Shown here piece by piece: positions 1 to 64,000 of a DNA stretch of 64,000 nt. This stretch comes from Sphingomonas yantingensis (GTDB lineage Bacteria; Pseudomonadota; Alphaproteobacteria; Sphingomonadales; Sphingomonadaceae): contig NZ_JACIJJ010000001.1 of the NCBI RefSeq assembly GCF_014199325.1, positions 806,001 to 870,000 of the forward strand. Direction: 5' to 3'. Each line of letters starts with the position of its first letter. Positions within the stretch are counted from its first letter, which is position 1. Under the pieces are notes generated by a model. The model had not been told where the DNA came from and searched no databases. It saw only the letters and a program-made list of their open reading frames with translations. Made by a program: the position numbers and the translations under genes.

Positions 1-722
1 GCGCGGATCTTTTGCAGGAAATCCTCGTGCGGGACCGTCACCTTGCCGTCCTGGTGCCCACACTGCTTTTCGTCCGACACTTGGTTCTCGATCTGGAGCG
101 CGCAGGCGCCCGCCTCGATCATCTTCTTGGCAAGAAGGTACGTCGCCTCGGCATTGCCGAAGCCCGCGTCGATATCGGCGATGATCGGCACGACATGCGT
201 CTCGTGATTGTCGATCGCGTTGAGGATGCGCTGCTCCTCGATCGCGTTGCCCGCCTCGCGCGCCTTGTCGAGGTCGCGGAACAGGCCACCCAATTCGCGC
301 GCGTCCGCCTGGCGCAGGAAGGTGTAGAGCTCCTCGATCAGCGCGGGGACGCTCGTCTTCTCGTGCATCGACTGGTCGGGCAGGGGGCCGAACTCGCTGC
401 GCAGCGCGGCGATCATCCAGCCGGAGAGATAGAGGTAGCGGCGCTTGGTGGTGCCGAAATGCTTCTTGATCGCGATCAGCTTCTGCTGGCCGATGAAGCC
501 GTGCCAGCAGCCGAGCGACTGGGTGTAGTTCGCGGGGTCCGCGTCGTAGGCGGCCATGTCCTCGCGCATGATCTTCGCGGTGTAGCGCGCGATGTCGAGG
601 CCGGTGCGGAAGCGGTTTTGGAGGCGCATCCGCGCCACCGAATGCGCGTCGATCGCGGCCCAGGGGGCACCCGCGGCGGCGATGGTGCGGGCGGCGTCGG
701 CGGTCGTCTGGGCAAGGGTCAT
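1..722 (-). CDS. aceA: Isocitrate lyase, N-terminal 240 residues (cut by window edge)
   Basis: This is the first enzyme of the glyoxylate shunt, splitting isocitrate into glyoxylate and succinate so that cells can grow on acetate or fatty acids. The frame opens at ATG 722-720 (MTLAQTTADAARTI) and stays open to the window edge, so the C-terminus is missing. Residues include YLSGWMIAALRSE, DIDAGFGNAEATYLLAKKMI, and near the edge the catalytic loop KQCGHQDGKVTVPHEDF, whose Cys-Gly-His is the isocitrate lyase signature. The N-terminal layout and the KQCGHQDGK form fit the longer (about 530-residue) proteobacterial class. It lies downstream of the cyclophilin gene on the same strand, with 128 bp between that probably hold its own promoter. 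Identification is firm; the class is inferred from the visible half. Confidence 0.92.
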   Translation of the reverse strand, partial: MTLAQTTADAARTIAAAGAPWAAIDAHSVARMRLQNRFRTGLDIARYTAKIMREDMAAYDADPANYTQSLGCWHGFIGQQKLIAIKKHFGTTKRRYLYLSGWMIAALRSEFGPLPDQSMHEKTSVPALIEELYTFLRQADARELGGLFRDLDKAREAGNAIEEQRILNAIDNHETHVVPIIADIDAGFGNAEATYLLAKKMIEAGACALQIENQVSDEKQCGHQDGKVTVPHEDFLQKIR

Positions 723-818
723 GGCACGTCTCGCTTCGTGAAGGTACCACCGGGTTATCGGCGGCGCTGTCACGAATCGAGGTAATCAGTCAGCTTTTGA
801 CGTGATGAAGTCCGCTTA

Positions 819-833
819 ACTGCAAAATGCAGT
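819..833. promoter_or_regulatory. Perfect palindrome upstream of aceA, candidate operator
   Basis: ACTGCA-AAA-TGCAGT is a perfect 6-bp inverted repeat about 100 bp upstream of the isocitrate lyase start, in the only non-coding stretch before that gene. Glyoxylate-shunt genes in many bacteria are controlled by short-chain acyl-responsive XRE-type regulators (RamB/ScfR class) that bind TGCAAA-like repeats. The TGCAAAATGCA core here resembles that. The regulator is not in the window and the assignment is inference. Confidence 0.4.
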
Positions 834-850
834 GAAACTCTGTAAATTCT

Positions 851-1444
851 TCACTTTAATCGAGCTGCGTGAAGGACCTTTATCGGCTGCGCAATCATCT
901 GGCCGGGGAAGTGGCCGCCCGGCTGGGTCGGCGCATTCAGGATGTTGTAGATCACGTCCATCCCCTCGACCACGCGGCCGAACGCGGCATAGCCCAGATT
1001 GTCGCCGGGCTTGGTCGGATCGGCATCGAGGCTCGGCTGGTCGCCGACGCTGATCGTGAAGTCGCCGCGCGCGCTGCCCGGCTCGAACCGCGCGACGCTG
1101 ATCGCGCCGTCGAGGTGCTTGACCCCGGTCTGCGTCGTCGGCTCGTGCCTGATCGGTGGGAGGGCGCGCTTGGGATCGTTCTGCACGCCGAACTGGACGA
1201 AGCCGAACTTCTCCCCCGCCTTGACCGTCCGATAGAAGGTGATGCCGTCCAGCCGCTTCTGATCGACATATTTCAGGAAATTGGCGGCGGTGACGGGCGC
1301 GCGGTCGGTCTCGACCGCGACGACGAAGCGGCCCTTGTCGGTGTCGATCGCCACCCGCTCGGTCTTCGGCTGGGGGGCGGGGGCAGGGGCCGGCGCGGTC
1401 TGGAGCGCGGCGGCGAACAGGCAAATGATCGGCATCAGGCTCAC
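851..1444 (-). CDS. Periplasmic cyclophilin-type peptidylprolyl isomerase
   Basis: This should catalyse cis-trans isomerisation of prolyl bonds in exported proteins. I chose the GTG at 1444 because GGAG (1453-1456) lies 8 nt upstream. The product (197 aa) then opens with a short signal peptide, MSLMPIICLFAAALQ, followed by an Ala-Pro stretch. An in-frame ATG at 1435 is a close alternative; extension to 1483 adds a Cys-containing stretch with no better ribosome site. The cyclophilin fold follows: DTDKGRFVVAVETDRAPVTA, then ANFLKYVDQ, ITFYRTV, FVQFGVQND, and late motifs LGYAAFGRVVEGMDVI. The usual GTG/FH active-site segment is only partly conserved, as in many Gram-negative secreted cyclophilins. 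It is divergent from trxB with about 100 bp between. Confidence 0.85.
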   Translation of the reverse strand: MSLMPIICLFAAALQTAPAPAPAPQPKTERVAIDTDKGRFVVAVETDRAPVTAANFLKYVDQKRLDGITFYRTVKAGEKFGFVQFGVQNDPKRALPPIRHEPTTQTGVKHLDGAISVARFEPGSARGDFTISVGDQPSLDADPTKPGDNLGYAAFGRVVEGMDVIYNILNAPTQPGGHFPGQMIAQPIKVLHAARLK

Positions 1445-1548
1445 AACGCAAACTCCTTTGCCCCGGTGCAGGCACGTCCCCATGTTGCAGCAAACCGCCC
1501 CGGATCGTAAGGCCGGAGCATTCCGTTTTCTCGACGAAAGTTTGCCCG

Positions 1549-2520
1549 ATGACGACCCATTCGACCCGCATGCTGATCCTGGGCTCCGGCCCTGCCGGGC
1601 TGTCCGCGGCGATCTATGGCGCGCGCGCCGGCATGGAGCCGATCGTCGTGCAGGGCATCCAGCCCGGCGGCCAGCTGATGACCACCACCGATGTCGAGAA
1701 TTACCCCGGCTTTCGCGAGGTCATCCAGGGCCCCTGGCTGATGGACGAGATGCAGGCGCAGGCAAGCCATGTCGGCACGCGCCTGATGTACGACACCATC
1801 GTCGAGGTCGATCTGTCGCGCCGGCCCTTCCGCCTGATCGGCGACGGCGGCGACGTGTACGAGGGCGAGACGCTGGTCATCGCGACCGGCGCGCAGGCCA
1901 AGTGGCTCGGCCTCGACAGCGAGGAGGCGCTCAAGGGCAAGGGCGTCAGCGCTTGCGCAACGTGCGACGGCTTCTTCTATCGCGGCAAGAAGGTGGCGGT
2001 GATCGGCGGCGGCAACACCGCGGTCGAGGAGGCACTGTACCTCACCAACCATTCGCCCGACGTGACGCTGATCCACCGCCGCGACACCCTGCGCGCCGAG
2101 AAGATCCTGCAGGCGCGGCTGCACGCCAACGAGCGGATCACGACGCTCTGGAACAAGGAAGTCGTGCGCTTCATCGACGGCGGCGGCACCGCGGGGCTCG
2201 TCGCGATCGAGCTGCGCGACACGGTGACAGGCGAATTGTCGACGCTCGACGTCGATGGCGGCTTCGTCGCGATCGGGCATCACCCCGCGACCGAGCTGTT
2301 CCGCGGCCATGTCGCGCTCGACGACGATGGCTATATCGCGGTCGAGACGGGCTCGACGCGCACGAACGTGCCGGGCGTGTTCGCGTGCGGCGACGTGATG
2401 GACAAGGTCTATCGCCAGGCGATCACGGCGGCGGGCACCGGCTGCATGGCCGCGCTCGACGCCGAGCGGTTCCTTGCCGAGGCGGAGTTCGTCGAGGAAC
2501 AGGCGCAGGCGGCGGAGTAA
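1549..2520 (+). CDS. trxB: Thioredoxin reductase
   Basis: This flavoenzyme passes electrons from NADPH to thioredoxin in the cytoplasm. The product is 323 aa, the usual length. An FAD-binding GSGPAG is at residues 12-17, the redox-active CATC at 136-139, and the NADPH-binding GGGNTAVE at 153-160. A second dinucleotide motif, GVFACGDVMD, sits near the C-terminus, with YRQAITAAGTGCMAALDAE as the closing FAD helix. The start ATG GCCCG-ATGACGACC is the first in frame and the N-terminus fits the family. Transcribed alone, it faces the M28 peptidase gene tail to tail across a GC hairpin. The divergent cyclophilin may share the upstream region. I see nothing odd. Confidence 0.97.
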   Translation: MTTHSTRMLILGSGPAGLSAAIYGARAGMEPIVVQGIQPGGQLMTTTDVENYPGFREVIQGPWLMDEMQAQASHVGTRLMYDTIVEVDLSRRPFRLIGDGGDVYEGETLVIATGAQAKWLGLDSEEALKGKGVSACATCDGFFYRGKKVAVIGGGNTAVEEALYLTNHSPDVTLIHRRDTLRAEKILQARLHANERITTLWNKEVVRFIDGGGTAGLVAIELRDTVTGELSTLDVDGGFVAIGHHPATELFRGHVALDDDGYIAVETGSTRTNVPGVFACGDVMDKVYRQAITAAGTGCMAALDAERFLAEAEFVEEQAQAAE

Positions 2521-2525
2521 GCGGC

Positions 2526-2546
2526 GGGGCGCCCGCGCGGCGCCCC
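2526..2546. terminator. GC hairpin between convergent trxB and M28 peptidase genes
   Basis: GGGGCGCC, a 5-nt loop, then GGCGCCCC form a perfect 8-bp stem in the 33-bp gap between two convergent stop codons. There is no T-tract, so intrinsic termination would be weak; position is the main argument. Confidence 0.5.
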
Positions 2547-2553
2547 GATCCGG

Positions 2554-3849
2554 TCAGCGCGTCGGCGCGGCCCTTCCTGCGAAGGTAACGATGCTCTCCG
2601 CGCCGCCCGCCAGCGCGGACACGCCGAAGAAATAGTCGTCGACGATCACGCCCTTCGCAGTGAAGCTCGTCGCGTCGGCCCCCACATCCGCATGGTCGGT
2701 CCAGTCCTGCGCGTCGTTGCGGCGCCAGTGGATGCGATAGCCGGTGGTGCCGGGCACCGCCGCCCACTTCACCGCCGAATCGACGCCGAGCGCGCCGTCG
2801 ACGCTGACGCCCGTGGGCGCGGAGGGCGCGTCGGCGAGGCGGCGTGCCACCGCGACGTTGATCGCCGTCACCTTGGCCGCATAGTCAAAGTTCATCTTGT
2901 CGATCGTGTCGCCATAGACGCGGCCGTTTTCGGTGCGCAGATTCTGGTGCTGCTGGTCGTAATTCTCGACCCCCACGGTGAAGCGGACAGCGGGATAGCC
3001 GAGGCGCAGGAACGCCTCGTGATCGCCGCCGCGGCCGAAGCGGTCGGGGCGGCGTACGGCGAATACGTCGAGCGCGCCGGGCATCGCCTTCGCCGTCGCG
3101 TCGATCGCCTTGGCGAGCGCGCGACTGGGGCCGTCGTCCTCGCCGCCGTCGCCGCGACGCTTCTTGGCTTCCTCGATCGTCTCGACCTGGCGGATGCCCT
3201 CCGAGAAGACGCGCACCCGGTCGGCGACGCGGCGGCCATCCTGCCCCACGGTGTTGCCGACGATATCGTTGTTGAGGACCGCATCGACGATCCAGCCGCG
3301 CTGCTTGGCGGTTTCCGCGAGCAACGTCGCGCCCCACAGCCCCTGTTCCTCACCCGACAGCGCCGCATAGACGATCGTCGCGCGGTGCTTGGACTTGGAC
3401 AGGAGGCGCGCCGATTCGATCGCCAGCGCCACGCCCGATGCGTCGTCATTGGCGCCCGGCGCTTCGCCCGCGGCGTCCATCACGTCGGAATTGCGGCTGT
3501 CGAGATGGCCCATGATGATGACGACGCGGTTGGGCTCGGTCCCCGGCTGGATGGCGAGCACGTCGGCGATCTCGACGCCCGTAGGCGCGCGCGGGCCGGT
3601 GAAGCTGCGGGCGATCCGCTCGGTCCTGAGGCAGCCGCCGCACGCCTTGCCGATCGCCTTGAACTCGGCCTCGACCCAGTTGCGCGCCGCACCGATGCCG
3701 CGCTTGGGATCGGTGGTGGTGGAGGCCGAGTGGCGGGTGCCGAAGCTTACCATCTTCTGCACGTCGGCGCGCATCCGTTGCGGCGAGGGCGCCTCCTGCG
3801 CGGTGGCGGGGACGGCGAGAAGGGCGAGGGGGATCAGGGTTTTGCGCAT
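2554..3849 (-). CDS. Secreted M28-family zinc peptidase with C-terminal Fn3-like domain
   Basis: This is probably a periplasmic or secreted aminopeptidase of the M28 family. The product is 431 aa with a clear signal peptide (MRKTLIPLALLAVPATAQ). Metal and catalytic residues are visible in order: H115 and D117 in GHLDSRN, D135 in GANDDASG, E167-E168 in LSGEEQG, D195 in LNNDIVG, and a late His in YDQQHQN. After about residue 350 the sequence changes to a beta-rich segment (SAPTGVSVDGALG, KWAAVPGTTGYRIHWRR) typical of a fibronectin type III module, which M28 exopeptidases often carry. A spacer rich in K, E and G (EEAKKRRGDGGEDD) sits mid-protein. It is transcribed alone, ahead of the stress-protein gene on the same strand. 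The substrate cannot be told from sequence. Confidence 0.9.
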   Translation of the reverse strand: MRKTLIPLALLAVPATAQEAPSPQRMRADVQKMVSFGTRHSASTTTDPKRGIGAARNWVEAEFKAIGKACGGCLRTERIARSFTGPRAPTGVEIADVLAIQPGTEPNRVVIIMGHLDSRNSDVMDAAGEAPGANDDASGVALAIESARLLSKSKHRATIVYAALSGEEQGLWGATLLAETAKQRGWIVDAVLNNDIVGNTVGQDGRRVADRVRVFSEGIRQVETIEEAKKRRGDGGEDDGPSRALAKAIDATAKAMPGALDVFAVRRPDRFGRGGDHEAFLRLGYPAVRFTVGVENYDQQHQNLRTENGRVYGDTIDKMNFDYAAKVTAINVAVARRLADAPSAPTGVSVDGALGVDSAVKWAAVPGTTGYRIHWRRNDAQDWTDHADVGADATSFTAKGVIVDDYFFGVSALAGGAESIVTFAGRAAPTR

Positions 3850-3880
3850 CAGCCAAATGGACCCGCCGATCCGCGCGGTG

Positions 3881-4336
3881 TCAACTGAGACGATCGATCC
3901 CGTCGCGGTCGAGGCTGCCGGGGATAATCATGACGGGCACGGGGAGCGCGCCCGCATCGGTGCCCGCGAAATGCGTGACGAGCGGCCCCGGCGCGCCGCT
4001 TGCCGCTGCGCCGAGCACGAGTGCGGCGATCTCCGGGTTCGCGGCGATCATCTCGCGCACGATCTTCGGTCCGTCGCCCTGGCGCACGGTGATCGAGGGC
4101 TTGAGCCCCGATTCGGACAGGAGTGTGCCCGCCGCGCCGGCGACCAGCGCCTCGGCATGCAGGCGCGCTTCCTCCTCCATCGTCGCCATTACCCCGCCCC
4201 ACTGGACGAACTCGGTCGAGGGGACGAGCGCGAGGATCTCGACCGATCCGCCCGTCTTGACCGCGCGCCGCGCGGCAAAGCGCATCGCGATCTCCGCCTC
4301 CGGGCTTTCGTCGATGACCACCAGATAGGTGCGCAT
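3881..4336 (-). CDS. Universal stress protein (UspA family)
   Basis: This is a single-domain cytoplasmic Usp of 151 aa. It starts [21 protein letters not shown] with the canonical beta1 strand and conserved Asp, then [10 protein letters not shown], and an alpha/beta core ending [20 protein letters not shown]...[12 protein letters not shown]. The nucleotide-binding loop G-2x-G-9x-G(S/T) is imperfect: the [11 protein letters not shown] segment lacks the usual spacing, so ATP binding is uncertain. It is divergent from the E2 gene with about 145 bp between, which must contain both promoters, and runs toward the M28 gene after a 31-bp gap. Members of the family help survival under starvation or redox stress; no more specific role is visible. 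Confidence 0.85.
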
Positions 4337-4482
4337 GTGCCGGTTCCTCTCCCCCCGATGGACCAGAGGTGGCCCGGTCCGCGGCCCAGCGCAAGATACG
4401 TATGCGCGCGTGCCGGCCCTTGACCCCGCGCGGTCGGATGGCGAAGAGGCCTCAACCCCAGCGAACAGGCAGGATTCCTTCC

Positions 4483-5805
4483 ATGTCCATCGAACTCAAG
4501 ATGCCCGCACTCTCGCCGACGATGGAGGAGGGCACGCTTGCCAAGTGGCTCGTGAAGGAAGGCGACACGGTCAAGGCCGGCGACATCATGGCCGAGATCG
4601 AGACCGACAAGGCGACGATGGAGTTCGAGGCGGTCGACGAGGGCACGATCGCCAAGATCACCGTCGCCGAAGGCACCGACGGCGTGAAGGTCGGCACGGT
4701 CATCGCGATCCTGGCCGAAGAGGGCGAAGATGCCGGTTCGGTCGAGGCGCCCAAGGCAGAGGCTCCGAAGGCAGAGGCGCCGAAGGCCGAAGCGAAGGCC
4801 GAAGCCCCCAAGGCCGAGGAAAAGCCCGCCCCCGCGCCGACCCCTGCGCCTGCCCCCGCCGCCAAGAGCGACGGCAACCGCGTGAAGGCCAGCCCGCTGG
4901 CGCGCCGCATCGCTGCCGAAAAGGGCGTCGACCTGTCGGGCGTGTCGGGCAGCGGCCCGAACGGCCGGATCGTCAAGGCGGATGTCGAGGGCGCGAAGCC
5001 CGGCGCTGCCGCTGCCCCCGCCGCCAGGAGCGAGGCTGCGCCCAAGGCCGAGGCCGCCGCGCCCGCGCCCGCCGCTGCGCCGACCGAGGCGAAGGCCGTC
5101 TGGTACGACGAGTCGATCCCGCACGAGGTCGCCAAGCTCTCGAACATCCGCAAGACGATCGCCCGCCGCCTGACCGAGGCGAAGCAGACGATCCCGCACA
5201 TTTACCTGACCGTCGACATCCGCCTCGACGCGCTGCTCAAGCTGCGCGGCGAGCTCAACAAGGGGCTGGAGAAGCGCGGCGTGAAGCTGTCGGTCAACGA
5301 CATGCTCATCAAGGCGCTGGGCGTGGCGCTGGAAGCGACGCCCAAGTGCAACGTCACGTTCCTGGGCAACGACCTTGTCAGCTACCACCGCGCCGACGTG
5401 TCGGTGGCGGTGTCGACGCCCACCGGCCTCATCACCCCGATCGTGCGCGATGCGGCCAACAAGGCGCTGTCGAAGATCTCGACCGAGATGAAGGAACTGG
5501 GCGCGCTGGCGAAGGACAACAAGCTCAAGCCCGAACAGTATCAGGGCGGCACCGCGAGCCTCTCCAACATGGGCATGTTCGGGATCAAGCAGTTCGAGGC
5601 GGTCATCAATCCGCCGCAGGGCATGATCCTGGCGATCGGCGCGGGCGAGAAGCGCCCCTACATCGTCGACGACGCACTGGGCGTCGCGACGGTCATGTCG
5701 GCCACTGGCAGCTTCGACCACCGCGCGATCGACGGCGCGGACGGTGCCGAGTTGATGAAGCTGTTCAAGGAGCTGGTCGAGAACCCGATGGGTATGATCG
5801 CCTGA
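4483..5805 (+). CDS. pdhC: Pyruvate dehydrogenase complex E2, dihydrolipoamide acetyltransferase
   Basis: This core subunit of the pyruvate dehydrogenase complex transfers the acetyl group from lipoamide to CoA. The start is the ATG at 4483 ([17 protein letters not shown]), the classic E2 beginning; the frame is open further upstream but that part is not protein-like. Of 440 residues, about 1-77 form one lipoyl domain with lipoyl-Lys in [11 protein letters not shown] linker of APKAE repeats and Ala-Pro follows. The E3/E1-binding domain is [17 protein letters not shown]...[11 protein letters not shown]. The catalytic domain ends in [14 protein letters not shown] with the active-site His. The E1 genes are not in the window; lpdA (E3) follows about 1.1 kb downstream. 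The single lipoyl domain and [11 protein letters not shown] motif favour PDH over the 2-oxoglutarate complex. Confidence 0.95.
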
Positions 5806-5818
5806 AGGTAACGCCGCC

Positions 5819-6019
5819 GTGCCCGCCAATCGCGTCGTCGTCGAATTGCTCTACGTCGCATCGGGCGTGCTGGCGGCGTTCGCGATCGGCTGGGCGGCGG
5901 CATGGGCCTATCCGGTCGGGCGGGCCAATATCTGGCTCGTAACCTATGTATCGGCGGCGGTGGTGGTGCTGCTCGGTATCCGCCCGGTGCTGCGCGCGAT
6001 CCGCGGAGAAACGAAGTGA
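5819..6019 (+). CDS. Small two-helix membrane protein
   Basis: A 66-aa protein starting at GTG 5819, 13 bp after the E2 stop. Two hydrophobic segments are visible, VVVELLYVASGVLAAFAIGW (about 6-25) and IWLVTYVSAAVVVLLGI (about 38-54), ending in a basic tail (RPVLRAIRGETK). Its stop overlaps the thioesterase start as GTGA. I do not recognise a family; coupling to the E2 and thioesterase genes is positional only. Confidence 0.6.
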   Translation: MPANRVVVELLYVASGVLAAFAIGWAAAWAYPVGRANIWLVTYVSAAVVVLLGIRPVLRAIRGETK

Positions 6020-6399
6020 GTGAAACCCCGCCCGACCGCGCGCCCGCGCTGCGCGTCACGACGATGCCCGCCGATGCCAATGCTTACGGCGACATCTTCG
6101 GCGGCTGGCTGATGAGCCAGATGGACATGGCCGCGGGCCTTGTCGCCGCGCGCTATTCCAAGGGACGGGCGGTCACCGTCGCGATGGACGGGATGCAGTT
6201 CCACGCGCCCGTCGCGGTCGGCGATGAGGTGTCGGTGTTCTGTGACATCGTCAGGGTCGGTCGCACGTCGATGACGATCGCCGTCGAAGCCTGGCGCCGC
6301 GACCGTCACCAGGAGGAACAGTGCCGCGTTACGCAGGCGCAGTTCGTGTTCGTGGCGGTGGACGAGCAGAAGCGCCCGCGGGTGATCGGTGAGGGGTAA
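6016..6399 (+). CDS. Acyl-CoA thioesterase, hotdog fold (YciA-like)
   Basis: This should hydrolyse acyl-CoA to free acid and CoA in the cytoplasm. I start it at the GTG 6016, which overlaps the previous stop as GTGA; the longer frame upstream reads antisensibly through the small membrane gene. The 127-aa product carries the family hallmarks: MPADANAYGDIFGGWLMSQMDMAAG, with Asn/Asp of the hotdog active site, then AVTVAMDGMQFHAPVAVGDEVSVFCDIV and VGRTSMTIAVEAWRRD, closing with AQFVFVAVDEQKRPR. This arrangement is that of YciA-type thioesterases, which act as homo-oligomers on short to long acyl-CoA. Placement between the E2 and E3 genes suggests, but does not prove, a link to acetyl-CoA balance. 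Confidence 0.88.
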   Translation: MSETPPDRAPALRVTTMPADANAYGDIFGGWLMSQMDMAAGLVAARYSKGRAVTVAMDGMQFHAPVAVGDEVSVFCDIVRVGRTSMTIAVEAWRRDRHQEEQCRVTQAQFVFVAVDEQKRPRVIGEG

Positions 6400-6407
6400 T
6401 GCCGCTT

Positions 6408-6535
6408 CCTTTCCCTCCCCCCTCGCGGGGGAGAGTGCGAGGTCGGTTCTGCCCCTGGGAGAACCGAAATGGCGCGGGGCGCCGTTTCCCTCGCATTGGG
6501 CCCGCGCCGAAGGCGTGGGAGGGAGAGGGGTCGCG
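6408..6535. repeat. GC-rich hairpin cluster, left flank of the DUF559 gene
   Basis: The stretch after the thioesterase stop does not look like protein. It holds a C-run/G-run hairpin (TCCCCCC-TCGC-GGGGGA, about 6416-6432), then a perfect 7-bp inverted repeat CGGTTCT/AGAACCG at 6444-6466, and ends in GGGAGGGAGAGGGG, the complement of the CCCTCTCCC theme in the right-hand flank. This resembles the palindromic intergenic elements scattered in sphingomonad genomes. Confidence 0.45.
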
Positions 6536-6553
6536 CTCGCCAGAGCGCGGTCG

Positions 6554-6940
6554 ATGCGCCGCCAGCCGACCGATGCCGAGCGTGTTATGTGGCGGCTCCT
6601 CCGCGCGCATCGTTTCGCTGCAACCAAATGGAAGCGTCAACAGCCGATCGGCCGATACATCGTCGATTTCGTCTGTTTCGAGCGTCGTCTGATCGTTGAA
6701 GCTGATGGCAGCCAACACGCCGACAACACCTATGACGTCGCGCGCGACGCATGGCTCCGGGCGCAGGGGTTCGCGATCCTCCGTTTCTGGAACGACGACA
6801 TTCTGAACAATGCCGAAGGCGTGGCGACCGCCATCCTCGCGGCGCTGAACGGCAGCGAGGCCGGCATCGAGCCGGCCCCGCCGCCACCCCCTCTCCCCGG
6901 CCCTCCCCCGCAAGGGGGGAGGGAGAGCATGGAGCTTTGA
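6554..6940 (+). CDS. DUF559 (VSR-like) endonuclease-domain protein
   Basis: The core TDAERVMWRLLRAHRF, KWKRQQPIGRYIVDFVCFERRLIVEADGSQH and DAWLRAQGFAILRFWNDDIL is the DUF559 domain, a PD-(D/E)xK nuclease fold related to very-short-patch-repair (Vsr) endonucleases. Candidate catalytic residues are D of YIVDFV and E of VEADG. The start is uncertain: the frame is open from 6389 but its first 50 codons lie in repeat-like DNA, so I use ATG 6554 (128 aa). The last 30 residues are Pro/Gly-rich (PAPPPPPLPGPPPQGG) because the frame runs through a GC hairpin before stopping directly at the lpdA start. It sits inside an otherwise metabolic operon and looks like an insertion. No DNA target or activity is known for this gene. 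Confidence 0.75.
   Translation: MRRQPTDAERVMWRLLRAHRFAATKWKRQQPIGRYIVDFVCFERRLIVEADGSQHADNTYDVARDAWLRAQGFAILRFWNDDILNNAEGVATAILAALNGSEAGIEPAPPPPPLPGPPPQGGRESMEL
6891..6927. repeat. GC hairpin at the DUF559/lpdA junction
   Basis: CCCTCCCCC (6901-6909), a 5-nt GCAAG loop, and GGGGGAGGG (6915-6923) form a perfect 9-bp stem, framed by CTCTCC/GGAGAG. It lies inside the DUF559 frame and encodes its Pro-rich tail. It is the counterpart of the hairpins on the other side of that gene. Confidence 0.55.
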
Positions 6941-8359
6941 ATGGCTGACACCTACGACCTCATCGTTCTCGGCTCCGGGCCCGGCGGCTATGTCGCGGCG
7001 ATCCGCGCGAGCCAGCTCGGACTCAAGACCGCGATCGTCGAGCGCGAGTTGCTCGGGGGCATCTGCCTCAACTGGGGCTGTATCCCGACCAAGGCGCTGC
7101 TGCGTTCGGCCGAGATCTTCCATTACATGCAGCACGCGAAGAATTACGGGCTGGCCGCCGAGAAGATCAGCGCCGACCTGGATGCGGTGGTCAAGCGGTC
7201 GCGCGGGGTGGCCAAGCAGCTCAATCAGGGCGTCACGCACCTGATGAAGAAGAACAAGATCGCCGTCCACATGGGCGAGGGCAAGCTGACGGGGAAGGGC
7301 AAGCTCAGCGTCACCGACAAGGACGGCAAGACGACCGAGCTCAGCGCCAAACACATCATCCTGGCGACCGGCGCGCGCGCCCGCGACCTGCCGGGCACGC
7401 CCGCAGACGGCAAGCGCGTCTGGACCTATCGTCACGCGATGACGCCGACCGAGATGCCGACCAAGCTGCTCGTCATCGGATCGGGCGCGATCGGAATCGA
7501 GTTCGCGAGCTTCTACAACGACATGGGCGCCGAGACGACCGTCGTCGAGATGATGGACCGCATCGTGCCGGTCGAGGATGCCGACGTGTCCGCCTTCCTC
7601 GAAAAGTCGCTGGTGAAGCAGGGGATGCGCATCCTGACCAAGGCGGGCGTCAGCGACATAAAGGTCGGCGGCGACGGCGTATCGGTCAAGTTGAAGGACA
7701 AGGCCGGCAAGGAAACGACCGAGACGTTCAGCCACGTCATCACCGCGATCGGCATCGTCCCCAACACCGAGAATCTGGGGCTTGAGGCGCTGAAGGTCGA
7801 GGTCAACGACCGCGGGTTCCTGAAGACCGATCCGATGTGCCGCACCAATGTCGATGGGCTGTGGGCGATCGGCGACATCACCGCGCCGCCGTGGCTGGCC
7901 CACAAGGCGAGCCACGAGGGCGTGATCGCCGCCGAGAGCATCGCGCAGGCGCTGGGCAACAAGGACGTCCACCCGCACGCGATGGACGTGCGCAACATTC
8001 CCGGCTGCACCTATTGCCATCCGCAGGTGGCCAGCGTCGGCCTGACCGAGGCGAAGGCGAAGGAAGCGGGTTACGAGGTCAAGGTCGGCAATTTCCCGTT
8101 CATCGGCAACGGCAAGGCGATCGCGTTGGGCGAGGCCGAAGGCTTCATCAAGACGGTGTTCGATGCCAAGACCGGCGAGCTCTTGGGCGCGCACATGGTC
8201 GGCGCCGAGGTGACCGAGCTGATCCAGGGCTATACCGTCGGCAAGACGCTCGAGACGACCGAAGCCGAGCTGATGCAGACCGTCTTCCCGCATCCGACGC
8301 TGTCCGAGATGATGCACGAAAGCGTGCTGTCGGCGTACGGCAAGGCGCTGCACATCTGA
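6941..8359 (+). CDS. lpdA: Dihydrolipoyl dehydrogenase (E3)
   Basis: This FAD enzyme re-oxidises dihydrolipoamide on the E2 subunit and passes electrons to NAD+. The product is 472 aa, standard length. FAD-binding GSGPGGYVAA is at residues 11-20, the redox disulphide at C42 and C47 in GGICLNWGCIPTK, the NAD+ site in VIGSGAIGIEFASFYNDMG, and the C-terminal catalytic dyad in VFPHPTLSEMMHE. The ATG directly follows the TGA of the DUF559 frame, and the local ribosome site is GGGAGAGC in the hairpin just upstream. Gene order (E2, small genes, E3) points to the pyruvate dehydrogenase complex, though one E3 may serve several complexes. Confidence 0.96.
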   Translation: MADTYDLIVLGSGPGGYVAAIRASQLGLKTAIVERELLGGICLNWGCIPTKALLRSAEIFHYMQHAKNYGLAAEKISADLDAVVKRSRGVAKQLNQGVTHLMKKNKIAVHMGEGKLTGKGKLSVTDKDGKTTELSAKHIILATGARARDLPGTPADGKRVWTYRHAMTPTEMPTKLLVIGSGAIGIEFASFYNDMGAETTVVEMMDRIVPVEDADVSAFLEKSLVKQGMRILTKAGVSDIKVGGDGVSVKLKDKAGKETTETFSHVITAIGIVPNTENLGLEALKVEVNDRGFLKTDPMCRTNVDGLWAIGDITAPPWLAHKASHEGVIAAESIAQALGNKDVHPHAMDVRNIPGCTYCHPQVASVGLTEAKAKEAGYEVKVGNFPFIGNGKAIALGEAEGFIKTVFDAKTGELLGAHMVGAEVTELIQGYTVGKTLETTEAELMQTVFPHPTLSEMMHESVLSAYGKALHI

Positions 8360-8364
8360 CCGGT

Positions 8365-8396
8365 CGGGGGCGGCGGATCGGTCCGTCCGCCCCCCG
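8365..8396 (+). terminator. Hairpin after lpdA
   Basis: GGGGGCGG (8366-8373) pairs with CCGCCCCC (8387-8394), and an inner CGGA/TCCG extends the stem. It starts 6 bp after the lpdA stop and no T-tract follows, so it is a weak or Rho-assisted terminator candidate. Confidence 0.5.
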
Positions 8397-8400
8397 ATAA

Positions 8401-9915
8401 ATGCCGCTGACAGAAGCGAGTTTGCGCGTCATGCTGCGGCTCATGCGTAACCCAGTCCTTGCGCGTACCAGTGCCGCGCTCGCCATCGTCGCTCTCCTGT
8501 CTGCCTGTGGCGGAGGGGGCGGCGGCGCGACGGCCATCGGTGGAGGCGGCACGCCCGCGCCGACGCCCACCCCGACCGCAAGCCCGCCGACGACCGGCGC
8601 CTGTTCGCTGCGGTCGAGGCAGGACTGGGTGCTGGCGCAGATGCGGGAATGGTATCTGTTCCCCGAAACGCTGCCCGCCGCGCCCAATCCGGCGAGCTAC
8701 TCGAACCTCGACGACTGGACCGACGCGCTGACCGCGACCGCGCGCGGGCAGGGGCGTGACCGATACTTCACCTATGTCACGTCGATCGCGGAAGAGAACG
8801 CCTTCTACAATTCCGGGTCGAGCGCGGGCTTCGGCTTTCGGCTGGGCGCCGATGCGAGCACGCGCCGCGCCGGCATCCTCGAGGCGTTCGAGGGCGCGCC
8901 CGCGCTCGCCGCCGGGCTGGATCGCGGGACGGAGATCCTGGCGATCGGCACGAGCGAGTCGAACCTGCGCACCGTGTCCGACATCATCGCCGCTGAGGGG
9001 ACGGGCGGGATCAACAACGCGCTCGGTCCCTCGAACCCCGGCGTGACGCGCGTGCTGCGCGTGTCCGACGCCGCCGGCACGCGCAACGTCACGCTGGCCA
9101 AGGCCGATTACGACATTGCGCCCGTATCCTCGCGCACGGGCGTGCGCGTGCTCGACGGGCCGAACGGCAAGGTCGGCTATGTCAACCTGCGCACCTTCAT
9201 CAACCCCGCCGAACCCGCGCTGAAATCGGCGTTCGCGCAGTTCAAGGCGCAGGGCGTCCGCGACCTCATCATCGACCTGCGCTACAATGGCGGCGGGCTC
9301 TTGTCGGTGGCGGGGGTACTCGGCGACCTGATCGGCGGTGGTCGTTCTTCGAGCGACGTGCAGAGCAAGGTCGTTTTCCGCCCCGAAAAGAGCGCGGAGA
9401 ACGAGACGCGCTATTTCAACCAGCTTGCCGAGACGGTGACGCCGCGGCGCATCGCGTTCATCGGCACCGGCGGCACCGCGTCGGCGAGCGAGCTCGTCAT
9501 CAACGCGATGATCCCGTACCTCAATGCCGACGTCGCGCTGATCGGCACCAATACCTATGGCAAGCCTGTCGGCCAGATCGCGCTCGACAAGACCGAGTGC
9601 GACGACCGGCTGCGCGTCATCGCCTTTTCGGTGCGCAACCGCGACAATCAGGGCGACTATTACAGCGGCCTCGCCCCCTATCTGAAGGCGACGTGCCAGG
9701 CGATCGACGATCCCTCGCGCCCGCTGGGCGACCCGGCCGAGGCGTCGGTGCGGACCGCGCTCGGCTTCATCGGCGGGCAGAGCTGTACGCCGATCGCGCC
9801 GGGCACTGCGGCGCTCAGCGCCAGTGCCGAGCGGATTGCGGCACCGGCGGGTCGTCGCCTCGTCACGCCGGACCGGCCCAGCCCGTCGCAGCGGGAGGTG
9901 CCGGGGTCATTCTGA
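8401..9915 (+). CDS. S41-family (C-terminal processing) peptidase, probable lipoprotein
   Basis: A serine protease of the CtpA/Tsp type that would act in the cell envelope. The N-terminus after M15 (RNPVLARTSAALAIVALLSAC) is a lipoprotein signal with lipobox LSAC followed by a Gly run; starts at 8401, 8431 or 8443 are all in frame and 8443 gives the cleanest signal. After a low-complexity Pro/Thr stretch comes a cap-like segment (WVLAQMREWYLFPETLP), a PDZ-like region (GILEAFEGAPALAAGLDRGTEI), and the S41 catalytic core VRDLIIDLRYNGGG, then GTGGTASASELVINAM with the nucleophile Ser, and GTNTYGKPVGQIA with the probable Lys. The combination of lipobox, W-rich cap, PDZ and core is that of secreted S41 proteases. 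It has no partners nearby. Confidence 0.88.
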   Translation: MPLTEASLRVMLRLMRNPVLARTSAALAIVALLSACGGGGGGATAIGGGGTPAPTPTPTASPPTTGACSLRSRQDWVLAQMREWYLFPETLPAAPNPASYSNLDDWTDALTATARGQGRDRYFTYVTSIAEENAFYNSGSSAGFGFRLGADASTRRAGILEAFEGAPALAAGLDRGTEILAIGTSESNLRTVSDIIAAEGTGGINNALGPSNPGVTRVLRVSDAAGTRNVTLAKADYDIAPVSSRTGVRVLDGPNGKVGYVNLRTFINPAEPALKSAFAQFKAQGVRDLIIDLRYNGGGLLSVAGVLGDLIGGGRSSSDVQSKVVFRPEKSAENETRYFNQLAETVTPRRIAFIGTGGTASASELVINAMIPYLNADVALIGTNTYGKPVGQIALDKTECDDRLRVIAFSVRNRDNQGDYYSGLAPYLKATCQAIDDPSRPLGDPAEASVRTALGFIGGQSCTPIAPGTAALSASAERIAAPAGRRLVTPDRPSPSQREVPGSF

Positions 9916-9965
9916 TACGGGGACTTGCCCCATGGATGCCGCTCGCCTAACCAGCGGCGCAGCAA

Positions 9966-10041
9966 GGGCGGTTAGCTCAGTTGGTAGAGCGCCTCGTTTA
10001 CACCGAGGATGTCGGCGGTTCGAGCCCGTCACCGCCCACCA
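9966..10041 (+). tRNA. tRNA-Val (anticodon TAC)
   Basis: A complete 76-nt cloverleaf: acceptor GGGCGGT/ACCGCCC, D arm GCTCAGTTGGTAGAGC, anticodon stem CCTCG/CGAGG around loop TTTACAC (anticodon TAC at 9999-10001), T arm GGCGG TTCGAGC CCGTC, and an encoded CCA end. No integrase or direct repeat marks it as an insertion site. Confidence 0.97.
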
Positions 10042-10063
10042 CCATGCCGAGAGGGTTCGCACG

Positions 10064-10303
10064 TTGGTCCGCAAGCTGTCGATGGTGACGCCCCTGTTGC
10101 TGCTGGCGGCATGCGGCAGCGGCGGCGAGCAGACGGCAAACCTGACCGATGCCGATGCGGGCGGCATCGGCGATGCGCGCAGTTATGCGGGTGACAACCT
10201 CACCTCGATCGATGCGGCGGCCAACGATGCCGCGATCCAGCCGCTCGCGCCCGATACGCCGGTCGGCAATCCTGCGGCCAACGACGCGGTCGTCGCGGAA
10301 TAG
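10064..10303 (+). CDS. Small lipoprotein of unknown function
   Basis: A 79-aa product if translation begins at TTG 10064, which has GAGAGGG 8 nt upstream and gives a signal with basic residues: MVRKLSMVTPLLLLAACGSGG with lipobox LAAC. The only in-frame ATG (10082) would drop the charged residues. The mature part is acidic and Asn/Ala-rich (DADAGGIGDARSYAGD, then AANDAAIQP) with no recognisable fold. It follows the tRNA by 22 bp and precedes the MarR gene by 4 bp, so it is probably co-transcribed with the regulator. Confidence 0.65.
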   Translation: MVRKLSMVTPLLLLAACGSGGEQTANLTDADAGGIGDARSYAGDNLTSIDAAANDAAIQPLAPDTPVGNPAANDAVVAE

Positions 10304-10307
10304 CGCC

Positions 10308-10766
10308 ATGGCCGCGGCGGACCACAAGGTGGAGACGACGCGCCTGACGCTGCTGGGCAGCTTCGCGGGTTATTTCCTGCGCCGCGCGTCGCAGCGCTTC
10401 GCCGCGGGCTTTGCCGACACGGTCGGGCCGATGGGCATGCGCCAGGTGCTGTTCGGCGTGCTCACCGTCATCCACGACAATCCCGGCATCCGACAGGGTG
10501 CGGCGGGCGAGGCGCTGGGCATCCAACGCGCGAACATGGTCAGCCTGGTCAACGAACTCGTCGATCGCGGGCTGGTCGAGCGGCGCGTGTCGGAAAGCGA
10601 CCGCCGTGCCTTCGCGCTCGAACTGACGCCCGCGGGCAAGGTGCTGGTCGAACAGGGTGTCGAGCGCATCCGCGGCAACGAGGACGAACTGCTCGCGCCG
10701 CTGACGCCGACGGAGCGGCGCACGCTCCTCGACCTGCTCTCGCGCCTCGACGGCTCGGCGGGCTGA
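10308..10766 (+). CDS. MarR-family transcriptional regulator
   Basis: A 152-aa winged-helix repressor type, probably binding DNA as a dimer. The start is ATG 10308, four bases after the lipoprotein stop. The helix-turn-helix is GIRQGAAGEALGIQRANMVSLVNELVDRGLVERR, followed by the wing with the MarR signature SESDRRAFALELTPAGKVLVEQG. The N-terminal FAGYFLRRASQRFAAGFADTV and C-terminal helix LTPTERRTLLDLLSRLD form the dimer interface. Its target genes are not obvious: the neighbour upstream is the small lipoprotein and the next gene downstream is on the opposite strand. Ligand unknown. Confidence 0.9.
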   Translation: MAAADHKVETTRLTLLGSFAGYFLRRASQRFAAGFADTVGPMGMRQVLFGVLTVIHDNPGIRQGAAGEALGIQRANMVSLVNELVDRGLVERRVSESDRRAFALELTPAGKVLVEQGVERIRGNEDELLAPLTPTERRTLLDLLSRLDGSAG

Positions 10767-10782
10767 ACCCGCCAGCCCGCGA

Positions 10783-11349
10783 TCAGTTGGGCAGGGCGGT
10801 CGAGTCCACCTTTTCCACCCAGGCCGGATAGAAGCTCGGCTGGCGCGACGACCAGCCGGAGGCGGTCGCCGCGGCCTCGCTGATCGACTGGAGCAGCCGG
10901 CGGCGAAGGTCGGGGTGCAGCGTCGGCAGCGCCGCCGCCGAACAGAAGGCCGCGGGCAGCCACGGCCGCACTTCCGCACCGATCAGCCGCTCATAGAGGA
11001 AGCGATAGGCCGAGAAGCTCGTCAGCCGCCCCTGGCCGAGGTCGAAGGCGGAGACGGTGACCAGCGGCGCCATAAACGGCTCTACCGAGTGGAGACCGTT
11101 GTCGTCGGGCACCATCGCGCGCAGTTCGGGCAGGCGGTCGTACATCCGTGCCTGTGCCCGGATGCTCGCCGCCTCGACCACGTCGCGCGACCAGCGCGAC
11201 AGCGCGTCGTCGCGGTCGAGCCCGATGTCGAGCGAACGGCGCACATAGCGCTGCGTCGCCGCGGCGAACCCGGCAAATTCCTTCATTTCCGAAAGTGTCA
11301 TGGCCCCTTCGGCCGGCTTCGATCGCGCACCCATGGCTATTTCACCCAT
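10783..11349 (-). CDS. Conserved-looking cytoplasmic protein, unknown function
   Basis: A 188-aa soluble protein with no signal peptide or membrane segment that I do not recognise. Helical segments are evident (MTLSEMKEFAGFAAATQRYVRRSLD, DDALSRWSRDVVEAASIRAQARMYDRL split by short loops) and the C-terminal half is Trp/Pro-rich (PWLPAAFCSAAALPTLHPD, WSSRQPSFYPAWVEKV). Starts at 11349, 11334 or 11301 are in frame; none has a strong ribosome site, so the N-terminus is uncertain. It converges with the MarR gene (16 bp between stops) and diverges from the CHAP gene across about 310 bp. Confidence 0.65.
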   Translation of the reverse strand: MGEIAMGARSKPAEGAMTLSEMKEFAGFAAATQRYVRRSLDIGLDRDDALSRWSRDVVEAASIRAQARMYDRLPELRAMVPDDNGLHSVEPFMAPLVTVSAFDLGQGRLTSFSAYRFLYERLIGAEVRPWLPAAFCSAAALPTLHPDLRRRLLQSISEAAATASGWSSRQPSFYPAWVEKVDSTALPN

Positions 11350-11661
11350 CCCGCATCATGCACGCCTCACCGTACGACAAGATGGTTAACACACCCCTTA
11401 ACCACTTGGTCGGCTTCGGTTCAGACAGAGGAACATGGATCGTGGTGCGACGCAACACGCGTTGCGATGATCGGTGGGCCTGACCCTAAAGTACGCAGAT
11501 TCGCAGGCTTGCTGCCGCCTTTTGTCGCAAGTTGCGATTCGGTTTCTCAACTGGGCGCTGGCCGTTCACCGTTCATCGGATCGACAGGTTGCGGCTCTTC
11601 CGCGCCCGAAACTTACCTGCTTTATCCCGCCTCGGGCAAAAACGGGACGCGGGGTTCCACA
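11350..11661. other. 312-bp divergent intergenic region, no gene seen
   Basis: This separates the unknown gene (minus) from the CHAP gene (plus) and must carry both promoters. It is visibly less GC-rich than the flanks (for example TTAACACACCCCTTAACC near 11383). It contains frames on both strands, but none has protein-like composition or a ribosome site. I see no tRNA or clear small-RNA terminator. Confidence 0.5.
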
Positions 11662-12201
11662 GTGAAGTCGATGGGTCTGGCGGCGCGTTTCGCCGCGATG
11701 GTGGCGTGTTGCCTGCTGACGGCGACCCCGGCGTTCGCGCAATTCTGGCAATGCGCGCCCTATGCCCGCAAGATTTCGGGCATCCAGATCCACGGCAATG
11801 CGAACACCTGGTGGGGCCAGGCCGCCGGCCATTATGCCCGTGGCAACACGCCGAAGGTCGGTGCCGTCCTCGCCCTCGCCTCCAGCCGCCGCATGCCGCT
11901 CGGCCATGTCGCGATGGTGTCGCGGGTCGTCAGCGATCGCGAAGTGCTGCTCACCCATGCCAACTGGTCGCGCCGCGGCGGGATCGAGACCGACGTGCGC
12001 GCAGTCGACGTATCTGCGAACAACGACTGGACCGACGTGCGCGTGTGGTACGGCCCGGTCGGTGGCCTCGGCACCAGCAGCAACCCGGCACACGGCTTCA
12101 TCTACGCCGACGGCGCCCCTGCACCCCGCGAACTGCCGCGCGTGACGATTGCCAGTGCCGCGCCCGCCGCGGTCGACAGCGCGGTCGTGATCGCCGAGTA
12201 A
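11662..12201 (+). CDS. Secreted CHAP-domain peptidoglycan hydrolase/amidase
   Basis: A 179-aa product from GTG 11662, with GGGG 8 nt upstream. The signal peptide is MKSMGLAARFAAMVACCLLTATPAFAQ type. The short CHAP (NlpC/P60-related cysteine amidohydrolase) domain has its nucleophile Cys in QCAPYARKISG, His in PLGHVAMVSRV and the polar third residue in LLTHANWSRRGG. Such small secreted CHAP proteins cleave peptidoglycan cross-links and in alphaproteobacteria affect wall remodelling or cell separation. The Gly-Asn-Trp tract TWWGQAAGHYARG between Cys and His is typical. The C-terminal tail (RVTIASAAPAAVDSAVVIAE) is low-complexity. It converges with msrB with only 4 bp between stops. Confidence 0.85.
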   Translation: MKSMGLAARFAAMVACCLLTATPAFAQFWQCAPYARKISGIQIHGNANTWWGQAAGHYARGNTPKVGAVLALASSRRMPLGHVAMVSRVVSDREVLLTHANWSRRGGIETDVRAVDVSANNDWTDVRVWYGPVGGLGTSSNPAHGFIYADGAPAPRELPRVTIASAAPAAVDSAVVIAE

Positions 12202-12205
12202 GGCC

Positions 12206-12694
12206 TCAGGCGGAGCGGAACTTCATCGCCACGCCGTTCATGCAGTAGCGAAGCCCCGTCGGCGGCGGCCCGTCGTCGAACACATGGCCCAGATGCCCGC
12301 CGCAGCGCCGGCACAGCACCTCCGTCCGCTTCATCCCCAGCGTATTGTCCACCCGCTCGACCACCGCATTCTTGCGAACGTCGTAGAAGCTCGGCCAGCC
12401 GGTGCCGCTCTCAAACTTGGTCGAGGACAGGAACAGCGGCAGGTCGCATCCCGCGCAGCTGAAGATGCCCTTGCGCTTTTCCTTGTTGAGCGGCGAACTG
12501 TACGGCCGCTCGGTATCCGCCTCTCGCAGCACGGCGTAGGCGGCGGGGGACAGGCGCTTGCGCCATTCCGCCTCGCTCGGGCTGAAGGGGAAGCGTTCGG
12601 CCGCGCGCGACGGCGGCGAGCCGCAGGCGGTGGCTAGAACGGCGAGTGCGGCACTCGACAGAAAGCCGCGGCGGTCGGGGGCGCTGATCGACAT
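12206..12694 (-). CDS. msrB: Peptide-methionine (R)-S-oxide reductase with Tat/lipoprotein leader
   Basis: This repairs oxidised methionine (R-sulfoxide) in proteins. The 162-aa product has the MsrB fold: zinc Cys pairs at C80/C83 (SCAGC) and C128/C131 (CRRCGGH), the substrate loop FESGTGWPSFYD, and the catalytic Cys151 in LRYCMNG. Unusually, the N-terminus carries twin arginines (DRRGFLSSAALAVLATAC) with a lipobox-like Cys24, so the enzyme is predicted to be Tat-exported and perhaps membrane-anchored in the periplasm rather than cytoplasmic. A 71-bp gap separates it from the divergent 90-aa gene. The enzyme assignment is firm; the export route is inferred from the leader. Confidence 0.93.
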   Translation of the reverse strand: MSISAPDRRGFLSSAALAVLATACGSPPSRAAERFPFSPSEAEWRKRLSPAAYAVLREADTERPYSSPLNKEKRKGIFSCAGCDLPLFLSSTKFESGTGWPSFYDVRKNAVVERVDNTLGMKRTEVLCRRCGGHLGHVFDDGPPPTGLRYCMNGVAMKFRSA

Positions 12695-12765
12695 CAGGAT
12701 TATGTGGGGGCCGCGCGCGGAACCGCAACATGGCGGCGAGCGCTTCGTACGTGGAGGATAACCCC

Positions 12766-13038
12766 ATGTCGTTCCAGCAACTCGACCCGCCGATCCCCGT
12801 CCATGTGCTCGAGCGTGGCCCCGGCCTCGCTTTCGCGGTCATCGATTACGGGCCGGAGCACAACCTGATCTGGGTGACGGCGCTCGATGCCAATGGCGAG
12901 ATCTGGTGCGCGCCCAATCCGAAGGTGCGGATGCAGGGCAACTGGACGATGGGCCGCGCGCGCCCGGCGGCGGTCGCCGCCGAGCGCGATGCCTGTGCCG
13001 GGGATGCGTTGAACGGTGGCGGCGCGATCGCCGCCTAA
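12766..13038 (+). CDS. Small protein of unknown function
   Basis: A 90-aa soluble product starting at ATG 12766, with a strong GGAGG 8 nt upstream. It opens MSFQQLDPPIPVHVLERGPG, then AFAVIDYGPEHNLIWVTALDANGEIWCAPNPKVRMQGNWTMGR (in pieces), a beta-rich stretch that often appears in small proteins found in sphingomonads and caulobacters. I do not know a function. Its stop codon overlaps the tail of the convergent P450 gene by 4 bp. Confidence 0.75.
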   Translation: MSFQQLDPPIPVHVLERGPGLAFAVIDYGPEHNLIWVTALDANGEIWCAPNPKVRMQGNWTMGRARPAAVAAERDACAGDALNGGGAIAA

Positions 13039-14261
13039 TACCGCTCCAGCGTGACGGGCAGCGCCCTGTAGCCATGGACGAAGCAGGCGGGGACGCGCTC
13101 CGGCTCGCCCGTGACATGAACGCGCAACCGTCGCTCGCGCATCGCGTCGATCAGGATCGACAGCTGCAATTCGGCCAGCCGCGCGCCGACGCAGCGATGG
13201 ATGCCGTGCCCAAACGACAGGTGCCGACGCGCATTGGGCCGATCGACGTGGATCGCGTCGGCATTCTCGAACACCGCCTCGTCGCGATTGGCCGACACGT
13301 ACCAGAGCGCGAGCTTGTCGCCCTCGCGGATGCGATGCCCGTCGAGCAGCGTGTCGCGGGTCGCGGTACGGCGCATATGGCTGAGCGGGGTCTGCCAGCG
13401 GATGATCTCCTGCACCGCATTGGCGGTGAGAGCGGGATCGCGCTCCAGCTTCGCGCGCTCGCCCTCGAAGCGGTCGAGGCTGTAGGCATAGGCGCTCATC
13501 GCGTTGCGCGTGGTGTCATTGCCGCCGACGATCAGCAGGATCAGGTTGCCGAGGAACGCCTGTGAATCCATCTCCCGCATCGCGTCCGAATGGATCATCA
13601 TCGAGATAAGGTCGCTCGTCGGCTCGGCCCCGAAGCGGTCGTTCCACAAGGTCGTGAACGCGGCGGCACATTCGTAGAGGTGGCCGAGCCGCTCGGCCTT
13701 GCGCACCGGATCGCGCACGGCCTCGATATCGCCGGCCCAATCGGACCAGAAGGTGAGCTTGCGCCGGTCGGCCCAGGGAAAGTCGAACAGGATCGCCAGC
13801 ATCTGCGTCGTCAACTCGATCGACACGGTATCAACCCAGTCGAAGGTTTCGCCGACCGGCAGCGTGTCGAGGAGTTCGCCCGTCCGCCGGGCGATGTCCT
13901 CCTTCGTCCGCGCCATCGCGCCGGGCGCAAAGGCGGGGGCGACGGTGCGGCGCTGGCCGGTGTGCTTGGGCCGGTCCATCGCGATGAACATCGGCAGTCG
14001 CACATCGCCCTCCTCGAAATCGGCGACGACGATGCCGGCGGCGGAGGAATAAAGGTCTGGGAGCGATTCGACCTCGACGATGTAGCGATAGTTGGCGACC
14101 GACCAGTAATCGCCGAACGCCGATCCCTCAGTCCACCGGATGCCTCCGGCGGCGCGGATCGCGCGGAAGGGTTCGTGCCAGGCATCGTCGCGGTAGAGTT
14201 CCGGCCGGGTGACGTCGAACGCATCGACCTCGTGGCGCAATTCGGGCGCTAGGGTAGCCAT
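13035..14261 (-). CDS. Cytochrome P450
   Basis: A soluble bacterial class P450 of 408 aa that would oxygenate a small molecule using electrons from a ferredoxin. The I-helix oxygen-activation motif is GGNDTTRN (246-253), the ExxR pair appears as EIIRWQTPLSHMRR, and the heme-ligand Cys357 lies in FGHGIHRCVGARLAE. The N-terminal region DAWHEPFRAIRAAGGIRW and FIAMDRPKHTGQRRTVAPAF are typical of CYP families acting on terpenoid or fatty acid-like compounds. No ferredoxin or reductase gene adjoins it; upstream on the same strand is a two-gene ABC-2 exporter, 34 bp away. A perfect hairpin lies just before its start and covers the ribosome site. Confidence 0.93.
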   Translation of the reverse strand: MATLAPELRHEVDAFDVTRPELYRDDAWHEPFRAIRAAGGIRWTEGSAFGDYWSVANYRYIVEVESLPDLYSSAAGIVVADFEEGDVRLPMFIAMDRPKHTGQRRTVAPAFAPGAMARTKEDIARRTGELLDTLPVGETFDWVDTVSIELTTQMLAILFDFPWADRRKLTFWSDWAGDIEAVRDPVRKAERLGHLYECAAAFTTLWNDRFGAEPTSDLISMMIHSDAMREMDSQAFLGNLILLIVGGNDTTRNAMSAYAYSLDRFEGERAKLERDPALTANAVQEIIRWQTPLSHMRRTATRDTLLDGHRIREGDKLALWYVSANRDEAVFENADAIHVDRPNARRHLSFGHGIHRCVGARLAELQLSILIDAMRERRLRVHVTGEPERVPACFVHGYRALPVTLERY

Positions 14262-14263
14262 CG

Positions 14264-14292
14264 ATCCTCTCCGGTCTTTTGCCGGAGAGGAT
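14264..14292 (-). promoter_or_regulatory. Perfect 11-bp hairpin covering the P450 ribosome site
   Basis: On the minus strand ATCCTCTCCGG, a 7-nt CAAAAGA loop, and CCGGAGAGGAT lie directly before the P450 ATG (14261). The Shine-Dalgarno GGAGAGG is inside the second arm, so the folded form would hide it. It starts 4 bp after the ABC permease stop, so it could also act as an attenuator or partial terminator between the exporter and the P450. Confidence 0.6.
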
Positions 14293-14295
14293 GCC

Positions 14296-15540
14296 TCAAC
14301 TTACAGGCGTGTCAACAGCAGCGCGGCGGAACCATTTGAGCTTCGGCCCCGCCGACTGGAGCACGCCGCGCCGGAACGCCCGCGCGCCGATCGCGACGGT
14401 GAGCGCCACCCAGCCGAGCTGCCAGGCGAGCGCGAGCAGATGCGGCCACAGCGCCGGCGCGCTCGCCGCGCGGCCCGCCATCGCGAAGGGCGAGCTGAAC
14501 GGAAACACCGCCGCCGCGGTCGCCACCCAGCCGCCTGGATTGGCGGCGGCTGCACTGGCAAGGCCGAACATCGCGACCTGAAAGATCGTGATGGGCAGCG
14601 ACAGCATCTGAATCTCGCGCGGCGTCGATGCCTGTGCGCCGACGCCGAGGAAGACTGCACCGAGCAGCAGATAGGCCATGGTGAAATAGGCGACGAACAG
14701 CATCACGAACGTCGGCAAGCCGAGCGCGGGTGCCATCCCCGCCAGCGCCGCGCCGACATTGCCCGGCAGGACGCTGGCGACATTGGCGGCGATCGTGCCC
14801 CAAAAGGCGACGAAGGTGAGCGCGACCCCGAACATGCCGATCAGCTTGCCGAGGAATACCGATTCGAGCGGGACGGCAGCGGCCAGCACCTCGATCACCT
14901 TGTTCGAGCGCTCCTCCGCCATCGAGGAGACGACCTGACCGGCGAGTAGCAGGGTGAGGAAGAACAGCGCGAACACCGCGAAGAACCCGCCCTCGTCGCT
15001 GCTGAGCGGGGCGGCGCGGGCGCGCTTCACCTCGACGAGACGCGCGGTGCTCTTCGGCCGGGTGCCGGTTTCGCGCAGGCGAATACCCTGATCGGCAAGC
15101 TGCGCGAGATACGCGGCGGAGCGCGTGCCAATCGGCGCGTGCAGCACGGTGGGCCGGTCGAGCGGGCCGTAGAGGACCGCCGTCACCTGCGCATCGCGGC
15201 GGTCGAGCTGGGCGCGGGCAGTGCGTTCGTCATTGGCGGCGGTGGCTGGCAGCTCGAGCGCGGGTGGCGCATCGCGGTCGCGGAACATCGCGCGCAGGTT
15301 GCGGTCGCCGGCGAACAAAAGCTCGCGGTCGGCAGGCGCGGTCAGCGCGACGATGCGCAGCGCGCGCTCGCCCCGCTCGGCGATGCTGGCCGCGCCCATG
15401 CCGCCGATCGCCGCCGACAGCCCCATGAACAGGAACGGCGCGAACAGAAACAGGAGGAAGGTGGGCGTGAACACCGTCGCGGTGAAGTCCCGGCGGGCGA
15501 TCGTCAGCGTCTGGCGGATCAGGCGGCGGGTATTGCTCAT
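14296..15540 (-). CDS. ABC-2 type transporter permease
   Basis: The membrane half of an ABC exporter, 414 aa. It has an N-terminal membrane helix (FTATVFTPTFLLFLFAPFLF), a large extracytoplasmic insertion (about 60-190) and a bundle of five to six C-terminal helices (FFAVFALFFLTLLLAGQVVS, IGMFGVALTFVAFWGTIAA, LLLGAVFLGVGAQ and others), including the VVSSMAEERSNKVIEVLAAAV cytoplasmic signature of the NatB/YhaP class. It overlaps the ATPase gene by 4 bp (ATGA). NatAB-type systems export sodium or small organic compounds; substrate unknown. The P450 gene follows on the same strand. Confidence 0.88.
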   Translation of the reverse strand: MSNTRRLIRQTLTIARRDFTATVFTPTFLLFLFAPFLFMGLSAAIGGMGAASIAERGERALRIVALTAPADRELLFAGDRNLRAMFRDRDAPPALELPATAANDERTARAQLDRRDAQVTAVLYGPLDRPTVLHAPIGTRSAAYLAQLADQGIRLRETGTRPKSTARLVEVKRARAAPLSSDEGGFFAVFALFFLTLLLAGQVVSSMAEERSNKVIEVLAAAVPLESVFLGKLIGMFGVALTFVAFWGTIAANVASVLPGNVGAALAGMAPALGLPTFVMLFVAYFTMAYLLLGAVFLGVGAQASTPREIQMLSLPITIFQVAMFGLASAAAANPGGWVATAAAVFPFSSPFAMAGRAASAPALWPHLLALAWQLGWVALTVAIGARAFRRGVLQSAGPKLKWFRRAAVDTPVS

Positions 15541-16463
15541 GCCGGCGTCTCCTCCAGCGCGTCGGGGCCGACGATGCGGACGAACACGTCGTGCAGGCTG
15601 GGGCGCTCGATCGACAGCCCCGAAATGCCGTGCCCCGCGGCGAGCAGGCGCGACAGCAAAGGCTCGATCCCCTCGTCGGGCACGACGAAGCGGAAGCCGT
15701 CGCCTTCCCTTACCGCGTCGGCGGGCAGCAGCGCGGCTAGTCCCTCATGCGCGTGATGCGGCACGTAATGCGCGCGATAGGGCAGGGTGCCGCGCGCGTC
15801 GGCGACGGTCCCCTCGAACCGCGCGCGGCCCCGCGCGATGATCGTCAGCCGGTCGCATAGCCGCTCGGCGTGCGCCATCACGTGGGTGGAAAACAGGATC
15901 GTCGCGCCGCGATCGCGCTGCGCGTGGATCAGTGCTTCCAGCCGGTTCTGGTTGACCGGGTCGAGGCCCGAAAAGGGCTCGTCCAGGACGATGAAGTCGG
16001 GTTCGTGGACGACCGAGCCCAATAGCTGGACGAGCTGCGCCATCCCCTTGGACAGCTTGCGGATCTTCTCGTCGATCGCGTGGCCGAGCCCCGCTTCCTC
16101 GAGCATCGCCTCCGCCCGCTTGCGCCCGGTGCGCCAGTCGAGGCCGCGAAGCGCACCCATGAAGGCGATCGCCTCGCGCGCCTTCATGCCGGGATAGAGG
16201 CCGCGTTCCTCGGGCAGATAGCCGACGCGGTCGCTCGCCTCGCGCGGGCGGGCGTGGCCGAGGAGCGTGCGATGCCCTTCATCGGGTTCGAGGATGCCGA
16301 GCAGCATGCGCAGTGTCGTCGTCTTGCCCGCGCCGTTTGGGCCGAGCACGCCATAGATGCTGCCCGCGGGCACGGCGATGTCGATGCCGTCGACGACGCG
16401 CCGGTCGCCGAACCGCTTGACCAGCCCGTGCGCCTGAAGCGCCAGTTCGGGTGCCTGCAACAT
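15537..16463 (-). CDS. ABC transporter ATP-binding protein
   Basis: The nucleotide-binding subunit that pairs with the downstream permease. The start is ATG 16463 with GGGGG just upstream, giving MLQAPELALQAHGLVKRF; the frame extends further but only antisense to queG. The 308-aa product has Walker A GPNGAGKTT, the Q-loop region, signature LSKGMAQLVQL (in place of the usual LSGGQ) and Walker B FIVLDEPFSGLDP with the H-loop in ILFSTHVMAHAERL. The C-terminal extension (PHHAHEGLAALLPADAVREG) is typical of NatA/YhaQ-type ATPases. It diverges from queG across about 60 bp. Confidence 0.93.
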   Translation of the reverse strand: MLQAPELALQAHGLVKRFGDRRVVDGIDIAVPAGSIYGVLGPNGAGKTTTLRMLLGILEPDEGHRTLLGHARPREASDRVGYLPEERGLYPGMKAREAIAFMGALRGLDWRTGRKRAEAMLEEAGLGHAIDEKIRKLSKGMAQLVQLLGSVVHEPDFIVLDEPFSGLDPVNQNRLEALIHAQRDRGATILFSTHVMAHAERLCDRLTIIARGRARFEGTVADARGTLPYRAHYVPHHAHEGLAALLPADAVREGDGFRFVVPDEGIEPLLSRLLAAGHGISGLSIERPSLHDVFVRIVGPDALEETPA

Positions 16464-16523
16464 CAATCCCCCCACGGGCACGTGCCATTCGCGCGACGCC
16501 CGCGAAACTGGTAGCGGGCGGGC

Positions 16524-17579
16524 GTGGCGATAGACAAGTCGATTGAAGCGCGGATTGCACAGAAGGCGGCCGAACTCGGCTTTGCCGCCTGCGGCTTCGC
16601 GCGCGCGGATGCCGCGCCGCGCGCGGGCGAGCGGCTGCGCCAATGGCTGGCGGACGGGTGCCATGGCAGCATGATCTGGATGGAGGGCCGCGCCGACCAG
16701 CGTGCCAGCCCCGCCGGCCTGTGGCCCCAGGTGAAGAGCATCATCGCGCTTGGCATGAGCTACGCCCCCGCGGTCGATCCGCTGGCGCTCGAAGGGGTGG
16801 GGGACCACGGACGCATCTCGGTCTATGCGCAGGGCGCCGATTATCACGACGTGGTGAAGAAGGCGCTGAAGGCGCTCGGCCGCTGGCTGGTGGCGGAGGC
16901 TGGGGGCGAGCTCAAGGTCTTCGTCGACACCGCGCCGGTGATGGAAAAACCGCTCGCCGAGGCGGCGGGGCTGGGGTGGCAGGGCAAGCACACCAATCTC
17001 GTCAGCCGCGAGCATGGGTCGTGGCTGTTCCTCGGCGCGATCTACACGACGCTGGAATTGTCGGGCGAGGGGGCGGGGCGCGACCGGTGCGGGTCGTGCG
17101 ATGCGTGCCAGCGCGCGTGCCCGACCGGTGCGTTCCCCGCACCCTATCGGCTCGATGCGCGGCGGTGCATTTCCTACTGGACGATCGAGCATGCCGGGCC
17201 GGTGCCCGACGAAATCGCCGACGCGATGGGCAACCGCCTCTATGGGTGCGACGATTGCCTGGCGGTCTGTCCCTGGAACAAGTTCGCTGCGGCAGCGGCC
17301 GCCAACCGCGCCTTCTGGCCGCGCGCCGAACTGGTCGCGCCGTCGCTCGCCGAGTTGCTGGCGCTCGACGATGCGGGGTTCCGGCAGGTGTTCGCGGGGT
17401 CGCCGATCAAGCGGATCGGCCGCAACCGGATGGTGCGCAACGCGCTGATCGCGGCAGGGAATGGCGGGGACGCGTCGCTGCTACCCGCGGTGACGGCGCT
17501 CTTGGCGGACGAGGACGAGACGGTGCGCGGCGCAGCGGCGAGGGCAGCGGCGCGGTTGGGGGCTGTTTCCAGCAAATGA
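16524..17579 (+). CDS. queG: Epoxyqueuosine reductase
   Basis: This catalyses the last step of queuosine biosynthesis, reducing epoxyqueuosine to queuosine in tRNA anticodons. It uses cobalamin and two [4Fe-4S] clusters. The 351-aa product begins at GTG 16524. Key residues: FVDTAPVMEKPLAEAAGLGW with the catalytic Asp135, cluster ligands C189, C192, C195, C199 in CGSCDACQRACP, and the second set C215, C242, C245, C249 around YGCDDCLAVCPWNKF. A HEAT-like tail (LLPAVTALLADEDETVRGAA) closes it. This single-domain form has standard length. Transcribed alone, it is followed by a REP-like repeat. Confidence 0.95.
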   Translation: MAIDKSIEARIAQKAAELGFAACGFARADAAPRAGERLRQWLADGCHGSMIWMEGRADQRASPAGLWPQVKSIIALGMSYAPAVDPLALEGVGDHGRISVYAQGADYHDVVKKALKALGRWLVAEAGGELKVFVDTAPVMEKPLAEAAGLGWQGKHTNLVSREHGSWLFLGAIYTTLELSGEGAGRDRCGSCDACQRACPTGAFPAPYRLDARRCISYWTIEHAGPVPDEIADAMGNRLYGCDDCLAVCPWNKFAAAAAANRAFWPRAELVAPSLAELLALDDAGFRQVFAGSPIKRIGRNRMVRNALIAAGNGGDASLLPAVTALLADEDETVRGAAARAAARLGAVSSK

Positions 17580-17641
17580 CGTACCGCGGCGAAGGCCGGG
17601 GTACGCGTTTGGTTGGGGCGGGAGGACCGCCCAACGCAACC

Positions 17642-17736
17642 CGTCATCCCGGACTTGATCCGGGATCCCGCTGCTGCTTCTTCTCGGCGGCGGAAAGGAG
17701 GAAGAAGCGGGACCCCGGATCAAGTCCGGGGTGACG
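17642..17736. repeat. REP-like inverted repeat (CATCCCGGACTTGATC type)
   Basis: About 31-bp arms, CGTCATCCCGGACTTGATCC... and ...GGATCAAGTCCGGGGTGACG, are near-perfect reverse complements around a spacer with its own CTTCTTCTC/GAGGAAGAAG pair. It lies between queG and a minus-strand gene in non-coding DNA. The same arm family recurs near 24.9, 31.6, 50.2 and 58.1 kb. Confidence 0.85.
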
Positions 17737-17822
17737 CAGACCGAAGAGGGCGGCGTGCGGGGCTGTAGAAGCAGAACCCCTTATCAAGCTCGACGCGATA
17801 GGATCATGGCCAGGTCCGGCGG

Positions 17823-18299
17823 CTATTTGGCCGGCTTGGTCGAGGGGATGGGCAGGCCCGCTTCCCGGCCCACTGCCTCCAGCGCGCTTTGGTCGAAGAA
17901 CTTCGTCATGTCGCCCAAGGAGGCGGTGACCGCCGGATCGGTCATGAGACCGCGCATTGCCACTTCGCCGAGCACCCGGAAGCTCTTCTCGATCGTGCCC
18001 AGACCTTCGTACTTGATCGCGACGACCGTTTCCTTGCGGCAATCCTGCGTCATGAGGCGGGTGAACATCTGGCCGACCCGCCGATGATGGTCGAGCCGCT
18101 CCGCCGGCGTCAGGTTGGTCATGCCGGCGACCGCCGGGCTCGCGGAGATCGAGGCGAATATCCATTTGATGAGGCCCGTGCGATCGGCCTCGCTCGTCTT
18201 GGCGACGAGGCACTTCGCCAGGTCGGCGGTGTAGGGTTCGTTCTGCCCGGCCGGCGCCGCGGCCAGCGTGAGCGCCACCATCGTTGTCAGCATCGCCAC
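17823..18299 (-). CDS. Secreted protein of unknown function
   Basis: A 158-aa product with an N-terminal hydrophobic leader (MAMLTTMVALTLAAAPAGQ), so probably exported. Starts at GTG 18299, overlapping the DUF885 stop by one base, or ATG 18293. The mature part is helical and contains two Cys (AKCLVAKTSEADRTG, TQDCRKETVVAIKYEG), FASISASPAVAGMTNLTP and GEVAMRGLMTDPAVTAS. I recognise no family. Tight coupling suggests it is the second gene of a DUF885 operon; the REP-like repeat lies about 90 bp beyond its stop. Confidence 0.75.
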   Translation of the reverse strand: MAMLTTMVALTLAAAPAGQNEPYTADLAKCLVAKTSEADRTGLIKWIFASISASPAVAGMTNLTPAERLDHHRRVGQMFTRLMTQDCRKETVVAIKYEGLGTIEKSFRVLGEVAMRGLMTDPAVTASLGDMTKFFDQSALEAVGREAGLPIPSTKPAK

Positions 18300-20122
18300 T
18301 ACCCCTTCTTCGCCGCGATGTAGCCGTCGACCACCTGCTCCAGCACGTCGAGCGGCATCATGCCGTTCGCCAGCACCGCTTCGTGGAAGTCGCGGATGTC
18401 GAACTTAGGCCCCAGCGCCTTTTTCGCCCGCTCGCGCAGTTCGGCGATCTTGAGTTGCCCGACCATGTAGCTCGTCGCCTGGCCGGGATTGTTCATGTAG
18501 CGGTCGACCTCGCGCTTCAGGTCGATCTCCGACAGCGACGAGTTGTCGCGGAAATATTGCTGCGCCTGCTCGCGCGTCCACCGCTTCGAATGCATGCCGG
18601 TGTCGACGACCAGCCGGATCGCGCGCCACATCTGGAGCGAGAGCATCCCGAACCGCTGATACGGGTCCTTGTAGACGCCCATCTCGTCCGCCAGCCGCTC
18701 GGTATAGAGGCCCCACCCTTCGGTATAGGCACTGTAGCCGCCCAATTTGCGGAACTTGGGCAGGCCGGTCAGCTCCTGCGCGCGGGCGATCTGGAAATGA
18801 TGGCCGGGCGCGCCCTCATGCACCGCGATGCCGGAGTTCTGCACCTTCTGCACCTGGCTCATGTCGGCGAGGTTGACGTAGAAGATGCCCGGCCGCGACC
18901 CGTCGGGGGCGGGGCGGTTGTAGAAGGCGGTCGACGCGGTCGCCTCGCGCCACTTCTCGACCGCGCGAACCTCCAGCGGGGCCTTGGGCAGCACGCTGAA
19001 ATATTGCGGGGCCTTGCCCATCACCTCGGCGATCACCGCGCGCGCGTCGTTGAGATACGCTTCCTTGCCGGCTTCCGAATTCTCGTACTTGAAGCGCGGG
19101 TCGTCGCGAATGAAGGCGAAGAACGCCTTGAGATCGCCCTTGAACCCGGTCTGCTTTCGGATCGCGTCCATCTCGGCCCGGATCGCCGCCACCTGGCGCA
19201 GGCCGAGCTGGTGGATCTGGTCGGCGGTCAGGTCAGTGGTCGTGAAGTTGTAGAGCCGCGCGGCGTAATAGGCGTCGCCGTTCGGCAGGCTCCACGCGCC
19301 GTTATTGCCCTTCGCCTTGCCCTCGATCTCGTCCAGCGCGGCGAACAGCGTGTCGTAGCCGGCCTTGAACGGGCCGGTCAGCGCGGCGCGCGCGTCGGCG
19401 AGCAGCTTGTTCTTCGTCGCGGCGGGCGCATCGAGCGCGGCGACCTTCTTGGCGAAGTCGGCCATCACCGTGCTGTCGGGGCCGGCGGTGAAGGGCGCGC
19501 CGACGAGGATCTTCTTGGCATCCGCCCGCGCGGGCGCGAAAACCATCTGCGGCGGGACGATGCCCTTCGCCGCCTGCGCGCGCATCTTGGCCGAAACCTC
19601 GCGCATCACGCGATCGGTCTCGCGGATGCGGGCGATATAGGCCTCGGCATCGGCGACGCTGGCGATCTTGTGATTGTTGATGAGGAAGACTGGGATCTCG
19701 CCCGCCGGGCTGCCGTTGGTCGAGACGGGGAAGCTGTAGTCGCGCCACTGATACTGGCGGCGCTGGTTGGCGACCTGGAATTCATAGAGGCGGTAGCTGA
19801 GCTTGCCCTGGGTCCCGAGCTTCGCCGGATCGAAGCGGCGCTTCATCTCGGCCAGCGTCGCCTCGGCCATCTGCAGCCGCTTTTCACCGGTCGCGCCGGT
19901 ATAGTCGTCGAGCTTGTCGTAGTTCATCTTGCCGCCGAGCGAGGTGGTCTGCTCCGGGCTCAAGGCGGTCGAGGCGTCGAAGGCGGCGTCGAGGAACGTG
20001 TTGAGCCGGGCATCCTCGGCATCGGCCGTGGCGGCGACGGGGGCGGCCTGCTGTGCCGATGCCGTCGCGGCGAACGGAAGGGCGAGGGCGGCGGACAGCA
20101 TAAGACGAAGCGAAAGAGTCAA
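18299..20122 (-). CDS. DUF885 metallopeptidase-like protein, exported
   Basis: A 607-aa member of the DUF885 family, which carries an M32/thermolysin-like His-Glu motif and is thought to be peptidase-like. The start is TTG 20122: a full AGGAGG sits 5 nt upstream and the product then begins with a good signal peptide (TLSLRLMLSAALALPFAATA, cut before QQAAP). The frame reads further upstream without a ribosome site. The metal site is GIAVHEGAPGHHFQIARAQE, with a second acidic segment YSAYTEGWGLYTERLADEMG. Periplasmic or outer-membrane-facing location is inferred from the leader. The ribosome site is part of a small hairpin. Confidence 0.88.
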   Translation of the reverse strand: MTLSLRLMLSAALALPFAATASAQQAAPVAATADAEDARLNTFLDAAFDASTALSPEQTTSLGGKMNYDKLDDYTGATGEKRLQMAEATLAEMKRRFDPAKLGTQGKLSYRLYEFQVANQRRQYQWRDYSFPVSTNGSPAGEIPVFLINNHKIASVADAEAYIARIRETDRVMREVSAKMRAQAAKGIVPPQMVFAPARADAKKILVGAPFTAGPDSTVMADFAKKVAALDAPAATKNKLLADARAALTGPFKAGYDTLFAALDEIEGKAKGNNGAWSLPNGDAYYAARLYNFTTTDLTADQIHQLGLRQVAAIRAEMDAIRKQTGFKGDLKAFFAFIRDDPRFKYENSEAGKEAYLNDARAVIAEVMGKAPQYFSVLPKAPLEVRAVEKWREATASTAFYNRPAPDGSRPGIFYVNLADMSQVQKVQNSGIAVHEGAPGHHFQIARAQELTGLPKFRKLGGYSAYTEGWGLYTERLADEMGVYKDPYQRFGMLSLQMWRAIRLVVDTGMHSKRWTREQAQQYFRDNSSLSEIDLKREVDRYMNNPGQATSYMVGQLKIAELRERAKKALGPKFDIRDFHEAVLANGMMPLDVLEQVVDGYIAAKKG

Positions 20123-20127
20123 GCAAA

Positions 20128-20148
20128 CCTCCTGATTTTGCAAGGAGG
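20128..20148 (-). promoter_or_regulatory. Hairpin containing the DUF885 ribosome site
   Basis: On the minus strand CCTCCT, a 9-nt loop TGCAAAATC, and AGGAGG form a 6-bp stem whose second arm is the complete Shine-Dalgarno sequence, 5 nt before the TTG start. This could moderate translation, or be chance complementarity of a strong ribosome site. Confidence 0.4.
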
Positions 20149-20201
20149 CTATGCGGCCGGGGGCGGGAGGGCAACATCGTTTCGCGCGGAACGAGCGCGC
20201 G

Positions 20202-21200
20202 TCAGTCGTCCTCATCCTCGAACCCGACGAGGTCCAGCGCGCGCGCCTTGATCTGGTGGAGCGCGCACCAGTGGACCAGCGCGTCCTCGCGCCCGTGCGT
20301 TACCCACACCTCGCGCGGGGCGAGTTCGCGGATCGTCGTGGTGAGCTCGTCCCAGTCGGCATGGTCGGACAGGATGATCGGCAACTCGACCTGTCGCTGG
20401 CGCGCCCGCTGGCGCACCCGCATCCAGCCCGACGCCATCGCCGTGATCGGGTCGGGCAGCCGCCGCGACCAGCGATCGCCGAGCGCCGAGGGCGGCGCCA
20501 TGACGACGCGGCCGCGCAACTCGTCCTTCGTCGCCTCCATCGCAGGGCGAAGGTCGCCAAGGTCGACGCCGTGCTCGACATAAAGGTCGCACAATTTCTG
20601 GAGCGCGCCGTGCAGATAGATCGGGTGGACATGTCCCATGTCGCGAAGCTCGCGGATCACCCGCTGCGCCTTGCCGAGCGCATAGGCGCCGACGAGGACG
20701 CAGCGATCGGGTTCGGCGAGCAGCGCGGCGTCGATTTTCGCCAGCTCCTCGGTCGTCTCGGGATGGCGGAAGACGGGCAGGCCGAACGTCGCTTCCGTCA
20801 CGAACACGTCGCACGGGACCGGCTCGAACGCGGCGCAGGTGGGATCGGGCCGGCGCTTATAGTCCCCCGACACGACGACCCGTTCGCCGGCGTGGTCGAG
20901 GACGATTTGCGCTGAGCCGAGGACATGGCCGGCGGGGACGAAGCCCACCTCGACCGGCCCCATCGTCACGCTCTCGCCATACGCCACGGGCACGCCGTTC
21001 TGCGGGCCGTAGCGTGCTGCCATGATCGCCAGCGTCTCGGGCGTCGCCCAGACCTCGCCGTGGCCGCCCCGGGCATGGTCGGCATGGCCGTGGGTGACGA
21101 GCGCGCGCGGCTTGGGCGTCGACGGGTCGATCCAGGCGTCGGCCGCGGGAAGGTAGATGCCCTCGGGGCGGGGATCGATCCATCGGCCGGGTGCGGGCAT
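20202..21200 (-). CDS. Ligase-associated DNA exonuclease (metallo-beta-lactamase fold)
   Basis: A 332-aa nuclease of the beta-CASP/metallo-beta-lactamase type found in bacterial Lig-Lhr-Exo-Pde DNA-damage clusters. The metal motif is VTHGHADHARGG; other elements are AGHVLGSAQIVLDH, VVVSGDYKRRPDPT, VFVTEATFGLPVFRHP and the late SDHADWDELTTTI and WVTHGRED. It should act on DNA ends in the cytoplasm. The helicase partner starts 1.2 kb away on the other strand and PdeM 5.8 kb away; no ATP-dependent ligase is in the window. Start ATG 21200 gives the family N-terminus MPAPGRWIDPRPEGIYLP. Confidence 0.9.
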   Translation of the reverse strand: MPAPGRWIDPRPEGIYLPAADAWIDPSTPKPRALVTHGHADHARGGHGEVWATPETLAIMAARYGPQNGVPVAYGESVTMGPVEVGFVPAGHVLGSAQIVLDHAGERVVVSGDYKRRPDPTCAAFEPVPCDVFVTEATFGLPVFRHPETTEELAKIDAALLAEPDRCVLVGAYALGKAQRVIRELRDMGHVHPIYLHGALQKLCDLYVEHGVDLGDLRPAMEATKDELRGRVVMAPPSALGDRWSRRLPDPITAMASGWMRVRQRARQRQVELPIILSDHADWDELTTTIRELAPREVWVTHGREDALVHWCALHQIKARALDLVGFEDEDD

Positions 21201-21292
21201 CGCGGTGATGTGGGGCGCCCCGGGTACGGACGCAAGCGGATCGAAAGACTTACGCGGCGCGTTGGCAGCGATCCGAACGACGGAGAGAGATA

Positions 21293-21484
21293 ATGCTCCT
21301 CGACGACAACGGCATCTGGGGCGCGGTGGTGGTAATCGGCCCGATCGTGCTGACGCTGGTCATCGGCTGGGCCATGCTGCGCAATCGCGGCGCCACCCGG
21401 CACGAGATCGAACGGACCGAGGCCGCGACCAAGGCCATGTACGACGAACAGAACCGCGAAGACATCGCTCGGGACAACGGCTGA
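21293..21484 (+). CDS. Small single-pass membrane protein
   Basis: A 63-aa protein from ATG 21293, with GGAGAGAGAT just upstream. One membrane helix (GAVVVIGPIVLTLVIGWAML) is followed by a charged cytoplasmic tail (RHEIERTEAATKAMYDEQNRED). Function unknown. It diverges from the exonuclease gene and precedes the AraC-type gene by 46 bp. Confidence 0.7.
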   Translation: MLLDDNGIWGAVVVIGPIVLTLVIGWAMLRNRGATRHEIERTEAATKAMYDEQNREDIARDNG

Positions 21485-21530
21485 TTCCAGCCGGTTGCCA
21501 GTCGCATTTCATCGGGATAGCGCGCCAGTC

Positions 21531-22436
21531 ATGAACAGCCCGCTTGTCGCGCGCACGGGGCAGACGAAACGGGGGCATCCGGTTTCGATCAACCTGGCGC
21601 CCGATCCGGATCTACAGAGGCATATCGCGCGCCTCTTCATTACGATCGTCGAACAGCCCGACGATGCGATACTTGAAGACTTCATCGTAAGTGAAACCGG
21701 TTTCATCCGCATCCTGCTGACCGGGGAGTGGGCGACGCTCGAGGACGGCGCATGGCGCGACTATGAAGGGTCGGTGCTGTTCGGCGCCCAGTCGCGCCCG
21801 TTTCGCTGCCGGGTAAAGGGTGCGTTCGCGATGTGCGGGTTCGCGATCCTGCCGGGAGCGTGGCGCAGCCTGACGGGGATCGACCACCGCGACCTCGCTG
21901 ACCGGGTGAAGCGGCTGGTCGGGCCGATCGGCGACCGGCTGGATCAGGCGGGTGACGATCCCTGGTCGCATGACGCGACCTTCGCCGCGCTCAATTCGGC
22001 GGTGCGCGATTGGGTCAAGGTCACCGGCGGCGAGATCGACAGCGTCGCCGAACGGTTCGACCAGCGCATCCACCTCGACCCCACGCGGTCGGTCGCCGAT
22101 CTGGCGCGCGAGATCGCGGTGACGCCGCGCACACTCGACCGACGTATCCAGACCAGCTTCGGCCTCAGTCCCAAGATGGTGCTGCGCCGCGCACGCTTCC
22201 TCGACATGGCCGCGACGGTACGCGGCATCGCGGTCCCTGACGAGGAGATGCTGGCGAGCCTGCGCTTCTACGACCAGTCGCATCAGGTGCGCGAGTTCCG
22301 CCACTTTACGGGCATGACGCCGGGCGCATTCGCCCGCGCGTCGACACCGCTGTTCAACCTCGCGCTCGAATCGCGGCAGCGGCGCAAATACGAACTGGCG
22401 GACCGGACCGGGGAGCGGATACCCTGGCTGGCGTGA
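21531..22436 (+). CDS. AraC-family transcriptional regulator
   Basis: A 301-aa regulator. I start it at ATG 21531 (MNSPLVARTGQTKRG). The N-terminal part is a cupin-like sensor (ETGFIRILLTGEWATLEDG, FGAQSRPFRCRVKGAFAMCGF), and the C-terminal double helix-turn-helix includes DPTRSVADLAREIAVTPRTLDRRIQTSFGLSPKMVLRR (positions about 185-225) and FYDQSHQVREFRHFTGMTPG. Its stop overlaps the helicase start as GTGA, which suggests co-transcription with and possibly control of the DNA-repair helicase. The ligand is unknown. Confidence 0.87.
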   Translation: MNSPLVARTGQTKRGHPVSINLAPDPDLQRHIARLFITIVEQPDDAILEDFIVSETGFIRILLTGEWATLEDGAWRDYEGSVLFGAQSRPFRCRVKGAFAMCGFAILPGAWRSLTGIDHRDLADRVKRLVGPIGDRLDQAGDDPWSHDATFAALNSAVRDWVKVTGGEIDSVAERFDQRIHLDPTRSVADLAREIAVTPRTLDRRIQTSFGLSPKMVLRRARFLDMAATVRGIAVPDEEMLASLRFYDQSHQVREFRHFTGMTPGAFARASTPLFNLALESRQRRKYELADRTGERIPWLA

Positions 22437-24847
22437 AGACCGCGCCGCTGCCGCCGATGATCGAGGACTGGTTCGCGGGCCGCGGCTGGCGGCCGCGCCG
22501 GCATCAGCTCGACATGCTGGCGGCGGCGCGTGCGGGGCGCCACGCGCTGCTCGTCGCGACGACGGGCGCGGGCAAGACGCTGGCCGGGTTCCTGCCGACG
22601 CTGACCGAGTTGATCGAGGCCCCGCGCGAGGGGCTGCACACGCTCTATATCTCGCCCTTGAAGGCGCTGGCGGTCGACGTGCGCCGCAACCTTCTGACCC
22701 CGATCGAGGAAATGGGCGCGGCGATCACCGTCGAGGCGCGGACCGGGGACACCCCCAGCGACCGCAAGGCGCGTCAGCGGGCCAAGCCGCCCAGCATTCT
22801 GCTGACGACGCCCGAGTCTCTGAGCCTGCTGCTGAGCTATCCCGACGCGGCGATCATGTTCGCGGACCTGCGCACCGTGGTGATCGACGAGGTGCACGCC
22901 TTTGCTACGGGTAAGCGCGGCGACCTGCTCTCGCTCTGCCTCGCGCGGCTTCAGCGGTTCGCGCCGGCGCTTCGCCGTGTCGCGCTGTCGGCGACGGTCG
23001 CGGACGCCGACGGCTATCGCGCCTGGCTGGCACCCGACGGCGATATCGATGCTGTGGCGCTGGTGGAGGGCGAGAAGGGGGCGGACCCCGACATCTCGAT
23101 CCTGTTGCCGGAGGATCGCGTCCCTTGGTCGGGCCATTCGGGCCGCTATGCCGCGCCGCAGGTTATGCGAGAGATCGAGGCGCACCGCACGACGATCGTG
23201 TTCTGCAACACGCGCAGCCTCGCCGAACTGATCTTTCAGGACCTGTGGAAGGTCAATGACGACAATCTGCCGATGGGAGTCCACCACGGCAGCCTGGCGG
23301 TCGAGGCGCGGCGCAAGGTCGAGGGGGCGATGGCCGACGGGCGCCTTCGCGCGCTGGTCGCGACCGCCAGCCTCGACCTTGGAGTCGACTGGGGCGATGT
23401 CGACTGCGTGATCCAGATGGGCGCGCCCAAGGGATCGTCGCGCCTGCTCCAGCGGATCGGCCGCGCCAACCACCGGCTGGACGAGGCGTCGGAGGCGGTG
23501 CTCGTCCCCGGCAACCGCTTCGAATATCTGGAGGCGCGCGCGGCATTGGACGCGGTGGAGGCCCGCGAACTCGATCCCGACATCTTCCGCCCCGGCGCGC
23601 TCGACGTGCTGGCCCAGCACCTGATGGCTTGTGCCTGCGCCGAACCGTTCGCGCCCGAGGCGATGCTGGCGGAGGTGCAGTCGGCGCTCCCCTATTCGGC
23701 GCTGACGGCCGAGACGTTCGAGCGCGTGCTCCAGTTCATCGCCGATGGCGGCTATGCCCTGCGCGCCTATGACCGGTTCAAGCGGCTGACGAAGGGGCCG
23801 GACGGGCTATGGCGCGTCAGCCATCCGCGGTTCGTTACGCAGCACCGGCTGAACGCAGGCATTATCGTCGATGCACCGGTCCTCAACGTCCGGTTCAAGA
23901 ACGGCCGGACGCTAGGCACTGTCGAGGAGTTCTTCGCCGCCACGCTGTCGCCGGGCGATACCTTCTTCTTCGCCGGCATGGCGCTGGAGGTGGAGCGGAT
24001 CGATCAGCTCGACCTGCTCGTGCGCGCGACGTCCAAGCCCGCGCGCATCCCCACCTATGTCGGCGCGCGAATGCCGCTCTCCACCAACCTTGCTCACCGC
24101 GTCCGCTCGTTCCTGTGCGACAAGACCGAGTGGCCGCGTTTCCCCGACGATGTGCGCGAGTGGCTGGAGGTGCAGGATCGCCGCTCGGTCCTGCCCCATC
24201 CCGACCAGCTCCTCGTCGAGACCTTCCCGCGTGAGGGGCGGCACTACATGGTCGCCTACAGTTTCGAGGGGTGGAACGCGCACCAGTCGCTCGGCATGCT
24301 CGTCACCCGGCGCATGGAGGCGCTGGGGCTGAAGCCGATGGGCTTCGTGTCGAACGACTATGCCATCGCCTGCTACGGCCTGGAGAAGATCACCGACCCG
24401 GCGGCGCTGTTCTCGCCCGACATTCTCGAGCACGAGTTCGTCGAATGGGTGCAGAACTCCGCGCTCCTGAAGCGCGCGTTCCGCGAGGTGGCAGTGATCG
24501 GCGGCCTGGTCGAGCGGCAGCATCCGGGCAAGAAGAAGACCGGCAAGCAGGTGACCTTCTCCACCGACCTCATCTACGACGTGCTGCGCAAGTACGAGCC
24601 GGGGCATTTGCTGCTCCAGGCTGCGTGGGAGGATGCGCGCGCGCGGATGACCGATGTCGGGCGGCTGGCAGGGCTCCTCGACCGCGCCGCCGACACGATG
24701 GTGCATGTCGATCTGGAGCGGGTGAGCCCGCTTGCCGTGCCGGTGCTGGTGCTGATCGGGCGCGAGCGGGTGGCGCAGGGGACGGTGGACGACGACCTGC
24801 TGATCGAGGCCGAGGCGCTGGCGAACGAGGCGATGCGGCTGGATTGA
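22433..24847 (+). CDS. lhr: Ligase-associated DEXH-box DNA helicase (Lhr-type)
   Basis: A superfamily 2 helicase of the Lhr-core type, 804 aa, from a GTG that overlaps the upstream stop. It opens MKTAPLPPMIEDWFAGRGWRP, then Walker A ATTGAGKT (42-49), motif Ia LYISPLKALAVDV, DEVH box IDEVHAFATGKRG (about residue 153), SAT motif VALSATVAD, and C-terminal RecA motifs LVATASLDLGVDWGDVD and LLQRIGRANHR. A winged-helix and beta-barrel follow. Its homologues translocate 3' to 5' on single-stranded DNA and work with the exonuclease (upstream, opposite strand) and PdeM (downstream). A REP-like repeat lies 20 bp after the stop. Confidence 0.92.
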   Translation: MKTAPLPPMIEDWFAGRGWRPRRHQLDMLAAARAGRHALLVATTGAGKTLAGFLPTLTELIEAPREGLHTLYISPLKALAVDVRRNLLTPIEEMGAAITVEARTGDTPSDRKARQRAKPPSILLTTPESLSLLLSYPDAAIMFADLRTVVIDEVHAFATGKRGDLLSLCLARLQRFAPALRRVALSATVADADGYRAWLAPDGDIDAVALVEGEKGADPDISILLPEDRVPWSGHSGRYAAPQVMREIEAHRTTIVFCNTRSLAELIFQDLWKVNDDNLPMGVHHGSLAVEARRKVEGAMADGRLRALVATASLDLGVDWGDVDCVIQMGAPKGSSRLLQRIGRANHRLDEASEAVLVPGNRFEYLEARAALDAVEARELDPDIFRPGALDVLAQHLMACACAEPFAPEAMLAEVQSALPYSALTAETFERVLQFIADGGYALRAYDRFKRLTKGPDGLWRVSHPRFVTQHRLNAGIIVDAPVLNVRFKNGRTLGTVEEFFAATLSPGDTFFFAGMALEVERIDQLDLLVRATSKPARIPTYVGARMPLSTNLAHRVRSFLCDKTEWPRFPDDVREWLEVQDRRSVLPHPDQLLVETFPREGRHYMVAYSFEGWNAHQSLGMLVTRRMEALGLKPMGFVSNDYAIACYGLEKITDPAALFSPDILEHEFVEWVQNSALLKRAFREVAVIGGLVERQHPGKKKTGKQVTFSTDLIYDVLRKYEPGHLLLQAAWEDARARMTDVGRLAGLLDRAADTMVHVDLERVSPLAVPVLVLIGRERVAQGTVDDDLLIEAEALANEAMRLD

Positions 24848-24867
24848 TGATTCGCGCCTGATCCCAT

Positions 24868-24963
24868 CGTCACCCCGGACTTGTTCCGGGGTCCACCGTG
24901 CCGCGTACCCAGTCACCGCTTGTCTTGCGGTGAAGTGGACCCCGGAACAAGTCCGGGGTGACG
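24868..24963. repeat. REP-like inverted repeat (CACCCCGGACTTGTTCC type)
   Basis: Perfect 29-bp arms 24868-24896 and 24935-24963 (CGTCACCCCGGACTTGTTCC... / ...GGAACAAGTCCGGGGTGACG) surround a spacer with a further CACCGC/GCGGTG hairpin. It lies in the 153-bp gap between the helicase and the aspartic-protease-like gene. Confidence 0.9.
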
Positions 24964-25000
24964 GCTAGGGGGCAACGCCACCCTGTGCTATGCTGCGCCA

Positions 25001-25981
25001 ATGCTGCAGCTTTGCGCCCCGCTCGCGCTGTTGCTGGCCGCGGGCCAGCCGGCCGCGCCGCGCGATCCGCAGGTGGCGGTGCCGCCCCTGCCGACGCCGG
25101 CCGCCGCCGAGGCGGTGACGCCCGTCGACCCCGCCGAACTCCTCGCCTTTGCCGAATATGAGCAGCGGATGCGCGTACCCGTTCGCGTCAACGGCGCCGG
25201 GCCCTTCCAGTTCGTGATCGACACCGGCGCCGAGCGGACGGTGATCTCGCGACAGGTCGCGACTGCGCTCGGGCTGGCGATGGGACCGCGCGTCAACGTC
25301 GCGGCGATGACGGGCGTCGTGCCGGTGCCGACCGCGCGCATCCCCTCGCTTGAGATCGACGCGGTGCCGCGCGGGATCGCGATCGACGCGCCGCAGCTCG
25401 AGGGGCCGCATCTGGGCGCCGATGGGTTGGTGGGCCTCGACAGCCTCGCGAACAACGCGCTGCTCATCGACTTCGACGACCGGGTGATGCACGTCCAGAA
25501 GTCGCGGCGCCGCCAGCGTGCCGCCGCTCCCGACGAGATCGTCGTCGTCGCCAAGTCGGTGATGGGCCGGCTGATCGTCACCGACGCGCGCTTTGCGGGC
25601 AAGCGGATCAGCGTCGTGCTCGACACCGGCACTGCGGTCAGCGTCGGCAATACCGCGCTCCTCAAGCTGGTCGAAAACCGGGTGAAGACCGGCACGCCGA
25701 TCCGCATCATGAGCGTGACCGGCGCGATGCTGACCGCTGACTATCGCATCGTGCCCCGCGTCAGCGTCGGCGGGATCGAGGTCAACACGCTGCCCGTCGC
25801 GTTCGCCGATGTGCCGCCGTTCAAGCGGTTGAAGCTCGACGAGAAGCCCGCGCTGTTCCTCGGCATGGACGCGATGAAGCTGTTCCGGCAGGTGCGCATC
25901 GACTTTCCCAACCGCGAGGTCCGCTTCATGCTGCCGCGTGACGTCGTGCGGCCGGGCATGACGGCGCGGGTCGTGCGTTAA
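25001..25981 (+). CDS. Exported retropepsin-like aspartic protease
   Basis: A 326-aa protein with an N-terminal hydrophobic leader (MLQLCAPLALLLAAGQPA) and two half-sites of the retroviral-type aspartic protease fold: FVIDTGAERTVIS (Asp74) and VVLDTGTAVSVG (about residue 208), each with the hydrophobic-Asp-Thr-Gly motif. Between them is LEGPHLGADGLVGLDSLANNALLIDFD, matching a flap-like region. Having both lobes in one chain means it could fold as a monomer like pepsin. Such proteins in proteobacteria are probably periplasmic; substrate unknown. It is between the helicase and PdeM genes but has no known place in that system. Confidence 0.85.
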   Translation: MLQLCAPLALLLAAGQPAAPRDPQVAVPPLPTPAAAEAVTPVDPAELLAFAEYEQRMRVPVRVNGAGPFQFVIDTGAERTVISRQVATALGLAMGPRVNVAAMTGVVPVPTARIPSLEIDAVPRGIAIDAPQLEGPHLGADGLVGLDSLANNALLIDFDDRVMHVQKSRRRQRAAAPDEIVVVAKSVMGRLIVTDARFAGKRISVVLDTGTAVSVGNTALLKLVENRVKTGTPIRIMSVTGAMLTADYRIVPRVSVGGIEVNTLPVAFADVPPFKRLKLDEKPALFLGMDAMKLFRQVRIDFPNREVRFMLPRDVVRPGMTARVVR

Positions 25982-26021
25982 CCCCGTTGCGGACCGCGGT
26001 TCCGCGCGGCATAGCGACCCC

Positions 26022-26684
26022 ATGGTTCCGTTTTCGTTCGCCGGCCATGCGTTTGCCGCGATGCCCGAGGGCGCGTTGTTCTGGCCCGCGCGCCGCGCGC
26101 TGTTTGCCGCCGACTTGCATTTCGAGAAGGCGAGTTGGTTCGCCAAGCACGGCCAGATGCTGCCCCCCTATGACAGCTTCGCGACGCTCGCCGCGCTGGA
26201 GGCGGTGGTCGAGGCGTGCGACCCGGCTGAGATATGGTGCCTGGGCGACAGCTTCCACGACGCCGCCGGCTGCGACCGCCTGCCGGCCGAGGTGCAGGCG
26301 GGGCTTCGCGCACTGACGGCGGCGCGGCGGTTCGTCTGGATCACCGGCAACCACGATGCGGGCATGACCGACCGCTGCGGCGGCGAGGTGATGGCGGAGG
26401 CGCGGCTCGGCGACCTGATCCTGCGTCACGAGGCCGAACCCGACGAGCCGCTTCCCGAACTGTCGGGCCACTGGCATCCCAAGCTGCGCGTGGCCGTGCG
26501 CGGGCGCCTGGTCGCCCGCCGCTGCTTCGTCGCGACCGCCACCAAGCTGGTGCTGCCGGCATTCGGCTCGCTCACCGGCGGGCTGGATGCGACGCACCCC
26601 GAACTGATGCGCGTGATGGGTGCCCCGGCGCAGGCGCTGGTGGCGGCGGGTGGGCGGTTGCTGCGGTTCCCGCTGGCGGCGTGA
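26022..26684 (+). CDS. pdeM: Ligase-associated DNA-damage endonuclease/phosphoesterase
   Basis: A 220-aa calcineurin-like metallophosphoesterase of the PdeM family, part of the bacterial Lig-Lhr-Exo-Pde set. Metal-ligand motifs appear in order: LFAADLHFEKASWF, WCLGDSFHDAAG, WITGNHDAGM and LSGHWHPKLRVAV. The start ATG 26022 follows CGACCCC. It acts on DNA in the cytoplasm. With the helicase and exonuclease in the same 6-kb stretch, three of the four usual members are present, separated by an aspartic-protease-like gene and a REP-like repeat. The next DNA downstream has clearly lower GC. Confidence 0.9.
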   Translation: MVPFSFAGHAFAAMPEGALFWPARRALFAADLHFEKASWFAKHGQMLPPYDSFATLAALEAVVEACDPAEIWCLGDSFHDAAGCDRLPAEVQAGLRALTAARRFVWITGNHDAGMTDRCGGEVMAEARLGDLILRHEAEPDEPLPELSGHWHPKLRVAVRGRLVARRCFVATATKLVLPAFGSLTGGLDATHPELMRVMGAPAQALVAAGGRLLRFPLAA

Positions 26685-26768
26685 GCGAGCTGGAGCGGAC
26701 GTCCGCTATCGCCCGATTGCGGACGTTGCATCCCGTCCGACTGCTCGTCCGCCGAAACCGTTCGGACG

Positions 26769-27404
26769 CTAAGCGATCGGGCGGATCGCGACGAGGTCCC
26801 ACTCGTGAAGCGAAGGCTCCCCCAAAACGCTCAGACCAAGGAAGGCACGAACGCTTCGGTCGACGAGTAGCCGCACCTCTTTGGGAGCGTCCTCACGGGA
26901 TGGATCCCACGTCATGTCGAGGTCTTGACCGCTCAGCCTATGCCAGAGTGCAAGGGTCGCATCCGCGAGGAACGCTTTGGCTGCCAGTGGCGACATTCCG
27001 ACCGGACTCCGCTGGAGAAGTCCGGAGCTGATATGCAAGGAAGTGATGCCGGACTCGAGCCGGATCGTTAGGGCTCTTTCCTCGATCGAATAGCTCATAA
27101 CCAAGCTGGTCACCCGGAAAGATTGATTTGACTTAAATGGAACAAGCGTATCGACGAGCTCAGCAAGCACGGGAACGCGGAGCATCAACTCGCGCTCATC
27201 GTCTGAACGTCGAACCAAGAGTTTGCTCGGATCGATCAGCGGATCACGATCGATTGTAAGCGAGAAGGTCTTTCCTCCTAAATCCTTGCTTCCCGCGAAG
27301 CGCACGCAGAGCTTCAGAGTTGGATAATAGATGATGGTCCGGCCCACGGTCGCTCGGTCGGGGTCGAGATCACAGATCCATGGCACGATGGACAGCTTGT
27401 TCAT
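26769..27404 (-). CDS. Orphan protein of unknown function in a low-GC patch
   Basis: A 211-aa soluble product (MNKLSIVPWICDLDPDRATVG...) that I do not recognise. It has mixed alpha/beta composition with SDDERELMLRVPVLAELVDTL and LSVLGEPSLHEWDLVAIRPIA at the end, and no leader. Base use differs from its neighbours: two sampled 60-base lines (27061, 27121) are about 50-53% GC where the rest of the window is mostly 65-70%. Codons such as TTA, AGT and ATA occur in it but hardly elsewhere. It is flanked by pdeM and a GIN-domain gene with no shared operon. I think it was acquired by transfer. Confidence 0.7.
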   Translation of the reverse strand: MNKLSIVPWICDLDPDRATVGRTIIYYPTLKLCVRFAGSKDLGGKTFSLTIDRDPLIDPSKLLVRRSDDERELMLRVPVLAELVDTLVPFKSNQSFRVTSLVMSYSIEERALTIRLESGITSLHISSGLLQRSPVGMSPLAAKAFLADATLALWHRLSGQDLDMTWDPSREDAPKEVRLLVDRSVRAFLGLSVLGEPSLHEWDLVAIRPIA

Positions 27405-27519
27405 AAGCAGCGCTTACCCGGCGAAGCTTAATCGTGTCACTACACTGGTTCGTTGCGGCTTCTCTCAATCATCAGAATGACCGCTTTCCTGCCCAGTGCG
27501 GACACTGGCGGGTGAAGGT

Positions 27520-28203
27520 CTACTCCCGCCCACACCGGATCGGCGCCGTCCCCGCGCTGGTGCAGGCAGCATTGCCCGACACGACCACGCTGCCCGTCCC
27601 CGTCGCGATGACGCGCGCGGTTTCGCTCGCCGCGGCGCGGCTTTCGCCGGCGCTTTCGGAGGAGAGGGTGAGGTCGCGAACGGCCAGCCCCGCCGCCTCG
27701 ATCGTGCCGACGCCGGTGTTCGCAAGGCGGGCGGTACGCGCGGTGCCGGCGAGCGTCAGCCCACCCGATCCGGCGAGCGCCGCATCCAGCCGGTCCGCCT
27801 CGACCCGAGCCACCTCCACCCGGCCCGATCCGGTAAGCGCGACGCCGACCTCCAGCCCCTGAAGCTGGTCGACGCGGGCCGAGCCTGACCCGCTAACGCG
27901 CAGGTCGACGAGGCGCGGCGCGGTGATGCTGACGCTCGCTGCCTCGGTCCGGTCGCCCGGCCAGCCGCCCCAGCCATTGGGACTCGGCCGGATGACAAGC
28001 GTGCGGTCCTCGACACGGATTTCGACGCCGTCGAGCGCGCGCGCGTCGCCGCGGGTGGTCACGCCGGGGCTGCCGCCGCTTCGGATGTCCACGCTGAACG
28101 GCCCCTCGACGCGCACGCGGTCGAAGCTCGTGACCATCACCCGCCGCTCCTGGGCATGCAGCGCGGCGGGGATGAGGGCGAGGGCGACGAGGAGGTAGCG
28201 CAT
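27520..28203 (-). CDS. GIN-domain (DUF2807) auto-transporter-like protein
   Basis: A 227-aa exported protein (MRYLLVALALIPAALHAQ signal). The rest is a beta-helix-like repeat fold of the DUF2807/GIN family: repeated G-S-G turns (LRVSGSGSARVDQL, VALTGSGRVEVARV, ALAGSGGLTLAGTA, TGVGTIEAAGL, GTGSVVVSGNA). The protein ends in a short disulphide-like tail CTSAGTAPIRCG. Function unknown; it is a putative surface or periplasmic adhesin-like repeat. It overlaps no gene but pairs with the next GIN gene, 41 bp away. Confidence 0.82.
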   Translation of the reverse strand: MRYLLVALALIPAALHAQERRVMVTSFDRVRVEGPFSVDIRSGGSPGVTTRGDARALDGVEIRVEDRTLVIRPSPNGWGGWPGDRTEAASVSITAPRLVDLRVSGSGSARVDQLQGLEVGVALTGSGRVEVARVEADRLDAALAGSGGLTLAGTARTARLANTGVGTIEAAGLAVRDLTLSSESAGESRAAASETARVIATGTGSVVVSGNAACTSAGTAPIRCGRE

Positions 28204-28244
28204 GGCGCTAGATCGCACCGCCGCCGCCGCCGATGCAAGCGGCA

Positions 28245-28952
28245 TCAGCCGCAGGTGACGCTGCCCAGTCCCGACTTGCTGACGTTGCACTTGGCGCGCG
28301 GGCCGAGATCGACCGATCCGATGCCGGCGATCGACACCCGCGCATCGCCGTCGACGGTCGCCTCGATGCTGCCCGCGCCCGCCACCGATACCTCCGCCGC
28401 GCGGACGCGCAGTTCCTTGGCGCGGACCGATCCGGCGCCCGACACGCTGGCGTTGAGTGTCTGGGCGGTTCCCGCCGCCGCCACGTCGCCCGCGCCCGAC
28501 ACGTCGAAGCTGACATTGCTGCCCTCGACCTGCCCGACGGTCAGGTCGCCCGCGCCGGAGATGGTACCGGTGAAATTGCCCGTGCCGCGGTCGATCGTCA
28601 TGCCGCCGGCGCCGGCGATCGACGCGCCCTCGATCTGCGGCATCGACACCTCGACCGTCGCCTTCTCGCTCCGGCCCCATTCCCAGGCGCCCTTTTTGAA
28701 GCGGATCTTCAGCGTGCCGTTCTCACTGGCGATTTCGAGCCGGTCGAGCATCTTCTGCGCGCCCGTCGCCTTCACCGAAAAGCCGCCGCCCGTCGTCACG
28801 CGCACGTCGGCGGGGGCCGAGTTGGCGACGCGGGTAAAGCCCGATGCAGCGAAGCTGCGCTCGCCCTGCGGTCCCGGATCGCTGCTGCCGATGGCGGACC
28901 CGCTGCCGCAAGCGACGAGCGGAATGGCGAGCAGGACGGCGTTGAAGCGCAT
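28245..28952 (-). CDS. GIN-domain (DUF2807) lipoprotein
   Basis: A 235-aa relative of the adjacent gene, with a lipobox signal (MRFNAVLLAIPLVACGSGS). It shows the same beta-helix pattern: IEGASIAGAGGMTI, GTISGAGDLTVGQV, FDVSGAGDVAAAG, ASVSGAGSVRAKE, EVSVAGAGSIEATV, and a C-terminal KCNVSKSGLGSVTCG cysteine pair that parallels the neighbour's tail. The pair probably arose by duplication and is transcribed in one direction. A perfect 20-bp palindrome lies 25 bp upstream of the start. Confidence 0.85.
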   Translation of the reverse strand: MRFNAVLLAIPLVACGSGSAIGSSDPGPQGERSFAASGFTRVANSAPADVRVTTGGGFSVKATGAQKMLDRLEIASENGTLKIRFKKGAWEWGRSEKATVEVSMPQIEGASIAGAGGMTIDRGTGNFTGTISGAGDLTVGQVEGSNVSFDVSGAGDVAAAGTAQTLNASVSGAGSVRAKELRVRAAEVSVAGAGSIEATVDGDARVSIAGIGSVDLGPRAKCNVSKSGLGSVTCG

Positions 28953-28976
28953 GGGTGACCTCCCTCAAGATCAGTC

Positions 28977-28996
28977 TGTATTATAGAAATAATACA
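28977..28996. promoter_or_regulatory. Perfect AT-rich palindrome upstream of GIN gene pair
   Basis: TGTATTAT-AGAA-ATAATACA is an 8-bp perfect inverted repeat with a 4-bp centre, in DNA that is otherwise GC-rich. It lies 25 bp upstream of the GIN lipoprotein start, in the 122-bp gap after carD, so it is a likely operator overlapping the promoter. No regulator gene adjoins it. Similar TGTAT-centred sites are bound by PadR-type repressors; that link is inference only. Confidence 0.55.
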
Positions 28997-29074
28997 CCGG
29001 TGCCGCGCCCGCGCAAGAAAAAAGGGGAAGCGGTCGCCCGCTCCCCCTTTCTTTGGTCCGGTCGGACGGCCCGA

Positions 29075-29608
29075 TCAGGCCTCGACCTTGTCCTTGTTAT
29101 AGATCGCGGCGGCCTTGCGCAGCACCTCGAGGATCTTCTGGAGCGCGGTCGGCTCGTCCACTTCTTCCATCGCGGCGAGTTCGCGCGCGAGGCGGCTGGC
29201 GGCCGCTTCGAAGATCTGACGCTCCGAATAGCTCTGCTCGGGCTGGTCGTCCGCGCGGAACAGGTCGCGGACCACCTCGGCGATCGACACGAGGTCTCCC
29301 GAGTTGATCTTCGCCTCATATTCCTGCGCGCGGCGCGACCACATGGTGCGCTTGACCTTGGGCTTGCCCTTCAGCGTCTCCATCGCTTCCTTGAGCGTCT
29401 TGTCGCTGGACAGCTTGCGCATGCCCACGCTCTCGGCCTTGTTGGTGGGAACGCGGAGCGTCATGCGCTCCTTTTCGAAGCGGAGGACGTACAGCTCGAG
29501 CTGCATCCCCGCGATTTCCTGTCGTTGCAGCTCGATGACGCGACCGACGCCATGCTTGGGGTAAACAACATAATCACCGACGTCGAAGGACAGCGCCTTG
29601 GCAGCCAT
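29075..29608 (-). CDS. carD: CarD-family transcriptional regulator
   Basis: A 177-aa CarD/CdnL-type protein that binds RNA polymerase and stabilises open promoter complexes. ATG 29608 gives MAAKALSFDVGDYVVYPKHGVG, the classic RNAP-interaction Tudor-like start, followed by RVIELQRQEIAGMQLELYVLRF and VPTNKAESVGMRKL. The helical C-terminal half includes MWSRRAQEYEAKINSGDLVSIAEVVRDLFR, the DNA-binding region. It is upstream of the GIN genes on the same strand, but the 122-bp gap with the palindrome suggests they have their own promoter. Confidence 0.95.
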   Translation of the reverse strand: MAAKALSFDVGDYVVYPKHGVGRVIELQRQEIAGMQLELYVLRFEKERMTLRVPTNKAESVGMRKLSSDKTLKEAMETLKGKPKVKRTMWSRRAQEYEAKINSGDLVSIAEVVRDLFRADDQPEQSYSERQIFEAAASRLARELAAMEEVDEPTALQKILEVLRKAAAIYNKDKVEA

Positions 29609-29793
29609 TCTTACAAACCTTTCCGTGGACCCTTGACCCGATAGGGGCGCATGTCGCACCAGCGTAGCGCACGCCGGCTGACGGACAGCGATGTCGGGCC
29701 AAATTTCGAGTGCGTCTCCGAGAGGCGGATGCGAATCTTCGCTCCGTCGCGGCGCATTTAACACAGCAGCAATAAAATTGCCAGCGTCTGCGC
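29609..29793. other. 185-bp gap upstream of carD, no gene seen
   Basis: Between carD and the downstream end of a polytopic-membrane-protein gene on the same strand. It holds the presumed carD promoter (AT-richer stretch near 29755-29780, TTTAACACAGCAGCAATAAA). I see no open frame with protein-like composition and no tRNA. Confidence 0.5.
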
Positions 29794-31425
29794 CTATCGC
29801 CGCGTTTCCTGGGCCAGAACCCGGAGACCGTCGATGCGCACGAGCCGCCGCCGTGTGCCATCCGGCACGGGCGTGCCGGGCAGCAGGACGTAGAGCCGCT
29901 TGGGCTTGAGCCGCCCGTGGGAGAAGTCGAGGTCCTCGTGCATCAGCCGCGTCCGCGTGGCGAGCGGAGTGCGCGCGGCATAGACGTGGATGACGGGCTT
30001 GCGCGCCGAGGCCGCGCGCCATGCAAGTTCCTGATAGAGTTGGAGGTCGGCGATCGCCTCCGCCGGGGCCAGCGTCACGTCGTCGGCCTCTGCGATCAGG
30101 CGGTCCCAGCGGGGCGAGGGGGTGCGGACCCAGGTCGGGCGCCGGTCGGCACTCGCGGCATGCGCGGCGCGCAGCAACCCCGACAGGTCGAGAAGCTGGA
30201 GCACGGTGACGCTGGCGAGGAGCAATGTCGCGCGATCGTGGCGCAGCCGATAGGCGAGGCGGATCGCCACTAGCACCAGCACATAGGCGACCGGCCAGAA
30301 CAGCCGGCCCGACGCGCGCACCATGTCGAGCGGCGCGTCGAGCGCGGCGGGGATCGGCAGGCGCAGGAGCTTCTGCCCCGCGAAATCGACTGCCGGGGTG
30401 ATGGCGAGCGCGGTGAGGACGAGCAGCGCCGGGACCAGCCAGAACAGCCGGCGCAGATCCGACCCGCGCGTGCCCTGCACTGTCCGGATCGCGAACGCGG
30501 CGGGGATCAGGATCAACAGGCCGAGGCCGAGATACTGGAACCCCTCGAACCCGCGGCCCTGACGCTGCGCTATCGCGGGCAGGAAGGTCGAGTAGCTCGG
30601 GTTGCCGGGATTCCAGAGCGCGTCGAGGCTCATGGCAAAGGCGCCGTAGGAGCCCGTCACCTCGAAATTGCCGCCGGCGCCATGGGCCTTTGCGATCAGC
30701 CCCACGGCGAGCAGGATGGCCAGCGACCCGGCGGCCAGGCGCACACGTGTGGGCCAGTCGGCGATCATGACCCGCTCGAGCATCGCACTCGCCCAGATCG
30801 CCGCGACCATCAGGAGGAGGTAGTTGTGGACCATCGCTGCGGTCAGCATCACCGCCGCCCACCAGGCGAGGTTGCCGGCCCGCTTCCGATCGAGGAACAG
30901 CCACAGGCTCCACAGGATCAGCCAGTGCGCCATCAGATTGGCGTGGATGAAGCGGTTGGCGAGCGTGGGCACGAGCAGGAGCAGCGCCGTCCCGCACCAG
31001 AGCGCCACGAAGCTCGGCGCATGATCGCGCAGCAACAGGATGGCAAAGAAGGCGTGGAGCAGCAGGCAGGCGAGGATCCACGGCCCCACGAACTGGAAGT
31101 CGGCGGGCAGCCAGCCGGCGAACGGGCGCAGCAGCAGCGCGACGAGCGGGTTGCTGTCGGTAAAGAGCAGCGTCACCCCCTCCGGCGCGCCCAGCAACGT
31201 CGTATACGGCCACCATCCGCCGGCGGGATCGTTCAGGAAGGCGTGAAGGCCGAGCGCATTCTCGCCATTGTCGGTGCCGCGGATCAGCCAGCCGACCGCC
31301 CGCGGATCGAGCGTCACGGGATCGAACAGCGCCAGATACAGCCCGATCGGGATCAGCGCGAGGATCAGCCAGTGGCGTAGCGACAGGGCCATGGCGCCCA
31401 CTTTGCCACGCTGAGGTCGAAACAA
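29794..31425 (-). CDS. Polytopic membrane protein, DUF6311/GT-C-like
   Basis: A 543-aa integral membrane protein with about 10-12 helices (for example LRHWLILALIPIGLYLALF, LLLHAFFAILLLRD, WWAAVMLTAAMVHNYLLLM, LAILLAVGLIAKAHG). The first loop TDNGENALGLHAFLND followed by GAPEGVTLLFTDSNPLVAL resembles family DUF6311, which looks like GT-C type glycosyltransferases acting on envelope sugars; I hold that link loosely. A soluble C-terminal tail (WVRTPSPRWDRLIAEADDV...RLYVLLPG) closes it. Start at 31425, or ATG 31392 (MALSLRHWLIL), which better fits the first helix. Transcribed alone. Confidence 0.75.
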   Translation of the reverse strand: MFRPQRGKVGAMALSLRHWLILALIPIGLYLALFDPVTLDPRAVGWLIRGTDNGENALGLHAFLNDPAGGWWPYTTLLGAPEGVTLLFTDSNPLVALLLRPFAGWLPADFQFVGPWILACLLLHAFFAILLLRDHAPSFVALWCGTALLLLVPTLANRFIHANLMAHWLILWSLWLFLDRKRAGNLAWWAAVMLTAAMVHNYLLLMVAAIWASAMLERVMIADWPTRVRLAAGSLAILLAVGLIAKAHGAGGNFEVTGSYGAFAMSLDALWNPGNPSYSTFLPAIAQRQGRGFEGFQYLGLGLLILIPAAFAIRTVQGTRGSDLRRLFWLVPALLVLTALAITPAVDFAGQKLLRLPIPAALDAPLDMVRASGRLFWPVAYVLVLVAIRLAYRLRHDRATLLLASVTVLQLLDLSGLLRAAHAASADRRPTWVRTPSPRWDRLIAEADDVTLAPAEAIADLQLYQELAWRAASARKPVIHVYAARTPLATRTRLMHEDLDFSHGRLKPKRLYVLLPGTPVPDGTRRRLVRIDGLRVLAQETRR

Positions 31426-31440
31426 GGTTAACGCGCCTCA

Positions 31441-31520
31441 CGTCATCCCAGCAAAGGCTGGGGTCGCATGCCATTTTTGCGAACCATCACGAAGCGATCG
31501 CAGCCTTCGCTGGGATGACG
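31441..31520. repeat. REP-like inverted repeat (CATCCCAGC type)
   Basis: Arms CGTCATCCCAGCAAAGGCTGG and CAGCCTTCGCTGGGATGACG are reverse complements with one mismatch, around a 30-nt spacer with GCGATCGC. This is a second sequence class of repeat, directly followed by one of the CCCGGACTTG class. Confidence 0.8.
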
Positions 31521-31535
31521 GCATAATTCTTTCCC

Positions 31536-31628
31536 CGTCACCCCGAACTTGATCCGGGGGCCCGGCTTCTTCTTATCCGGCCGGGAGAGAAGGAAGAAGC
31601 GGGATCCCGGATCAAGTCCGGGATGACG
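31536..31628. repeat. REP-like inverted repeat (CCCCGAACTTGATCC type)
   Basis: Arms CGTCACCCCGAACTTGATCC... and ...GGATCAAGTCCGGGATGACG match imperfectly, around CTTCTTCTT and AAGGAAGAAG. It is 16 bp beyond the previous repeat, in the 275-bp gap before the channel gene. The two together form a tandem of different repeat classes. Confidence 0.85.
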
Positions 31629-31700
31629 TCGGTGGTGGGGCGGCCGGTGGAGCACACCCCGCCTTGCCCGCCCGCCGCATCCGCCCTAGCGCTCCGACGC

Positions 31701-32327
31701 ATGACGCCGTTGCCGATCAGCCCCGGTCCGATCCTGCAATTCCTCGACGTGTTCGGGATCGCGATGTTCGCTGCCTCGGGCGCGATCGCGGCTGCGCGTG
31801 CGCGGCAGACGTTCGTGACCGCGGCGTTCTTCGCGCTCGTCACCGGGGTCGGCGGGGGGACGGTGCGCGACCTGCTGATCGGGGCGCCCGTATTCTGGAT
31901 CGTCGATCCGTGGATCGCGCTGATCGTGCTCGGTGCCGCGCTGGTCATCTGGGTGACGCCGGAACGGTGGTGGGCGGGGCAGGGGCTCGACTGGCTGGAT
32001 GCCATCGGGCTTGCATCCTATGCGGTGTTCGGCGCGGCCAAGGCGCTGGGGCTCGGCGTGCCGCCGGTGCCGGCGTTCCTGATGGGGGTGGTGACGGCCT
32101 GCGTTGGCGGGATCATCCGCGACGTGCTGGCGGGCGAGCCGTCGATCCTGATGCGGCCGGAGCTCTACGTGACCGCGGCGGCGCTCGCCTCTGCGCTCTA
32201 TGTCGGGCTGCGGCTGATGGGGTTTCAGGGCTTCGCGGTGTCGCTCGTCGCGGCGGGGGCGGGCTTCGGCCTGCGCGCCGCGGCGATCCGGCTGAAGCTG
32301 GGCCTGCCGACGTATCGCGGGCGGTAG
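31701..32327 (+). CDS. YicG/TRIC-type (UPF0126) membrane channel
   Basis: A 208-aa protein of seven helices made of two homologous halves, each with the Gly-rich GGG/GGI ... RD motif: TGVGGGTVRDLLIGAPVFWI in the first and ACVGGIIRDVLAGEPSILM in the second. The bacterial UPF0126/YicG family is homologous to eukaryotic TRIC potassium channels. ATG 31701 gives MTPLPISPGPILQFLDVFG. It is in the inner membrane. It stands alone after two repeats and before a convergent DUF2490 gene. Confidence 0.9.
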   Translation: MTPLPISPGPILQFLDVFGIAMFAASGAIAAARARQTFVTAAFFALVTGVGGGTVRDLLIGAPVFWIVDPWIALIVLGAALVIWVTPERWWAGQGLDWLDAIGLASYAVFGAAKALGLGVPPVPAFLMGVVTACVGGIIRDVLAGEPSILMRPELYVTAAALASALYVGLRLMGFQGFAVSLVAAGAGFGLRAAAIRLKLGLPTYRGR

Positions 32328-32361
32328 CTTTTTCTCCCCGTCCTGGAGGGGATGTCCGGCT

Positions 32362-33033
32362 TCAAAGGCTCAGGAACAGCGCGACGTTGGCGATGTGGTT
32401 GCTGCGGTTCTCGCCCGCGCGGAACACCGTCTGGTTGAGATAGCCCGGCTCGATCCGCAATTTGGGCGCGAGCGGCAGGCCCACGCCGACGAAATTGCGC
32501 CACTGGTCGATACCCGTCCGCGCGCCCGCGTCGGTCGCGTTCAGGTTGAAGAATCCCTCGGTATAGGCGACCGCCTGCACTTTGCCCGCCCGTGCGATGG
32601 GCACCTGAACGCGGACGAACTGGCGCAGCCGCCAGCCGGTATCCTCTCGCCCCTCGATCATCCGCTGCTCCAGCCGCGTCCGGCTGATGACCAGCGGCGC
32701 GCCGGTGCCGCTGCGCGCGGCGACGAACTGGACCTGCTGCCAGATCCGGTGCTCGTGGGTGGTCGCGCCGCCCTCCGGATCGGTGCGGACATAGGCATAG
32801 CCGATGACGGCGTGCGCATCGCGGGCGATCCGCGCGCCGATCGCGGGGCGCAGGATGAACTGGCTGCCGCCGCCGACATCGTCGGTCAGCCGCGCCTGTC
32901 CCTCGGCCCAGACGAACAGGTCGCCTCTGACGGCGCCGCTGGCGATGATGCCGGTCCAGCCCTGGACATCATCCTCCGCCAGGGCGGGCGAGGCGGCGGC
33001 GAGGGCGGCGACAAGCAAGATCAGGCTACGCAT
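32362..33033 (-). CDS. Exported DUF2490 outer-membrane-like protein
   Basis: A 223-aa protein with a signal peptide (MRSLILLVAALAAASPALA) and an amphipathic beta-strand pattern ending in the aromatic-rich terminus HIANVALFLSL, as in small beta-barrels. The family is DUF2490, seen in bacteroidetes and proteobacteria, role unknown. The EDDVQGWTGIIASGAVRGDLFVWAEGQARL start, GYAYVRTDPEGG and TRLEQRMIEGREDTGWRLRQFVRVQVPI segments match the family outline. It converges with the YicG gene and follows the GNAT gene on the same strand by 39 bp. Confidence 0.85.
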   Translation of the reverse strand: MRSLILLVAALAAASPALAEDDVQGWTGIIASGAVRGDLFVWAEGQARLTDDVGGGSQFILRPAIGARIARDAHAVIGYAYVRTDPEGGATTHEHRIWQQVQFVAARSGTGAPLVISRTRLEQRMIEGREDTGWRLRQFVRVQVPIARAGKVQAVAYTEGFFNLNATDAGARTGIDQWRNFVGVGLPLAPKLRIEPGYLNQTVFRAGENRSNHIANVALFLSL

Positions 33034-33072
33034 GCCCCCTCCTTAATCCGCCGCGGCATTCGGACAACCGTC

Positions 33073-33636
33073 TCAGTCGCGGACGACGCCGATCTCGCTG
33101 AATGGGCGCACCGGCCTTGGCGGGCTGGCGGCGTCGGCGAGCTCGCACTGCCAGAAGCCGATGTCGATCCAGCGGCCGAACTTGAACCCCGCTTCCCGGA
33201 TCACGCCTGCGCGGCGGAAGCCGACCTGCTCGTGCAGCTTGATCGAGGCATCGTTCGGCAGCGCGATCGTGCCGATCGCCTGGATGAAGCCCTGTGCGCG
33301 CAGCGTGTCGAGCAGTGCCTCGTAGAGCAGGCGTCCCACCCCGCGCTGCTGCGCATCGCCGGCGAGGTAGATCGAGGTCTCGGTCGTCCAGTGGTACGCC
33401 GGACGATCCCTGAAGCGCGAGGCATAGGCATAGCCGAGCACGCCGCCGCCCTCGCTGTCGCCATTGGTCGCGACCAGCCACGGATAAAGGCCGTCGCTCG
33501 CGGCCATGCGCCCGCGCATCGCGCGCGCGTCGGGGGCCTCGCTCTCGAAGCTGACCGTGCCCGACAGGACGAACGGCGCATAGATCGCCGCGATCGCGGC
33601 GGCGTCGGTGGGCTCGGCCGCGCGGATGGCGATCAC
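33073..33636 (-). CDS. GNAT N-acetyltransferase (phosphinothricin/MnaT-like)
   Basis: A 187-aa cytoplasmic acetyl-CoA-dependent transferase. It begins at GTG 33636, overlapping the SppA stop as GTGA (MIAIRAAEPTDAAAIAAIYAPFVLSGT). The fold elements match the phosphinothricin acetyltransferase subfamily: SFESEAPDARAMRGRM, WLVATNGDSEGGGVLGYAYASRFRDRPAYHWTTETSIYLA (in parts) with the acetyl-CoA P-loop DAQQRGVGRLLYEALLDTL and the late NDASIKLHEQVGFRRAGVIREAGFK. Such enzymes acetylate amino-acid analogues or the amino group of methionine sulphoximine. Substrate is not known. Translational coupling to sppA suggests joint expression. Confidence 0.9.
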   Translation of the reverse strand: MIAIRAAEPTDAAAIAAIYAPFVLSGTVSFESEAPDARAMRGRMAASDGLYPWLVATNGDSEGGGVLGYAYASRFRDRPAYHWTTETSIYLAGDAQQRGVGRLLYEALLDTLRAQGFIQAIGTIALPNDASIKLHEQVGFRRAGVIREAGFKFGRWIDIGFWQCELADAASPPRPVRPFSEIGVVRD

Positions 33637-35525
33637 GGCAGCACCCGCGCGAGCATGAGGTCGGCCAGTGCTCGATCGGCGCCGCGCGGATCGGCGGGCG
33701 CGAAGCCCGCGCATTCGAGGCAGCGGGCCTGCACCGACTGTCCCGTCAGCAGCCGCCGCACGTCGCCCGCGGCCTGCGCCAGCGACGCGCGGCGATCCGC
33801 GGCGATCCGCGCGAACAGGTCGCTGCCGAGCGCGGCATCCTCCGAACCCTTGTCGCGGTCCTGCTCGCGCTGCCACGCCTCGGCGATCTGCGCGGCCCAG
33901 CCGGGTTCCTTTTCCAGATAGACGGTGCGGACCTTGGCGGGGTCGAGCTTGGCGCGGCGCGCCGCCTCGGCGATCGCGTCCTTGAGGCCGCCGAACCGGT
34001 CGACGAGGCCGATCTGCCGCGCGGTGCCGCCGTCCCAGACGCGGCCCTGGCCGATCTCGTTCACGCGCGCGGGCGGCAGCTTGCGCGAGGCGGAGACGAC
34101 GCCGACGAAGCGGCGATAGATGTCCTCGATCGAACTTTGCAGGATCGTGTCGAACTCGGGCGTGGTCCCGCCGAACACGTCGGGCTGGCCCGACAGCGGC
34201 GTGGTGCGCACGCCGTCCGCGGTCACGCCGATCTTCGACAGCGCATTCTCGAACGTCGGGATGACGCCGAACACGCCGATCGAGCCGGTGATCGTATTCG
34301 GCTCGGCAAAGATCATGTCGGCGGGCGTCGAAACCCAGTAGCCGCCCGAGGCGGCAAGCCCGCTCATCGACACGATGACGGGCAGGCCCTGCGCCTTGGC
34401 CTGAAGGATTGCCTGGCGAATCGTCTCGGACGCCAGCACCGAGCCGCCGGGCGAATCGACGCGAACGACCAGCGCCTTGAGCTTCTTCTCGGCCAGACCC
34501 TTGAGGACGAGGCGCGCAACAGTGTCGCCGCCCGCGCGGCCCGGCCCCGCCTCGCCATCGACGATCTCGCCCGCGATCGTGACGACGCCGATCGCGTCGC
34601 CGGTGGTCGGCAGCGGATTGGCGGCGAGATAGTCGGCGATCTTGATCGTATTGAAGCTGCCCACCGGCTTGCCCGACGGCGCGCCGACCAGTTCGGCCAC
34701 CCGCTTGCCGAACGCGATCTTGTCGCCCGTCTTGTCGAGAATGCCGGCGGCGAGGTTCGCGCGGCTCATGTCGCCGCCCGCGGCGCGGATCATGTCGGCG
34801 GGGCGGGCGAGGAAGTCGGCCACGCGTGCCTTGGGCCGCGCCTTGCTCACCAGTTCCTGCCAGCGCGACAGGATCGCGCCATACAGCGCCTGGTTCGCGG
34901 CGCGCGCCTCGGGCGACTGGTCGGCGCGCAGATACGGCTCGACCGCCGACTTGTAGGTGCCGACGCGATAGATGTGCGCATTGACGCCGAGCTTGTCGAT
35001 CAGCCCCTTGTAGTAGAGCTGCGACCCGCCCGGCCCCATGAACGCGGTGCCGACGAGGGGGTGCGCCCAGATCTCGCTCGCGTTGGCGGCGATCAGATAG
35101 CCGGCGTCGGTATAGCCGAGCGCGTAGGCAAGCACCGGCTTGCCCGTCGCGCGTACCGCCGCAACGGCCTCTGCCGCCTGTGCGACGACGGCGGGGTAGC
35201 CGCCGGTGAAGCTGTCCATGTCGAGGACGACGGCCTTCACCCTGGCATCGGTCTTGGCGAGGTCGAGCGCGCGGATCACGTCGCGCAGCCGCGTCTGCTT
35301 GGCCATCTGCCCGCCCGCCAGCCCGGCGAACGGATCGGTCTCCTCCGGCTGTTCGACCAACTGGCCCTGCAAAGCCACGACCAGCGCGCCGTCGGTGACC
35401 GTCGCTGGGTTGGGGCGCGCGGTCAGCGCCGCGAACAGCGCGGCGAAGAACAGGAGCATGAAGAGAAGGACGAGCGCGTCCTTGATCCCGACCAGGAGCT
35501 TCCAGGCGGCCCGTACCAGCTTCAC
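33633..35525 (-). CDS. sppA: Signal peptide peptidase SppA (67K type)
   Basis: A 630-aa inner-membrane serine protease that cleaves cleaved signal peptides. Membrane helix KDALVLLFMLLFFAALFAAL is near the N-terminus, followed by two tandem SppA domains: the first with the Lys-bearing MDSFTGGYPAVVAQAAEAVA and ASEIWAHPLVGTAFMGPGGS, the second with the nucleophile Ser in SMSGLAASGGYWVS and the oxyanion region VRVDSPGGSVLASE. The long two-domain form matches the E. coli type. Start ATG 35525. It is divergent from groES across about 200 bp. Confidence 0.93.
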   Translation of the reverse strand: MKLVRAAWKLLVGIKDALVLLFMLLFFAALFAALTARPNPATVTDGALVVALQGQLVEQPEETDPFAGLAGGQMAKQTRLRDVIRALDLAKTDARVKAVVLDMDSFTGGYPAVVAQAAEAVAAVRATGKPVLAYALGYTDAGYLIAANASEIWAHPLVGTAFMGPGGSQLYYKGLIDKLGVNAHIYRVGTYKSAVEPYLRADQSPEARAANQALYGAILSRWQELVSKARPKARVADFLARPADMIRAAGGDMSRANLAAGILDKTGDKIAFGKRVAELVGAPSGKPVGSFNTIKIADYLAANPLPTTGDAIGVVTIAGEIVDGEAGPGRAGGDTVARLVLKGLAEKKLKALVVRVDSPGGSVLASETIRQAILQAKAQGLPVIVSMSGLAASGGYWVSTPADMIFAEPNTITGSIGVFGVIPTFENALSKIGVTADGVRTTPLSGQPDVFGGTTPEFDTILQSSIEDIYRRFVGVVSASRKLPPARVNEIGQGRVWDGGTARQIGLVDRFGGLKDAIAEAARRAKLDPAKVRTVYLEKEPGWAAQIAEAWQREQDRDKGSEDAALGSDLFARIAADRRASLAQAAGDVRRLLTGQSVQARCLECAGFAPADPRGADRALADLMLARVLP

Positions 35526-35635
35526 GTCGCAATTCTCCTTCGTCCGGTCTCATGGCGCTAGAGCATCGGCCGGAGACAGGCAACGCCGTCTTGTGGACGT
35601 AACACAGCGCGTGCAATTTTTGTCGCTGCCGCTGC

Positions 35636-35664
35636 TTGACGACCGGCCCCGCGCGGAACATATC
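35636..35664 (+). promoter_or_regulatory. groESL promoter
   Basis: TTGACG (35636-35641) and CATATC (35659-35664) are spaced by 17 bp, near a good sigma-70 fit; the CTTGAC...CATAT form also resembles alphaproteobacterial heat-shock (RpoH) promoters. It directly precedes the CIRCE element. Confidence 0.65.
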
Positions 35665-35672
35665 CCGGCCCG

Positions 35673-35699
35673 TTAGCACTCGCGATTGGTGAGTGCTAA
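35673..35699. promoter_or_regulatory. CIRCE operator (HrcA site)
   Basis: TTAGCACTC-N9-GAGTGCTAA is a perfect match to the CIRCE consensus, immediately downstream of the promoter, so HrcA would block groESL transcription. hrcA itself is not in the window. Confidence 0.95.
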
Positions 35700-35733
35700 G
35701 CAGACTCAACCATTCGCTTTGAGAGGAAGGCGC

Positions 35734-36024
35734 ATGAACTTTCGTCCGCTGCACGACCGCGTGCTGGTCCGCCGCGTCGAGGCCGAGGAAAAGACGGCCG
35801 GTGGCATCATCATCCCCGACACCGCCAAGGAAAAGCCCCAGGAGGGCGAGGTCGTGGCCGCCGGCGCCGGCGCCAAGAACGACAAGGGCGAGATCAGCCC
35901 GCTCGACGTCAAGGCCGGCGACCGCATCCTGTTCGGCAAGTGGTCGGGCACCGAGGTCAAGGTGGGCGGCGAAGACCTGCTCATCATGAAGGAAAGCGAC
36001 ATCCTCGGCATCGTCGAGGCGTAA
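35734..36024 (+). CDS. groES: Co-chaperonin GroES
   Basis: The 96-aa co-chaperonin that caps the GroEL folding chamber. ATG 35734 is preceded by GAGAGGAAGG and starts [20 protein letters not shown], followed by the mobile-loop region [19 protein letters not shown] and the KVGDRIL-type segment [14 protein letters not shown]. It forms an operon with groEL 49 bp downstream. Regulated by CIRCE and a heat-shock-type promoter upstream. Confidence 0.98.
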
Positions 36025-36061
36025 GCCTTTCTCCTTCCTTCCTGTTTTAAACTTCAACTGA

Positions 36062-37711
<1,650 letters not shown>

Positions 37712-37723
37712 TCGGCTGCGGCC

Positions 37724-37808
37724 CTGGCCAAGCGAGCTTGGCCGGGGACTCGCACCGATCCGAACGGCGGGGCCAAGGCCCCGACCGACGGCGCGGCTCC
37801 GCCGCGCC
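37724..37808 (+). repeat. Three tandem stem-loops in the groEL 3' region
   Basis: GGCCAAGC/GCTTGGCC (37726-37743), GGGGCC/GGCCCC (37769-37782) and GGCGCGGC/GCCGCGCC (37790-37808) are three successive perfect hairpins between the groEL stop and its terminator. They could protect or process the message end. Confidence 0.45.
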
Positions 37809-37823
37809 GGTCCGAGCAAACAG

Positions 37824-37856
37824 AAAAGGGCCGGAGTTTCGCCTCCGGCCCTTTTT
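37824..37856. terminator. Strong bidirectional terminator
   Basis: AAAA then GGGCCGGAG (37828-37836), a 6-nt TTTCGC loop, CTCCGGCCC (37843-37851) then TTTTT. A perfect 9-bp stem with A- and T-tracts ends both groEL (plus) and the metallophosphoesterase (minus). Confidence 0.93.
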
Positions 37857-37862
37857 CTCGCC

Positions 37863-38591
37863 TCAGGCCAAGCCGGTGCGAAGCGCCCGCGCCCAGTCCG
37901 CCCGGTTGTTGGCCTCTGCCTGAAGCGCGGCGGATTCCCTGTCATATTCAACCCGGCGAAACTCGACGCGCCACCCGGACCCGCGCGTGAGGATCGCGTA
38001 GCGCGCATGCGGCGATCCGCTGTCCGCGCTATGGGGGAAGGGGCGATCGTCGCGATATGCGGGGAGCCCGACGCTGCCCGGATTGACGATCATCCGCCCG
38101 TCGCCGAGCGTCCACGTCCGTTGCAGATGCGTGTGGCCGCAAAGGGTAAGCGGCGCTGCTGCATCGCCCAGCCGTTCGCCGACTTCCCCGGCGGTCGCGG
38201 TTCGCATTCCCGCCGCCGTCACCGTTTCGAGCAGGCATTCGACATCGCTTCGCGGCGAGCCATGGACGAGCAGCAGCTCATCGAGCTTAAGCGTTGCCGG
38301 TAGCGCCGCCATCCAGTCGAGCTGATCCTGCCGCATCGTCGCGGCCGCGTATCGGTCGGATGCTTCCATCCGGTCGAGCGGCGTTTCGATCAGCTGTCGC
38401 TCGTGATTGCCGCGGATCGTCGGCCAACCAAAAGCGATCAGCCGATCCGCCGTCTCACACGGCCATAGAGGACCGGAGAAAAGGTCGCCGAGATTGACGA
38501 CCCAATCGACGCGCTGGCGCTCGATATCGAGCAGGACTGCTTCCAGCGCGGGCAGGTTGCCGTGGATGTCGGACAGGACGGCAACCCGCAT
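37863..38591 (-). CDS. Metallophosphoesterase (YfcE/MJ0936-like)
   Basis: A 242-aa calcineurin-like phosphoesterase of the small cytoplasmic type. Metal motifs: VLSDIHGNLPALEAVL, NLGDLFSGP, IRGNHERQL and LCGHTHLQRTW, then NPGSVGLPAYRDDRP, a typical C-terminal motif. It starts at ATG 38591, overlapping by a few bases the region of the TraB gene stop (38596; 4-bp gap). Substrate unknown: members act on nucleotides or phosphodiesters. Its end meets the groEL terminator. Confidence 0.9.
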   Translation of the reverse strand: MRVAVLSDIHGNLPALEAVLLDIERQRVDWVVNLGDLFSGPLWPCETADRLIAFGWPTIRGNHERQLIETPLDRMEASDRYAAATMRQDQLDWMAALPATLKLDELLLVHGSPRSDVECLLETVTAAGMRTATAGEVGERLGDAAAPLTLCGHTHLQRTWTLGDGRMIVNPGSVGLPAYRDDRPFPHSADSGSPHARYAILTRGSGWRVEFRRVEYDRESAALQAEANNRADWARALRTGLA

Positions 38592-38595
38592 CGGC

Positions 38596-39516
38596 TCAAT
38601 ACTTCACCCGCGTCACCTTCAACTTCTTCTTTTCGAGGTCGGCGATCACGCTGTCCTTGCCCGCCAGATGCCCCGCTCCTACCGCGATAAACACCGTACC
38701 GGGCTTCTCCAGCCGCGTGTCGATCCAGTCGGCCCAGCGCTGGTTGCGGTCGGTCAGCAGGATCTTGGCGACCTCTGGCGTGTCGGTCAGCCCCTCGTTC
38801 ATGATCGCGCCAAGCTTATCGGGATCGCCCGCGGCCCAGGCGGCGACCATGTTCTCGATCATCGGCTGCATCTTGGGCAGTTCGGCGACGGTCGAGTTAA
38901 GCAGCGCGATCTGCGCGGAGTCAGACATGCTTTCGAAATAGCCGAGTTGCTGTTCGGCGGTCTCCAGCCCCGTCACGGTCTTGCGCGCGGTCTTTGCCGC
39001 CTCGGTGATCTTCGCCTCCGCACCCGCGGCGGGATCGTAGCCGAGCTTGATGAGCGGCAGGAGCGACAGGTTGGTCGAGGCGAACCACGGATCGGTGCGG
39101 TCGAACGCGTTGGCCGGCAGGCCAAGGTCCGACAGCGCCTTCAGATACGCCGCCTTCTTGTCGGGGGCGAGCTTGTCGGGAAGGGCGGGGCCGCCGGTGG
39201 TGATGGCGAGGCGCTGGATCAGTGCCGTCATCGCCTGCGGGTCGGGCATCACCATTTCCAGCACGACTTCCTGGCTTTCGTCGAAGGCCTTCTTCACGCC
39301 ATCGTCGAACCAGCTGAGGCCCGGTTTCAGGACGTGGATCGTCCCGAACAGATAGATCGTCGTATCGGCGTCCTTGACCACCCACAAAGCGGGGTCGGCG
39401 TCGACGGCCGTGGTCTGCGCGGCGGGGGCGGGTGCCGGAGCCGTTTGCGCCGACAGCGCGGTGGGCGACGCGGCAAGGCCAAGTGCGAGCAGCAGCTTCT
39501 TCAGACGATCCGGCAA
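38596..39516 (-). CDS. TraB/GumN-family exported protein
   Basis: A 306-aa protein with signal-like start (MPDRLKKLLLALGLAASPTALSAQ) and the TraB/PrgY/GumN core: WVVKDADTTIYLFGTIHVLKPG with the conserved GTIHV, KAFDESQEVVLEMVMPD and the late AVGAGHLAGKDSVIADLEKKKL with its GxGH. In animals and bacteria this fold contains a putative metal-dependent peptidase site. Location is likely periplasmic. It is next to the metallophosphoesterase on the same strand with 4 bp between, and 62 bp after the RDD gene, so it may extend the operon. Confidence 0.88.
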   Translation of the reverse strand: MPDRLKKLLLALGLAASPTALSAQTAPAPAPAAQTTAVDADPALWVVKDADTTIYLFGTIHVLKPGLSWFDDGVKKAFDESQEVVLEMVMPDPQAMTALIQRLAITTGGPALPDKLAPDKKAAYLKALSDLGLPANAFDRTDPWFASTNLSLLPLIKLGYDPAAGAEAKITEAAKTARKTVTGLETAEQQLGYFESMSDSAQIALLNSTVAELPKMQPMIENMVAAWAAGDPDKLGAIMNEGLTDTPEVAKILLTDRNQRWADWIDTRLEKPGTVFIAVGAGHLAGKDSVIADLEKKKLKVTRVKY

Positions 39517-39578
39517 TCCACCCTCCCGATACGGTACCGCGCCCTAGATAGCGGCTGGCCCCCGCGTTGATAAGGCGG

Positions 39579-40433
39579 TCAGGCGGCGTCGAACTTGTCG
39601 CGCTTGCGCCGCCCGAACAGCAGCCGCCGTTCGAGGTGGCGACGCAGCGCGCGGTAATAGGCGTCGAGGAACGCCTGATCGCCGGGCTCGTCATAACGGC
39701 CGATCTTGGCGCGAATCGCGTCGGCGACGGCGGCCATCGCGCCCGCCTCGCCGCGGCGCAGCACGTCCTCCAGCCGCTGGAGCTCGTACTGGCCGTACAC
39801 CTCGAGCTCGCTGGGGGCGAAGTCGATGCGCCGGTCCGCCCCCTTCGCCATCAGGTCGGCACCGATCCGCCGCCGCCCCGTCTCGATCACCCAGGTCCCG
39901 GCGATGAGGTCGCCTGCACGCAGCCGGTCGCGGTTGAACAGCGGGAAGAACAGGAACAGCGCGGTCCAGCCAAGGCCCAGCGCCGCCGTCCACTGATCGG
40001 CGATCCCCTGCGCGCTCGAATAGGCGAGAAAGGTGAGGGGAAGGAACACTTCGATCTCGCGCATCAGGTTGCGCGCGACGATCGCCCCGCCGGTCAGCCG
40101 CCCGCCGTCGCGCGCGACGACTCGCAGTTTCATCACCCGCTTGCCCAGCGTCGCCGCGCGGCCGCTGCTCTCGCCGAGAATGAAGTAGAAGTTTCGGAGG
40201 AGAAAGAAGCCGAGCAGCCAGATGACGATCAGGAAATTGCCGAGCACCGCGCCGAAGCCGACATGGAACGCGACCAGCGCCAGCGACACGCCGATGAGGA
40301 TGCCCAGCATTAGCAACGCGTCGAGGACGAACGCCCCCGCCCGCGCGCCGCCGCTGGCGAGGCGCAGGTCGAGCGCCACGCCCTCGGGCGTCACCAGCCG
40401 GCGGGCGAGGCCGACCTTAGCGCGGCGAGCCAC
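39579..40433 (-). CDS. RDD-family membrane protein
   Basis: A 284-aa integral membrane protein with about four helices (FVLDALLMLGILIGVSLAL, VLGNFLIVIWLLGFFLL, GWTALFLFFPLFN). The RDD signature residues, an Arg near the first helix and Asp in the helices, are present in VTPEGVALDLRLASGGARAGAFVLD. It overlaps the upstream SpoIIM gene by 17 bp. It is the last gene of a six-gene operon, a grouping seen in many bacteria (MoxR AAA ATPase, DUF58, DUF4350, SpoIIM, RDD), which probably assembles or transports an envelope component; the exact role is unknown. Confidence 0.9.
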   Translation of the reverse strand: MARRAKVGLARRLVTPEGVALDLRLASGGARAGAFVLDALLMLGILIGVSLALVAFHVGFGAVLGNFLIVIWLLGFFLLRNFYFILGESSGRAATLGKRVMKLRVVARDGGRLTGGAIVARNLMREIEVFLPLTFLAYSSAQGIADQWTAALGLGWTALFLFFPLFNRDRLRAGDLIAGTWVIETGRRRIGADLMAKGADRRIDFAPSELEVYGQYELQRLEDVLRRGEAGAMAAVADAIRAKIGRYDEPGDQAFLDAYYRALRRHLERRLLFGRRKRDKFDAA

Positions 40434-41418
40434 GACGCCGCCCCCCGAACGCGAAATAGACGGTCCAGAGCGCCAGCATCGCCGCCGCGATCGCGAACCT
40501 GCCGTCGTCGGTGCGGACCAGCTGACGACCGAACCCCTCTAGCAGCCCCGCCACCAGCAGCATGACGACGACGCCGATCATGACCAGTGCCGCGCGCTCG
40601 CCCGCAGCCTTTGCCGCGGACAGCCGGTTGCGCTCCCCCGGGAACGCGACCGCGCGGCCGATATGAAATCCCGCCGCGGCCGAGACGATGATCGCGGTCA
40701 GCTCGGTCGTGCCGTGGATCATCAGCCAGCCGGTCAGCCCCCAGCCAAGGCCCTTGGGGAGATAAACCGCGTAGAATGCCCCCAGCAACGCGCCGTTCGA
40801 GGCGAGTAGCAGCATCGTCGGCACCCCGAACGCGAAGCCGAGCGCAAAGACGAGGATCGATATCTGGGCGTTGTGCGTGAACAGCGCGGTCGCGAACACC
40901 TCCAGCCCGCCTTCGCCCGGCGCGTCGTAGAGCGTGCCGCGCAGGAACTGCACCGCCGCCTGCGGATTGCGGCCGTTGGCAAGGCCAGGCGGCACGATCG
41001 CATCGAACCAGCCCGGATCGGCGAGGATCAGCGCATAGCCCGCCGCCGCGGAGGCGACGAACAGCAATAAGGCGAGCAAAATCTCCGGTACCATGCCGCG
41101 CACCGCCACCGGCCAGTCGCGGGCGAAGAAGCGCATGACCGCGCGGCCCCAGGGCTCGCGCGCCGAATAGAGCAGAAAATAGGCGCGCGACGAGAGTTGC
41201 TCGAGATATCCGATCAGGTCGGCGTCGAGCGACGTTTCGCGCGCGATCGACAGCGCCGACAGCGTGGCGCGATAGAGACGCGGCAGCTCGACGAGTTCGG
41301 CTTCGGTCAGTTTGCGCGCCGATCCCTTCTCGACGCGGTTGAGCAGCGTTTCGAGCCGCGCCCAGTCGCCCTCGCGCTCGGCGCGGAAATGGTTGGGGGT
41401 GAAGATTGCGTCGGTCAT
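40417..41418 (-). CDS. SpoIIM-family (DUF95) membrane protein
   Basis: A 333-aa protein homologous to stage II sporulation protein M, with a soluble N-terminal part (EGDWARLETLLNRVEKG) and four to five helices: GMVPEILLALLLFVASAAAGYAL, VFALGFAFGVPTMLLLASNG, TGWLMIHGTTELTAIIVSAAAG. The motif YLPKGLGWGLTGWLMIHGTTELTAI is characteristic. In sporulators SpoIIM helps remodel peptidoglycan at the septum; here in a non-sporulator it belongs to the MoxR cluster. Start ATG overlaps the previous stop as ATGA. Confidence 0.9.
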   Translation of the reverse strand: MTDAIFTPNHFRAEREGDWARLETLLNRVEKGSARKLTEAELVELPRLYRATLSALSIARETSLDADLIGYLEQLSSRAYFLLYSAREPWGRAVMRFFARDWPVAVRGMVPEILLALLLFVASAAAGYALILADPGWFDAIVPPGLANGRNPQAAVQFLRGTLYDAPGEGGLEVFATALFTHNAQISILVFALGFAFGVPTMLLLASNGALLGAFYAVYLPKGLGWGLTGWLMIHGTTELTAIIVSAAAGFHIGRAVAFPGERNRLSAAKAAGERAALVMIGVVVMLLVAGLLEGFGRQLVRTDDGRFAIAAAMLALWTVYFAFGGRRRGSPR

Positions 41419-42662
41419 GGCCGCTCGCGCATCTGAAGGTAGCGCTCGACCAGCGCGAGCGGCGCGTCGCCGGGCGCGGCCTCGATCACGTCGATGCCCT
41501 GTCGCTTCAGCCGCTCGACGACGATCCGCCGCTCCCGCAGCAGGGTCGCGGCGACATTGGCGCGGGTCACGTCGTCGGCGGTGTCGGGGCGCGCATCGGT
41601 ATAGGCGATCAGTTCCTCGTCATGGAACAGCACGAACAACAGGCGGTGACGGCGCAGCAGCCGGCCCGCGGCGGCGAGCATCAGCTCGGCGGCAGTGGGG
41701 TCGGAAAACTCGGTGAACAGGACGATCAGCGAGCGCCGGTCGAGCCGCTGGTCGAGCAGCGTCAGGCCGAGCGTGAAGTTGGTCTCCTCCGCGCCGTAAT
41801 CGATCTCGGCGGCGTGGGCGTGGAGCCGGGCAAAGGCGCGCGGGCCGCTGACGCTGCCCGAATCGACGCGGGGCTTGGAATCGAAGGCGAAGAGCCGCGC
41901 GCGGTCGCCCGACTTCAGCGCGACGAATGCGGCGAGCAGCGCGGCCGACACTGCCCGGTCGACGCGGGGGACGCCGCCGACCGGCTCGGCCATCGTGCGG
42001 CCGGCATCGACGGCGAGGACGATCGGATTGTCGCGCTCGGTCCGGTATTCGCGGGCAAGGAGGGCGGCGTGGCGGGCCGATGCCTTCCAGTCGATCGTGC
42101 GGCGGGCCATGCCGGGCTGGAAGCCGGTGAGCGCCTGAAACTCCTGACCTTCGCCCGCCTCGATCCGCATCCGCTGGCCGAATTGCGGACCGTTCAGGCG
42201 CTGGCGCATCGCCGTCTCGCGCACCCCGGCGATGTCGGGGGTCACGCGAATGGCGATGTCGGCGGGCCGCGACCGCTGCCACGCACCGAGGCCGAGCGGG
42301 CCGCGCGCACGCGCCCAGATGCGCTCGATCCGCGCAGTCCCTCGCCGCGCGGCGCGGTAGCGGAAGCCGCCCTCGCGCACCAGCGGCTCGCTTACATCGG
42401 CGGCGAAGTCGAGGCGCACGGCCCCCGCCATTTCCGGCACGAGCGTCACCGCCGATCCGACCGGCACCGCCGCGGGCGCGGCGACCGCGATCGGCCCGCG
42501 CGCGCCCGAGGCGAGCATCCCGTCGATCAGGACCAGCAGCGCGATCCCCATCACCCAGATTACCGCCAGCGCCCACCCGCCGGGCATCACGACGCCGAGC
42601 GCCAGCGCGGCGGGCGCCGCGACCAGCGCCAGCATCGCCGCGCGGGGGGTGGGGACGATCAA
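41415..42662 (-). CDS. DUF58-domain protein
   Basis: A 415-aa protein of the DUF58 (von Willebrand A-like) family. After two N-terminal helices ([37 protein letters not shown]) comes a beta segment and the DUF58 core [23 protein letters not shown], then [14 protein letters not shown] carrying the Asp of an MIDAS-like motif. The start is TTG 42662, overlapping the MoxR stop as TTGA; an in-frame ATG at 42635 is the alternative. Usually couples with a MoxR ATPase in the same operon, as here, and probably acts in the inner membrane. Confidence 0.9.
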
Positions 42663-43615
42663 CGCGGTGCCTCGACGCTTTCGATCAGTTCGGCGACCAC
42701 GTCGTCGATCCGGCGGCCGTCGATCTCGGCGGCGGGGGACAGGATCAGGCGATGGCGCAGCATCGGCGCGGCGAGTGCCTTCACATCGTCCGGGATGACG
42801 TAATCGCGCCCGTCGAGCGCCGCCGCCGCCCGCGCCGCGCTGGCAAGCGCGGCGGCGGCGCGGGGGCTCGCCCCGCTCGCAAGGTCGGCGTGGACACGCG
42901 TCGCGCGGACCAATGCGACGACATAGCCGACGATCTCCTCCACCAGCGACACACCCTGAACCGCGGCGATCGCTTCGGCGAGCGCAGGGGCGTCGGCGAC
43001 CTGCTCGACGCCCTGTTCGGCCGCACGCGGTACGCCGCCCGCCGCGCCATATTGTGCGACGATCGCGCGCTCCGCCGCCTCGCTCGGATAGTCGATGCCG
43101 ATCTTGAACAGGAAACGGTCGAGCTGCGCCTCGGGCAGCGGATAGACGCCCTGCTGCTCGATCGGGTTCTGCGTCGCGACGACGGTGAAGCGCTCGGACA
43201 ATCGCTCGGTCCGCCCGTCGAGCGTGATCGAGCGTTCCTGCATCGCCTCCAGCAGTGCCGCCTGCGTCTTGGGCGGGGTACGGTTGATCTCGTCCGCCAG
43301 CAGCAGTTCGCAGAACACCGGCCCCTTGGTGAGCGCGAACGCACTGGTCTGGAAGTTGAACAGGTTGGCGCCGACGATGTCGCCGGGCATCAGGTCGGGG
43401 GTGAACTGGATGCGCCCGAAATCGAGGCCGAGCGTGCGCGCGAAACTCTGCGCCAGCAGCGTCTTGGCAGTGCCCGGCGGCCCTTCGAGCAGGACGTGCC
43501 CGCCCGACAGCACGGCGACGAGCAGCAGGCGGACGGTCGCCGACTGGTCGACCACTGCTTTTGCCACTTCGGCGTCGATCGCGCGGCCCATCGCCGCAAC
43601 ATCGTCGAGGGTCAT
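42659..43615 (-). CDS. MoxR-family AAA+ ATPase
   Basis: A 318-aa AAA ATPase that would act as a chaperone for the DUF58/VWA partner. Walker [20 protein letters not shown], Walker [25 protein letters not shown], sensor-type [29 protein letters not shown]. Start ATG 43615 overlaps the DUF4350 stop region as ATGA. Standard length. The operon order DUF4129-DUF4350-MoxR-DUF58-SpoIIM-RDD is contiguous with 4-bp overlaps. Confidence 0.93.
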
Positions 43616-44790
43616 GAAAGCTCCTTGGTAAAATCGTCGAGCCGGCGGGCGGCATCGGTCAGGCTGGCCTCGTCGCCTGCCCGCGCCACGGCGCGATAGC
43701 GGTCGGCAAAACCCGGCCGGCGCGTGTCGATCCAGTCGGCGAGCGCGTCGCCGCCGAGGCCGCGCGGGGCGTGAAGGCGCGCGCCCAGCCGCTCGGCCCG
43801 CATCGCGGCGAAGCGCGGGCCGCCCGCCGCGGCCCGCCCTGCGCGCCGGGTCAGAGCGGCGATCGTCTCGATCAGCGCAGCCTTGCCGAACGGGATCGCG
43901 CGCGCCTCCCGCCGCGGCGGGCCGAAGCGCGCCGCGCTCGCCCAGCCGGCCAGCAGCGCGGCGGCGAGCAGCGCGATCGTCACCGCGACGAAGGGCGGGG
44001 TGAGCATCAGCTTGACCAGGTTGCGCTCGCCCGCGCGGTAATGAAGCGTCAGGTCGAAGGTCACGGCATCGAGCTGGTCGTCGTTCATCGCCTTGATCGC
44101 GGCGACGATCGCGCGGGCATTGCGCGGGTCGCGCAGGCCGTAATTGTTGGCAAGATCGGGGTCGGCGAGGATCCAGACATTCTGGTCCGGCAGCTTCGAC
44201 AGGATCGCCCCCTGACCGCGGACGGTGATCCACGGCTCCACCCCGCCGATCGCCAGCGTCTGCGGCGCCTCGATGGGGGCGAGCGGCCAGCCGGGGGCGA
44301 CGGGGCGGCGCGCACCTTGGCCCGCGCGGCTGATCGCGGCCTGCGTCAGGCCACGCAGCATCGCGCCGACGGGGGCGAGGTTCATCGCGTCGGAGATGCG
44401 GCGCTCGCGCGTCGGGGACAGGCCGTCGCGTTCGGTCTGCCATTTGGGGAGGATGATGAGCAGCGGCCGGGCGTCGCGCAGCCGGACGAGTTCGGTCAGG
44501 TCGGCGCCCTTGGTTTGCGCATCGGGGGTAGCGATGACGAGGTGGTCGGCGGCCAACGCGTCGTTGTCGCGCGCGAGCGTGACGGTGGTGCCGGGCAATC
44601 CGGCGAGCAGGTCGTGCAGCGCCTGGAACCCCGTCGCGCCCTTTGAAGCAACACCGGGCGTGCGCGTCACCCGCGCCTCGATCTCCTGCCCGAACCCCGC
44701 CATGACGAGCAGCGCGAGGAGCAGAAGCCCGCCGATGCCGGTCAGGACCAGTGCGGTCCGCGTGGTGAAGGGCGAGGGATTGTCGCTCAA
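43612..44790 (-). CDS. DUF4350-domain membrane protein
   Basis: A 392-aa protein with an N-terminal helix ([21 protein letters not shown]), an extracytoplasmic GATase-like/DUF4350 domain ([43 protein letters not shown]) and a second helix ([25 protein letters not shown]) ahead of a cytoplasmic tail. The start is TTG 44790, overlapping the upstream stop as TTGA; no closer ATG exists. Conserved accessory of MoxR operons; function unknown. Confidence 0.87.
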
Positions 44791-45425
44791 AGTGCGAAGG
44801 CCCGGTACGCGTCGCGCGCATCGGTCCAGTCGGCGGGGCCGAGCGGGCGGCGCGCGAAGATGCCACGTTCGGTGAGCGCCACCAGCCGCGCGAACACGGC
44901 CCGCGCGCGGTCGGGGATCGCCGGTTCGGCTGCAAGGTCCCGCGCGGTGCGTGCGGGACGGACGATGCCGCGTCGCCAAGCCTCGATATCCTCGATCGAG
45001 CGGTGGAGCAGAAGCTGGACCGCCGCCTCGAACCGGCCGGCAGCGGCCAGCGCCTCCGCCTCCTCCAGCAGCGCGCGGGCGGCGGCGGGGGCGGGGCGCC
45101 ATTCCGCTTCCACGACCTCGTCCTTTCTGGGTGAGAGCAGGTTGCGGACCCAGTCGCGCAGCGGCGGGAAGAAGCTGACGACCAGCACCGCGACGATCAG
45201 CGCGACGAGGATCCAGAACACCACCTGCCAGAACGGTCCCAGCGCGCGAAAGAAGCGGTCGATCGCCGCGGCCAGATTGCGCAGCCATTCGGGCGTCTGT
45301 TGCTGCGCCTCGACCGCGCGCCAGGGGAAGTCGAACTGGATCGACGGATCGGCGCGGACGCGAGCATGGGCGGCGTCGACGGCGCGGGTATCGATCGTCG
45401 TCGCCGGCACCCGTCTTGCTCCCAC
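44787..45425 (-). CDS. DUF4129-domain membrane protein
   Basis: A 212-aa protein and first gene of the MoxR operon. One helix ([22 protein letters not shown]) precedes the conserved DUF4129 domain [32 protein letters not shown]-terminal part [33 protein letters not shown]. The start is uncertain: GTG 45425 has GAGG 7 nt upstream and GTG 45410 has GGAG 8 nt upstream; the long open frame further upstream is antisense to a membrane protein gene. The gap to the divergent gene (about 125 bp) should hold the operon promoter. Confidence 0.8.
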
Positions 45426-45552
45426 CCGTTCGCCTCGAACCAAGCAACTCCGACGTTTACACGCAAGCCGTTTCGCTTCACCCTGTATCAAAGGACACGG
45501 GTTCGACGACGCGAAGGCGCGCGCCGAGGCCCGTATCCGAAAAGGGGTGGGC

Positions 45553-46353
45553 GTGTTTTCGATCCTCGGGCTGGGCTTCCTGCTGGTGGCGGGCGTGTTC
45601 GCGGGTGCCGTGTTCATGGCACTACGCGGCAGCGCGCAGATCGACCTCGCGCGCGTCATCGGCGATGCGGGGGCGGCGATCGCGAAAGCGCCTGTGCTGT
45701 TCTGCGGGCTGGCGCTGGTCGGGGCGGGGTTGCCCAATGCGGCGGTGTTCGTGTCGGTGGCGGCGACGCCCACGCTGTTCGACTTCGGATCGACACTGAC
45801 GCTCGGCCTTGTGGGTGCACTCATCGCCTTCGCCTGGTACCAGTTCTTCCTGCTGGCGATGGTCACCGCGACGCTCGAGGCGCTAAGCGGAAGTCCGCAC
45901 CCGCGCGGGGTGATCGCCGCCGCGCTGCCGATGCTGCCAAAGGCGATGCTGACGATCGTCCTCTACTGGGTGGCGGTCGGCATCGGCTTTTCGTTCTTCG
46001 TGGTGCCGGGCGTCATTCTCGCCTGCGTGTGGATGCTGGTGCTGCCCGTACTGGTCGAGGAGCGGCCGGGCCTTTTCGCCGCGTTCGGGCGCGCGGCGAA
46101 GCTCAGCCGCGGGGTGCGGTGGCAGCTGTTCTTGCTCGCCATGCTCGGCTTCGTGTTCGGCGTCGTCGTCCAGTCGATGCTCGGGGCGCTCGCGGCGCTG
46201 CTCGGTGGCGGGGTCGCGGCGCAGATCGCCTTTGCGCTCGCCTCCTCGCTGCTGGGCATGCTGCCGCCCGCGCTGGTCGCCAGCGCCTATCGCCAGATCG
46301 TGACGGTGCGGGAGGGGCCGCGCCGGCACGAGCTCGAAGAAATCTTCGCTTGA
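45553..46353 (+). CDS. Six-helix membrane protein of unknown function
   Basis: A 266-aa hydrophobic protein from GTG 45553, with AAGGGG 5 nt upstream; GTG 45547 is also in frame. About six helices are visible (FSILGLGFLLVAGVFAGAVF, LVGALIAFAWYQFFLLAMVT, MLTIVLYWVAVGIGFSFFVV, WQLFLLAMLGFVFGVVVQSM, QIAFALASSLLGMLPPALVA). Between helices 3 and 4 is a soluble loop VEERPGLFAAFGRAAKLSRG. I recognise no family beyond a general resemblance to glycerophosphodiester phosphodiesterase membrane domains. It is 29 bp ahead of the amidohydrolase gene and may be co-transcribed with it. Confidence 0.72.
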   Translation: MFSILGLGFLLVAGVFAGAVFMALRGSAQIDLARVIGDAGAAIAKAPVLFCGLALVGAGLPNAAVFVSVAATPTLFDFGSTLTLGLVGALIAFAWYQFFLLAMVTATLEALSGSPHPRGVIAAALPMLPKAMLTIVLYWVAVGIGFSFFVVPGVILACVWMLVLPVLVEERPGLFAAFGRAAKLSRGVRWQLFLLAMLGFVFGVVVQSMLGALAALLGGGVAAQIAFALASSLLGMLPPALVASAYRQIVTVREGPRRHELEEIFA

Positions 46354-46382
46354 GACGGACAGGAATGGTCAGGGAGAATGAC

Positions 46383-47801
46383 GTGAAACGACTGTTGATG
46401 CTGGGCGCCGCCACGGCGCTCCTCGCGGGCTGCGCCGCGCAAGGGGGCGGGGGCACCAAGTCCGCGTCCGCCGCGCCGAAGGCGGCCGCGCCGGGGATGA
46501 ACAAGGGCTATTCGCACGATCCCTTCCCCTCGACCTATCACGCCTATCCGGGCCGCCCGACGCTCATCACCAACGTGACGGTGTTCGATGGCGAGGGCGG
46601 CAAGATCGAGGGCGGCCAGGTGCTGTTCCGCGACGGCAGGATCGTCGCGGTCGGTCAGAGCCTCGACCCCGCCGGCGCCGACGTCATCGACGGGCAGGGC
46701 AAGTTCGTCACCCCCGGGATCATCGACGTGCACAGCCATCTGGGCGACTATCCCAGCCCCGGCGTCGACGCCAATTCCGACGGCAACGAAGCCACCGCGC
46801 CGATCACGGCGGAGGTCTGGGCCGAACATTCGGTCTGGCCGCAGGATCCCGGCTTCGCCCGCGCGCTCGCCAATGGCGGCGTGACCACGCTCCAGATCCT
46901 GCCCGGCTCCGCCAACCTGATGGGCGGGCGATCGGTGGTGCTCAAGAACGTCTATGCCCGGACGATGCAGGGGATGAAGTTCCCCGGCGCGCCCTATGGC
47001 CTCAAGATGGCGTGCGGCGAAAACCCCAAGCGCGTCTATGGGTCGAAGGGCCGGATGCCCTCGACCCGGATGGGCAACGTCGCGGTCAATCGCGCGACCT
47101 GGGCCAAGGCGGCGGACTATCGCCGCAAATGGGACAAGTATGAAAAGGACGGCGGCGAGGCGCCGACGCGCGACATCCAGCTCGATACGCTGCGCGGCGT
47201 CCTGTCGGGCGAGATCCTCGTGCACAACCACTGCTACCGCGCCGACGAGATGGCCATCGTCATGGATATGGCCAAGGAGTTCGGATATCAGGTCTCGACC
47301 TTCCACCACGCGGTCGAGAGCTACAAGATCGCCGACCTTTTGAAGGCGAACAACGTCTGCTCCGCGGTTTGGGCCGACTGGTACGGCTTCAAGATGGAAA
47401 GCTACGACGCGGTGAACGAGAACCTCGCCATCCTCGACAAGGAGGGGGCGTGCGTGATGATCCATTCGGACGACGCCAACGGCATTCAGCGGCTCAATCA
47501 AGAAGTGGCCAAGGCAATGGCCGCGGGGCGGCGCGCGGGGATGCCGATCACGCCCGAGCATGCGTGGACGTGGCTGTCCTACAACCCGGCCAAGGCGCTC
47601 GGCATCGCCGACAGGACCGGCAGCCTGAAGCCCGGCAAGATGGCCGACCTCGTGCTGTGGAATGGCAATCCGTTCAGCGTCTATACCCGGCCCGAGCGCG
47701 TTTGGGTCGACGGCGCGCTCCTGTACGACATGAACAATCCCAAGCTGCGCCCGGTGTCCGACTTCGAGCTCGGCCAGCCCGGCGAAGGAGACGTGAAGTG
47801 A
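46383..47801 (+). CDS. Lipoprotein amidohydrolase
   Basis: A 472-aa metal-dependent amidohydrolase. It starts at GTG 46383 with AGGGAG 6 nt upstream and a lipobox signal (MKRLLMLGAATALLAGCAAQ), so it is an envelope lipoprotein. The first beta-barrel part (LITNVTVFDGEGGKIEGGQVLFRDG) and metal motif DVHSHLGDYPSPGVD come first, followed by other ligand segments VHNHCYRADEM, VSTFHHAVESYKI and IHSDDANGIQR, then the closing barrel PGKMADLVLWNGNPF. The closest role is a dipeptidase or hydantoinase-like reaction on secreted peptides, not fixed by sequence. Its stop overlaps the second amidohydrolase by one base. Confidence 0.9.
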   Translation: MKRLLMLGAATALLAGCAAQGGGGTKSASAAPKAAAPGMNKGYSHDPFPSTYHAYPGRPTLITNVTVFDGEGGKIEGGQVLFRDGRIVAVGQSLDPAGADVIDGQGKFVTPGIIDVHSHLGDYPSPGVDANSDGNEATAPITAEVWAEHSVWPQDPGFARALANGGVTTLQILPGSANLMGGRSVVLKNVYARTMQGMKFPGAPYGLKMACGENPKRVYGSKGRMPSTRMGNVAVNRATWAKAADYRRKWDKYEKDGGEAPTRDIQLDTLRGVLSGEILVHNHCYRADEMAIVMDMAKEFGYQVSTFHHAVESYKIADLLKANNVCSAVWADWYGFKMESYDAVNENLAILDKEGACVMIHSDDANGIQRLNQEVAKAMAAGRRAGMPITPEHAWTWLSYNPAKALGIADRTGSLKPGKMADLVLWNGNPFSVYTRPERVWVDGALLYDMNNPKLRPVSDFELGQPGEGDVK

Positions 47802-49108
47802 TGCGCGGCCTGAAAACCCTCGCGGTCCTGATGGCGACCGCCGCCGCGCTTCCTGCCGCGGCGCAGGACGTGGTCATCACCAATGCAAAGGTCGTGATCG
47901 GCGACGGGTCCGAGCCGATCGACGGCGGCACCGTCGTCATCCGCGGCGGCCGCGTCGTCTCCGCCGGGCGCGGCGGTGCGGCGCCGGCTGGCGCGCGCAC
48001 GATCGACGCGGGCGGGCGCTGGGTGACGCCGGGCATCGTCGCGGGCTTCACCCGGATGGGCGTGGTCGAGGTGGACGGCGTCCGCGATACCGACGATTCC
48101 TCGGCGGCGAACTCGGTCTTCAATGCCGCCCTCGACCTCGCGCCCGCAGTCAATCCCAAGGCGAGCCCGATCGCGATCAACCGGGCGGAGGGGATTACCC
48201 GCGCGGTCGTCGCGCCCGACGCGCGCGGCTCGATCTTCGCCGGACAGGGCGCGGTCATCGACCTAGGCGCCGATATGAACGCGCTGACGAAGCCACGCGC
48301 GTTCCAGTTCATGGAATGGGGCGAGACGGGCGCGCAGCGCGCCGGCGGCAGCCGGGCGGCGGCGATGGCGATGCTCAAGAACGCGCTGTTCGAGGCGCAG
48401 GCCTATCGCCGCAACCCGTCGAGCTTCGACGATCGCGGCAAGGATGCGCTGCTGACGCGCGCCGACGCCGCGGCGCTGGTGCCGGTGCTGTCGGGCCAGA
48501 TGCCGCTGCTCGTCCATGTCGAGCGGGCGTCGGACATCCTCAACCTCATCGAGCTGAAGCGCGAGTTTGCGGGGCTGAAGCCCGTGCTCGTCGGCGCGAC
48601 CGAGGGGTGGACCGTGGCGCGCGAGATCGCGGCGGCCGGCATCCCGGTTATCGCCTCCGCGCTCGCCGACCTGCCGATCAGCTTCGAGCAGTTGGCCGCG
48701 ACCCAGTCGAACATCGGCCGCCTGCGCGCGGCGGGCGTCACAGTGGGCATCGGCTCGATCAACGACGACGAGGCTCGGCAGGCGCGGCTGGTCAAGCAAT
48801 ATGCCGGCAACCTCGTCGCGCTGGGCAAGATCCCGGGCGCGGCGGGCCTCAGCTGGGGTCAGGCGTTCGCGGCGATCAGCTCGCTGCCCGCCGAGGCGAT
48901 CGGCATGGGCGCCGAGATCGGCTCGCTTCGTCCCGGCCGCCATGGCGACGTGGTGATCTGGGACGGCGACCCGCTCGAGATCGGCTCGGCGGCCACCTCG
49001 GTGTTCGTCGACGGGGTCGAGCAGCCGCTCGTCAACCGGCAGACGCGGCTGCGCGATCGCTATCTTGATCCCAAGGAGGGAACGCTCCCCAAGGCCTATC
49101 AGTATTGA
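47801..49108 (+). CDS. Amidohydrolase-like protein without its HxH metal motif
   Basis: A 435-aa exported protein (MRGLKTLAVLMATAAALPAAAQ) with the barrel framework of the amidohydrolase superfamily: DVVITNAKVVIGDGSEPIDG, VDARTIDAGGRWVTPGIVAGF and the closing LRPGRHGDVVIWDGDPLEIG. Where its partner has D-V-H-S-H it has GFTRMGVVEVDG, and the later His/Asp ligands are mostly absent apart from LLVHVERASD. It is therefore probably inactive or differently active. It begins at ATG 47801, sharing a base with the partner's stop; the two are likely made together and may form a hetero-oligomer. Tandem amidohydrolase pairs of this kind occur in several marine and soil proteobacteria. Confidence 0.87.
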   Translation: MRGLKTLAVLMATAAALPAAAQDVVITNAKVVIGDGSEPIDGGTVVIRGGRVVSAGRGGAAPAGARTIDAGGRWVTPGIVAGFTRMGVVEVDGVRDTDDSSAANSVFNAALDLAPAVNPKASPIAINRAEGITRAVVAPDARGSIFAGQGAVIDLGADMNALTKPRAFQFMEWGETGAQRAGGSRAAAMAMLKNALFEAQAYRRNPSSFDDRGKDALLTRADAAALVPVLSGQMPLLVHVERASDILNLIELKREFAGLKPVLVGATEGWTVAREIAAAGIPVIASALADLPISFEQLAATQSNIGRLRAAGVTVGIGSINDDEARQARLVKQYAGNLVALGKIPGAAGLSWGQAFAAISSLPAEAIGMGAEIGSLRPGRHGDVVIWDGDPLEIGSAATSVFVDGVEQPLVNRQTRLRDRYLDPKEGTLPKAYQY

Positions 49109-49126
49109 GGGTAGCGCCTATATGAC

Positions 49127-49165
49127 GAAGAGCGGGCGCAAGGGCGTATCTTGCGCCCGCTTCTT
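49127..49165 (+). terminator. Terminator after the amidohydrolase pair
   Basis: GCGGGCGCAAG (49132-49142), loop GGCGTAT, CTTGCGCCCGC (49150-49160), then TTCTT. A perfect 11-bp stem. It ends the amidohydrolase operon before the TetR gene and rules out a TetR start at TTG 49151. Confidence 0.88.
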
Positions 49166-49225
49166 ATCGAGGCGAGGCATGTGAAGGCGATCGAGTTGGT
49201 GGAAGCGGCGGGCGGATGTGCGGGC

Positions 49226-49864
49226 ATGCGCACGCGCGCAGGGCCGGGGCGACCGCGCGATCCGTCGAAGAACGATGCCATCCTGTCGGCCGCGCGCGAA
49301 AGCTTCCTGGAAAAGGGCTTCCACGCCTCGACGATCGAGGACATCGCCGCACGCGCCGGCGTGTCGAAAGTGACGCTCTACAATCGCTTCGGCGACAAGG
49401 AGGCGCTGTTTGACGAGATGGTCCGCGGCGAGGTGGGCCGGATGAATGCGCTGTTCGAACCGAGCGTCGATGGGCCGATGGCGCTGGCCGACCGGCTGAC
49501 CGCGATCGGTACGGCGCTGCTGGAAATGCTGTTCGAGCCCGACCATGTGCGCTTCGACCGGCTGATCTCGGGTGAGATCGCCCAGTCGCCCAAGCTGGCC
49601 AAGCGGTTTTTCGAGGCGGCACCGGGCAAGTGCCGCGGCGCGCTGGCCGCGATCATTGACGAAGCGGCGGCGCGAGGCGAGGTGTCGGTGGACGATTCCG
49701 AACTCGCGGCCGAGGACCTTACCGCGCTGTGGAAGGGGTTCTGCGACTTCCAGCTCAAGCTCGGCCTGATCGAGCGGCCCCCGCACGATGCGATCGTCGC
49801 ACGCGCGGCGCGGGGCACGGCGGTATTCTTGCGGGCCTATGCGCCCGTCCCTCAGGGAGGCTGA
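49226..49864 (+). CDS. TetR-family transcriptional regulator
   Basis: A 212-aa repressor from ATG 49226 (MRTRAGPGRPRDPSKND); GTG 49181 is an alternative. The N-terminal HTH is AILSAARESFLEKGFHASTIEDIAARAGVSKVTLYNRFGDKEALF, of the canonical TetR form. The C-terminal ligand/dimer part (VRGEVGRMNALFEPSVDG, LLEMLFEPDHVRFDRLISGEI) resembles AcrR-like or TetR_C_7 types, ligand unknown. It reads toward the small lipoprotein gene with only 2 bp between. Confidence 0.9.
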   Translation: MRTRAGPGRPRDPSKNDAILSAARESFLEKGFHASTIEDIAARAGVSKVTLYNRFGDKEALFDEMVRGEVGRMNALFEPSVDGPMALADRLTAIGTALLEMLFEPDHVRFDRLISGEIAQSPKLAKRFFEAAPGKCRGALAAIIDEAAARGEVSVDDSELAAEDLTALWKGFCDFQLKLGLIERPPHDAIVARAARGTAVFLRAYAPVPQGG

Positions 49865-49866
49865 AG

Positions 49867-50211
49867 ATGGTGCGTTGGACGGCGGCGCTGGCGGGTGCGG
49901 CGATGCTGGCGGGATGTGGCGGCGGCACGACCGCACCGGCCCCCGCGGTGAACGAGGCGACCGCGAACGAGGCGGCGCTCAACTATCAGGCGGCGGTGCT
50001 CGACCTGCCGGTGGGCCAGCGCAACATCGTCATGATCCGCGCGATTCAGGACGCCAATATCGGTTGCGAGAAGGTGATCGAGAGTCAGCAGATCAAGGGC
50101 GAGGCACTGACCTATCAGGCCAAGTGCTCCGACGGGGCAAGTCATGTCGTGGCGATCGATGCCGACGGCAACGCCAAGGTCATCAGCGCGGGCGCCGCGG
50201 CGAAGAAGTAA
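49867..50211 (+). CDS. Small lipoprotein of unknown function
   Basis: A 114-aa protein from ATG 49867 with GGGAGG upstream; it begins 2 bp after the TetR stop. A lipobox signal (MVRWTAALAGAAMLAGCGGG) precedes Ala/Pro-rich sequence, then a small domain LPVGQRNIVMIRAIQDANIGCEKVIESQ and LTYQAKCSDGASHVVAIDADG with two Cys, perhaps a disulphide. I recognise no family. A terminator follows. Confidence 0.8.
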   Translation: MVRWTAALAGAAMLAGCGGGTTAPAPAVNEATANEAALNYQAAVLDLPVGQRNIVMIRAIQDANIGCEKVIESQQIKGEALTYQAKCSDGASHVVAIDADGNAKVISAGAAAKK

Positions 50212-50217
50212 TCACGT

Positions 50218-50240
50218 CATCCCGGATCAAGTCCGGGATG
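50218..50240. repeat. Single REP-like unit
   Basis: CATCCCGGA-TCAAG-TCCGGGATG, a perfect 9-bp inverted repeat, is one arm of the larger REP-like elements elsewhere in the window, here alone after the lipoprotein stop and before the terminator. Confidence 0.8.
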
Positions 50241-50261
50241 ATGGGTTGGGCTTGGGATTAG

Positions 50262-50302
50262 AAAAAAAGGGGGGCGGGCCTTGGTGGCCGCCCCCCTTTT
50301 TT
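50262..50302. terminator. Bidirectional terminator between lipoprotein and phoX genes
   Basis: Seven A, GGGGGGCGG (50269-50277), loop, CCGCCCCCC (50288-50296) and six T form a very strong stem with A- and T-tracts in both directions, between a plus-strand lipoprotein and a minus-strand phoX. Confidence 0.95.
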
Positions 50303-50320
50303 CATGTCCGGTCCGTTCGA

Positions 50321-52795
50321 TCAGAGGCCGACGACACCGCCGTCGTTCTTGACCACGACCACCACCGCCGAACGCGGGCGCGTCGTGGCGGGCGGGGTGG
50401 AGACGGCGCCCTGGCTGTCCGGCCACTTGCTGGTCGGCGTCGCCGCGGTGCCGTTCTCGCCCGGATGCTGGATGCCGACGAACAGCGTGCGGCCATCCGG
50501 GGTCGAATCGACACCGGTGATCTCGCACTCCACCGGCCCGACGAGGAAGCGGCGAAGGTTCGTGCCCGGTGCCGCGCCGATCCGCGTCACTACCTGCGAC
50601 GTGGTGCCGTCCGCAGCCGTGTTGGTGACGGTGCGCGTGCCGCCGTCGCCGACCCGGCCGGGGAAAGCGGCGAGCATCTGGTTGTTGGTCACGTCGGTGA
50701 AGGCGCCGTCGTCGGTCTGGATCCAGAGCAGCGGCGTCACCTGACCCGACGCGTTCGAGGGGCGGCCGAACCACAGGCCGTCGGGGCTCGACAGGTCGTT
50801 GTCGGCGGTGAGGGCCGACAGGTTGATGTTGGTGGCGTCGAGGTCCGAGCCCGCGGCGAACAGATAGATATCCCAGTTGAAGCTGGTCGCCTCGGTCGTG
50901 TCGCCGGTCTCGCGCAGGCGGATGATGTGGCCGTTGCGATTGCCGCGCGCGGTGCTCGGCGGATCGACATAGACGCGCGGGTTTGCAGCATCCGCCGTCG
51001 CGGTGGTGCGCGAGGCGTTGTTGGTGAGGGTCAGATAGACTTCGCCCGTCACCGGATTGACCGCGGTCCATTCGGGCCGGTCCATCCGCGTCGCGCCCTG
51101 CACGTCGGCGGCGAGGCGCGCGTGCGTCAGCACGTCGGCCTGGTCGGCAAAGGCATAGGTCGCGTTGGTGCTGACGACATTGCCCTGGCCGAACACCAGC
51201 GGCAGCCACTGGCCGGTGCCGTCGGCATTGAACTTCGCGACATAGAGCGTGCCGGCATCGAGATACTTGTCGCCGATCGCGAGCCGGTCGGCGTTGGTCG
51301 CATCTGCCTCGGCCCAGCCGGTCGCGGACACGAACTTGTAGAGATACTCGTTCTGCGCGTCGTCGCCCATGTAGAAGGCAGGCTTGCGCCCGGCGACGAA
51401 CGGGCCGGGCCAGCAACCCTCGTGGTTCATGCGGCCGAGCGCGGTGCGCTTGCGCGGCGCCTTGCTGCGGTCATAGGGATCGATCTCGACCACCCAGCCG
51501 AACTGATTGGGCTCGTTGCGATAGTCGGTGGTCGACGAAGTGCCGGTCGCCTGCGCGTCCCAGCGGCGATAGGTGGTGTTTGACGCATCCGCCGGGGTGA
51601 CGCTGGCCCAGGCATAGTTGCCGTTGGTGCTGGTGACGCCGTAGCGGCTGAGCGCGGTCACTTCCTTGGGCGTGCGGCGCGCATTGTCGGTGGCGGCGGG
51701 GCGGCGGAAATAGCCGGCCCAATTCTCCTCACAGGTGAGGAGCGTCGCCCAAGGGGTCGAGCCGTTGGCGCAGTTGTTGATCGTGCCGCGACCCGCGGTG
51801 CCGCCGGTCGAATAGGGCGTGACGAGCAGTGCCGAACCGCGCACCGGGCCGCTGATGTCGACCGCAGTGTTCGGGGTGACGCGGCGGTTGAAGGTGCTGT
51901 CCTGTACATAGGCCCAGCCGGCGGTGCCGCGGACGAGCTCCACGGCCGACACGCCGTGCGCCTCGATCTCCTTGAGCGCTTCGGCCTCCGGGCGGGGGCC
52001 GGCGGCCACGTTGGTGGGGCCGCTGGCATGAAGATAGGCGACGGTGATGTTCTCGTGATTCTGGACGAGAACGCCGCGCGTGTTGCTGGTGTCGTCACGC
52101 GCGCCGGCGGCGTTGAGCCCGAAATAGTGTAGCGCGTCGCCGTGGTCGCCGATGCGCGAGCCATAGCCGGTGTCGGTGCCGTCGTTCTTGAACGCGGCCA
52201 CGTCCTTGACGATCGGATCGCCCAGACGCGTCAGCACGCCGACCGAATAGCCCGTGGGGACGGTGACGACGTCGTTCTTGTTCTTGGCGACCGCGGTGAA
52301 GCCGAGCGCGGCGGGGGTGACGCTCACGGTCGTCTCGGCCGAGGCCTGAAGCCCCTGCTGGTCGGTCGCGATATAGCGGAAGACGAGCGGGGTGGCAGCC
52401 GAAACCGCGGGCGCGGTGAAGGTCGCGGTGGCGGTATTGGCGTTGGTGAGCGAGACGGTCGGCCCCGACACCTGCGTCCAGGCCGAGGTGACGATCCCGC
52501 CGTCGTCGGTGACCGTGCTGGTCAGCGTGACCAGACGCCCGGCCGACGCCGATCCGCTCGACCCCGCCGTCACGACCGGCGCGGTGTTGTTGCCGTTGCC
52601 GCTGCTATTGCTGTCGCACGCGGCGAGCACCGAGCCGCCGAACACCGCGATCGCCGCGGCCGACACGCCGCTCTTCAGCGTGTCGCGGCGCGAATAGCGG
52701 CGATCGACCAGATCGTTCAGCGACGGATTGCTGGTCGGATTGGTGTCGATATCGCCGTCGGAATAGCCCGACTCGAGTTCAAGCATCTCACTCAT
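50321..52795 (-). CDS. phoX: PhoX-type alkaline phosphatase, Tat-exported, with Ig-like insertion
   Basis: A DUF839/PhoX phosphatase of 824 aa that releases phosphate from organic esters outside the cytoplasm. I start it at ATG 52795 (GGGGA 8 nt upstream); ATG 52810 would add five residues. Twin arginines (YSRRDTLKSG, 36-37) and a lipobox-like LAAC60 mark a Tat signal. Residues about 70-160 form a PKD/Ig-like domain (GRLVTLTSTVTDDGGIVTSAWTQ, TFTAPAVSAATPLVF) before the catalytic propeller. The latter has NHENITVAYLHAS, TCEENWAGYF and GRMNHEGCWPGPF, DGLWFGRP and RRFLVGPVECEITG. It sits next to the T2SS genes; some PhoX proteins are T2SS substrates, a role I infer by position. Confidence 0.9.
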   Translation of the reverse strand: MSEMLELESGYSDGDIDTNPTSNPSLNDLVDRRYSRRDTLKSGVSAAAIAVFGGSVLAACDSNSSGNGNNTAPVVTAGSSGSASAGRLVTLTSTVTDDGGIVTSAWTQVSGPTVSLTNANTATATFTAPAVSAATPLVFRYIATDQQGLQASAETTVSVTPAALGFTAVAKNKNDVVTVPTGYSVGVLTRLGDPIVKDVAAFKNDGTDTGYGSRIGDHGDALHYFGLNAAGARDDTSNTRGVLVQNHENITVAYLHASGPTNVAAGPRPEAEALKEIEAHGVSAVELVRGTAGWAYVQDSTFNRRVTPNTAVDISGPVRGSALLVTPYSTGGTAGRGTINNCANGSTPWATLLTCEENWAGYFRRPAATDNARRTPKEVTALSRYGVTSTNGNYAWASVTPADASNTTYRRWDAQATGTSSTTDYRNEPNQFGWVVEIDPYDRSKAPRKRTALGRMNHEGCWPGPFVAGRKPAFYMGDDAQNEYLYKFVSATGWAEADATNADRLAIGDKYLDAGTLYVAKFNADGTGQWLPLVFGQGNVVSTNATYAFADQADVLTHARLAADVQGATRMDRPEWTAVNPVTGEVYLTLTNNASRTTATADAANPRVYVDPPSTARGNRNGHIIRLRETGDTTEATSFNWDIYLFAAGSDLDATNINLSALTADNDLSSPDGLWFGRPSNASGQVTPLLWIQTDDGAFTDVTNNQMLAAFPGRVGDGGTRTVTNTAADGTTSQVVTRIGAAPGTNLRRFLVGPVECEITGVDSTPDGRTLFVGIQHPGENGTAATPTSKWPDSQGAVSTPPATTRPRSAVVVVVKNDGGVVGL

Positions 52796-52899
52796 TGATC
52801 GATTCCCCATAGCGTCCTGTCGGGCAGGCGAGCCCCCGGTCCCTCTGTTGCCTGTGGCGGTGCCAGCTTACGCGCGCATGCACAATGCGTTACCGTCGT

Positions 52900-52928
52900 G
52901 CGTCAGCCATGTGACGCGATTGCGACAG
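52900..52928 (-). promoter_or_regulatory. Candidate Pho box upstream of phoX
   Basis: On the minus strand CTGTCGC-AATC-GCGTCAC-ATGG-CTGACGC gives three 7-bp half-sites at 11-bp intervals, the layout of PhoB sites (consensus CTGTCAT). Matches are partial (5/7, 4/7). It is about 105 bp upstream of phoX, in the gap shared with the divergent cassette. Confidence 0.35.
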
Positions 52929-52979
52929 TGGCGGCGATGCTGGCTTGACGGTCCGTTCGCGGCTAAGCGCGACCCCACG

Positions 52980-53495
52980 ATGGAGCCCGAAAAGCTGCCC
53001 CCACCCGATCCCGCGCCCGGATCGCCGCCAAGCCTGACCGACCGGCTGAGCGCGGCGGCGCGGCGGAAACCGGACGCGCCGCGGCGGGGGCTGCCCGCCG
53101 GGATGTTGCTGGCCGGGGCGCTCTGGACGGGGTCGTCGCTCTGTGCCGGGGCAATCAGCTATCTCGCGACCGCCCGGATCGCCGCGATGAGCCGGGATGC
53201 GGCCGAACCCGACCCGGTCCGGATCGAGCGGCGGGCACTCGTGAACCTCGGGGCTACCAGTTTCTCGGCGCAGGTCGATCGCATCGCCCGCCTGCTGCCG
53301 CCCGAAGCGCGGCTGCGATCGCTGGAGGTCGATCGCCAGGACGAACGGCCGCGACTGCTCGCCGACATCGCGACGCCCGATCCGGACCGGCTGCGCGGCG
53401 CGCTGGCGAGAGCGGGAGGCGAAGGGTCGCTACGCGTCGTTAACGAGCGGCGCGGAGACGGGGTGATGATCGTTTCGATCCGGGGCGAGCCGTGA
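52980..53495 (+). CDS. PilN/GspL-C-like inner-membrane protein
   Basis: A 171-aa bitopic protein from ATG 52980. A Pro-rich cytoplasmic start (MEPEKLPPPDPAPGSPPSL) leads into one membrane helix (PAGMLLAGALWTGSSLCAGAISYL in parts, about 40-62) and a periplasmic alpha/beta segment (FSAQVDRIARLLPPEARLRSLEVDRQD, DRLRGALARAGGEGSLRVVNERRG). The layout is that of PilN or the C-terminal half of GspL, without the actin-like cytoplasmic domain. It is the first of three genes with 4-bp overlaps, convergent with gspD. Similarity is by shape, not by sequence identity that I can state. Confidence 0.62.
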   Translation: MEPEKLPPPDPAPGSPPSLTDRLSAAARRKPDAPRRGLPAGMLLAGALWTGSSLCAGAISYLATARIAAMSRDAAEPDPVRIERRALVNLGATSFSAQVDRIARLLPPEARLRSLEVDRQDERPRLLADIATPDPDRLRGALARAGGEGSLRVVNERRGDGVMIVSIRGEP

Positions 53496-53944
53496 ATCGC
53501 GGGCTGCTGATCGGCGGGCTGGCGGGCATGCTGTTGTCGATGGTCCCTTGGTGGACGGCCTTTCGCAATCTCGACAACCTCGATCTGGCGCGCACGCTGG
53601 CGGCGCGGGAATCGGCGCGACGCGGACCGGCCGATCGACTGGCCGATGCGCCGTGGCGGCTGGCCGCGGGGTCGGCGGGCGCGGCGCAGGCGGCAGTGGC
53701 GCGCCGGGTGCGCGCCGCGGCGAAGGCGAACGGCGTGCTGGTCGAAACGCTCAAGGCCGCCGAGCCGATCGGACCGGGTATCGCCCGGATCGAGCTATCC
53801 ATGTCGGGACCGGAAAAGGCGGTGCTGACGCTTGGCGATGCGGTCGAGCGCGGCGGGCGCGGCGTTCGCTGGGAGAACTGGGAACTTGCGGCGGTGCCGG
53901 GCGGCGTGCGGCTGATGGGCACGGTGGCGATCGCGTGGCGGTGA
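53492..53944 (+). CDS. GspM-like (T2SSM_b type) inner-membrane protein
   Basis: A 150-aa protein from GTG 53492, overlapping the previous stop as GTGA. Single N-terminal helix (MNRGLLIGGLAGMLLSMVPWW), then a coiled region (NLDNLDLARTLAARESARRG) and a ferredoxin-like periplasmic domain (VRAAAKANGVLVETLKAAEPIGPGIARIELSMSG). This resembles the short GspM variant (PF10741 class) and PilO. Together with its neighbours it forms a minimal assembly platform. It is distinct from the longer gspM at 59722. Confidence 0.65.
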   Translation: MNRGLLIGGLAGMLLSMVPWWTAFRNLDNLDLARTLAARESARRGPADRLADAPWRLAAGSAGAAQAAVARRVRAAAKANGVLVETLKAAEPIGPGIARIELSMSGPEKAVLTLGDAVERGGRGVRWENWELAAVPGGVRLMGTVAIAWR

Positions 53945-54333
53945 ACCGCGGCATCCTCGTTTTCCTCGCAGCGGCGATCGGCGTTCCGCTGGCGTTCGCG
54001 CTGCCGCGGTTGTTCGAGAAGCCGCCGACGCTGCCGACAGTCACGTTGGCGCCGGTCGTCTGGGCCGCGCCGCCGCTGCTGTCGGCCGCGCTCGAACGTC
54101 CGTTGTTCGACGCGCCGGCAGCGGCGGAGGCACCCGCCGACGCCCCCGAATTGGTCGGGATCGTCGGTCGGCTCGATCAGGATGCGGTGGCGATGGTGCG
54201 TGGACGCAACGGAGCGATGCGGACGCTGCGGCCGGGCGAGGGCGTCGACGGCTGGCAGTTACGCAGCCTCGCGATCGACGCGGCCTATTTCACGCGGGGG
54301 ACCCAGTCGACGCGGGTCGCCGTCGCCGACTGA
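53941..54333 (+). CDS. GspC/PilP-like HR-domain protein
   Basis: A 130-aa protein from GTG 53941, overlapping the previous stop. N-terminal helix (MNRGILVFLAAAIGVPLAFA), a short Pro/Ala linker, then a beta-rich domain resembling the GspC homology region or PilP (LERPLFDAPA, LVGIVGRLDQDAVAMVRGRNG, LRPGEGVDGWQLRSLAIDAAYF). GspC-like HR domains dock onto the secretin N0 domain. It has no PDZ. It ends 7 bp from the convergent gspD stop. Confidence 0.62.
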   Translation: MNRGILVFLAAAIGVPLAFALPRLFEKPPTLPTVTLAPVVWAAPPLLSAALERPLFDAPAAAEAPADAPELVGIVGRLDQDAVAMVRGRNGAMRTLRPGEGVDGWQLRSLAIDAAYFTRGTQSTRVAVAD

Positions 54334-54340
54334 ACGATCC

Positions 54341-56422
54341 TCAATAGATGCCGTCGATCTCGACCGTCAGCCGCGGGGCAGGCGGGTTGAGGAGCAGGCT
54401 GCCCTTCTGCGTCGTCGCCGCCTCGATGCCGCGGAGCCGCTGATAGCGTTCGGCGGCGGCGGCGGCGGTGGCGTCGGGGTCGCGCAGGATCGTGGGCTTC
54501 AGGAAGATGAACAGCGTCCGCTTCTGCCGTTGCTCCTGTCGCGATTTGAACAGCTCGCCGACAACCGGAATGTCGCCGAGGATCGGCACTTGGCTCTTGG
54601 CGCGGATATAGTCGTCGTTGATGAGCCCGCCGAGCACGATCGTCCGGCCGTTGTCGGCCAGCACCGTCGTGTTGATCGCGCGGCGGTTGGTGATGAGGTC
54701 GGCGGCCTGGTTGAGCTGCGTCTGCGCGATGGTCGAGGCTTCCTGGCTCACCTCCAACCGGATCGTGTCGCCGGCATTGACACGCGGCAGGACGCGCAGG
54801 GTAATGCCCACGTCCTTGCGCTCGATCGAGGTATAGGGCGCCGCGCCGTTGTTGTTGGTGAGCACCGATCCGGTCACGAACGGCACTTCCTGCGCCACCA
54901 CGAACTCGCCCACCTTGTTGTCGAGCACCGTCACCGACGGGGTGGAGAGCAGGTTCGCCTTGGTCGAGGTGCCGAGCGCCTGGACGAGGATCGAGAAGTC
55001 GTTGCCGAAGGCGATGTTGCCCGTAAGGCCGCCGGTCAGCAGCGCCCCGGCGGGCACACCCAGCGTCTGGAGGATGGTGCCGAGCGACACGCCCGCACCC
55101 GGCTGGCCGAAGCTGGTCGCCACGCCCTCCACCTGGTCGAGCACGGTGCCCGCGCTGCCGATCTGTACCGCCAGCCGCTCCGCCTCGTCGCCGGTGATCT
55201 CGGCGATCGCGGCCTCGAGCAGCACCTGCGGCCGGCGGACGTCGAGGTCAGCGATGAGCTGGTCCATCCCCGCCATCGCGGTGGGCGTGCCCCTCACCAC
55301 GATCGCGTTGATGTCGGGCGCGGGCTGGACGGTAAGGTCGGGGGTCGAGAAGCCCTGCGGCGTCGCCTGTCGCTCGGTCTGGCCGACGGTCGAGATGCTG
55401 GTGCCGCCCGCGCCCGCGCCGTTCATGCCGCCGCCCGCGCCCAGCGACTGTTGGTTGCTGTTGTTGACGAGGCCCGCGAGCGCCGCGGTCGGGCTGCGGT
55501 TCGCCTGGGTGCCGAGGCCGCCGCGGGTGCCGCGCGACGACAGGCTCTGCGCCACAGCATTGGTCGGCTGTGCTTCCTGGCCGAGGACGCCGCGCAGCAC
55601 CTCGGTCACGCTTTCGGCGTCGGCATAGTTGAGCCGAAAGGTGCGGGTGATCGGCGTCGCGCCGCCCGGTGTGTCGAGCGACAGCGCGATCCGGCGCGCC
55701 TCCGCAACTGCCGAGGGGGTGCCGCGCACCACGACCATGTTGCTGCGGGCGTCGCCGGCAACACGCGCGCCGCCCGCCTCGCCGTCGCCCAGCACCTGGC
55801 CGATCGCGGCGGCCACGTCGGCGGCGGATCCGTTGCGCAGCGGGATGACGGCGAAGCTCTGCCCGCCGCCGCTATCGAGGCTGCGCACCAGCCCCTCGAT
55901 GCGGCGGACATTGTCGGCATAGTCGGTGACGACGATCGCATTGGGGCTGGCGAGCGGCTCGACCGAGCCGAAGCTCGCGATCAGCGGCCGGGCGATCCGT
56001 GCGGCCTCTGCCGCCGGCACGTTCGACAGGCGGATCATCCGTGTCGTCATTTCCTGGCCCGAGGCCGACCGGCGCACGCCGCCGTCGCGCACCGCGTTGG
56101 CCGCGGGCACGATCCGCCACGCCCGGCCCGAGCGCAGCGCCGCGAAGCCGTTGGCGCGCAGGACTGACTGGAACAGCTCCCACACCCCGTCCGCCGACAG
56201 CGGCTGAGCGGAGGTCACGGTGACCACGCCCTTGACCGCCGGGTCGAGGATCAGCGTGCGGCCGGTCAGGCGCGAGATCTGGTCGGCGACATCGGCGATC
56301 TCGATCCCGCGCATGTTGACGACGATGTCGCCCGGCGGCTGCTGCGCGGCGAGCGGCGACAGCGCCGTGGCGGCAAGGGCGCAGGCGAGCGTGGTGCGGC
56401 GAAGGGCTTGGATCACGGACAT
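54341..56422 (-). CDS. gspD: Type II secretion secretin GspD
   Basis: The outer-membrane channel of the T2SS, 693 aa, with a signal peptide (MSVIQALRRTTLACALAATALSPLAAQ). N0 domain VVNMRGIEIADVADQISRLTGR, N1-N3 repeats (SNVPAAEAARIARPLIAS, IPLRNGSAADVAAAIGQV, RTFRLNYADAESVTEVLRG) and the secretin core LLSTPSVTVLDNKVGEFVVAQEVPFVTG ... KRTLFIFLKPTILRDP. The N-terminal region contains a Gly/Asn-rich insert (SNQQSLGAGGGMNGAGAGGTS). It is the last gene of the minus-strand gspG-H-I-C-D operon, 4 bp after gspC, and meets the platform cassette convergently. Confidence 0.95.
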   Translation of the reverse strand: MSVIQALRRTTLACALAATALSPLAAQQPPGDIVVNMRGIEIADVADQISRLTGRTLILDPAVKGVVTVTSAQPLSADGVWELFQSVLRANGFAALRSGRAWRIVPAANAVRDGGVRRSASGQEMTTRMIRLSNVPAAEAARIARPLIASFGSVEPLASPNAIVVTDYADNVRRIEGLVRSLDSGGGQSFAVIPLRNGSAADVAAAIGQVLGDGEAGGARVAGDARSNMVVVRGTPSAVAEARRIALSLDTPGGATPITRTFRLNYADAESVTEVLRGVLGQEAQPTNAVAQSLSSRGTRGGLGTQANRSPTAALAGLVNNSNQQSLGAGGGMNGAGAGGTSISTVGQTERQATPQGFSTPDLTVQPAPDINAIVVRGTPTAMAGMDQLIADLDVRRPQVLLEAAIAEITGDEAERLAVQIGSAGTVLDQVEGVATSFGQPGAGVSLGTILQTLGVPAGALLTGGLTGNIAFGNDFSILVQALGTSTKANLLSTPSVTVLDNKVGEFVVAQEVPFVTGSVLTNNNGAAPYTSIERKDVGITLRVLPRVNAGDTIRLEVSQEASTIAQTQLNQAADLITNRRAINTTVLADNGRTIVLGGLINDDYIRAKSQVPILGDIPVVGELFKSRQEQRQKRTLFIFLKPTILRDPDATAAAAAERYQRLRGIEAATTQKGSLLLNPPAPRLTVEIDGIY

Positions 56423-56426
56423 GTCT

Positions 56427-57227
56427 CTAGCGTAGCGGGACGGTAAGCGTCACGGGCTTGCCGTCGCGAAGGATCTGGACCTGCGCCGCGCCGCTCGCCT
56501 GTGCAGCGGCGAACGCGGCCTGGTCGGCGGGGCCGCGGCCGAGTGCCTGCCCGTTGACCGACTGAATGACGTCGCCCGCGCGCATCCCGGGCATCGACCC
56601 GCTGCCGATGCGATAGCCGCCCTCGACCGGCGCGGCATCGAGCCGCTGGAGGATCTGCGCGGCCCCCTGCGGCGGCGGGACGGCGGCGGTGCCGGGGACG
56701 GGGACGCCGTTGCTGGTCGCGGGCGGTGCCGCGGCGGGGGGCGGGGCGCCGGGCGTGCCGGGTGCGCTCGCCGCGGCGGCGGGGTCGGGGAGCGCTAGAT
56801 ACTCAATCCGCCCGCCATTGTTGATGAGGATGCGGTCGCGTTGGATCGAACTGATCGTCGCCCCGCCCAGCGCCTCGCCCACCCGCACCGCGCGCGGGGT
56901 GCCGCCAGACTCGCTGACGTACGCGACGGCGAAGCTCTGCGGGATCGCGAAGACGACGCCCTTGAGGACGAAGGCGAGGCTGGTCGGCTGCGCCTGCTCG
57001 GTCTGCGTCGCCTGACCGAAGGGTTGCCAGCCGATCGCGGGCGACAGGTCGGGCGGCGGCACCGGCCGCGCGCCGGAAGGGACGGTGATCGCGCCCTGAC
57101 CTGCATGACCCGCCAGTCGCCACGTCAGGCCCGCCAGCGCGAACGCGACCGACACGACCATCGCGCCGGTGACGAGGTCGAGCGCAAGCCGCTGTTGCCG
57201 CGGGGTAAGGTCGAGCGTGTGCTTCAT
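56427..57227 (-). CDS. gspC: Type II secretion protein GspC
   Basis: The inner-membrane clamp that links the platform to the secretin, 266 aa. ATG 57227 gives MKHTLDLTPRQQRLALDLVTG, a membrane helix (GAMVVSVAFALAGLTWRL), the HR domain (LAFVLKGVVFAIPQSFAVAYV...ISSIQRDRILINNGGRIEYLALPD in parts), a Pro/Ala linker and a C-terminal PDZ (YRIGSGSMPGMRAGDVIQSVNGQAL) that helps choose substrates. Its start overlaps the gspI stop as ATGA. Confidence 0.93.
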   Translation of the reverse strand: MKHTLDLTPRQQRLALDLVTGAMVVSVAFALAGLTWRLAGHAGQGAITVPSGARPVPPPDLSPAIGWQPFGQATQTEQAQPTSLAFVLKGVVFAIPQSFAVAYVSESGGTPRAVRVGEALGGATISSIQRDRILINNGGRIEYLALPDPAAAASAPGTPGAPPPAAAPPATSNGVPVPGTAAVPPPQGAAQILQRLDAAPVEGGYRIGSGSMPGMRAGDVIQSVNGQALGRGPADQAAFAAAQASGAAQVQILRDGKPVTLTVPLR

Positions 57228-57580
57228 GCCGGCCCCGCGTCCACGAAACCATCGAGCGATGCAAGCGGCGACGCGCCCGGCGGCCCGGTCATTTCGTACA
57301 CGTCGATGCGCACGCGGCGAATCTCGGCATCGGCGGTCGCGCGCTCGGCGACTGCGACGCGCCAGCGGCGGCCGAGCATCTCGACCTCGTTCGCGCCGCC
57401 CGCGCGGGCTTCGAGTTCGGCAAGCCGGTTCTCGGCCACCCACATCGCCGCCTGTCGCCCCTCCATCGCGCGCGTCGAATCGATATGCGTCTCGACCGTA
57501 CGGATCAGGCCGACAGTGGCGATCGCGAGGATCGCGAGCGCGACCAGCGCCTCGATCAGCGAGAAGCCCTCTTCTTTCAT
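57224..57580 (-). CDS. gspI: Type II secretion pseudopilin GspI
   Basis: A 118-aa minor pseudopilin. The short leader MKEEG is followed by the prepilin cleavage site G|FSLIEALVALAILAIATVG with Glu5. The globular domain (WVAENRLAELEARAGGANEVEMLGRRW in parts) matches GspI. It overlaps gspH and gspC by 4 bp each. With GspJ and GspK it should form the pseudopilus tip, but those genes are not in the window. Confidence 0.92.
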   Translation of the reverse strand: MKEEGFSLIEALVALAILAIATVGLIRTVETHIDSTRAMEGRQAAMWVAENRLAELEARAGGANEVEMLGRRWRVAVAERATADAEIRRVRIDVYEMTGPPGASPLASLDGFVDAGPA

Positions 57581-58164
57581 GTCGCGGGGACGACGCGGGC
57601 AGTGAGCCCGTCATAGGCGACGCTCGCCGACTGGCCGCGCTCGGCGATGATCGCGGTCAGCGGCTTGCCCGACCCCTCCGGCCCCAACACCACCGGCGGG
57701 CGGGCGGACAGGCGCATCGTCATGCCGCCGGGCAGCGCATGGAAACCGAGCGCCTCGCTGGCGAGCGGCTGCCAGGTCTTCCCGTCGAACCGCGCGAAGC
57801 CATAGCCCGATTTCTCGGCGGTAAAGGCGACGAGGCTGTCGCCTAGCATCGCGTCGTCGGCCGCGGCCTGAAGCCGGTCGGCCAGCCGCTGCGCCTCGCT
57901 CCCGACCGACGGCGCGCGCGTGGCGGCACCGATGCCGAGCGTGACGGCCCCGGCGGCGACCGCGATGATCGACAGGACGATCAGCATCTCGATCAGAGTC
58001 ATGCCGGTTTCAGCAGGTCGTACGCTCGCCGAACACGCCCCGTCACTCCGGACTTGTTCCGGGGTCCACCAACCCGCAAGCGTCGATGCCGCTGGGTGCG
58101 CGGCACGGTGGGCCCCGGAACAAGTCCGGGGTGACGAAAGGGAAAGGGCGGCCATCCGGCCCAT
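57577..58164 (-). CDS. gspH: Type II secretion pseudopilin GspH, extended leader through a repeat
   Basis: The pseudopilin core is PAETG|MTLIEMLIVLSIIAVAAGAVTLG with Gly-1 and Glu5, then a GspH-type globular domain (LADRLQAAADDAMLGDSLVAFTAEKSG). The problem is the leader: no start codon lies between Gly-1 and the REP-like repeat (58041-58136) just upstream. The only in-frame starts that keep the cleavage site are ATG 58164 or 58155, 5-14 bp after the gspG stop, so the leader of 54 residues is translated through the repeat. Starting at ATG 58002 would remove the cleavage glycine. A normal leader may have been lost when the repeat entered. Confidence 0.7.
   Translation of the reverse strand: MGRMAALSLSSPRTCSGAHRAAHPAASTLAGWWTPEQVRSDGACSASVRPAETGMTLIEMLIVLSIIAVAAGAVTLGIGAATRAPSVGSEAQRLADRLQAAADDAMLGDSLVAFTAEKSGYGFARFDGKTWQPLASEALGFHALPGGMTMRLSARPPVVLGPEGSGKPLTAIIAERGQSASVAYDGLTARVVPAT
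58041..58136. repeat. REP-like inverted repeat between gspG and gspH
   Basis: 30-bp arms CGTCACTCCGGACTTGTTCC... (58041-58070) and ...GGAACAAGTCCGGGGTGACG (58107-58136), two mismatches, same class as the repeat near 24.9 kb. It lies inside an operon and inside the open frame that gives gspH its start. Confidence 0.88.
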
Positions 58165-58168
58165 CGCC

Positions 58169-58639
58169 CTACTTCTTCCCGTCGAGGTCCGCGTCGAGAC
58201 CCTCGCCGCCGGGCTTTCCGTCCTTGCCGAGCGACTTGAGCGTGAAGGCGCTGCCGGTCGAGGTGTAGGCGTAAGGATTGCCCCACGGGTCGAGCGGCAC
58301 CTCGCCCAGATAACCCTCGCCCGACCAGTTGGACGGGAGCGGCGGGGTCGAGGGCTTATCGGCCAGCGCCTTCAGCCCCTGCGCGGTCGTCGGATAGCCG
58401 CCATTGTCGAGGCGGTACATCTTGAGCGCGGCGGAGATGGTGCGGATGTCGGTGTTGGCGACGGTGACGCGCGCCTCGTCAGGCCGGCCGATGACGTTGG
58501 GCACGATTAGCGCGGCAACCAGCGCGATGATCGCCAGCACCACGATCATTTCGACCAGCGTCAGGCCCGCTTCGCTGTCGCGGGGGAATTGCGCAGTATC
58601 GCGCCGGCTGTCATGAAACTGTTTCAATAGGATGTGCAT
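58169..58639 (-). CDS. gspG: Type II secretion major pseudopilin GspG
   Basis: The main pseudopilus subunit, 156 aa from ATG 58639 (GGGGCGGCG upstream). Leader MHILLKQFHDSRRDTAQFPRDSEAG, cleavage before LTLVEMIVVLAIIALVAALIVPNVIG with Glu5. The globular domain has ANTDIRTISAALKMYRLDNGGYPTTAQGL, DPWGNPYAYTSTG and the C-terminal calcium-site Asp residues (GEGLDADLDGKK), as in GspG. First gene of the gspG-H-I-C-D operon. Its start is within 10 bp of the divergent gspL start. Confidence 0.94.
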   Translation of the reverse strand: MHILLKQFHDSRRDTAQFPRDSEAGLTLVEMIVVLAIIALVAALIVPNVIGRPDEARVTVANTDIRTISAALKMYRLDNGGYPTTAQGLKALADKPSTPPLPSNWSGEGYLGEVPLDPWGNPYAYTSTGSAFTLKSLGKDGKPGGEGLDADLDGKK

Positions 58640-58648
58640 CGCCGCCCC

Positions 58649-59725
58649 ATGCGTCGTCTCGATGAAAACAATGTGACAGCTGCCCCCGCACCATCGGCGC
58701 TCATCATAGCCGAGGGGGCGGGCGCGGCAACCATGCTGGTGCCGGGGGAGGCCGTACGCCTGCTCGCCGTCGACCTGCCGCTGCCGACGCGCGCCAGGCG
58801 GATCGAGGCACTGCCCTTCGCGGTCGAGGAGATGATCGCCGATCCATTGGACGCGGTGCATCTGGCGCTCGGTACGGAACTGGCCCCCCGCCGCTTTCTC
58901 GTCGGTGTCGTTCGTCATGCGCAGATGCTGGCGTGGATCGAGGAAGCCGCCGCCGCGGGCCATCCCAATGCCGCCTTCGTCCCCGACGCGCTCGCGCTGC
59001 CGCGGCCCGATGCGGGCGAATGGGCGGTCGAGCTGGGCGACACCCGCGCGGTGGTGCGCAGCGGTGACGGCACCGGCTTCGCGATCCCTGCGCCGTTGCT
59101 GCGGCCGGCGTGGGAAGCGGCAGGGCGGCCCGCGATCCGCAATTACGGCGTGGCCCTGCCCGAGGATATGGGCGCGCTGCCCGCCGAACTCGGCGAGCTG
59201 TCGCTGGCGCGCCGCATCGCCGAGCCGGCGCTGGACCTCAGGCAGGGCGCTTATGCCCGGCGCCGAGCGGCGGCGCTGCCCGGTTGGGGACGGCGGCTGT
59301 TCTGGGTCGGCGCGATCGGGCTGACCGCGCATGTCGGCATTGCCGCGGCGGACACGGCTATGCTCCGCTCGATCGCCGACCGGCGCGAGGACGATACGCG
59401 GATGCTCGTCGCGAGCGCCGCGCCCGGCGTGCCGACCGGCACCGACGATCTGGCGGGCACAGTCGCCGACCTGCTGCCCGAGCCGAAGCGGTACAGCGCC
59501 TTCCTGCCGCTCCTGTCGCGCGTCTCGACCGTGCTCGCGCCGATGAACGGGCAGGTGGCGGTGCGGTCGATCGGGTTTCAGGGGAGCGCGCTGGTGATCG
59601 ACCTCGACGCATTCGCGCCGGGCATGGCGGGGCGCATCAACGGCGCGCTCACCGACGCGCGGGTTTCGGGGACGGTGACGACGCTGCCCGATGGCGGCCT
59701 GCGGCTGACGGCGAGGGGCGCATGA
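58649..59725 (+). CDS. gspL: Type II secretion protein GspL
   Basis: The inner-membrane platform protein that binds the GspE ATPase, 358 aa from ATG 58649; GTG 58634 is in frame but would overlap the gspG start. The cytoplasmic actin-like part (VRLLAVDLPLPTRARRIEALPFAVEEMIAD, DALALPRPDAGEWAVELGDTRAVVRSG) precedes a membrane helix near residue 220 (RRLFWVGAIGLTAHVGIAAAD) and a ferredoxin-like periplasmic domain (RYSAFLPLLSRVSTVLAPMNGQVAVRSIG). Overlaps gspM as ATGA. Confidence 0.9.
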   Translation: MRRLDENNVTAAPAPSALIIAEGAGAATMLVPGEAVRLLAVDLPLPTRARRIEALPFAVEEMIADPLDAVHLALGTELAPRRFLVGVVRHAQMLAWIEEAAAAGHPNAAFVPDALALPRPDAGEWAVELGDTRAVVRSGDGTGFAIPAPLLRPAWEAAGRPAIRNYGVALPEDMGALPAELGELSLARRIAEPALDLRQGAYARRRAAALPGWGRRLFWVGAIGLTAHVGIAAADTAMLRSIADRREDDTRMLVASAAPGVPTGTDDLAGTVADLLPEPKRYSAFLPLLSRVSTVLAPMNGQVAVRSIGFQGSALVIDLDAFAPGMAGRINGALTDARVSGTVTTLPDGGLRLTARGA

Positions 59726-60219
59726 AGATCGAGCTTCGCGATCCCCGGCTGGAAGCCGCCATCGCCCGGTTCGAGGCGTGGTGGGCGACGCTCTCCACAC
59801 GCGAGCGGGTGCTGCTGACCGTGCTCGGCGTGCTGCTGGCGGGCGCGGTGCTGGTCTACGGCGTCGTCAAGCCGCTCCAGGCCGCTCGGGCGGAGGCGCA
59901 GGCGGACATCCGCATCTACGAAACGCTGTCCGCCCGCATCCGCGCCGCGGGCACGCTCCAGCCACAGACCGCGGGCCAGCGCCGCACCGGCAGCCCCGCC
60001 GAGATCGTCCAGGCCGCCGCGCAGGCACAGGCGCTGACCGTCGCGGTCGAGCCCTCGGGCGGCGGCGTGCGTGCGGTCGTGAGCGAGGGGGAATATGCCA
60101 AGGTCGTCAACTGGCTGGCCGACGTGAACCGCTCCTCCGGCCTTGCGATCACCTCCGCGCGCATCACCAAACGCCCGACCGCCGGCATGGTCGAGGCACA
60201 GGTCAGCTTCGCGCCATGA
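59722..60219 (+). CDS. gspM: Type II secretion protein GspM
   Basis: A 165-aa inner-membrane partner of GspL. ATG 59722 overlaps the gspL stop. A membrane helix (RVLLTVLGVLLAGAVLVYGVV) follows the typical start FEAWWATLSTRER, then a coiled segment and ferredoxin-like domain (PAEIVQAAAQAQALTVAVEPSGG, YAKVVNWLADVNRSSGLAITSARI). The standard GspM length and LSTRER motif separate it from the shorter GspM-like protein at 53492. Confidence 0.92.
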   Translation: MKIELRDPRLEAAIARFEAWWATLSTRERVLLTVLGVLLAGAVLVYGVVKPLQAARAEAQADIRIYETLSARIRAAGTLQPQTAGQRRTGSPAEIVQAAAQAQALTVAVEPSGGGVRAVVSEGEYAKVVNWLADVNRSSGLAITSARITKRPTAGMVEAQVSFAP

Positions 60220-61667
60220 CGCTCCCCTACAGCTTCGCGCGCCGCCACGGCGTCGTCCTGCGCGAGGGGGAGGGCGGGGCCGAATGCGTCTATCGCACCG
60301 GTGCCCCGCTCGATGCGCTGCTCGAGGTTCAGCGGATCGCGCCCGCCGCGCGGCTGGTGCCCGTCGCCGACGATGCGTTCGACGCCGCGCTCGGTGCCTC
60401 CTATGGCGACCGGGCGGCGCAGGCGGCGGATTTCGAGATCGACGGCACCGACCTTGCCGCGCTCGCCGACTCGGCGGCGGCGGTCGACGACCTGCTCGAC
60501 AGCCGCGACGATTCGCCCGTCATCCGCCTCATCAACGCGTTGCTGCTCGAGGCGATCAAGGAAGGCGCGTCGGACGTGCATGTCGAGACGCAGGAAAAGC
60601 GCCTCGTCGTCCGCTTCCGCATCGACGGCGTATTGCGCGACATCGTCGAGCCGCAGCGGGCGCTGGCGCCTTTGCTCGTCAGCCGCATCAAGGTGATGGC
60701 CAAGCTCGACATCGCCGAAAAGCGCGTGCCGCAGGACGGGCGCGTGACGCTCCGCATCGGCGGGCACGATGTCGATGCGCGCGTCTCTACCATCCCGACC
60801 CAGCATGGCGAGCGGGTGGTGATGCGCCTGCTCGAACGCGGGTCGATGACGCTCGACCTCGGCGCGCTCGGCATGAGCGACCGCGATCGCGCGGTGTTCA
60901 CGCGGCTCTTGGAGCGGCCGAACGGCATCCTGCTCGTCACCGGCCCGACCGGCTCGGGCAAGACGACGACGCTCTACACCGCGCTCACGAGGCTGAACGA
61001 CCGCAAGCGCAACGTGATGACGGTCGAGGATCCGATCGAATACGAACTCGCCGGCATCGCCCAGACCCAGGTCAATCCGCGAACCGACATGACGTTCGCG
61101 CGCGGCCTGCGTGCGATCCTGCGCCAGGATCCCGACGTCATCATGGTGGGCGAGATCCGCGATCAGGAGACCGCGCAGGTCGCGGTCCGATCGGCGATGA
61201 CGGGGCATTTCGTGCTCTCGACGCTTCACACCAACTCCGCGGTCGGATCGGTGACGCGGCTCATCGACATGGGGGTCGAGCGCTATCTGCTGGCACCAAT
61301 GGTCGTGGGTCTCTGCGCACAGCGCCTGGTGCGGCGACTCTGCCCGACCTGCCGGCGCGAGGATGTGGCGACGCCGGGGGATGTGGCGCTGGTCGGCGGC
61401 GGGCTTTCGGTCGGCGAGCCCGTCTGGCGCGCCGAGGGGTGCGAGGCGTGTCACGGTGACGGCTATCGCGGGCGCGCAGGGCTATACGAAGTCGTCGCGG
61501 TGGACGACCGCTTTCAGGCGATGATCCACGATGGGTCGTCGGAAGCGCAACTCGAACGCCATGCGCGCGCCGACAATCCCAGCCTGCTCGACGACGGAAT
61601 CGCCAAGCTGCGCGCCGGGATCACCACGGTCGAGGAAGTCGCGCGGGTGACGCGTGAGGAGGCTTAG
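60216..61667 (+). CDS. gspE: Type II secretion ATPase GspE
   Basis: The cytoplasmic hexameric ATPase that drives pseudopilus assembly, 483 aa. ATG 60216 overlaps the gspM stop as ATGA. Walker A GPTGSGKT (243-250), Asp box EDPIEYELAG, Walker B PDVIMVGEIRDQETA (306-320), His box LSTLHTNSA. The zinc motif C376, C379, C409, C412 (LCPTCRRE, GCEACHGDG) is intact. A short N1 domain and a DDSPVIRLINALLLEAIKEGASDVHVE N2 follow the start. Normally gspF follows gspE; here an unrelated outer-membrane protein does. Confidence 0.96.
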   Translation: MTLPYSFARRHGVVLREGEGGAECVYRTGAPLDALLEVQRIAPAARLVPVADDAFDAALGASYGDRAAQAADFEIDGTDLAALADSAAAVDDLLDSRDDSPVIRLINALLLEAIKEGASDVHVETQEKRLVVRFRIDGVLRDIVEPQRALAPLLVSRIKVMAKLDIAEKRVPQDGRVTLRIGGHDVDARVSTIPTQHGERVVMRLLERGSMTLDLGALGMSDRDRAVFTRLLERPNGILLVTGPTGSGKTTTLYTALTRLNDRKRNVMTVEDPIEYELAGIAQTQVNPRTDMTFARGLRAILRQDPDVIMVGEIRDQETAQVAVRSAMTGHFVLSTLHTNSAVGSVTRLIDMGVERYLLAPMVVGLCAQRLVRRLCPTCRREDVATPGDVALVGGGLSVGEPVWRAEGCEACHGDGYRGRAGLYEVVAVDDRFQAMIHDGSSEAQLERHARADNPSLLDDGIAKLRAGITTVEEVARVTREEA

Positions 61668-62439
61668 CGCCGCGCTGCTCCTGCCGCTGGTCGCCATCGC
61701 CGCGCCTGCACTGGCGCAGGACGAGCCGGTCTGTGCCGAGCGTCCCGGCCTCGGCACGCCGCCATGCGCGACCGAGAAGGGGCGAGTGGTCGGCGAACTC
61801 GGCCTCGTCAGCTGGACGCTCGCGAAGGGCGATGGCGAGCGCACCGACACGATCGTCGCGGGCGATGCACTCGCGCGCGTCGGGCTCGGCGGCGGGACCG
61901 AGGTGCAGGTCGGCTGGACCGCCTTCGGCAGCGTGCGGGACCGGATGGACGGCCAGGTGTCGCGTATGTCGGGGATCGGCGACGTGTCGGTCGGCGTGTT
62001 GCAGCAGCTGGTGAAGGGCGACACGCTCGCCTTGTCGGTTATCGGCCGCGCGACGCTACCCAGCGGCGGGCAGGCGATCGGGGCGGGGGACTGGTCGGCG
62101 GCGCTCTATGTGCCGGTCGAGCTCGAACTGACCGACGTGCTGTCGTTCGAACTGACGCCGAGCGTCGCGGCAGCGGTGGACGAGGATCGCAGCGGGCGGC
62201 ACCTCGACTACGGGCTGGTGGCGGGCGTAAGCGCCGATTTCGACACGCATTTCGCGACGCTCGAACTCGCCGTCGATCGCGACCGCGACCCGGCCGAGAT
62301 CAAGACGCCGCTGCTGCTCGGCCTGTCGGGCGGCTGGCGCCCTAGCCCGGATTTCCAGATCGACGCCGGCTGCAACCTGGGCCTCGATCGCGACGCGGAC
62401 GATGTGCAGCTCTACGTCGGCCTCGCGCGGCGGTTTTAG
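61654..62439 (+). CDS. Exported outer-membrane-like protein
   Basis: A 261-aa protein with a signal peptide (MRRLSAALLLPLVAIAAPALAQ) that starts at GTG 61654 and overlaps gspE by 14 bp. Alternating beta-strand patterns (TEVQVGWTAFGSVRDRMDGQVSR, SVGVLQQLVKGDTLALSVIGRATLP, DDVQLYVGLARRF with terminal Phe) suggest a small beta-barrel of the MetA-pathway/transporter (DUF-like) family. Location between gspE and a small secreted protein could be chance or it may be a T2SS accessory. Confidence 0.75.
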   Translation: MRRLSAALLLPLVAIAAPALAQDEPVCAERPGLGTPPCATEKGRVVGELGLVSWTLAKGDGERTDTIVAGDALARVGLGGGTEVQVGWTAFGSVRDRMDGQVSRMSGIGDVSVGVLQQLVKGDTLALSVIGRATLPSGGQAIGAGDWSAALYVPVELELTDVLSFELTPSVAAAVDEDRSGRHLDYGLVAGVSADFDTHFATLELAVDRDRDPAEIKTPLLLGLSGGWRPSPDFQIDAGCNLGLDRDADDVQLYVGLARRF

Positions 62440-62479
62440 CCGGATTGCCCGAGCGCGGCCGGTGTGAGACCTTGTCGCA

Positions 62480-63022
62480 ATGACACTTGCGCGAGCTTTG
62501 CTGATCGGCGCTTTCCTGACCACGGCCGGTTGGGGGCAGTCCTCGATCGCGCAGAAGCGCAAAGCCGCACCGTCGATCGTCGCGCCGCCGCCGCCGTCCT
62601 GCCCGCCTGACACGGACCGCTACGCCGATTGGCTTGCGAAAAGCGCTCGGGCAACCAAGGATGTGGGGACCGCCGTCCCCGATGATGCCGTTCATGAGGT
62701 CCGGCAGGATCGGTTGCGTCAGGCAATCGCGCTGGCGGACACAGCCGAAATCGTCCCGCTATCCGATCGCGAAGTCGACGAACTTCTTCAGAACACACCC
62801 GCAATCGATCGGCGAAACGGACGGCCGTTCCTGATGCGCAACGTCGTTCCGGCCTTGCCCTCGAAGCTTGAGCTTGAGATCGTGTCGGTGCGGCTCGTCG
62901 GCTCCCGCCTGTGGATCAGCGGCGGCGTCATCGGCTGCGATGAGTTTCGCAAGGCGCCTGTCGTCATCTACCTGCCGACCTCACCGACGGGGGTCGACAT
63001 CATGGCGAGCGAAATTTTTTGA
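62480..63022 (+). CDS. Small secreted protein of unknown function
   Basis: A 180-aa product with a signal peptide (MTLARALLIGAFLTTAGWGQ) and a Pro-rich stretch (SIVAPPPPSCPPDTD) before a domain with two Cys. The second half (NVVPALPSKLELEIVSVRLVGSRLWISGGVIGC) is beta-like. No family recognised. It is the last plus-strand gene before the convergent rpoH. Confidence 0.72.
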   Translation: MTLARALLIGAFLTTAGWGQSSIAQKRKAAPSIVAPPPPSCPPDTDRYADWLAKSARATKDVGTAVPDDAVHEVRQDRLRQAIALADTAEIVPLSDREVDELLQNTPAIDRRNGRPFLMRNVVPALPSKLELEIVSVRLVGSRLWISGGVIGCDEFRKAPVVIYLPTSPTGVDIMASEIF

Positions 63023-63091
63023 TCGGCTCGTCGTCGGTCGGCCCGTAACGGTCCGCCGGCAACGAAACGATCACGGATCGATGGCGCCCGC

Positions 63092-63997
63092 TTAGCCGAC
63101 CGCCAGCAGCCGCTTTTCACCCGCCAGCCGCATCATCGCCTTTTGAAGCTTCTCGAACGCGCGGACCTCGATCTGGCGGACGCGCTCGCGCGACACGCCG
63201 TACACCTGCGAGAGCTCTTCCAGCGTCTTGGGATCGTCGGTCAGGCGGCGCTCGGTCAGGATGTGCTTCTCGCGGTCGTTGAGGTCGTCCATCGCCTCGA
63301 CCAGCATCGTGTGGCGCACGTCCGCTTCCTGTGCCTCGGCGACGCGCTGGTCCTGGAGCGGTTCGTCGTCGGCGAGCCAGTCCTGCCACTGGCTTTCCGA
63401 ATCCTCGCGCATCGGCACGTTGAGCGACGTGTCGCCGCCCATCGCCATGCGGCGGTTCATGCTGACGACCTCGTCCTCGGTGACGCCAAGGTCGGTGGCG
63501 ATCTTGGCCACGTCCTCGGGCCGAAGGTCGCCGTCCTCGAACGCGTCGAGCTTGGCCTTCATCCGGCGCAGGTTGAAGAACAGCTTCTTCTGCGCCGCGG
63601 TGGTGCCCATCTTCACGAGACTCCACGAGCGCAGGATGAACTCCTGGATGCTCGCGCGAATCCACCACATCGCATAGGTGGCGAGGCGGAAGCCGCGATC
63701 GGCCTCGAACTTCTTCACCCCCTGCATCAGGCCGATATTGCCCTCGCTGATGAGCTCGCTGACCGGCAGGCCATAGCCACGATAGCCCATCGCGATCTTG
63801 GCCACGAGGCGCAGGTGGCTGGTGACGAGCTGTGCCGCCGCCTCCGGGTCCTGATGATCCTGGAACCGCTTGGCGAGCATGTATTCCTGCTCGGGGCTCA
63901 GGATCGGGAATTTCTTGATCTCGGACAGGTAGCGGTTGAGGCTCGCCTCGCCGCCGAGCGCGGGGATCGTCGCAGGGACGTTGCTGCCGCTTGCCAT
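63092..63997 (-). CDS. rpoH: RNA polymerase heat-shock sigma factor RpoH
   Basis: The sigma-32 of 301 aa that directs RNA polymerase to heat-shock promoters. Region 2 (SHLRLVAKIAMGYRGYGLPVSELISEGNIGLMQ in parts, RLATYAMWWIRASIQEFILRS) is followed by the RpoH box QKKLFFNLRRM (136-146), which distinguishes it from RpoD, and region 4.2 (LEELSQVYGVSRERVRQIEVRAFEKLQ in parts). ATG 63997 is 3 bp from the window edge, so its promoter is outside. It should activate the groESL promoter near 35.6 kb. It converges with the small secreted-protein gene. Confidence 0.97.
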   Translation of the reverse strand: MASGSNVPATIPALGGEASLNRYLSEIKKFPILSPEQEYMLAKRFQDHQDPEAAAQLVTSHLRLVAKIAMGYRGYGLPVSELISEGNIGLMQGVKKFEADRGFRLATYAMWWIRASIQEFILRSWSLVKMGTTAAQKKLFFNLRRMKAKLDAFEDGDLRPEDVAKIATDLGVTEDEVVSMNRRMAMGGDTSLNVPMREDSESQWQDWLADDEPLQDQRVAEAQEADVRHTMLVEAMDDLNDREKHILTERRLTDDPKTLEELSQVYGVSRERVRQIEVRAFEKLQKAMMRLAGEKRLLAVG

Positions 63998-64000
63998 GAC

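Follow-up and report, generated by a model that had tools for sequence, protein, structure and literature searches.

A three-gene cassette resembling a reduced GspL-GspM-GspC set faces the secretin gene of a type II secretion locus in Sphingomonas yantingensis

Architecture of the locus

The window, a stretch of 64,000 nucleotides from Sphingomonas yantingensis, carries between positions 52980 and 61667 a type II secretion system (T2SS) locus organized in three blocks (Table 1): a cassette of three small genes, here called a1, a2, and a3, the gspD-C-I-H-G block, and the gspL-M-E block. The cassette is convergent with gspD, the gspL-gspM-gspE block is divergent from gspG, and the a1/a2 and a2/a3 junctions each consist of a 4-bp overlap. 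An earlier note, made from the sequence alone, had described this arrangement of three blocks with an overlapped three-gene cassette facing gspD, and both layout and coordinates were confirmed. GspD, GspC, GspG, GspI, GspL, and GspM are named by Pfam above cut-off and GspE by NCBIfam (631.4 bits, cut-off 630.25), while Pfam names GspH only weakly (GspH domain E 0.016, N_methyl 1.3e-6). The same layout recurs in 5 relatives of the genus, in 11 of 20 family loci (one with an extra gene between), and in 39 of the 51 named loci, and is thus not due to chance.

Table 1. Features of the T2SS locus and its neighbour (positions in the window).
Feature	Position	Strand	Description
phoX	50321-52810	-	PhoX-family phosphatase with PKD domain; Tat/lipobox-like N-terminus by eye; divergent from cassette; possible substrate
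a1	52980-53495	+	Headless GspL, 171 aa
Short cytosolic helix of a1 (model helix 19-28)	53031-53063	+	PSLxDRL-type; S18 and L19 nearly invariant (n=31 sequences)
a2	53492-53944	+	Putative GspM of the T2SSM_b/XpsM kind, 150 aa, GTG start
a3	53941-54333	+	Predicted membrane helix and HR domain, GspC/XpsN-like, without PDZ; 130 aa, GTG start
HR domain of a3 (about residues 66-130)	54136-54330	+	Expected secretin N0-binding part; match 3oss_C
gspD	54341-56422	-	Pfam; sole T2SS secretin found in the genome
N0 domain of GspD (residues 35-101)	56120-56320	-	PF21305, 2.1e-20; predicted docking site for a3 and GspC
gspC	56427-57227	-	Pfam; T2SSC (HR) and PDZ-like parts
gspI	57224-57580	-	Pfam
gspH open frame	57577-58164	-	Mature protein starts near 58002; true start uncertain
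gspG	58169-58639	-	Pfam
gspL	58634-59725	+	Pfam; full-length, PF05134 domain; true start possibly further in
gspM	59722-60219	+	Pfam
gspE	60216-61667	+	ATPase; NCBIfam

Remaining T2SS genes and other secretins in the genome

The same note had listed gspF, gspJ, gspK, and the prepilin peptidase as absent, which holds for the locus but not for the genome. The gspF gene lies at C1:1033043 (gene L005:8825-10051), about 165 kb from the locus, gspJ at C6:67208, and gspK at C6:68008 (E 8.4e-4, below the curated cut-off), with a GspN-like gene beside the latter two (PF01203, E 2.6e-6, 28.1 bits for a cut-off of 29.6). A24 peptidases are encoded at C5:16639 and C3:425970, so that J-K-N and a prepilin peptidase are found on contigs other than that of the locus. 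A loss of gspF, gspJ, and gspK was rejected, since these genes are dispersed in the genome. Some relatives (L095, L105, and L108) have them contiguous. Short gspJ matches were left out of the 20-locus family survey, its J query having included translated upstream DNA.

The claim of a single secretin likewise stands for the T2SS and fails genome-wide. Besides this GspD, secretins are encoded at C3:428k and C3:307k; from the surrounding frames, the former appears to belong to a Tad-type cluster and the latter to a T3SS-type cluster. The genome search found no second T2SS secretin; the idea of one elsewhere in the genome was rejected on this basis, and a second complete T2SS to which the cassette genes would belong was likewise not borne out.

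Identity of the cassette proteins

The three proteins are almost certainly a second, reduced GspL-GspM-GspC(HR) set. They were compared with classical T2SS proteins and with the L, M, and N proteins of loci in other genera of the family, for which we coined the label Xps-type. The "L" of these loci is assigned from its position and from two matches, a weak one to gspL (L088, 0.0075) and one to pilM (L092, 1.4e-4). One Xps-type M matches XpsM at 1.2e-13 (51.1 of 60 bits).

Profile and structure model together mark a1 as a GspL that lacks the cytoplasmic domain on which the ATPase docks. The model has a cytosolic stub of about 37 residues, a long helix (38-72) with the membrane segment, and a ferredoxin-like periplasmic domain (92-169), the latter two being the parts expected of a GspL. 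The actin-like domain that docks GspE is missing, the alignment of a1 covering columns 203-345 of the 348-column Xps-type L profile (hhalign P 99.1, E 9e-19). The comparison with classical GspL gave P 1.0, a score that may be lowered by untrimmed frame ends kept in the classical alignment. The periplasmic domains of PulL, XcpY, and EpsL take 7 of the top 8 Foldseek rows for the a1 model, and VIA comparison gave Z 9.6 for XcpY (rmsd 2.7 over 77), 9.5 for PulL, and 7.8 for EpsL.

Structure models were made for a1 and a3, and the identity of a2 rests on sequence profiles. It matches Xps-type M with hhalign P 98.9 and E 3e-17, and classical M with P 34.1 and E 4e-4, where untrimmed frame ends in the classical alignment may again lower the score. 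T2SSM_b is matched by 4 of 6 members (best E 0.0073), the window protein scoring 12.5 bits, below the cut-off of 21.7; the assignment of a2 as a GspM is thus strong only through the Xps-type M profile.

The a3 protein combines a membrane segment with an HR domain, as GspC does, but ends with this domain and has no PDZ or 2P region after it. It matches Xps-type N with hhalign P 99.5 and E 2e-22, and classical GspC with 79.8 and 1.5e-5; the a3 profile also matches the GspC of its own locus at 4.3e-6. T2SSC is matched by 3 of 6 members (best E 0.0022). The best VIA match of the model is the GspC HR domain 3oss_C (Z 9.3, rmsd 1.6 over 63), and Foldseek returned PilP, LspC, GspC, and GspB.

Several searches gave little or nothing. 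Foldseek yielded no match of the a1 or a3 model at E 0.001, and PDB sequence searches with the three profiles found nothing at E<0.02, the best rows being a reductase for a1 (0.064), an ATP synthase b subunit for a2 (0.023), and a GspC for a3 (1.3). Pfam at E<=1 gave no match for the Xps-type L of L089 nor for two a1-a2 fusion proteins. In scans of single members, some non-T2SS families equal or outscore T2SS ones (for a1, DUF7017 at 0.024 and DUF3157 at 0.057 precede PilN at 0.14), so that such scans alone prove little. Taken with hhalign, Foldseek, and VIA, the Pfam scans nonetheless bear out the shapes that the earlier note had proposed, namely GspL-C/PilN-like, GspM-like, and GspC/PilP-HR-like, and no unrelated family stands out. 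The single T2SS secretin is indeed surrounded by two GspM-like and two GspC-like proteins, and also by two GspL periplasmic domains.

Origin and selection

The trio is homologous to the Xps-type L-M-N of other genera of the family, with which it groups in profile comparisons, rather than with the GspL and GspM of its own locus. Part of the GspL cytoplasmic domain is still found in the a1 forms of L080, L082, L087, and L094. These forms suggest a stepwise loss of that domain, which the tree does not indicate: they are not basal, and ten of 22 inner branches are open. The a1 proteins of four other loci (L074, L076, L077, and L078) include a GspF-N-like stretch (hhalign P 96.9, E 1.8e-10, 34% over 44 aa).

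In 12 of 13 pairs, each of the three genes has a dN/dS under 1, the signature of purifying selection on the cassette. Natural fusions join a1 to a2 in L087 and L094 and a2 to a3 in L084 and L133. Fusions, 4-bp overlaps, and dN/dS together support a single working complex.

Distribution

In the genomes sampled, the cassette occurs with a classical T2SS. Among 396 genomes of the order, a1 was found in all 23 with a classical gspL. The other 373 have no cassette; there, the a1 search gave five full-length Xps-type L proteins and one chance match, a weak one in G229 with no cassette or T2SS gene around it. In the family sample, 20 of 24 genomes with a classical gspL carry the cassette. It was not found in the complete genome G232, whose classical T2SS can thus do without it; the cassette is likewise missing from G318 and G352, which belong to the same genus, and from G126, these being less complete or cut at contig ends. 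All three proteins are present in 49 of the 51 named loci, and the other two loci are cut at contig ends.

The distance to gspD varies. The cassette lies about 10-25 kb from it in three family genomes (G158, G187, and G313) and is split from it by other genes in G212 and G144, and no T2SS gene lies within about 9 kb of the L158/L164 cassette. In L082 and L095, too, genes stand between the cassette and gspD. An A3 match was obtained in 36 family genomes: in 21 it is a cassette, in 11 it falls in another T2SS-like locus, and in 4 (L091, L101, L103, and L104) it has no recognised T2SS gene nearby, L091 having a2- and a3-like matches. A class-wide A2 search of 385 genomes returned G000 and G005, plus weak matches (E 6.7e-5 to 0.009) in 10 others.

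Comparison with known systems

The closest counterpart is the XpsC(N)-XpsL-XpsM set of Xanthomonas, which shares the GspL transmembrane and ferredoxin-like parts, a putative XpsM-like M, and an HR-type C; its gene order L-M-N is the same as that of a1-a2-a3. Unlike it, the cassette lacks the cytoplasmic GspL domain and its own E, F, pseudopilins, and D, and is thus no complete Xps-type T2SS with secretin, ATPase, and pseudopilins in one operon; moreover, it faces the gspD of a classical T2SS having its own L, M, and PDZ-bearing C. The XpsC-L-M trimer (XpsC was formerly XpsN) associates with XpsE and XpsD (PMC11981180).

Like GspB/OutB/ExeB, a3 is a predicted membrane helix with an HR domain standing beside the machine's own GspC (4wfw, Z 5.9), but unlike GspB it comes with GspL-like and GspM-like partners. 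The GspB model PF16537 (T2SSB) matched nothing in this genome at E<=1, its cut-off being reached in 0 of 14 control genomes, and neither GspA nor GspS was recognised in the neighbourhood of the cassette. PilN-PilO-PilP also combine a single-helix ferredoxin-like pair, the PilN-like member having no fused actin-like domain, with an HR/PilP-fold protein. Unlike in that system, no pilM adjoins the cassette, whose upstream neighbour is phoX, a3 has no cysteine for a lipobox, and the presumed partner is a T2SS secretin. Finally, the GspL-GspM-GspC of the same locus share the folds and the presumed N0 partner, but include a full-length GspL and a PDZ-bearing GspC and are strongly diverged from the cassette. 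A T2SS is also present in the non-pathogenic laboratory isolate Sphingomonas sp. LM7, for which transposon insertions in gspL and gspH are tabulated (PMC11340318). A literature search, with subscription journals mostly outside its coverage, found no description of such a cassette.

Possible functions

The trio very probably acts with this GspD. Since its GspL has lost the ATPase-docking domain, the alternative platform suggested in the earlier note stands as a second L-M-C set, but not as a full platform on its own. Since it has neither an ATPase dock nor a domain for binding substrates, the trio is most likely not a driver of secretion; it has lost the part that docks the engine yet accompanies the export machine, and so probably holds the pore. 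The best reading, in our view about evenly poised between right and wrong, is a platform without ATPase that docks at the N0 domain of GspD and serves the secretin as a scaffold or anchor, in the manner of GspB; that this is the main role of the trio is slightly more doubtful. Membrane helices and ferredoxin-like domains would pair a1 with a2, a3 would join them, and its HR domain would dock on N0, beside GspC or in turn with it. The trio would thereby tie GspD to the inner membrane while the machine assembles or between its cycles, as GspB, an HR protein, does elsewhere and as PilNOP do in type IV pili. Many T2SS work without GspB or pilotins, so the cassette need not be filling a gap. The GspB HR binds secretin N0 more tightly than the OutC HR in vitro, and GspB anchors the secretin (PMC9239104).

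The cassette subunits might instead co-assemble with full GspL, GspM, and GspC, giving rings with fewer ATPase docks and tuned secretion. The shared folds of GspL and GspC parts, the single T2SS secretin that must serve both sets, the co-occurrence with a classical T2SS, and the GspF-N-like stretch in a1 of four loci, which suggests contact with the inner-membrane machine, are consistent with this. We consider it unlikely, as a1 and a2 are closer to Xps-type L and M than to the classical proteins, making shared interfaces doubtful, and the fusions observed join cassette members only. Competition of a3 with GspC for N0 is possible by analogy with Dickeya, where GspB and GspC compete in vitro for a shared N0 through their HR domains (PMC9239104). 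From this, a3 might displace GspC in the idle machine, shutting the pore or preventing futile ATPase engagement. The HR-only a3 and the a1 without ATPase dock would suit such a gate, but no regulatory gene was recognised beside the cassette, and we regard it as rather improbable. A decaying relic of a lost Xps-type system would account for the clear homology to Xps-type L-M-N and for the complete or partial loss of the GspL cytoplasmic domain. This reading, to which we give very little credence, was rejected on dN/dS and on the co-occurrence with T2SS, and the presence of all three proteins in nearly all named loci also argues against it.

A further alternative is a substrate adaptor for the neighbouring PhoX-type phosphatase. 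The phoX gene is the divergent neighbour of the cassette in 43 of the 51 named loci, and the two stay together in the 10 where gspD lies beyond phoX. A link between T2SS and phosphatases is reported for Pseudomonas putida (Putker 2013, cited in PMC5082522), and Caulobacter makes under phosphate starvation a lipoprotein whose release needs the T2SS (PMC2996285). However, the authors of the latter work infer that this lipoprotein is sorted independently to the surface and then released by a T2SS-secreted protease. In other genera, phoX adjoins the cassette in only 2 of 20 family loci. Between the window and L112, DNA identity is about 95% for phoX and 67% for a1-a2, so the two do not change together, and a3 has no PDZ/2P domain. 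An adaptor role is thus quite improbable.

More broadly, sphingomonad T2SS might be two-platform machines, in which a working GspC-L-M-E-F platform and an ATPase-free, exchangeable holding platform share one secretin, either alternating or combined in a mixed ring. The holding platform would derive from an Xps-type L-M-N set in which GspL has shed its ATPase-docking head. We offer this only tentatively; the cassette mosaic in this strain suggests that the holding platform is an exchangeable module. The case bears on the attachment of the T2SS secretin to the inner-membrane platform, and on the way in which that platform engages and releases. Here evolution appears to have separated the structural half of the GspC-L-M complex from the half that docks the ATPase, and to have retained it alongside the same secretin across many species, so the role of such a complex for the secretin would be separable from the motor. 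The trio also gives names to small proteins that are unassigned or below cut-off in NCBIfam and Pfam.

The T2SS genes of the window and of the genome

As the earlier note had proposed, the T2SS locus is arranged in three blocks, which lie at the end of the window. The first is the cassette facing gspD, made up of a1 (GspL-like), a2 (GspM-like) and a3 (GspC HR-like), with overlaps of 4 bp at both the a1/a2 and a2/a3 junctions. The genes of the other two blocks were named from Pfam and NCBIfam, the gspH match being weak (domain E 0.016, plus the N-methylation motif). An inverted repeat (58041-58136; 37-nt arms, 86% complementary, 22 nt spacer) lies in the stretch that separates gspG from the sequence for mature GspH.

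The note also held that gspF, gspJ, gspK and the prepilin peptidase were missing. This is true of the window locus and not of the genome, since all of them are found elsewhere in the assembly (3.56 Mb, 11 contigs). In other genomes of the family (loci L095, L105, and L108), D-C-I-H-G, L-M-E-F, N, and J-K are contiguous, and the set is thus scattered here rather than lost. Three secretins are encoded: the GspD of the window and two others, which we read from the adjacent frames as parts of a Tad-type and a T3SS-type cluster. The claim of a single T2SS secretin is therefore borne out. The T3SS-type cluster, its frames read by eye, occupies C3:298000-317900 (L031).

Location of the cassette, T2SS and neighbouring genes (bare coordinates, window; C numbers, contigs of the same genome)
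Feature	Location	Strand	Remarks
phoX	50321-52810		PhoX-family phosphatase gene, with PKD domain
a1	52980-53495	+	block 1
a2	53492-53944	+	block 1
a3	53941-54333	+	block 1
gspD, C, I, H, G		-	block 2
gspL, M, E		+	block 3
gspF	C1:1033043; L005:8825-10051		~165 kb from gspE, away from other T2SS genes
gspJ, gspK	contig 6, 67-68 kb		gspK under Pfam cut-off
GspN-like gene	contig 6		adjoining gspJ/gspK
A24 prepilin peptidase	C5:16639
A24 prepilin peptidase	C3:425970		within Tad-type cluster

Identity of the cassette proteins

Single-sequence searches gave weak matches: PilN for a1 in one of six members (E 0.14), T2SSM_b for a2 in four of six (best E 0.0073), and T2SSC for a3 in three of six (best E 0.0022). 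A search with the a3 profile revealed a second T2SS type in other genera of the family, here called Xps-type, in which E, F, G and more pilin-like genes are followed by L, M, N, and D (L086, L088, L089, L093, L097, and others). One of its M proteins matches NCBIfam XpsM (1.2e-13, 51.1 bits for a cut-off of 60), and one of its N proteins resembles GspC (6.6e-6) and PilP (0.018); according to PMC11981180, Xanthomonas XpsN now bears the name XpsC and is a GspC homologue. The cassette profiles match Xps-type L, M, and N with best values of 1.8e-17 (a1), 7.8e-12 (a2), and 1.6e-17 (a3). Profile-profile comparison gave P 99.1, 98.9, and 99.5 (E 9e-19, 3e-17, and 2e-22) for a1, a2, and a3 against these proteins, whereas P was only 1.0, 34.1, and 79.8 against L, M, and C of the classical type, to which the window locus belongs. 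Since the a1 alignment starts at column 203 of 348 in the Xps-type L profile, the cytoplasmic part of GspL is missing from a1.

AlphaFold2 models of a1 and a3, built from window and related-locus sequences only, agree with these identities. With the a1 model (mean pLDDT 81), periplasmic domains of PulL, XcpY, and EpsL fill seven of the top eight rows (best E 1.3e-3; Z 9.5, 9.6, and 7.8, respectively). Designed ferredoxin-like proteins appear further down (Z 8.2 and 8.0), and because the a1 scores of 8-10 overlap with theirs, the fold alone is not decisive; the predicted fold and the profiles together are. The a3 model (mean pLDDT 88.4) matches HR domains of PilP, LspC, GspC, PulC, and GspB (best E 3.8e-3, a PilP), the best by VIA being the GspC HR domain 3oss (Z 9.3, rmsd 1.6 over 63 residues). 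The parts of the cassette are known folds. No description of an L-M-N trio with a headless L, standing next to a complete T2SS of the classical type, was found in the literature searched, and this arrangement is apparently new.

Distribution and conservation

Of the 396 genomes sampled from the order, 23 have classical gspL (E<=1e-20) and 29 an a1 profile match (E<=1e-4). The latter comprise all 23 gspL genomes, five genomes with a full-length Xps-type L (G320, G227, G138, G146, and G363; open frames of 352-365 aa), and a weak match in G229 (5.7e-5), with no cassette or T2SS gene in its surroundings. A 2x2 test of gspL/a1 co-occurrence, shared ancestry ignored, gives p ~9e-38. Of the genus members listed, 20 carry both genes and the remaining 20 carry neither. 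In the overlapping sample of 298 family genomes, 24 encode classical gspL (below 1e-30) and 20 of these the cassette, G144 being counted only on a partial a3 at the end of a contig. Four gspL-positive genomes yielded no cassette: G232, which is complete; two of the same genus, G318 (95% complete) and G352 (76%); and G126, with a completeness of 89% and a 9-kb contig. In G340, scored as gspL-negative, a single 3-kb contig carries both a3 and gspD. In a tree of the concatenated parts, rooted on the five Xps rows, the 20 cassettes form one clade against these (100/100).

In L164 (G768, contig 15; 9033-10517), no T2SS gene lies within ~9 kb of a cassette that looks intact, gspL being on another contig. 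L091 has a2- and a3-like matches (9535-10196) with no T2SS gene recognised nearby, in a genome lacking a classical gspL match. A Sphingomonas-like cassette in a record titled Bacillus sp. 2B10 (L123) probably reflects mislabelling or contamination.

All three proteins are encoded in 49 of 51 named loci, the other two being truncated by contig ends, and the 4-bp a1/a2 overlap is found in 49 of 49. Natural fusions join a1 to a2 (L087:10329-11543 and L094:9771-10979, both stop-to-stop open frames) and a2 to a3 (L084:8626-9678, also stop-to-stop, and L133:9096-9773). Across ten pairs of relatives, dN/dS is 0.11-0.40 for a1, 0.11-0.32 for a2, and 0.09-0.32 for a3; it is higher (0.25-0.75) in two pairs including the window, and uninformative in the near-identical pair L128/L129 (a3 1.26). 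Judged from sequence, the overlaps, fusions, and dN/dS values may be taken as signs of a working complex. A partial GspL head is retained in L080, L082, L087, and L094, and the a1 N-terminus is GspF-N-like in L074, L076, L077, and L078 (34% over 44 aa, hhalign E 1.8e-10).

Proposed function

According to PMC11981180, XpsC-L-M is a trimer associating with XpsE and XpsD. In Dickeya, the HR protein GspB serves as an anchor for the secretin, and its binding to N0 in vitro is tighter than that of GspC (PMC9239104). The cassette would retain the parts needed for trimer formation and for contact with D, and it lacks both the cytoplasmic domain of GspL, which holds E, and the PDZ/2P part of GspC, which serves substrate binding. 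No GspB match was found in the genome, a weak test since no control genome reached the cut-off. For these reasons we favour the reading that the cassette scaffolds GspD or serves it as a holding platform, each functional step of which we infer. It is unlikely that the cassette instead tunes secretion through a mixed ring, and somewhat less likely that it acts as a lock. That it serves PhoX appears more doubtful still. The divergent neighbour of the cassette is phoX in 43 of the 51 named loci, and gspD lies beyond phoX in 10 of these.

An apparent mosaic cassette in this strain

In a comparison with loci L112 and L114 by 300-base bins, most bins across phoX and the T2SS genes reach identities of 0.90-0.98 and none is below 0.85, except for four (53000-54199) at 0.63-0.75. 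Finer bins place the low stretch at ~53020-54099 (identity 0.45-0.80), with sharp edges and within the cassette only. Identity recovers at the HR end of a3 (0.87-0.93 to L112, 0.77-0.88 to L114), and gspD also remains similar. The dS of the cassette is 0.55-0.97, against 0.23-0.32 in gspM, L, and C, and among the 91 pairs (48 sequences) whose gspD identity exceeds 0.87, window/L112 shows the largest gap. It looks as if exchange had replaced a1, a2, and, in a3, the membrane/linker part but not the HR domain, a pattern that a local hot spot of change could also produce.
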